Translations under genes and position numbers: made by a program | Origin: a virus | Strand: one strand, 5' to 3' | Virus record (IMG/VR): IMGVR_UViG_3300022214_000022 | Coordinates: 1 to 20,908 of that record | Length of the DNA: 20,908 nucleotides | Notes under the pieces: model-generated | Database searches by the model: none | Seen by the model: the letters and a program-made list of their open reading frames with translations, nothing else | Told to the model about the DNA's origin: nothing | Shown here: one piece after another, positions 1 to 20,908 of the stretch | How positions within the stretch are numbered: the first letter of the stretch is position 1 | Layout of the letters: every line of letters begins with the position of its first letter

Positions 1-368
1 TTGATGGTGGCGTTGCTGGTCGCGGTGGTTGTTGCTGATGCCTGCCGGGCGGGGATCGCGTCCGCGATGTCGGTGACCGACCCGAGCGTCCAGTACGCGT
101 CGGTGGAGCCGTCGAAGTCGCCTGCGCCGGTGCTTGCGTCGTCCCCGTAGGTGAGGAGGGTTGTGGCGGCGGTGGGGGTTCCCTGCGCAGTCAGCGTGTA
201 CCCGTGGCCGGTGTTGTCGAGGGTGAGGTCTGCGGTGTCGAGGCTCCACCATGCGGCCGGCCTGTCAGCCTGGATGAGGCTGGGGTACAGGCCGGTGCCT
301 TGCGCGACAACAGCGGCGCCGTTGTAGACGCCGTCACCGTAGAGGCCGTCACCGTAGAGGAGGCCCAT
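1..368 (-). CDS. Minor tail protein with LamG-like domain, cut by the left window edge
   Basis: This is the N-terminal part of a gene that runs off the window. The start ATG is at 368-366, directly after the TAG stop of the upstream gene (371-369). The frame stays open for 122 codons to base 1. The product begins with a Gly/Tyr stretch (GLLYGDGLYGDGVYNG). It then enters a segment with the layout of a LamG/concanavalin-like lectin domain: LIQADRPAAWWSLD, then a DNTGHGYTL strand, then GDFDGSTDAYW. Such domains are frequent in phage minor tail proteins and bind glycans or proteins; here that role is inferred. Position after the tape measure fits a tail-tip or fibre protein. Most of the protein is missing, so total length and any catalytic domain are unknown. 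Confidence 0.75.
   Translation of the reverse strand, partial: MGLLYGDGLYGDGVYNGAAVVAQGTGLYPSLIQADRPAAWWSLDTADLTLDNTGHGYTLTAQGTPTAATTLLTYGDDASTGAGDFDGSTDAYWTLGSVTDIADAIPARQASATTTATSNATI
335..363 (-). repeat. Short tandem repeat encoding LYGDG-LYGDG
   Basis: Two adjacent copies of a 15-base unit (minus strand CTCTACGGTGACGGC, the second copy differing at its end) encode the Gly/Tyr motif at the N-terminus of the partial minor tail protein. It is probably a flexible linker. Similar YG-rich stretches occur in two other proteins of this window. Confidence 0.6.
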
Positions 369-767
369 CTAGTAGGGGCTCCCGTCCAGGCGTGCGAGCG
401 CCTCGAGGATCTCCCGGTCGCGTTTCGCCATCGCTTTCGTCAGCACACTGAACATCTCCGACAGCGAGTTGCTGCGCCCGGTTTTCGCGTACTGCCGGAT
501 CGTCGCCTGCATCTCCGCCTGGAGCTCGGCGGCGCGGGCGAGCACCTCCGCTGCGACCTGTTGCTGGGTGGCGTTCCATCCTTGCGACACCTGACCGGCT
601 TTCGCTTCCACCCCTGCGACGAGCGCGGTCTCGGCTGCGGTGCGGTCACCGGCTGGTTTGCTGGCGGCGGTGCCGTACGCAGCAACCTCCGCGCTGGAGA
701 TGGCGTTCTGGTTCTGACCCGGGTTGGGCGTGAACCACGGGCTGTCGTCGTCGAACACGTTGACCAT
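369..767 (-). CDS. Small helical phage protein downstream of the tape measure, function unknown
   Basis: This is a 132-residue protein I do not recognise. It starts at an ATG preceded by a G-rich ribosome-binding stretch (GGGGGGTG, 5 bases upstream) and ends directly before the ATG of the LamG-like tail gene. The N-terminus is acidic and polar (FDDDSPWFTPNPGQ). Residues from about 45 to 130 are rich in Ala, Glu and Gln and look strongly alpha-helical (QQQVAAEVLARAAELQAEM, then AMAKRDREILEALARL), so coiled-coil oligomerisation is likely. No signal peptide or membrane segment is visible. Its position between the tape measure and a minor tail protein suggests a tail-tip or tail-assembly role, but that rests on context only. 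Confidence 0.8.
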   Translation of the reverse strand: MVNVFDDDSPWFTPNPGQNQNAISSAEVAAYGTAASKPAGDRTAAETALVAGVEAKAGQVSQGWNATQQQVAAEVLARAAELQAEMQATIRQYAKTGRSNSLSEMFSVLTKAMAKRDREILEALARLDGSPY

Positions 768-775
768 TTCAGCAC

Positions 776-789
776 CCCCCGTTCGGGGG
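776..789. other. Small GC hairpin overlapping a ribosome binding site
   Basis: CCCCC (776-780) and GGGGG (785-789) can form a 5-bp stem with a 4-base loop (GTTC). On the minus strand the 3' arm overlaps the G-rich ribosome-binding stretch just upstream of the ATG at 767. It could modulate initiation of the 132-residue protein. There is no U-tract, so a terminator is unlikely. Confidence 0.35.
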
Positions 790-825
790 ATGTGCGTTGG
801 TTGTGGTGTTGCCGATAGTGCGGGT

Positions 826-990
826 GTGACTGATAACGCGAAGCGGTTGCTGGATGATCCGAGGGTGCGGCGTGCGCTCGAGCGGGTTGAGCGTGAGGCC
901 CGGTTCGAGCGGGCGGTCGTTCATTACGAGGAGTTGGCCGCGAGGGTTGCTGCTCAAGCGAAGCCTCCGAGGAGGTTGCCGCCGGTCTGA
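826..990 (+). CDS. Possible small plus-strand gene, 54 residues, function unknown
   Basis: This short reading frame (GTG at 826, TGA at 988-990) sits mostly in the 768-953 gap, where no convincing minus-strand gene exists. Only its last 37 bases overlap the end of the tape measure gene. The predicted product begins MTDNAKRLLDDPRVRR and continues with a charged amphipathic helix (ALERVEREARFERAVVHYEE), ending in a basic Pro-rich tail. This composition looks like a real small helical protein rather than an antisense shadow. Against it, no good ribosome binding site precedes the GTG, and it would be the only gene on this strand. An in-frame ATG at 790 is an alternative start but adds an unlikely Cys/Gly-rich leader. 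The call is tentative. Confidence 0.3.
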   Translation: MTDNAKRLLDDPRVRRALERVEREARFERAVVHYEELAARVAAQAKPPRRLPPV

Positions 991-3329
991 CGTCCGCGTT
1001 GCACGAGGACGCGGCGGACAACGTCGCCGAGTTCCTGTTCGCTGAGGACGCTGCCGTGGACGTTGACGACGATCGGGCTGCCGCCTGCGGCACCAGCCCT
1101 GCTGCTGGGGACGATGCCGCCGTTCATGCCTGGCACGAACAGTTCGGGGCCGCGTTCACCAACGATGTACGCTTGGCCGACGCGTACCGGCCCGCCTTCC
1201 GCCATGCCGCTGATGGAACCGGAGCCGTGGACTTCGGCCTGGATCACGACCTTGATCCGGCTGAGGCGTTGCTCGACGGCGCGGGCGAGCGCGTTGGCGG
1301 CGTTGCTGACCGCTTTCATGCTGTCGGACAGCCCCTCCGCGAGTGCGCCTCCGACCTTCGTGGCGGCGTCCTTGAGTGGGATCTCGAACCGTTTGAACAG
1401 GTTGATGATCCGGTCGTGGTATCCCTGTTGTGAGATGACGCCCTGGTCGAGCTTGGTTTTCAGGGCTTGCAGGTTTTCCTCGAGGTGTCTGCGTTGGAGT
1501 TCGCGCCGGTTGTCGAGTGCGGCGCGTTCCTGCGCTGCCTGCCGTTCGAGGCCGGCGCGTCGGATCTCGTAGACGGCGTCGTTGACCGCCTGCTGCGCGG
1601 CCTTGAGGGCTTCGGGGTCGCCGCCTGCCTGTGCCTCCGCGAGCTGGGCTTGCGCACCGGCTAGTGCTCGGTTGCGGCCCGCTGCCGCGCGGCGGCTTTC
1701 GAGGTTGCTGAGTTTCTTCTCGCTCTTGGTTTGGATGGTGTCGCTGAGCCGGTCGAACACGGAGAGCGCGCTGTCTGCCATGCCGTCGAAGGCGCTGGCG
1801 AGAACGCCACGGCGGCTTTCGATTGCCTGCCGTGCGGCGTCGATTGCTTCTTCGATCCTGGTGCGCATCTCGTCTTTGAGCTTGCCGCTGCCGAGCACCT
1901 CGTTGACGCCCATGACGATGCCTTCTGCCATCGGCCCGCCGAGCTCCTGCGCAAACACGCGGGAGGGGCTGCCGATGCCGAAGAACCCTTTGACCTTGTT
2001 GAGGGCGCTGCTGAGCTGCGATTTGAGTTTGCCGTACAGGGCGCTGCCGAGGTTCGACGCGCCATCGACTACGCCTTGCGCGATCGCTTTGCCGATCTCG
2101 AGCCCGATGCCGGCGACGAACGAGGCGAGCCCGATGATGGCGGCCTTCATCAGCGTGAACCACGCTTTTGCTGCGCCGACCCAGTCGAAGTTCTTGACGA
2201 ACTTGACGACCGCGTCCACGAGCTTCTTCGCGACGACACGACCTGCCTCACCCCAGTCGACGGACTTGATGAAGGTCGCCGCCCTGTTGAACGCTGCCAC
2301 TACGAGCCTGCCGACCTCACGGCCGACCGCACCCCAGTCGATGTCCTGCACCATCTTGAGCAGGGCGCCACCGATCTTGCCGCCGAGAGCCACGACCTCC
2401 CTTTTGATGGCAGCGAACGTCTTGCCCCAGTCGATCGCCTTGACCGCGTCCTGGAACGCCCGCCAGCCCCTCTCCGCGGCCGACTTGATCGTGTCCATCA
2501 CCACCCGGAACTTCGCGCCCGAACCCTCCGCATCCTGGAACTTGCCGATGAACCCGGTCAGGCCAGACACCACACGGGTGACCGCTGGCATCAACAGCGT
2601 GCCGAGGTCGGTGCCGAGGTCACGCATCTGCCCCTTCAACCGTTTCGTCTGGTTCGCCAACGACCCTGACGTGCGCTCAGCGTCCCCCTGCGCCAGCGTC
2701 GTCTGCTGCATTATCAGCGACGCACGCGCCTGCACCTTGTTCTGCTCCGTCAGCTCGTTCGCGGTCTTGGCGAGCCCCATCCGCAAGCCTTCCTGCGCAA
2801 CCGCGGCAGCGTTTATCAGCACACCGAAACGCCGCAGCGGCTCAGCCTCACCAACAAGCCCCGCACGGATCGCGACCAGCGCGTCAGCGGTCGGCACGTT
2901 GTTGAAAGACGACAGGTCGGTCGCGAGCTTCACCATCTCGATCGACAGGTCACCCGCAGCCTTCTTGTTCGCAGACAGCGGCTCGAGCAGCGCCCCCATG
3001 TCAGCGGTCTGCTGACGCAACTCATAGCGGCTGGTGCCAGTCGCCTTCGAGAACGCGTCCAGATTCTTCGTCATCGCCGGCACGTTCTTGCCGAACACGA
3101 CCTGGAACTTGCTGCGCACCTCCTCCGCGTCAGAGGCGAGGCTAACGAACCGTTTGCCCGCGACGACAGCGCCGACACCGAGGCCGACCATCGCGACAGC
3201 AGCGACCTTGCCGACCCTGGCGAGGTTATGGCCGAACCGGGTGGTGCTCGAGGACGCCTGGTTCAGCGCCCGGGACAGGCCGCGGGTGTCACCGGTGACC
3301 TCAACAACAACCCGGGGGCCGCCGGCCAC
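954..3329 (-). CDS. Tail tape measure protein
   Basis: This 791-residue protein is the length ruler and scaffold of a long phage tail. It starts at a GTG overlapping the preceding TAG stop by one base (TAGTG). The N-terminal region has a hydrophobic segment near residues 40-60 (VAAVAMVGLGVGAVVAG). Four Asp-Trp motifs begin at residues 300, 331, 358 and 382 (DWGKT, DWGAV, DWGEA, DWVGA), each followed by a helix. A second hydrophobic stretch follows near residues 390-420. A long Ala/Gln/Glu/Arg-rich coiled-coil region lies at about 500-660. Near the C-terminus, about residues 710-735, is the GGPVRVGQAYIVGERGPELF motif typical of tape measure C-termini. At about 0.15 nm per residue, the family rule, the tail would be near 120 nm. 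Position directly after the tail assembly chaperones is canonical. Confidence 0.96.
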   Translation of the reverse strand: MAGGPRVVVEVTGDTRGLSRALNQASSSTTRFGHNLARVGKVAAVAMVGLGVGAVVAGKRFVSLASDAEEVRSKFQVVFGKNVPAMTKNLDAFSKATGTSRYELRQQTADMGALLEPLSANKKAAGDLSIEMVKLATDLSSFNNVPTADALVAIRAGLVGEAEPLRRFGVLINAAAVAQEGLRMGLAKTANELTEQNKVQARASLIMQQTTLAQGDAERTSGSLANQTKRLKGQMRDLGTDLGTLLMPAVTRVVSGLTGFIGKFQDAEGSGAKFRVVMDTIKSAAERGWRAFQDAVKAIDWGKTFAAIKREVVALGGKIGGALLKMVQDIDWGAVGREVGRLVVAAFNRAATFIKSVDWGEAGRVVAKKLVDAVVKFVKNFDWVGAAKAWFTLMKAAIIGLASFVAGIGLEIGKAIAQGVVDGASNLGSALYGKLKSQLSSALNKVKGFFGIGSPSRVFAQELGGPMAEGIVMGVNEVLGSGKLKDEMRTRIEEAIDAARQAIESRRGVLASAFDGMADSALSVFDRLSDTIQTKSEKKLSNLESRRAAAGRNRALAGAQAQLAEAQAGGDPEALKAAQQAVNDAVYEIRRAGLERQAAQERAALDNRRELQRRHLEENLQALKTKLDQGVISQQGYHDRIINLFKRFEIPLKDAATKVGGALAEGLSDSMKAVSNAANALARAVEQRLSRIKVVIQAEVHGSGSISGMAEGGPVRVGQAYIVGERGPELFVPGMNGGIVPSSRAGAAGGSPIVVNVHGSVLSEQELGDVVRRVLVQRGRQTGGNLLGGFA

Positions 3330-3637
3330 TACCTACCCGCCTTCTTCTGCTTCATCTGCGGTGCCACCGCGTACTCCCAGCAGGCATCCAACTGGTACGG
3401 GGTCATCAGCGCGATGTCGGTCACCCGGACTCCGCAGTAGTCGCCGAGCCACGGCTGCCAGTAAAGAGCGGGGTCGTCTCCTGGTTCCCGGCCCCAGTGG
3501 TTTCGGAACCCTCGCCAGAAGTCGTCGGCCCACCGCTTGTTGAATCGTGCCCGCCGTTCACGCTCGGCGGGGCCGAGGGTAAATCCTCCTCGACCTCGTC
3601 CCCTACCAGCGTGATCTTCCCGATCGACGCGTCCCAC
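3329..3637 (-). CDS. Tail assembly chaperone, downstream (T-like) frame
   Basis: This reading frame overlaps the end of the upstream chaperone in the -1 frame and ends on the tape measure start, the classic position of the lambda G/T-type chaperone extension. The family binds the tape measure and recruits tail-tube subunits. The convincing part starts around GPAERERRARFNKRWADDFW and continues with Trp/Tyr-rich sequence (PALYWQPWLGDYC) to a Lys-rich end. It is usually made by -1 ribosomal frameshifting from the upstream frame. Joining at the candidate slip site at 3586-3580 would give a fusion of about 176 residues. Alternatively, a GTG at 3637 has a good GGAGG stretch 7 bases upstream and could start a free 102-residue protein. 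Confidence 0.8.
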   Translation of the reverse strand: MGRVDREDHAGRGRGRGGFTLGPAERERRARFNKRWADDFWRGFRNHWGREPGDDPALYWQPWLGDYCGVRVTDIALMTPYQLDACWEYAVAPQMKQKKAGR

Positions 3638-3858
3638 AGGTCGTCCTCCGGAATCGCGACGCCGTTGCGTTGCGCGGCGATCAGGGTGATCGCGACGATC
3701 AGGTCGTTGTTGCCGCGGTCGAACTCCTCTCCGAGCTCGCCGGCCCTGACCCCGGACACCCGTTTTATCAGGTGCAGGTCACGGTTGGTGAGCGCGTCGA
3801 TGTTGATCGGGTATTCGCCGTCCCACGGTGGAACCCCTTCGATGCGAATCAGTGGCAT
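3421..3858 (-). CDS. Tail assembly chaperone, upstream (G-like) frame
   Basis: This is a 145-residue protein located between tail-tube/joining genes and the tape measure, the standard place of the first tail assembly chaperone. It starts at ATG 3858, one base after the TGA of the upstream gp10-like gene. Residues 1-95 look folded (PLIRIEGVPPWDGEYPINID, then an acidic, helical segment). Residues from about 95 to 145 are low complexity (Ser, Thr, Gly, Asn), as if this tail is under little constraint and the alternative -1 frame is the functional ending. No sequence motif is diagnostic for this family, so the call rests mainly on gene order and on the overlapping frame. Confidence 0.8.
   Translation of the reverse strand: MPLIRIEGVPPWDGEYPINIDALTNRDLHLIKRVSGVRAGELGEEFDRGNNDLIVAITLIAAQRNGVAIPEDDLWDASIGKITLVGDEVEEDLPSAPPSVNGGHDSTSGGPTTSGEGSETTGAGNQETTPLFTGSRGSATTAESG
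3580..3590 (-). promoter_or_regulatory. Candidate -1 frameshift site in the tail chaperone overlap
   Basis: Read on the minus strand, the sequence is AGGAGG directly running into GGATTTA (heptamer at 3586-3580). In the upstream chaperone frame the codons are GAT TTA; after slipping back one base they are GGA TTT. This leads into the downstream frame just before its family-like sequence begins. The heptamer is not a perfect X XXY YYZ site, because its first three bases are GGA. The Shine-Dalgarno-like AGGAGG inside the coding sequence could stimulate slippage, as known for dnaX. No other better heptamer was found in the overlap. Confidence 0.35.
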
Positions 3859-3859
3859 C

Positions 3860-4228
3860 TCATGCCTTTCTGATGATGTCGGCGATCTCCTCGAGCGCCT
3901 TGGTCATCTCATCGATTACAGCGTCCTGTTTGTCGTCGAGCGCGGGCAGCAGGCCGCGCCGCATCATGAGCGCCCCGTAGTCACCGCGCTTGCCTGTTGT
4001 TTTCCGTCTGGACTGTTCGACCTTCACGCCTTTCGTCAACGTCTTGGTGCGGAACCCCGCGGCTGACCGTGCGTCGTACGCTGAGAAGCGGCTGGCGGCA
4101 TCCTCACGGACGATCTCCCCGACCCGTTTGAACGGTGCCTTGAGCTTCGCCTTCGTCTCCTTGTCCGCCTTGTTGATCGCACGGTTCAGCTCACGGAGCC
4201 CACGCACCCTGACCGTTGACGCAGCCAC
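3860..4228 (-). CDS. HK97 gp10-like head-tail/tail completion protein
   Basis: This 122-residue basic protein resembles the HK97 gp10 family, which acts at the head-tail joint or tail completion stage. Visible hallmarks are the opening VRVRGLRELNRAINKADKE, a helical Lys/Arg-rich stretch (KAPFKRVGEIVREDAASRFS), a segment around FRTKTLTKGVKVEQSRRK, and a helical C-terminus (DEMTKALEEIADIIRKA). I chose the GTG at 4228, four bases after the upstream TAG. The frame stays open upstream to 4342, but that extension is Arg/Ser-rich and overlaps the tail-tube gene, so it is not credible. The gene normally sits before the tail-tube gene; here it follows it. Confidence 0.8.
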   Translation of the reverse strand: MAASTVRVRGLRELNRAINKADKETKAKLKAPFKRVGEIVREDAASRFSAYDARSAAGFRTKTLTKGVKVEQSRRKTTGKRGDYGALMMRRGLLPALDDKQDAVIDEMTKALEEIADIIRKA

Positions 4229-4232
4229 CGGG

Positions 4233-4664
4233 CTACGACGTCGCTTCGACCGTGTATGACCCCGACACAGGCAGGAACGTGACGGTGACCATCGACGCCT
4301 CACCGACGGTGCCGCTGACCGGCTGCCACGTGAATGGCGCACCGACCATCGTGTACTTCGGGTTCGTGACCGACACGGTCGTCCCTGACGTCTGGAACAC
4401 CAGTGTCGCCCCGGTGCTCGACCCGAGCAGCGGCCCGATCGTGGCGTTGACAGACGAGGCGGCGAAGTCCTGGAAGAACTCGCACTCCCACTGGTCGTCG
4501 CGCAGCCCGGGCGTGTGTGTCTTCGTGACCGAGTTCATCGCGGTCGTGTCGACGTCCTCGTAGTCCTCACCGATCGTGATGGACTTGAGGTGGTCTGAGA
4601 GGTCGGTGCCTGCCACGGTAAACAGGATCGCGGACGCGCCGACTCCCTGGAGGTATTTCGCCAT
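4233..4664 (-). CDS. Major tail (tail-tube) protein
   Basis: This 143-residue protein forms the stacked rings of the tail tube. The opening AKYLQGVGASAILFTVAGTD followed by LSDHLKSITIGEDYEDVDTT is typical of small actinophage-type tail-tube proteins. The rest is beta-rich with Thr, Val and Gly (GATLVFQTSGTTVSVTNPKY). A good ribosome binding site (AAAGGGG) precedes the ATG at 4664. A separate strong site fits the high expression expected for this protein. It follows the tail terminator gene by 41 bases, one of the few real intergenic gaps in the window. Confidence 0.88.
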   Translation of the reverse strand: MAKYLQGVGASAILFTVAGTDLSDHLKSITIGEDYEDVDTTAMNSVTKTHTPGLRDDQWECEFFQDFAASSVNATIGPLLGSSTGATLVFQTSGTTVSVTNPKYTMVGAPFTWQPVSGTVGEASMVTVTFLPVSGSYTVEATS

Positions 4665-4705
4665 CTACGTGCCCCTTTCGGGTAGTGGTGTGTTGGTGGA
4701 GGAAC

Positions 4706-5125
4706 TCATGCCGCGCCCTGCGCGTACACGGTGACCGACCATTCCGCGCCGATCATCAGCCCGCCGGTCGTTTCGTTCTTCCAGCGGCGGGGGGTTGCGC
4801 CCGTCACCTGGATCGCGTCGGCGGCACCGCCGAGGGTGCCGTCCGTTTCCAGGGCGGTCTTCACGTCGGTGCCGGCGGCACCGTCGATGTACGTGTCCAG
4901 GTTGATCGATGACGACTCGCTCTCGACGAGCAGCACACGCACGACCATGTTGATCTGATCCCAGCCACGGTTGAACGCGAGGTCGTAGTCAACACCCTCC
5001 GCGTCCAGGTCGATCTCGAAGCAGGGGGCGGTCGGGTTGCTGAGCGTGTACAGGTTGACGTCCGTGAACCCGGCCGCGACAAGGTTTGCCTTCAACCCGG
5101 CGCGGATGTCAGCGAGTGACGCCAT
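4706..5125 (-). CDS. Tail terminator / minor tail completion protein
   Basis: This 139-residue protein fits the tail terminator family, which caps the tube at the head-proximal end. It opens with a helix (SLADIRAGLKANLVAAGFTD), continues with beta strands and a segment where an aligned Trp/Ile strand appears (GWDQINMVVRVLLVESESS), and ends in a strand pair (GLMIGAEWSVTVYAQG). Length (about 130-150 residues) and location between the connector and the tail-tube gene match the family. Its ATG directly follows the TAG of the connector gene (no gap), so translation is probably coupled. There is no catalytic function to expect. Confidence 0.8.
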   Translation of the reverse strand: MASLADIRAGLKANLVAAGFTDVNLYTLSNPTAPCFEIDLDAEGVDYDLAFNRGWDQINMVVRVLLVESESSSINLDTYIDGAAGTDVKTALETDGTLGGAADAIQVTGATPRRWKNETTGGLMIGAEWSVTVYAQGAA

Positions 5126-5746
5126 CTACAGGAACGGGGTGTGGCGGACGAAGGGGCCGATCAGGTTTGCGACGTCAGGGTCGGTGCGGGCGATCCGCAT
5201 GGCGGCGGTGGAGTCCGCGCCGAACGACACGATCCCGAACGGCGCCTCCCGCGCACGCTTGAACAGCTTGCCGGCGAGCACGCTGGTGGCGGTCGCGATC
5301 TCGTCGGGGATGGCGGGCCACCCGAACTTGCCGGTCACCTGCACGCTGCGTTCCACGTCGACGGGGAAGTACTTGCGGGCGAGTTTGCGCACGAGGATGC
5401 TTTCGTATGGGCGCACCGGCGTCTCCGCCGCAGCGTTCAGCGGCTCGAGCACGCAGTCGGTGTTCACCACCCATGTCTCCTCGAACGTGCCGTCACCGTC
5501 CTGGTCGACCTTGAGGCTGGTGAGGGTTATCAGGTCGTCGATCATCACGCGCCGCCACGAGTCGGGGGTGTAGGTGCGAACGCTCGTTGCTGCCGCGTCC
5601 GCCCAGAAGCGGCGTCCGCACGCCTGGTCGATGGTGCGGCTGCTGCTGTTGATGACAGCGTCGATGTCGGCGTCGAACGTGGTGCCGGTGATCGACAGGG
5701 TCGCCTTGAGGGCGGCGGCGGTTACGTATCCGTTGGTGACAGCCAT
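5126..5746 (-). CDS. Head-tail connector (adaptor) protein, gp6/gp15-like
   Basis: This 206-residue protein resembles the helical adaptor that binds the portal ring and starts the neck. The N-terminal segment is diagnostic: TAAALKATLSITGTTFDADI, then DAVINSSSRTIDQACGRRFW, matching the usual pattern of a four-helix adaptor with a conserved CGRRF motif. A beta-hairpin region follows (VRTYTPDSWRRVMIDDLITL), then more helices (EIATATSVLAGKLFKRARE), and a C-terminal tail. Its ATG overlaps the TGA of the preceding gene by one base (TGATG). In most siphoviruses this gene follows the capsid gene directly; here a roughly 9-kb sugar and fibre block lies between them. Confidence 0.88.
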   Translation of the reverse strand: MAVTNGYVTAAALKATLSITGTTFDADIDAVINSSSRTIDQACGRRFWADAAATSVRTYTPDSWRRVMIDDLITLTSLKVDQDGDGTFEETWVVNTDCVLEPLNAAAETPVRPYESILVRKLARKYFPVDVERSVQVTGKFGWPAIPDEIATATSVLAGKLFKRAREAPFGIVSFGADSTAAMRIARTDPDVANLIGPFVRHTPFL

Positions 5747-6402
5747 CAGGGGCCACTCATGTCAGGGAGGACGGTGAGGGTGGTACGGAGCAACGTGACG
5801 GTTGCTGTTGCCGCTGTCACGCCTTCCAGCTCGAGCTGGTACTGGCCGTCCGTGAGCGCCGTGGTTTGCGCGCTCGTGAGGTCGACGCTGATAGCGTCCT
5901 CACCGACAACGGACGCTGATACCTCAAGTGTTCCCTGCACACGCCAGGTGACGGTGAGGCCGGTGAGGTCGGGGGCGTCCATCACGCTCAACTGGTAGAT
6001 GAGCGCGCGCCCGTCGGCGCTGAGGTAGCCGTCGCCCTGGTAGATGGTGGTGGTGCCGTCCGCTCCGACGGGGACGGGGACGGGGAGGCTGGCGGGTGCG
6101 TGCTCGACAACCTCGAGGTCGAACTCGGGGGTGTCCTGCGTGAGCCCGGATGTGGTGACCGTCCACCAGCCCTTGTAGGTGCCGACGGTGTCGACGTCGC
6201 CTGCGGCCCATGCGTACTGCACGATGCCGGCTGCTGGTGTGACGACGGTGGCGGACGCGCCCGTGATCTTCAGTGCTGCGCTCAGGCTGTTGCGCATGCT
6301 GAGCGTGACGGTGCTGCCGGTGAGGTCGACGGCCGTTCCTCCCGAGGTGATGGTGTCGCTGAGAACCGGCAGTCTGTTGTCTTTCCAGATGGTGAGGGTC
6401 AT
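5746..6402 (-). CDS. Tail baseplate upper-protein-like, two Ig-like domains
   Basis: This 218-residue beta-rich protein starts TLTIWKDNRLPVLSDTITS and continues VDLTGSTVTLSMRN, a layout like the N-terminal domain of lactococcal BppU-type baseplate proteins. It appears to contain two related beta-sandwich halves, about residues 8-100 and 115-214. Both run from an opening strand to a closing strand pair of the type GTYKGWWTVTTSG or GQYQLELEGV. It has no transmembrane segment or catalytic motif. The ATG at 6402 overlaps the stop of the large adhesin gene (ATGA) and is preceded by GGAGAA. That coupling suggests the two act together at the tail tip, the small protein perhaps as a hub that holds the adhesin. 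This partner role is inferred. Confidence 0.7.
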   Translation of the reverse strand: MTLTIWKDNRLPVLSDTITSGGTAVDLTGSTVTLSMRNSLSAALKITGASATVVTPAAGIVQYAWAAGDVDTVGTYKGWWTVTTSGLTQDTPEFDLEVVEHAPASLPVPVPVGADGTTTIYQGDGYLSADGRALIYQLSVMDAPDLTGLTVTWRVQGTLEVSASVVGEDAISVDLTSAQTTALTDGQYQLELEGVTAATATVTLLRTTLTVLPDMSGP

Positions 6403-9400
6403 AGGTTCTCCGGGGTGGGAGTGTCATAGCCGGTCAGTGTGGTCGCGGTCGCGTACGCTGGGAGGATGGTGGTAGGGTCGAGCACGCCGGGCTTGGTTTC
6501 GCCTGGGTCGTTTCCTGTTCCGTACAGGCCGAGCCCGTAGTCACCGAGCCCGTACGAGCCTGCGGCGATTGTGCCGCCGAACTGGGTGGAGATGGCGAGC
6601 GCGGTGAGCGACGGGGATGTGATGTCGAACACGCCTACTGGCATTGGCTGCGCGGGGGCGGTGCCGTTGGTGGTGGCGGAGAACACGATGTCGGTGCTGG
6701 CCTGGGCGGGTTCCGCGTACACGCCGATCTCCTGGATCGTGACGTGCTGCGGGTCAGGGCTGTTGACGCCGACGCCGATCGAGTAGCCGAGAAGGTCAAC
6801 GAAGTCGTGGGGCTCCCCGCCCCATGACGCCTGCCTGACGTTCAGGCGGACGCCCTCGCACTCGACGGACGCCGGGAACGGCACGTCGAACACCCACTGC
6901 TGATCCCAATACGACTCGTACATGCCGTCCTGACCGTGCCAGTACGTCACATCAGCCGGGTCGGTTTTCGTGACGGTCGCCTGGGTTGTCCAGACGGCCC
7001 CGTCGTAGGTTTCCACGTCGAAGTCGATCAGGGTTGCGTGCGCCTGCCATGCCATCCCGGCCCACACGATCACCCGGCCGACGGTGACCGGACTGGCCCA
7101 CAGCAGCTCGGCTGTTTCGGGTGTCGGCCCCGTGGAGGAGGCGACATCGGCCGCGTCGGAAGCTCCCGTGTACTTCAGTAGGAAGCCGTCGTTGGCGATG
7201 GCGGGTTTGCTCACCCCACCCAGCGTTTTCGTGGTCGCCGTAGACGCGATCGAAGCTGTGGGGTTCGGCCCCCAGTCGTGGCACTGGTACACGGTCGCGG
7301 TCACCCCCACGGGCAGCCGCACGTAGGTGGGGAGCTCGGTTGGTGTGACGGTGACACGGCCTGACACTTGCGCCACCGACGTTTCGTTCCCGAACCCGTC
7401 CACCACCGTCAACGGGCTGCTGGTGCCGGTGATGGTGAGGGTGACGGACGCGTTGTCGATGTAACTGGTTGGCATCAGCACAACGCAGCCGGACGTGTCG
7501 GCGGCGGTGTAGACGCTGCCGAGGTAGATGCTGTCGCCGCGTTCGCCCATGTCGAGGGCGTGCGAGTACGGCTTCCCCCATGTTTCCTCCGCCAGCACCC
7601 GTGAGGCAACACACTGCGGGAACAAAGACGTGTCTCCCTGTTCCAGCCACGACATGTACGTCCAGAACCCGTGCGACACGTCATACCACGGGCTGTTGTA
7701 CTCGCGTGGCACCCCGTACTGCTCGAGCAAAAGCTGGTACATCAACTGCGTGCGGACGGCCCTGCGGTACTGCGTTGACCCGTAGTAGTTGGTGAGAGCG
7801 TGCGTTGATTCCGTCTGCCAGATTTGCTTGCTGCCGTAGCCGAGGCCGTCGAGATAGTCGAGGAGGGCTTGCCAGATGGTGCGGCCGGTATTGAGGTTGC
7901 CGTTCGGGGCGCTGTTGTAGGCGTGGAACGCGAACTCGTCGCAGTAGTCGCCGCCCCCGGCGTCGAAGAACGGGGCCAGGAAGTCCGTATAGATGTTGAC
8001 GCTCGACGGCCCCATCGCCACCGCGTCCGGGTGTCCCTCATGGACGTACGCTTGGAACAGCCGCATCGTGTGGGCGAGGAAGGCGTCCGGTTTGCCTTCG
8101 TTCTGCGGCCCCTCGTAGTGGGTGACGCCGAGCGGGTACAGGGTGGAGACGACAGTGACGAGGTTGTCTCGTCTCCCACGTCCTATCGCCGTCGGGGTGG
8201 CCTGCGTTCCAGGTGTAAGTCCGGTGCCCTTGAAGAACCTGATGTAGTTGCTGACCCCGTCGATAGCGGTTTGTGCCGCCGTGTTGCTCGCGAGATTGTC
8301 GTACGTCTCCACAAGCGTGCTTGCGTCGGGGTAGTACACCTCCACTTTGCTGCCGGACACGGAGCCCGGTGTGAGGGTGAGGAACACTTGCGCCCCGTCT
8401 ACCGTCTCGTCCTTGACGGTCGTTCTGGCCCAGTTGTCAATGGCGGGGTTGCAGCCGGAGCAGGGAAGGCTGTTGCCGTCGATAGAACCGTTCGGGAACG
8501 TACACCACAATGCGCGAGGGGTGCGTTCGCCGTCCGCGTACGGTGCGCCTGGGTTCGAGTAGTAGGTGGCTGAGATGGCGGCGTCCGACTGTGCCCTGGC
8601 GAGAGTGTCGGTGCTGGCCGAAAGGTTGTCGATGTTGCCGATGATGAGACGGGACGTGCCCATCCCCATCACGCCCTTCATCACGTAATCAGGGCCTTCG
8701 CTGTTCCCGCCGCCGCTCGTTGTCGCGGCAGGCATCGCCACGAAATGCGGATCGTCTCTGATGACGCAGAAGTTGGTGGCCCCGTACGAGTAGTTGAACA
8801 GGCTGTCGAAGTTCGGGCCGGTCAGATACACCCTGTACCAGCCTGGTTTCCACCCGCCCACCGGGGCGTCAGGGGTGAAATGAACCCCGGTGAACGACCC
8901 GGACGAGACGACGTCTCCGTAGTAGTCGCGGATCAGGTAGTCACGTTCGGTCGGCCACACCACCTCCGGGTTTGTCGTCCCAACCCATGTGGTGTGGTTC
9001 GCAACCACGTCGTCTATCCACAAGCCGGCGTATACATGGTGGTAACTGAGTTGCATGTCAACGGCGGTGTCTACACCGGAGCCGCTCACGACCTCGTCCG
9101 GTGTCGAGGAGGTGGGGTCGAGATACAGGCGTGCCTCCAACGACCCGACGGTGGCGGAATGAACAATGTGGTATTCGATCCTGACCCACTGATCCCAGGG
9201 AACCGTCACCGTTCCCGCCGGGATAGAACCGGCTTTCGGCCACCATGAGATCTTCCGGCTCGCGTTCAGCCACAGAATGTTCCCTGATCCAGAGTGAAGG
9301 GTTTGCATGAGACGGCTGCCGCGACTCCCGGCCTCGTTGTTCACGTAGGTGCCGGTTTCCGTGTAGAAGTAGAAGCGACCGTAATGCTCTGTTCTGGGTG

Positions 9401-9737
9401 TCGTCGGGAACTGCCAGTAGAAGGCGTCGCTGGCCCCGTTCGTGTACCCGGACAGCCCGCCCTCGTACACATGGGTGTCGTCGTGGATCATCGTGTTCGG
9501 TGTCGTGGGCGGCGTCCAGTCGGCTGCGTACAGGCTGGTCGTCAGCGCCGCCCCGGCGACACCACGGTCGAACCCGTACGTGCGTACAGCACTGTCAGGG
9601 AGATCCTGCGGGAAGAACAACTCGACGGTGTCACCGGCGTAGAAGACGCCGTTTCGGTTCTGCCCCAGGTTGTTCCACTGCGCCCCCTTCACCCACGCAG
9701 GGGTGGGGCTTAGACCGCCGCTGTAGGGGAACGGCAC
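6399..9737 (-). CDS. Large tail adhesin with glycoside-hydrolase-like barrel and carbohydrate-binding domains
   Basis: This 1112-residue protein starts at a GTG overlapping the upstream TAG by one base. I read these domains. About residues 95-245 form a jelly-roll/concanavalin-like segment (EHYGRFYFYTETG, later QWVRIEYHIVHS). About 250-335 is a small beta domain. About 335-720 is a TIM-barrel-like glycoside hydrolase region with the clan GH-A pattern: Asn546-Glu547 (GPQNEG) as putative acid/base and Glu643 (IWQTES) as putative nucleophile, with FAFHAYN between them. About 720-820 is a beta sandwich that often follows such barrels. About 825-1005 resembles an F5/8 type C (galactose-binding) domain. 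A Gly/Tyr linker (GSYGLGDYGLGLYG) lies near the C-terminus. It probably binds and cleaves a host surface glycan. The exact GH family and substrate cannot be named. Confidence 0.8.
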   Translation of the reverse strand: MPFPYSGGLSPTPAWVKGAQWNNLGQNRNGVFYAGDTVELFFPQDLPDSAVRTYGFDRGVAGAALTTSLYAADWTPPTTPNTMIHDDTHVYEGGLSGYTNGASDAFYWQFPTTPRTEHYGRFYFYTETGTYVNNEAGSRGSRLMQTLHSGSGNILWLNASRKISWWPKAGSIPAGTVTVPWDQWVRIEYHIVHSATVGSLEARLYLDPTSSTPDEVVSGSGVDTAVDMQLSYHHVYAGLWIDDVVANHTTWVGTTNPEVVWPTERDYLIRDYYGDVVSSGSFTGVHFTPDAPVGGWKPGWYRVYLTGPNFDSLFNYSYGATNFCVIRDDPHFVAMPAATTSGGGNSEGPDYVMKGVMGMGTSRLIIGNIDNLSASTDTLARAQSDAAISATYYSNPGAPYADGERTPRALWCTFPNGSIDGNSLPCSGCNPAIDNWARTTVKDETVDGAQVFLTLTPGSVSGSKVEVYYPDASTLVETYDNLASNTAAQTAIDGVSNYIRFFKGTGLTPGTQATPTAIGRGRRDNLVTVVSTLYPLGVTHYEGPQNEGKPDAFLAHTMRLFQAYVHEGHPDAVAMGPSSVNIYTDFLAPFFDAGGGDYCDEFAFHAYNSAPNGNLNTGRTIWQALLDYLDGLGYGSKQIWQTESTHALTNYYGSTQYRRAVRTQLMYQLLLEQYGVPREYNSPWYDVSHGFWTYMSWLEQGDTSLFPQCVASRVLAEETWGKPYSHALDMGERGDSIYLGSVYTAADTSGCVVLMPTSYIDNASVTLTITGTSSPLTVVDGFGNETSVAQVSGRVTVTPTELPTYVRLPVGVTATVYQCHDWGPNPTASIASTATTKTLGGVSKPAIANDGFLLKYTGASDAADVASSTGPTPETAELLWASPVTVGRVIVWAGMAWQAHATLIDFDVETYDGAVWTTQATVTKTDPADVTYWHGQDGMYESYWDQQWVFDVPFPASVECEGVRLNVRQASWGGEPHDFVDLLGYSIGVGVNSPDPQHVTIQEIGVYAEPAQASTDIVFSATTNGTAPAQPMPVGVFDITSPSLTALAISTQFGGTIAAGSYGLGDYGLGLYGTGNDPGETKPGVLDPTTILPAYATATTLTGYDTPTPENL

Positions 9738-10543
9738 TATGCGTACCTGACCCCGATGATCGGGGTGTTCGCGTCCGCGACGAACCCGGTGGGGGTGCCG
9801 AACGGGTCAGGGAGAGCCCCTGTCACGGAACTTAGATATGGGTAGGCGGCGTTGTTGTTGTAGATCGCGGTGATGTCTAGAAGGCGCTGGAACTGCCCGG
9901 AGCCGAACCCGCCGAGCTGTTGTCCAGCCCCGAACGCCAACATGCCTGCGGCGGTGCCACCCTGCTGAACACCAGCGAGCCAGTAGTAACTGCTGCTGAT
10001 GGCCTGGCTGATCGTGAGAGCCTTCAGTCCCGTCGCCGTTGACAAGTCAATGGTTCCGGCGTCGAGCAGCAGCGCACCCGGTAGCCCAGCAGAGGTGGGA
10101 GAGTAAATCCCCAACCGGAACGTTTCCCCTGCCGTCGCGGCAGTCCAGTGGTGGGCGAAGATGCGGTCGAGGGTTCCGCTTCGCAGAGGAATCCGCACGG
10201 CGTACAGCCTGTCCTGTACTTGGTTGCCAGCGTTGGCGTTCGCGATGTACGCAGGCACGTATGCGGCCCCGGAGTCGGACGGAGCACCCATTTTCGGCCC
10301 GTCCGACGCCGGTGTGCTGAACACCCCAGTCCCGTCCAGGTACTCCGTTGACACGTTGCTGAGCTTCGGCAGCAGCCCGTGCTTCGTCGAGGAAGCGTTC
10401 AGGTCGGTGTTGTCGTCCGGGGCCGCGAGATCGTCCAGCTTGACCGTGTGCGTGCCGTCCGCAGCATGCTCGACGCTGAGGTAATCGTTCAGTTCGGTGC
10501 CCCAGGTTCCAGAGGAACCACCGGGGGTTGGAAGTGCAGCCAT
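9737..10543 (-). CDS. Tail fibre protein
   Basis: This 268-residue protein has an N-terminal segment common to many phage fibres and virion-attached proteins: PTPGGSSGTWGTELNDYLSV, followed by EHAADGTHTVKL and then SSTKHGLLPKLSN. The C-terminal part, about residues 95-268, is a beta-sandwich-like domain (SGTLDRIFAHHWTAATAGET, FRLGIYSPTSAGLPGALLLD, YYWLAGVQQGG) of the kind used for receptor or glycan binding. The ATG at 10543 overlaps the TGA of the small FnIII-like gene (ATGA) and has a strong ribosome binding site (AAGGAG). It is coupled to the sugar genes upstream and the adhesin downstream, so it is a candidate target for the encoded glycosyltransferases. Confidence 0.82.
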   Translation of the reverse strand: MAALPTPGGSSGTWGTELNDYLSVEHAADGTHTVKLDDLAAPDDNTDLNASSTKHGLLPKLSNVSTEYLDGTGVFSTPASDGPKMGAPSDSGAAYVPAYIANANAGNQVQDRLYAVRIPLRSGTLDRIFAHHWTAATAGETFRLGIYSPTSAGLPGALLLDAGTIDLSTATGLKALTISQAISSSYYWLAGVQQGGTAAGMLAFGAGQQLGGFGSGQFQRLLDITAIYNNNAAYPYLSSVTGALPDPFGTPTGFVADANTPIIGVRYA

Positions 10544-10767
10544 CAGCTATCTCCTTCGGATCGCCAGTTCAGGTTGATCGCCTGCGTCGTCGAGTGGGCC
10601 GGGAGGTCAGCGATCCGCACCGTATGCTCACCCGCCGTGACTTTCACCAGGGTCGTCCGTGCTTTCGCCCCGGTCTTCGCGACAGGCTGGTCGTCAACGA
10701 CGATCTGGTAGCCGGTCGCCCCGGGCACACCATCCCACCTGATCTTCACGGCGAGCGGAACGATCAC
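10543..10767 (-). CDS. Small fibronectin-III-like protein
   Basis: This 74-residue protein consists of one beta-sandwich domain. The pattern LAVKIRWDGVPGATGYQIVV, then KTTLVKV-like strands and GEHTVRIADL, matches a fibronectin type III repeat (Trp in strand B, the GATGYQI segment in strand C). I chose the GTG at 10767, which overlaps the epimerase stop (GTGA), rather than a longer upstream frame that is Arg/Pro-rich and antisense-like. Such stand-alone domains in phages usually decorate the virion surface and help weak adhesion to carbohydrates. Coupling to the epimerase on one side and the fibre on the other suggests it may be a glycosylated decoration; this is inference. Confidence 0.7.
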   Translation of the reverse strand: MIVPLAVKIRWDGVPGATGYQIVVDDQPVAKTGAKARTTLVKVTAGEHTVRIADLPAHSTTQAINLNWRSEGDS

Positions 10768-11651
10768 ACCAGCACCTCCGCCGCCTCGGAAACGATCCAG
10801 TCGTGAACGAGCAGCATCCCCTGCTCCAGCTCCACCTCGGGCTGCCAGCCGAGCGACCGCAGGCGGGCGGTGCTGAGGCGCTTCACGACCGTCTGGTTCT
10901 GGGGGGCGTCCACCATCTCGATCAGGTCGACCGGGGCGCCGGTGAGGTCGCACGCGAGCTCGGCGACGTGGAGCATGCTGACGGGGTTGTCGTCACGGCC
11001 GACGTTGAACACGCCGCCCTCAGCCTGCCCGACGATCATGCGGATGCCGCGCACGGTGTCACCGACGTAGCACCATGACCGTTCGGCGTCCCGGTGTACC
11101 GGGATAGGGGCCAACGTCAGCGCCTGCCAGAGCATGTTGATGATCGCTGCGCGGCCCCTGCCCCAGGGGAGTCCCGGCCCGTACGGCATGCTGAGCCGGA
11201 GGATGGTGAGCCCGTCGGGGGCGTACAGGCGTGCTGCTTCTTCGCCCCACCGTTTCGAGAGCCCGTACAGGTTGTGGATGCGTCCGCGGTTGTCGCTGAC
11301 GTGTTCCTCGCACAGGCTGTCGCCCTGGTCGCCGTACACCTCCGAGGTTGAGGCGTAGACGAGGCGGGCGTTGTGGCGTCCGCATGCCTGGGCGACGTGC
11401 GCGGTCATGGTGGCGTTGTCGGTGATGGTGGCGCCGAGGTCGTCTTCGCCGAACTGCCGGCCGACCTTGGCCGCGAGGTGGATCACCACGTCAGCCCGCT
11501 CGTACCCGATGATGTGTTCGGCAATACCTGGCTCGCGTAGGTCGCCGTGCTGGCGGTCGATTGCGATGACACGGTCGTAGTGGGGCTCGAGCTCGCGGAC
11601 GAGGTGCTGTCCGATGAACCCGTGGGCGCCGGTGACGAGCACCCTCGTCAT
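10764..11651 (-). CDS. NAD-dependent sugar epimerase/dehydratase (extended SDR family)
   Basis: This 295-residue enzyme should act on a nucleotide sugar such as UDP- or dTDP-hexose. The Rossmann motif GAHGFIG is at residues 8-14 (GxxGxxG). The segment VVIHLAAKVG near residues 55-64 is typical of the family. The catalytic set is visible: Ser/Thr in YASTSEVYG (residues 99-107) and Tyr129-x3-Lys133 in NLYGLSK. LRLSMPYGPG and RSWCYVGDTVRGI are conserved substrate-side elements. Length is slightly below the usual 310-340. I chose the ATG at 11651 over the longer frame because it overlaps the upstream TGA (ATGA) and has GAGGGA before it. It probably prepares the donor sugar for the neighbouring glycosyltransferases. 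Exact reaction (4-epimerisation or 4,6-dehydration) is not clear. Confidence 0.92.
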   Translation of the reverse strand: MTRVLVTGAHGFIGQHLVRELEPHYDRVIAIDRQHGDLREPGIAEHIIGYERADVVIHLAAKVGRQFGEDDLGATITDNATMTAHVAQACGRHNARLVYASTSEVYGDQGDSLCEEHVSDNRGRIHNLYGLSKRWGEEAARLYAPDGLTILRLSMPYGPGLPWGRGRAAIINMLWQALTLAPIPVHRDAERSWCYVGDTVRGIRMIVGQAEGGVFNVGRDDNPVSMLHVAELACDLTGAPVDLIEMVDAPQNQTVVKRLSTARLRSLGWQPEVELEQGMLLVHDWIVSEAAEVLV

Positions 11652-12271
11652 GTTCCCTCGACCGCGTTGATGGCCGTCCAGAACACCTGGCTGTCTCCCT
11701 GAACCCGCTGCCCCTGGCTCATGCCTGCGCCACGGCCGGCAGCCTCGTTGTGGTGGGTGATGACGCTGCCGGTGCGGAGCACGGTTTCGATGCCGAGCTG
11801 GCGTCCCCGGTAGCTGACCCACACGTCGGTGAAGTAGTGGATCGGCAGCGTGCCGATCTTGTCCCACTGCTTCCGCGTCAGGGTCGGCACCGGTGTGAAC
11901 GGAACCTCCGCCCAGTCGTCACGGACGGTTGTGAGCAGGCAGTTGGACGCGGCCAGGTCACCGCCGGCGGACTGCACGGTGCCGTTCGGGTTGAGCACGA
12001 CCGGGGCGGGCAGCAGGTTCTTCTCGCATGCTTCCACGAGCGGCTGCCACCAGCCTTCATGCACCTCGAGGTCGTCGGCGGTGAAGTGGAGGATGTCCCC
12101 TGTTGCTTTCTTCGCGAGCTTCTGCCATGCGATGCCGCAGCAGGGGGCGTCGAGCGCGGTGAGGATCTCGACTTTCGCGCCCTTGCTGCGGGTACGGAGG
12201 GCGGTGAGGCAGCGGTCGAGCGATTCCTCACGGCCGGTGACGGTCGGCACGATCGCGGTGATCGTTGTCAT
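11648..12271 (-). CDS. Glycosyltransferase, GT-A fold (family 2-like)
   Basis: This 207-residue protein starts at ATG 12271, which overlaps the upstream TGA and is preceded by a strong AGGAGGTG site. The longer open frame upstream is antisense-like and rejected. The N-terminus, TTITAIVPTVTGREESLDRC, is the nucleotide-binding strand and helix of GT-A enzymes. An Asp-Asp pair in ILHFTADDLEV (residues 66-67) sits where the metal-binding DXD motif is expected. The C-terminal part has HYFTDVWVSYRGRQLG and a VITHHNE element, similar to the acceptor side of family 2 enzymes. It is short for the family (usually 240-350), so it is a compact version. It probably transfers a sugar to a virion protein or glycan intermediate. 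Confidence 0.82.
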   Translation of the reverse strand: MTTITAIVPTVTGREESLDRCLTALRTRSKGAKVEILTALDAPCCGIAWQKLAKKATGDILHFTADDLEVHEGWWQPLVEACEKNLLPAPVVLNPNGTVQSAGGDLAASNCLLTTVRDDWAEVPFTPVPTLTRKQWDKIGTLPIHYFTDVWVSYRGRQLGIETVLRTGSVITHHNEAAGRGAGMSQGQRVQGDSQVFWTAINAVEGT

Positions 12272-13041
12272 ACAGGCACCTCCTGGCATGCCTTGTCGAA
12301 CTCCAGCCAGAAGTCGGTGGCTGCGGTTTCCAGCGCCGCGGGTTGGTTCTCGATCCACCAGAGGGCGCCGACGTCCTCGCCGACGGCGATGCGGCACCCG
12401 GCAGCCCACGCCTCCACCGTCGCACGGCCGAACGGCTCGTAGTCGCCGCGGCCCATCGCGTGCGTGTACCACTCGTACCCGGCGAGCAGGGCGGGCATCT
12501 CGTCGTAGCTGACGGGGCCGTTGTCGGTGCCGTGCCCGTACGCGTCGAACGGCAGCTCCTGCCGTTCCGCCCACAGCCTTGCCGCTCGCAACCCTGCTTC
12601 CCGTTGCGGGCTGAGCGTGTGCGCCACCCAGCACGCCGCCTTCTCCCGCTCCCCCGTGTCAGCGTCACGGAAGCGTTGCAGGTCAACCCATGACGGCAGC
12701 ATCACAGACCACTGCGTCGGCTCCGGCCGGAACCTCCGCCTGTGCAGGGGGCTGCGGAACACGGTCAGGTTGGCGTGCTCGAGCAGCCATTTGCGCACGT
12801 CGAGGTTGCCTGCGCCCCACGCGTCGTTCACGATCTTCACGATCGGCCGGCCAGGGGTGAGCGCCTCCATGTCAGCGGGCGTGTAGAACACGCAGTTCGC
12901 GACCACGTACGCGTCCGCGTCCGCGACCTCACCGGGCGCCATCATCGTGATCTCGTAGGGGCTGTGGTCGCGGACGGCGACGGAGTCGAGTTCGGCACCG
13001 CCGACGTAGTTGATCGTGTCCTCGAGCCAGCCGATGTTCAT
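12268..13041 (-). CDS. Short glycosyltransferase, GT-B fold (family 4-like)
   Basis: This 257-residue protein is much shorter than a normal GT-B enzyme (350-420). It begins NIGWLEDTINYVGGAELDSV, with the GGAE element that family 4 enzymes have near the N-terminus. The C-terminal half retains the EX7E pattern: Glu202 and Glu210 in YEPFGRATVEAWAAGC. A helix with HTLSPQREAGLRAARLW precedes it. The N-terminal acceptor domain seems reduced, so it may be a minimal enzyme or may need a partner such as the 397-residue protein encoded just upstream. Start and stop overlap both neighbours by 4 bases (ATGA each). Confidence 0.8.
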   Translation of the reverse strand: MNIGWLEDTINYVGGAELDSVAVRDHSPYEITMMAPGEVADADAYVVANCVFYTPADMEALTPGRPIVKIVNDAWGAGNLDVRKWLLEHANLTVFRSPLHRRRFRPEPTQWSVMLPSWVDLQRFRDADTGEREKAACWVAHTLSPQREAGLRAARLWAERQELPFDAYGHGTDNGPVSYDEMPALLAGYEWYTHAMGRGDYEPFGRATVEAWAAGCRIAVGEDVGALWWIENQPAALETAATDFWLEFDKACQEVPV

Positions 13042-14231
13042 GCTGGCACCACCTCACGGATCACCGGCAGCTCAATCGTTTTCGCGAGCTCGTCCAGGGC
13101 TGGCAGCCAGTGCTCGTCGAACACCCGGTCGGCGTCGTACTGCAACGCGAACTCGCGGCCCTTGTCCCGCAGCCCCTCGTCGTCGCGGAGCACGTACGCG
13201 GACTCGAGCGCCTCGTAAATCTCAACGACGCTGGGGCTGAGCCAGAACGCCCCGTACTGCGGCACGTACCAGGCGTCACCGCTGACGCACCAGCCTGCGG
13301 CGGTCAGTTCCGGCATGCTCGTCCAGTTCGACGTCAGCACCGGGCATCCGCACGCCTGCGCCTCCACGATCGGGATGCCGAACCCCTCACCGTACGATGG
13401 GTTCGCGAGCACGTCGAAGCCGGTGTACAGCTCCGCGAGCTTCGACGCGGGCGTCCCCAACTGCAACGCCAACTGGTTGCTGAACGCGAACGCCTCGTCG
13501 GGGATGCCGCAAATCTCCTTGAGCGCCATCAGGTTGATGCCGCTGTCCATCCCGAACAGGTCGCTGTGGATGTACAGGACGGCGTCCGGGTGTTCCCTGC
13601 GGAAGCGGGCGAACGCCTGGAACACCTGCGGGAAGCTTTTGCGTGGCGGGTTCGTGCCGGCGTTGTAGGCGACCATGCCGACCACGAACGCGTCCTCCGG
13701 CACTTTCATAGCACGCCGGATCGCCGCCCGGTCGGGCTGCCTGGTGAACGTGCCGGTGTCGATGCCGTGCGGCACGTACAGCGGGTCGAGACCTGCGTCT
13801 GCGAGCGCGTCACGCCCGAACTTCGACATCGCGATCGGCCGTGACCCGGTCAGGTCGAAGAACTGGTGGACGCGAGGCGACAGCGGTTTGCAGTCGACGG
13901 GCACCCATGACGCGAGGTTCAGTGGCGCGAGCTTGCTGTGGTGCTCGTTCAGTGTCCACACGTCCTGCAACGTGATGACCAGCACGTCCTCGCGCGCCTC
14001 GCCTTGCGCGAAGTGGCCGGCGTAGTGGGGGAGCATGATGCCGCCGTACCCGGTGTTGTCTCCGGGGTAGACGGGCATGCCCTCCCACTCCATCATCGAG
14101 CCGCGCAACCCGAAGTAGGCGGCGATCGCGACGTCATGGCCGGCCGCGGTCAGGCGGCGGGTGGCCTGCGCGGTCTGGGTGCCGTACCCGGTCTGGCAGA
14201 ACGGTGCCGCGGAGTGCCAGAGGATCTTCAC
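13038..14231 (-). CDS. Glycosyltransferase, GT-B fold (family 4-like)
   Basis: This 397-residue protein has the full length of a GT-B enzyme. The N-terminal Rossmann domain opens KILWHSAAPFCQTGYGTQTA, which carries the Gly-rich loop. The interdomain segment LYVPHGIDTGTF (residues 151-162) is typical. The C-terminal nucleotide-sugar domain has VVGMVAYNAG, FDVLANPSYGEGFG and the EX7E motif with Glu282 and Glu290 (EGFGIPIVE), followed by AQACGCPVLTS. It is predicted to be a retaining transferase using a nucleotide-activated sugar. GTG at 14231 overlaps the preceding TGA (GTGA) with GGGAGAAG upstream. Encoded among virion genes, it more likely glycosylates capsid or tail proteins than host lipids, but this is inferred. 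Confidence 0.92.
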   Translation of the reverse strand: MKILWHSAAPFCQTGYGTQTAQATRRLTAAGHDVAIAAYFGLRGSMMEWEGMPVYPGDNTGYGGIMLPHYAGHFAQGEAREDVLVITLQDVWTLNEHHSKLAPLNLASWVPVDCKPLSPRVHQFFDLTGSRPIAMSKFGRDALADAGLDPLYVPHGIDTGTFTRQPDRAAIRRAMKVPEDAFVVGMVAYNAGTNPPRKSFPQVFQAFARFRREHPDAVLYIHSDLFGMDSGINLMALKEICGIPDEAFAFSNQLALQLGTPASKLAELYTGFDVLANPSYGEGFGIPIVEAQACGCPVLTSNWTSMPELTAAGWCVSGDAWYVPQYGAFWLSPSVVEIYEALESAYVLRDDEGLRDKGREFALQYDADRVFDEHWLPALDELAKTIELPVIREVVPA

Positions 14232-14449
14232 TCGCCGCGCTTCTCCCCTGGTGCCGCGGTTGCCGCTTCCATCTCGTACTCGACCTCGAGCTCCTTGAAG
14301 AACACCTCGCGCCCGAGCAGCATCGGGTGGCCTTCGCGGACGTGGGTGACGCCGGCGGTCACGCTGACCGGGACACCGTCGTAGTCGGTCGTGAAGTTCT
14401 GGGTGGCAACGTAGATCTTGCCTTTCGGTTGCTTTCTCGCTCCTGCCAT
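14228..14449 (-). CDS. Small conserved-looking phage protein, function unknown
   Basis: This 73-residue protein begins with a basic stretch (AGARKQPKGKIYVATQNFTT), followed by beta-rich DGVPVSVTAGVTHVREGHPM and an acidic helical segment (FFKELEVEYEME). I do not recognise it with certainty; small beta proteins of this kind occur near capsid genes in actinophages. The ATG at 14449 lies after the capsid hairpin and has an AGGACGG-like site. Its stop overlaps the GTG of the first glycosyltransferase. It may be a neck or head-decoration component or an accessory of the sugar genes. Confidence 0.75.
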   Translation of the reverse strand: MAGARKQPKGKIYVATQNFTTDYDGVPVSVTAGVTHVREGHPMLLGREVFFKELEVEYEMEAATAAPGEKRGE

Positions 14450-14473
14450 TTCCGTCCTGTCTCCCTTCGATGT

Positions 14474-14507
14474 TGGGGCGGGCCGTCGAAGGGATCGGCC
14501 CGCCCCA
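14474..14507. terminator. Strong hairpin between the capsid gene and the sugar/fibre cluster
   Basis: A 12-bp perfect inverted repeat (arms 14474-14485 and 14496-14507, with GGGGCGGGCCG as core) encloses a 10-base loop. It sits in the 70-base gap after the capsid stop at 14520. On the minus strand no U-tract follows, so it is not a classic intrinsic terminator. It may partly terminate, or protect the 3' end of the capsid message, giving more capsid than downstream product. A U-less terminator is common in GC-rich actinobacterial systems. Confidence 0.6.
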
Positions 14508-14519
14508 CTGGTCGCTGTC

Positions 14520-16817
14520 CTACAGCGTCTTGATGGTGCGGAACGCCTGCCACGCCACGACTTCGGCGCTGTTCCGCCAGTACGCGTACAGCCCGCGCTG
14601 ACCGGACGGCCGGTTGTTGGCCGTCGCGAACATGTGCGGGATCAGCTCGACCGAGAGGCCGACCTTGTCCACGATGACGTAGCCGGCGGAGAAGTCACCG
14701 TAGGTGACTGCCGAGCTGCCGGTCGTGACCGTCGACGGTGCCGAGCTGTTCTCGTAGGCAGGCCGTCCGAGCAGCCTGTCCGGCGTGCCGTCACCGAGGA
14801 ACGCCCACAGGGAGGCGCCACCGGAGGTGTCGAACTGCCGGATGCGGTCGAACTGCGTGCCTTCGGCGACCCATGATGCGTTGGGCCGGTACCGCGGCGG
14901 CAGAGCGTTCTTGCCGCTGTAGAGGTCGGCGACCGCCAGGGTGGCGGTGGCCGCTGTCGTCACGACCGCGGTTGCGCCGACGAGGTAGCCCTGCGGCTCG
15001 TTGCTGCCGCTGCCGACGCCGGTCGTGAACTTGTCCGCCTCCAGGCTGTCCTTCGCGTCCTGGATGAGACGGGCCATCTCCGACTGGAATCCCGCCCAGT
15101 CCTCACCGATCTCGATTGAGAACGGCACGAACGCCTGTGCCTTCTCTGCCGTGATCGAGGGCTGCGCGATCGTCGGTGCGTCGTCACCGGCTTCGGTTGT
15201 CTCTGCCGCGTACGACGCGGTGATGCCTGCCGACGTGATGCCTTCCCACGTGTTGCCTGCGACGGTGACGACCCGGCTGATGCCCCTGACCGGGTTGATC
15301 TGTCCGTCCGAGGTGAGCATCACGGTCGGGTCGAGGGTGACCGGGACGGCGAACCCGCCGGCCGTGGTCGTAAGCGACGCCGCCCGCTTGAGGGCGTTGT
15401 CTTCCTCCGCGGTGAGCGGACGCTGCGCCAGGTACTTGCCGAACGCCCTGGCGTACAGCGGTGACGCTGTCTCCAGGATGTGCCGGGAGAGCCGTGCGTC
15501 CTCTCCGTCGAGCTCGCGAAGCAGGCTGGTCAGGTGCGCCTGCTGCTTCTCGTGCTCTGCCCGCTCGTGCGGGAACTGCATGATCTCGATTGCGCGTCGT
15601 GCCCCCTGCTGGAGCTTGGCGGGCACGTCCTCCCACCTGTTGAGCGTCCGGTACTCGGACACGTCGTACAGGTTGGCGGGGATGCCCTTCTGGGTGCGGA
15701 CGTTGCTGCCTCCGTCCCAGGCGGGCTTGCCGGGCGGCTCGGGTGTCTCCACCTGGCCTGCGCGGTTGAGATCCTCGAGCACCTTGCGGCGCTCCTCGAC
15801 TGCGCTGATGCGTGCCTCGATCTCGGCGCGCTCGTCGAGCAGCCCGTCCCACTCTGCCTGGGCTGCTTCGGTGAAACGCTCGGTGCCGGCTTCGGAGCCG
15901 ATGCCCTTGAGCCGTTCCGCGATCTCGGCAAGGCGCGCACGCAGCTCTTCGACTGTCTGCATGGTTGTGCCTTCCTTGGTTGTGGTGTCGGGTGCGTCGG
16001 GTTCGCGGCGCGACTCGGCGGGGTGAGCGTCAGGCTCGGCGCCGTCCGGGTCGGGTGCATCCTCCGAACGTAGGGTAGTGACTGTGGTGGATGTGGTTGT
16101 CTGGGGGACGACGATGCCGGTTGCGCCTGATGTCGTCCACGTCTGGGGGTCGGTGGTGACGCTGAGCGTGCCCGGCGACCGGGTGTTCTGCGTAATCAGC
16201 TCGGCCAGCCGCTCCGGCTGCTCCGCGAACGCCGCAACAAGGAACTCGTCGGTCATCGACCGCAGCCCCGCCGTCGCCTCCGGGTACGCCGGGAACGTGA
16301 CCGGCCCGAACTCAGCGAGGCTCACCTCCTTGATCGTGCGCTCCGGCAGCCCCTTCGGGTTCTCCTCCGACGGCTCCGGCTTCTCCCTGATCTCCTCCCG
16401 CATCACCTTGAACCGGAACGACGCGCCGTACACGCCGGCCTCGAGCCCGGGGATCAGGTCACGGTTGTAGGAGGTGTCGAACAGCGGCACCTCGTAGGCG
16501 ACACCGACGTCACCGTCTTCGGCGAGATCACGGATCGGGCCGAGCACCTTGTCGCCGATCTGCGGATCCTGCCCGTGGTTGAACAGCACCTTGATCTTGT
16601 CGCGGTTCTCCCGGATCGTCTTACGGAACGACCCTGGGGCGAGCCGCTCGAGGAAGTTGCCCTCGAACATGCTGTTGATCTCTGTGAAACGGTTGAAGAC
16701 GGCGAAGTGCCCGCCCATCGTCGGCATGCTGTCGTCGCCCGCGTCTCGCTTGAGGGTGATGCCGCGCATCGCCCGGACGAGGTTCTCGCGTGGCAGCGTG
16801 TGGTGTGGTTTCGCCAT
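14520..16817 (-). CDS. Fused prohead protease and HK97-fold major capsid protein
   Basis: This single 765-codon frame holds two functions usually encoded separately. Residues 1-200 are an HK97-type prohead protease: GHFAVFNRFTEI, His81 in LFNHGQDP and Ser133 in YGASFRFKVM are the likely catalytic His and Ser. Residues 205-285 form a Thr/Pro/Asp-rich linker. Residues 286-350 are a coiled coil (ELRARLAEIAERLKGIG, AEIEARISAVEERRKVLEDL) equivalent to the HK97 delta scaffold domain. Residues 360-765 are the capsid shell part, ending VEVVAWQAF-like (SAEVVAWQAFRTIKT). The ATG at 16817 has AGGAGA before it. A good internal start exists at Met286. After assembly the protease should cut itself and the delta domain off. 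Fusions of this type are known in some actinophages. Confidence 0.93.
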   Translation of the reverse strand: MAKPHHTLPRENLVRAMRGITLKRDAGDDSMPTMGGHFAVFNRFTEINSMFEGNFLERLAPGSFRKTIRENRDKIKVLFNHGQDPQIGDKVLGPIRDLAEDGDVGVAYEVPLFDTSYNRDLIPGLEAGVYGASFRFKVMREEIREKPEPSEENPKGLPERTIKEVSLAEFGPVTFPAYPEATAGLRSMTDEFLVAAFAEQPERLAELITQNTRSPGTLSVTTDPQTWTTSGATGIVVPQTTTSTTVTTLRSEDAPDPDGAEPDAHPAESRREPDAPDTTTKEGTTMQTVEELRARLAEIAERLKGIGSEAGTERFTEAAQAEWDGLLDERAEIEARISAVEERRKVLEDLNRAGQVETPEPPGKPAWDGGSNVRTQKGIPANLYDVSEYRTLNRWEDVPAKLQQGARRAIEIMQFPHERAEHEKQQAHLTSLLRELDGEDARLSRHILETASPLYARAFGKYLAQRPLTAEEDNALKRAASLTTTAGGFAVPVTLDPTVMLTSDGQINPVRGISRVVTVAGNTWEGITSAGITASYAAETTEAGDDAPTIAQPSITAEKAQAFVPFSIEIGEDWAGFQSEMARLIQDAKDSLEADKFTTGVGSGSNEPQGYLVGATAVVTTAATATLAVADLYSGKNALPPRYRPNASWVAEGTQFDRIRQFDTSGGASLWAFLGDGTPDRLLGRPAYENSSAPSTVTTGSSAVTYGDFSAGYVIVDKVGLSVELIPHMFATANNRPSGQRGLYAYWRNSAEVVAWQAFRTIKTL
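15960..15977 (-). promoter_or_regulatory. Internal ribosome binding site and ATG before the capsid part
   Basis: On the minus strand, AAGGAAGG (15977-15970) lies 7 bases before an in-frame ATG (15962-15960), which is codon 286 of the fused protease-capsid gene. Translation from here would give a 480-residue delta-domain plus capsid protein without protease. The site sits exactly at the junction between the low-complexity linker and the delta coiled coil. This would solve the need for few proteases and many capsid subunits. Confidence 0.55.
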
Positions 16818-16826
16818 TGGCTTCTC

Positions 16827-17954
16827 CTAGAGGGTGAGCAGCATGAGCGCTGCCTCGTCGTCTTCTTTTCGCCGCCGTGCGTCGATGAGTGCTCGTTGGT
16901 CGACTGTGGCGGCGATCTCGGCCAGTAGGTCGTCGAGGGTCGGGAGCGGGACGTGCCCGTCGGTGGTGATGTCGAGGTTGACGTTGAGCTCGGCCCGCCC
17001 GTACACGCTGCGGCGGACGGACGGGGTGAGGCTGTAGACGTAGCCGCCGCCGGGCGCGGGGCCGGTGGCGAGCGACTCGGGTGCGGTGGTGGCCTCGAAG
17101 TTGAGGGTGAGGCTGCTGTCACCGAACTGTGTTGCCGCGATCGTGCCGTTGGTTGTGATGGTGACGGTTTCCGGCAGGCTGGTGGTCGCGTACGCGGTGA
17201 CCCGCCCGGTCGTGTCGGCTGCGACAGCGGCTGTGAGGCTGCTGGAGCCGTGATGGGTTACCGCACCTGCGGTGGTGACCGAGAACGTGATCGGCACGTC
17301 GGCGGCGGCGAACGCCTCGACGAGAGCGGCTGCTGTCGCGTCGAAGGTGAGCGTGAGCGACGTTTCGCCGAAGACGGCCGCGACGACGTCACCGTCGGTG
17401 GTGGCGGTGAACGTGTAGGTGCTGACGCTGTCGGACTTCGCGCCAACGAGCCCGCTGGTGGTGGCCCCGAACTCCCACTGGCTGTCAGCGGACGCGTGCT
17501 TGGTTGCCGCACCAGCGGTCGTGGTCGTGAGGGTGATGTCGAACGCCGTGAGCCCTTGCGCGTCAACCTCGCCGGTGGTGGTGATGGCAAGGCTGATCGG
17601 CACGTCGGCGGCGCCGAGCGCCTCCGTAGCCCCGGTGGTGGTGACGGTGAGGTGGATCGGGGTGCCGTACGCGCCGCCGCCGTACTCGCCTGACCCGTAG
17701 TTGCCGTCTACCTCACCGAACGTGGTGCGCACGCCGGCGGTCGTTGCGGCCCACGAGTAGGTGCTCGAGGACGATCCTGTTGTCGCGCGCGCGCCCGATG
17801 TCGTCGCGGTGAACGTCAGATCCATCGACGCCGACGAGCTCGTGGTGCGGACGCCGTTGGTCGTGATCGTGTCGGTGAACGTCGCTGACGTCGCGCCGAA
17901 GTGCTCGGGTGTGCCGGCGGCGGCGGCCTCAATCGGCTGGTACTGCCAGTTCAT
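16827..17954 (-). CDS. Virion protein of tandem short Thr/Gly beta repeats
   Basis: This 375-residue protein is dominated by about 13 imperfect repeats of roughly 20-26 residues. Each has two strands of the type LTFTATTSG / ARATTGSSS or ITFSVTTAG / AVTHHGSSS, with a central TT(A/S/D/N)G turn. A Gly/Tyr break (GNYGSGEYGGGAYG) interrupts them near residues 85-98. Residues 310-375 change character (VRRSVYGRAELNVNLDITTD) and end in a charged helix (DARRRKEDDEAALMLL). Similar TTxG repeats occur in unannotated actinophage structural proteins, so it is probably a beta-solenoid or string-of-beads virion component. The ATG at 17954 directly follows the upstream TAG. The stop lies 9 bases before the protease-capsid start. 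Function unknown. Confidence 0.75.
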   Translation of the reverse strand: MNWQYQPIEAAAAGTPEHFGATSATFTDTITTNGVRTTSSSASMDLTFTATTSGARATTGSSSSTYSWAATTAGVRTTFGEVDGNYGSGEYGGGAYGTPIHLTVTTTGATEALGAADVPISLAITTTGEVDAQGLTAFDITLTTTTAGAATKHASADSQWEFGATTSGLVGAKSDSVSTYTFTATTDGDVVAAVFGETSLTLTFDATAAALVEAFAAADVPITFSVTTAGAVTHHGSSSLTAAVAADTTGRVTAYATTSLPETVTITTNGTIAATQFGDSSLTLNFEATTAPESLATGPAPGGGYVYSLTPSVRRSVYGRAELNVNLDITTDGHVPLPTLDDLLAEIAATVDQRALIDARRRKEDDEAALMLLTL

Positions 17955-18305
17955 CTATGCGACCTGCCGGATGCTCCAGTTGACCGTGATCGTTCCCGAT
18001 GGTGCCTTGAGCGTGAAGTCCCACCCGTGCATCAGCACAAGCGACGGTGTGACGTAGATCGGCCTGGACTGCACGTCAGTGAGTGACCACAGGTCGACGA
18101 CGCGCTGCGTGTCCCCCGACCGGCACTTCTCGTACACGCGGATCTCGAGCTCGTCGCCGGCGACCATGTCGGACACGTCGATGAACGCCTGGTAGACGCC
18201 GTCGGTGGTTTGCGCGTCCCCGGTGTCGTAGCTGGTGTCGGTGGCCATCGAGTGCTCCGTCGTGCTGATCGCCTCTGTGCCGTTGATGAGTTCGCTGATC
18301 GCCAC
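17955..18305 (-). CDS. Small beta-rich virion-associated protein, function unknown
   Basis: This 116-residue protein begins AISELINGTEAISTTEHSMA and runs through beta strands with DGVYQAFIDVSDMVAGDELE and IRVYEKCRSGDTQRVVDLWS, to a C-terminal strand (TITVNWSIRQVA). I do not recognise a named family; short proteins of this shape are frequent among actinophage fibre-related genes. I used GTG 18305 because AAGGAAG lies just upstream, and the preceding gene ends 7 bases before. The gene ends exactly one base before the next ATG. It likely forms part of the same decorative or fibre complex as its neighbours. Confidence 0.75.
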   Translation of the reverse strand: MAISELINGTEAISTTEHSMATDTSYDTGDAQTTDGVYQAFIDVSDMVAGDELEIRVYEKCRSGDTQRVVDLWSLTDVQSRPIYVTPSLVLMHGWDFTLKAPSGTITVNWSIRQVA

Positions 18306-18312
18306 GGCTTCC

Positions 18313-19158
18313 TTATCCGACTGCGTAGATGGCCCAGCCGCGGTTCTCCGCGGCGCTCGTCCTCGTCGCGAGCGCGAGCCTGGTGGCCGCCGGGATCGAG
18401 AACCTCATCCCCTGCAAGATCAGGTTCGCCCACATGCACGAAATGTTCTCCGTCGACGTCGACTCGCCGAACGGCAGGTCGGACGCGATCCACTCCGGGG
18501 TCGCCCCGGTGCCAACACGGACGATGCCGCGCTTGTTCACCCCCGTCGTGTCCGTCGCGAGGTCAACGCCCAACTGCATCGCCCGGATCGGGTAGGTGCA
18601 AGACGACGTGATCTCCGTGGTGGTGCCGTACGCGCCCGTCGACTGCGGCACACTCACCCCCGACGACGTCGCCGTGTCGGGGCCGTACGCGGTGACCCGC
18701 TGCCCGACCCAGCCGACGTTCCTGACGTGCTGATGCAGCCACACAGCGACCCTGACCGTGTCCGACGCGATCAGCGCCTGACAGCGGGCTGACAGGCGGC
18801 TGGCGGACGGAATAAACAAAGGGAAGTGGTACATCGCCGCCGTGTTCACCGCCCCCGTCAACGTGCCGACGTTCCCGGCGAGAAGGTCGGGGATCAGCAC
18901 CGTTTCCGACCCGGACGCGCCCAAACCGATGTCGACGAGCATCCTCGAGTTGGTGGATGCCGCGGTGCCGACCTCGGCCAGCATCACCGTGATCCCGTAC
19001 GACGCGCGGGCCGTCGAAGCGATCAACTCACCCGATGAGAACGCCCCCTTCGTATGCGACGATCCCGCCGCGGTGATGAGTGTCCCGAGCTCGGCGGCTG
19101 TGGTGCCGCCCACGTTCGACTCGATCACCTGCGCGCCCGTTGGCGCTGCTAGCAGCAT
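18313..19158 (-). CDS. Fibre-like virion protein with internally duplicated domain
   Basis: This 281-residue protein appears to contain two related halves. The first runs from about residue 70 to 145 (MLVDIGLGASGSETVLIPDL then FPLFIPSASRLSARCQALIA then VRVAVWLHQ). The second runs from about residue 205 to 281 (GIVRVGTGATPEWIASDLPF then MRFSIPAATRLALATRTSAA then GWAIYAVG). Each half has a strand-rich layout with an (F/L)xIP(S/A)(A/G)(S/T)RL motif, like jelly-roll domains of phage fibres. There is no signal peptide or membrane segment. The ATG at 19158 lacks a strong ribosome binding site and sits 8 bases after the upstream stop, so coupling is likely. A specific family name is not justified. 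Confidence 0.75.
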   Translation of the reverse strand: MLLAAPTGAQVIESNVGGTTAAELGTLITAAGSSHTKGAFSSGELIASTARASYGITVMLAEVGTAASTNSRMLVDIGLGASGSETVLIPDLLAGNVGTLTGAVNTAAMYHFPLFIPSASRLSARCQALIASDTVRVAVWLHQHVRNVGWVGQRVTAYGPDTATSSGVSVPQSTGAYGTTTEITSSCTYPIRAMQLGVDLATDTTGVNKRGIVRVGTGATPEWIASDLPFGESTSTENISCMWANLILQGMRFSIPAATRLALATRTSAAENRGWAIYAVG

Positions 19159-19166
19159 GTCGTCCG

Positions 19167-19559
19167 CTACGCCGCGATCGGCGTGATCGCCAGGTCAAGG
19201 TCGCCGGTCGCGATCGTGAAGTTGTCACCGGCCGTCACCGCCCGCGGTGTCGTCAGGTCGTCCGACCCCAGGAACGTGCCCGCGGTCGACGCGTCCCAGA
19301 ACGACACGTGCGAGTACGTCTCCGACGTCGACACGTTCGTCCAGGTGATGTCCGCGTCGGTGGTCATCGCCCCAGCCGCCGCCGCACTGAACGACGCCTG
19401 CTGCCTGGTCGTCTCCACCGCCGGGTTCCCGGCACCAGCCGCCCCCGGGTCACCGAGATGCAGCTTCACCCAGAACGCGGTCGGGGCTGTGATGTTCGCG
19501 GCGTTGCCGAGCGCGTCAAGGACGCTGTTCGCGAACGCCGATGCGAGTCCAACAGTCAT
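19167..19559 (-). CDS. Tail-fibre-family virion protein
   Basis: This 130-residue protein has a layout often annotated as phage tail fibre protein in actinophages: LASAFANSVLDALGNAAN at the N-terminus, a strand with WVKLHLGDPGAAGAGNPAVE, the TTRQQASFSAAAAGAM segment, TWTNVSTSETYSHVSFWDAS and the closing TAGDNFTIATGDLDLAI. It is beta-rich with no catalytic motif. The ATG at 19559 directly follows the portal stop, and the run of Glu codons at the portal C-terminus supplies the ribosome binding site (AGGAGGAG). Its location next to the portal is unusual for this family, which normally lies with tail genes. Confidence 0.8.
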   Translation of the reverse strand: MTVGLASAFANSVLDALGNAANITAPTAFWVKLHLGDPGAAGAGNPAVETTRQQASFSAAAAGAMTTDADITWTNVSTSETYSHVSFWDASTAGTFLGSDDLTTPRAVTAGDNFTIATGDLDLAITPIAA

Positions 19560-20908
19560 CTACTCCTCCTCGTATTTGACGGCGTTGCCGTCCTTGTCGC
19601 GCTGAACACGGATCTTCCGCTGCTGCTGCTGCTCCTCGTACCCGACCACGTTGCCGTCCTCGTCACGGATCACCTCGAGCGCCCGTTTCGGCCTGTCGGC
19701 GAACTCCGCTGTGAACGACACGTCGGGGGCGTCGACATGCACGTCGGGCGGCTCGACCGTCACCTGCACAGCGCCCTCCGCGATCTCCGTCGGCTCAACC
19801 CGCACCTGCACCGCACCCTCCTCGATCCGGGTCGGCTCAACCGTCACGTGCGACTGGATCGCGCCCTCGCTGACGGTCAGCTCGGGCGGCTGCACATCCA
19901 CGCGAACAGCGCCCTCCGCGATCGTCACGTCAGGGGTGTCAACCCGGATCGCCCCGTCCGCGAACTCCACCCTGGCCGGCTCCACGTTCACGTCCGCCCG
20001 GATCGCGCCCTCCGCGAACTCCACCCTGGCGGGCTCCACCGTCGTCGGTTCCACCCGCACATCCGACCGGATCGCGCCGTCCGCGATCTCAACCCTCGTC
20101 TCCGGCACATCCACGTAAATGTTGTGGGTTGGTGACGTCTCCGGCCGCGACCTCAGCATCAGCTCGGTCAGCGCGAAATCCAGCTGCCGGTTCTCCGACG
20201 CCTGCCCGTTCCCCGACGGTGCCGCAGGCTCGAGCGCCGGCTGCGCCGACGGCTGGTCTGGATCCTGCAACTGCACGCTCAGCTTGCCGGTGTGCTGCAA
20301 CCGGGCGAGATCCCCCGCCACCACCGCGCTCACCACACTGTCGGGCAGGAACCCGCCGTCGACAAGCTGGCGGATCGTGCTCGCCTCCATCGCCATGATC
20401 TCCGCCGCGTCCTTCAAGTCCTCCTTCAGGAAGCTGATGTCGCGGTCGTCGTACCACAGCTCCGCCCCGCCGGGCACCCGGATGATGTTCGCGAGGCTGC
20501 CGGCCATGTTCCGCCACAACGGCCGCAACGTCCCGTCCGCGAACCGGCGGCGCGCCATCCCGTAGTTGCCTGCGTTCAGGCTCGACCCGGCCAGCCCCTC
20601 CGACAGTCCCACGATCACCGGCGGCACACCCGCCGCCGCCGCGATCCTCGTCTCACCCGCACCCTGCGTCGCCTTGAAGTCAAGCTGCTGCAAGTCCGCG
20701 CCCACCACCGTCGCGTCAGCGCCAGCACCCAGGAACAACGTCCTGTACGCGTTCGACGAGCCCTCATGCTGCTCACGGAACTTCTCGATGAACGGCGTCA
20801 GTTTCTCCACCGAGTCCACGTCCAGTTTCACCAGCATGTTCGGTGTCGCACCGTTCTCGAAGAACCGGAGCTTATGGTCGGTCGCCGCCTTGTCCGACAT
20901 GATCTCCC
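19560..20908 (-). CDS. Portal protein (HK97 family), C-terminal part, cut by the right window edge
   Basis: The dodecameric portal is the DNA entry gate of the capsid. The frame is open to base 20908. The ATG at 20900 is probably internal, because the sequence there (DKAATDHKLRFFENGATPNM) matches the middle of HK97-type portals, and roughly 200 residues should be missing upstream. Visible hallmarks are EKFREQHEGSSNAYRTLFLG, LDFKATQGAGETRIAAAAGV, PPVIVGLSEG and SSLNAGNYGMARRRF, then the DISFLKEDLKDAAEIMAMEA helix. After about residue 245 from the 20900 ATG a long tail of short repeats follows, then a charged end (QQQQRKIRVQRDKDGN). The final Glu codons double as the ribosome binding site of the next gene. 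Confidence 0.93.
   Translation of the reverse strand, partial: EIMSDKAATDHKLRFFENGATPNMLVKLDVDSVEKLTPFIEKFREQHEGSSNAYRTLFLGAGADATVVGADLQQLDFKATQGAGETRIAAAAGVPPVIVGLSEGLAGSSLNAGNYGMARRRFADGTLRPLWRNMAGSLANIIRVPGGAELWYDDRDISFLKEDLKDAAEIMAMEASTIRQLVDGGFLPDSVVSAVVAGDLARLQHTGKLSVQLQDPDQPSAQPALEPAAPSGNGQASENRQLDFALTELMLRSRPETSPTHNIYVDVPETRVEIADGAIRSDVRVEPTTVEPARVEFAEGAIRADVNVEPARVEFADGAIRVDTPDVTIAEGAVRVDVQPPELTVSEGAIQSHVTVEPTRIEEGAVQVRVEPTEIAEGAVQVTVEPPDVHVDAPDVSFTAEFADRPKRALEVIRDEDGNVVGYEEQQQQRKIRVQRDKDGNAVKYEEE
19715..20115 (-). repeat. Seven-fold repeat in the portal C-terminal tail
   Basis: The portal tail contains seven copies of a short unit with the core (I/F/V)-A-(E/D)-G-A-(I/V)-(R/Q), such as IADGAIRSDV, FAEGAIRADV, IAEGAVRVDV and IAEGAVQVTV, joined by VEP or VEPPDV spacers. 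At DNA level two copies near 19957 and 20011 are nearly identical over about 29 bases with a 54-base (18-codon) period, indicating recent duplication. The pattern fits an extended, strand-rich or beta-solenoid tail. Confidence 0.75.

Follow-up and report, generated by a model that had tools for sequence, protein, structure and literature searches.

In phage HK97, the protease (gp4) and the capsid protein (gp5) are encoded by separate genes, and HK97-type proteases remove the delta region. The lambda gpC/Nu3 pair follows another principle, in which the long product carries the protease and a nested in-frame start gives the shared assembly part alone. The nested protease/scaffold genes of herpesviruses are a parallel case, although their short product is made from a separate internal mRNA.

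Fusions of protease and capsid are also known, as the preliminary description of this locus had said, and the available parts of the phage literature bear it out: PMC5513430, which mentions a scaffold-protease fusion in lambda, describes them in AM, AU and AN Arthrobacter phages and in RRH1, PMC13313380 gives a cluster CF fusion "within a single gene", and others are described in PMC9671004, PMC9753647, PMC12750149, PMC12760985 and PMC10652937. The available parts of these phage genome papers note the fusions but do not explain what fixes the protease dose. In the accessible, mostly open-access literature on protease-capsid fusions, no description of a conserved nested capsid start was found, which is weak evidence of novelty. 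The start discussed in section 26 of PMC9671378 (EpicDab, available in part), together with an N-terminal domain, lies before the protease and is not a capsid start; the accessible parts of PMC5155283 (Stx2 phage) and PMC10457771 (XM1) gave no precedent for a nested capsid start, and those of PMC3185693 and PMC4524720 held nothing on one.

The window analysed here, which is the whole stretch of 20,908 bases of an IMG/VR virus record, carries a protease-capsid fusion gene with the following features.

14520-16817, minus strand: fusion open reading frame protease-linker-delta-capsid, 765 aa, start ATG at 16817-16815
16822-16828, minus strand: Shine-Dalgarno-like AGGAGAA of the full-length (protease) start, from the sequence; duplex energy for that start -7.3
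16266-16748, minus strand: Peptidase_S78 prohead protease domain, residues 24-184 (Pfam PF04586, E 3.5e-21)
16575-16577, minus strand: His81 codon, invariant in 38 fused proteins
16419-16421, minus strand: Ser133 codon, invariant in 38 fused proteins
16311-16313, minus strand: Glu169 codon, invariant in 38 fused proteins
15963-16184, minus strand: disordered and variable linker, residues 212-285 (pLDDT <50; few conserved columns)
15970-15977, minus strand: internal Shine-Dalgarno AAGGAAGG, from the sequence; position conserved among relatives
15960-15962, minus strand: in-frame ATG of the internal start, Met286; folding energy of the mRNA there -4.3 kcal/mol (mean over the gene -13.7)
14520-15962, minus strand: nested open reading frame, predicted protease-free delta-capsid, 480 aa, a homologue of the capsid genes that stand alone in split relatives
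15759-15962, minus strand: helical delta-like region, residues 286-353, with helices 289-310 and 317-353 (AlphaFold2)
14529-15359, minus strand: HK97-type major capsid domain, residues 487-763 (PF05065, E 1.9e-36; TIGR01554, 3.6e-51; Foldseek)

Both domains share one open frame with neither a stop nor a shift between them. The protease domain scored 76.5 bits against Peptidase_S78 of Pfam (gathering score 21), and the capsid domain scored 126.4 bits against PF05065 Phage_capsid (Pfam cut-off 24.2) and 174.5 bits against TIGR01554 (cut-off 27.5), while the alignment to PHROG 10 (major head protein) spans fusion residues 23-746. The protease did not reach the equivalog cut-off of TIGR01543 in NCBIfam (47.3 bits against 59, E 2.2e-12), a score that supports the wider S78 family rather than the equivalog name. 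In the alignment of 38 of the 42 fused representatives, from which four partial ones were omitted, His81 and Ser133, which we take to be catalytic together with an acidic residue of the S78 prohead protease, were invariant, and Glu169 is a possible third catalytic residue.

The AlphaFold2 model, built on 35 fused proteins (mean pLDDT 78.6, pTM 0.52), placed pLDDT values below 50 at residues 212-285, followed by the two helices and then the capsid. The helical region thus begins right after Met286, putting the boundary between linker and helices where the preliminary description had placed the onset of a coiled coil; its reading of one frame with protease (His81, Ser133), linker, delta-type coiled coil and capsid agrees with Pfam and AlphaFold2, the label "delta-type" being a provisional one given by position and predicted helicity. 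Foldseek assigned the predicted model to the HK97 fold, with Mycofy1 head chains at the top (E 3e-24 to 7e-19) and HK97 Prohead II at E 5e-10, and the protease part with the linker gave no match at E 1 among PDB sequences.

The closest annotated counterparts come from four Rhodococcus phages, REQ1, Shagrat, Jflix2 and Madraxi, which, like the window, encode S78 protease, linker, coiled coil and HK97 capsid in one open reading frame that is homologous over nearly its full length. The window protein is 35-39% identical to these four fusions, each of which is annotated as one product without an internal start; for the REQ1 gene, the annotation reads just "putative capsid protein" or "head maturation protease". 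Between portal and protease-capsid gene, the window has four further open reading frames (16827-19559, minus strand), whereas the annotations of the four Rhodococcus relatives show no gene there; two of these reading frames gave no Pfam match. By eye, the C-terminal part of the portal (19560-20900, minus strand) contains repeated VEPxRVEFAxGAIRxDV-like units. Sugar genes (10764-14231, minus strand) lie between the capsid and tail genes, possibly as a virion glycosylation cassette, and near the tail genes a 1112-aa protein without a Pfam match (6399-9737, minus strand) looks enzyme-like from its sequence. The tRNA scan found none in the window. Individual reading frames of the two intervening regions are as follows.

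16827-17954, minus strand: 375-aa Thr/Ala-rich protein without a family
19167-19559, minus strand: match to PF23140, Podophage fiber gp80 (E 3.5e-27)
13038-14231, minus strand: GT1-type glycosyltransferase
11648-12634, minus strand: open reading frame with a weak family-2 glycosyltransferase match (E 2e-5)
10764-11867, minus strand: NAD epimerase

Codon 286 of the fusion is the ATG at 15962-15960, and AAGGAAGG ends exactly 7 nt upstream of it, confirming in the sequence the Shine-Dalgarno site that the preliminary description had set 7 bases ahead of an in-frame ATG. The window holds a single instance of the full pattern of Shine-Dalgarno, spacer and ATG, and none of 100 shuffles contains it; the pattern was picked after the site was seen. 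The internal Shine-Dalgarno and ATG of the window gene are shared by REQ1, Jflix2 and Madraxi. Duplex energies of the upstream and internal sites were -7.3 and -7.4 in the window, -8.9 and -8.1 in REQ1, -8.5 and -7.8 in Jflix2, -8.5 and -5.2 in Madraxi, and -9.0 and -4.2 in Shagrat. Thus in the five genes compared the energies tie or favour the upstream start, which counts against a dose model based on two starts, and a low protease ratio is not predicted by Shine-Dalgarno strength; duplex energy as a predictor of the product ratio was dropped as too weak. In three of the five compared cases (REQ1, Jflix2 and Madraxi), the upstream codon is GTG and the internal one ATG.

Relatives were collected by a tblastn search of a phage collection, which matched 241 records (60 listed), and by scans of viral contigs and genome contigs. 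Among the matches listed and read, the one-frame fusions were those of the four Rhodococcus phages, and many Mycobacterium and Gordonia records annotate the capsid as a gene of its own (among the matches listed, 60 of 241 and 40 of 290). The viral relatives are the best 80 of at least 561 matches and were drawn mainly with an alignment of fused genes, so that fused loci are over-represented in the sample. By BLASTP with both domains, 56 of 132 sequences were fused and 69 split, 3 had the protease alone, 2 had the capsid alone, and in 2 neither domain was detected. Removal of 10 duplicates and of 4 more sequences at 80% identity left 42 fused genes, the window included. A fusion produced by sequencing error was ruled out, since the same arrangement is present in the complete sequences of four Rhodococcus phages and in five bacterial genome records (Streptomyces atriruber, S. 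solincola, S. roseolus, S. hydrogenans and Longimycelium tulufanense).

Conservation was scored in a 25-codon zone about the point that lies 45 residues ahead of where the capsid alignment begins, a zone chosen after the sites had been inspected, and a site was a start codon with AAGG, AGGA, GGAG or GAGG 4-12 nt upstream. With ATG and GTG, 37 of 42 fused genes had an in-frame site in the zone, against 2 and 0 of 42 in the other two frames, and this frame control rules out chance purine richness. When TTG was also allowed, the counts became 39, 3 and 0 of 42, a conserved in-frame ribosome-binding site and start codon at the domain boundary of the kind expected of a nested gene. The preliminary description had named absence of the site from close relatives as evidence against it; instead, the site is kept in these 39 genes (37 with ATG or GTG only). 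Other 25-codon windows of the same 42 genes held a site in 192 of 1218 cases. In 200 synonymous-codon shuffles that kept the protein, the mean was 22.2 of 42 (sd 1.8, maximum 27) and none reached the observed count, although a null as high as 22.2 of 42 counts against the dual-start reading; it is high because 36 of 40 starts have R, K or E as residue -4. Five-base motifs gave 27 of 42 in the zone and 72 of 1218 in other windows, with a shuffle mean of 14.0 and a maximum of 18. A Shine-Dalgarno accompanied 25 of 44 ATG codons in the zone and 107 of 502 elsewhere (Fisher p 1.2e-6), and 13 of 20 GTG codons in the zone and 91 of 686 elsewhere (Fisher p 2.4e-7), P-values that treat related genes as independent. 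By these sequence counts, the internal site of the fused genes exceeds chance.

The misses under the widest rule were L016 (Shagrat), L041 and L051. L016 and L051 have only a weak GGGAAGG at very short spacing and failed the rule, and L041 has a GTG with AGGAG, but outside the zone. Among less usual sites, L002 has GTG with AAAGGA at -5.6 and L092 TTG with AGGA.

For tests of codon phase and folding, 40 starts were used, a set that includes L041, added by hand though it lies outside the zone, and from which L016 and L051 are absent. The Shine-Dalgarno occupies all three codon phases (13, 20 and 7 of 40) and encodes KE, RS, ER, RK and others, while 33 of the 40 starts have G at -10. The start residues are M in 24, V in 14 and L in 2, start codons being part of the selection rule. 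The mean folding energy of 45-nt windows was -7.8 kcal/mol at the 40 starts and -11.2 to -15.0 kcal/mol from 45 nt away outward to 300 nt, and 25 of the 40 starts fell within the 10% least folded windows of their own gene. By comparison, 201 other in-frame starts preceded by a Shine-Dalgarno in the same genes stood at -13.8 (Mann-Whitney p 6e-17, genes not being independent), and 1053 in-frame start codons without one at -13.4. At the window site, the fold was -4.3 against a gene mean of -13.7 kcal/mol, and 1.7% of the windows of that gene are as weak. Shine-Dalgarno, frame and weak structure together are the look of real starts.

The mycobacteriophages Sbash, Brujita and Mycofy1 have homologous protease and capsid in the same order but split. 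In Sbash and Brujita the two genes overlap and are read in different frames; Mycofy1, whose capsid structure is solved, has two genes by annotation. In 46 of 49 split relatives, a Shine-Dalgarno-preceded capsid start was located -30 to +12 codons from the expected place, with a median offset of -2 codons, the same as in the fused genes; this check was less strict, as it covered a wider range than for the fused genes and took whichever site lay closest to the protease stop. Overlaps of 1, 4, 13 or more bases with the end of the protease gene are frequent at these starts. In L022, the rule assigned a start 164 nt downstream, and a GTG overlapping the protease stop is likelier. Nine split loci of the tree (L042, L043, L045, L052, L056, L085, L095, L098 and L109) have protease and capsid in the same frame one stop codon apart, so that losing that one stop would be enough for fusion; L042, L085 and L098 among them gave no Shine-Dalgarno-preceded capsid start within the searched range.

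The capsid tree comprised 90 capsids, 49 of the 69 split sequences being used after filters for identity, length and duplicates, with L054 left out as short. The fused and split labels require 9 changes on it (9-10 on bootstrap trees, shuffled mean 29.8), and well supported branches force at least 5; across these swaps of layout, the capsid start stays put. A fused-only clade of 26 members (SH-aLRT 97 in the quick tree, and again set apart by a single branch in the careful one) kept Shine-Dalgarno and start codon in 23, and old fusions retain the site while the linker and the surrounding amino acids vary widely. The window itself groups with two split relatives (97/85) and then within a set of seven, three fused and four split (97/99). 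Because this clade mixes fused and split genes, the fusion of the window may be young, and for the window alone the site could be a relic of a separate capsid gene. Given the positions of the split capsid starts and the tree of layouts, the internal site is most simply explained as the ancestral capsid-gene start.

The fusion gene has, at the ancestral capsid start, a conserved translation start consisting of Shine-Dalgarno, in-frame start codon and low mRNA structure. Dual initiation, giving a full-length protease-delta-capsid and a nested protease-free delta-capsid, is in our judgement a highly probable explanation. It was the central proposal of the preliminary description and gains support from a site that is in frame, independent of the amino acids, low in structure and close to the capsid start of split relatives. 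We infer use of both starts, with the nested product as the major one, co-assembly and cleavage, in the following scheme. Initiation at 16817 would yield protease-linker-delta-capsid, and initiation at the internal Shine-Dalgarno and ATG (15977-15960) the 480-aa protease-free delta-capsid. Most shell subunits would be the nested product, and the full-length product would join the prohead through its delta/capsid part, so that a minority of protease domains is built in. The protease would then cut the delta regions, with the attached protease, off both forms. Virion termini will probably not distinguish the two products, because the mature-head chains of Mycofy1 show 249-293 modelled residues of a 543-residue sequence.

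Of the competing explanations, the least improbable is that the site is a ribosome-binding site left over by chance from the time when the capsid gene stood alone, and that only the full-length fusion now matters. The capsid start of split relatives near the same place and the grouping of the window with such relatives would fit this relic, but we consider it improbable, as the 26-member fused-only clade keeps Shine-Dalgarno and start in 23 while nearby amino acids vary widely, and the weak mRNA structure, which should have decayed in a relic, is retained as well. A fusion acting alone would, as the preliminary description had argued and as is right arithmetically, mean one protease per capsid subunit. 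Such a dose might be tolerated if the protease excised itself from each subunit, and the removal of delta by HK97-type proteases, the short mature-head chains of the split relative Mycofy1 and our own rough estimate that several hundred protease domains fit in a prohead all speak for that; nevertheless, fusion alone leaves the conserved Shine-Dalgarno, start codon, frame and low mRNA structure unexplained, and we hold it to be very improbable.

The remaining two explanations have, we think, hardly any chance of being correct. One is that a protein feature is conserved, such as a charged cleavage motif or a helix cap before the coiled coil, with the Shine-Dalgarno as a by-product of Lys-Glu or Arg-Ser codons. 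The charged residue at -4 in 36 of 40 and the high synonymous-shuffle null (22.2 of 42) agree with it, but a Shine-Dalgarno in three phases over differing amino acids, a start codon at the site, the trough of RNA structure and the failure of all 200 synonymous shuffles to reach the observed count do not. The other is a separate mRNA, begun inside the linker as in the nested protease/scaffold genes of herpesviruses, which would yield the short capsid in place of internal initiation on the long mRNA. A scan of 15900-17000 for sigma-70-like promoters found none of that type, and such an mRNA would still use the same internal start.

Dual initiation may extend beyond this family. BLASTP at E 1e-5 with parts from the window or from REQ1 detected neither ScienceWizSam (AU1) nor Anseraureola (EE), and by sequence the Arthrobacter AU-type and Microbacterium EE-type fusions apparently arose independently of the window family. 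Like the window, both have Shine-Dalgarno-preceded in-frame starts at the delta or capsid boundary. At a coverage of 80% or more, 234 phage records match the AU type and 140 the EE type, many of them near-identical. From 251 records matching the AU type, whose hosts include Arthrobacter, Gordonia, Streptomyces, Rhodococcus and Lactococcus, 14 genes were read (L024, L133-L144 and L147). All 14 have a Shine-Dalgarno-preceded ATG, GTG or TTG just before the capsid N-arm (TTG in two Lactococcus phages), and several also have such starts before a delta-like motif, so AU-type fusions may have a nested start at the N-arm in addition to one ahead of the delta region. The codons at the N-arm site spell a mostly constant Glu-Gly, and protein constraint may therefore explain that site; local folding was weak at some sites and ordinary in BenitoAntonio, FidgetOrca and HotFries (39-51% of the gene's windows). 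By eye, the C-terminal parts of the proteases of L024, L134, L143 and L147 seem to repeat a delta-like motif, roughly VxxxFxxxxEEQxxVVxxxxGEAL, before the nested start, as if the AU-type protease carried extra scaffold repeats.

Among EE-type genes, Anseraureola and phiExGM16 have AGAGGA and ATG at the coiled coil while their amino acids differ. EricDab, a third small-genome fusion, has only a weak candidate at the capsid boundary (codon 298, -3.3). Similar candidate nested starts in two apparently unrelated fusion families are suggestive, on weaker evidence than in the window family, and we lean slightly towards dual initiation as a general property of fusions that arose repeatedly, in unrelated families too, in which each listed "fusion protein" would be a nested pair that sets the protease dose.

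The conserved nested start would change the annotation of such genes from one product to two, make the question of protease dose directly testable, and suggest how one fused gene could supply few protease and many shell copies. Compared with HK97 gp4/gp5, the window has the same protein families in the same order, with a delta-like helical region before the capsid domain, and the family profile shows weak sequence similarity to gp5 (E about 1e-3). The lambda protease belongs to the S49 family according to the available part of the source, whereas that of the window is S78. In lambda C/Nu3, the nested product is the scaffold and the capsid is separate; in the window, the predicted nested product is the capsid with its own delta region. 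As the nested open reading frame holds the whole capsid domain, it is not a scaffold without a shell domain, and the locus would work like C/Nu3 without being such a pair. The locus pairs a type of fusion already described with the nested-start principle of other systems, the nested product here being the predicted shell protein, and the pairing connects HK97-type heads that lack a separate scaffold with the way in which lambda nests its scaffold within the protease gene.
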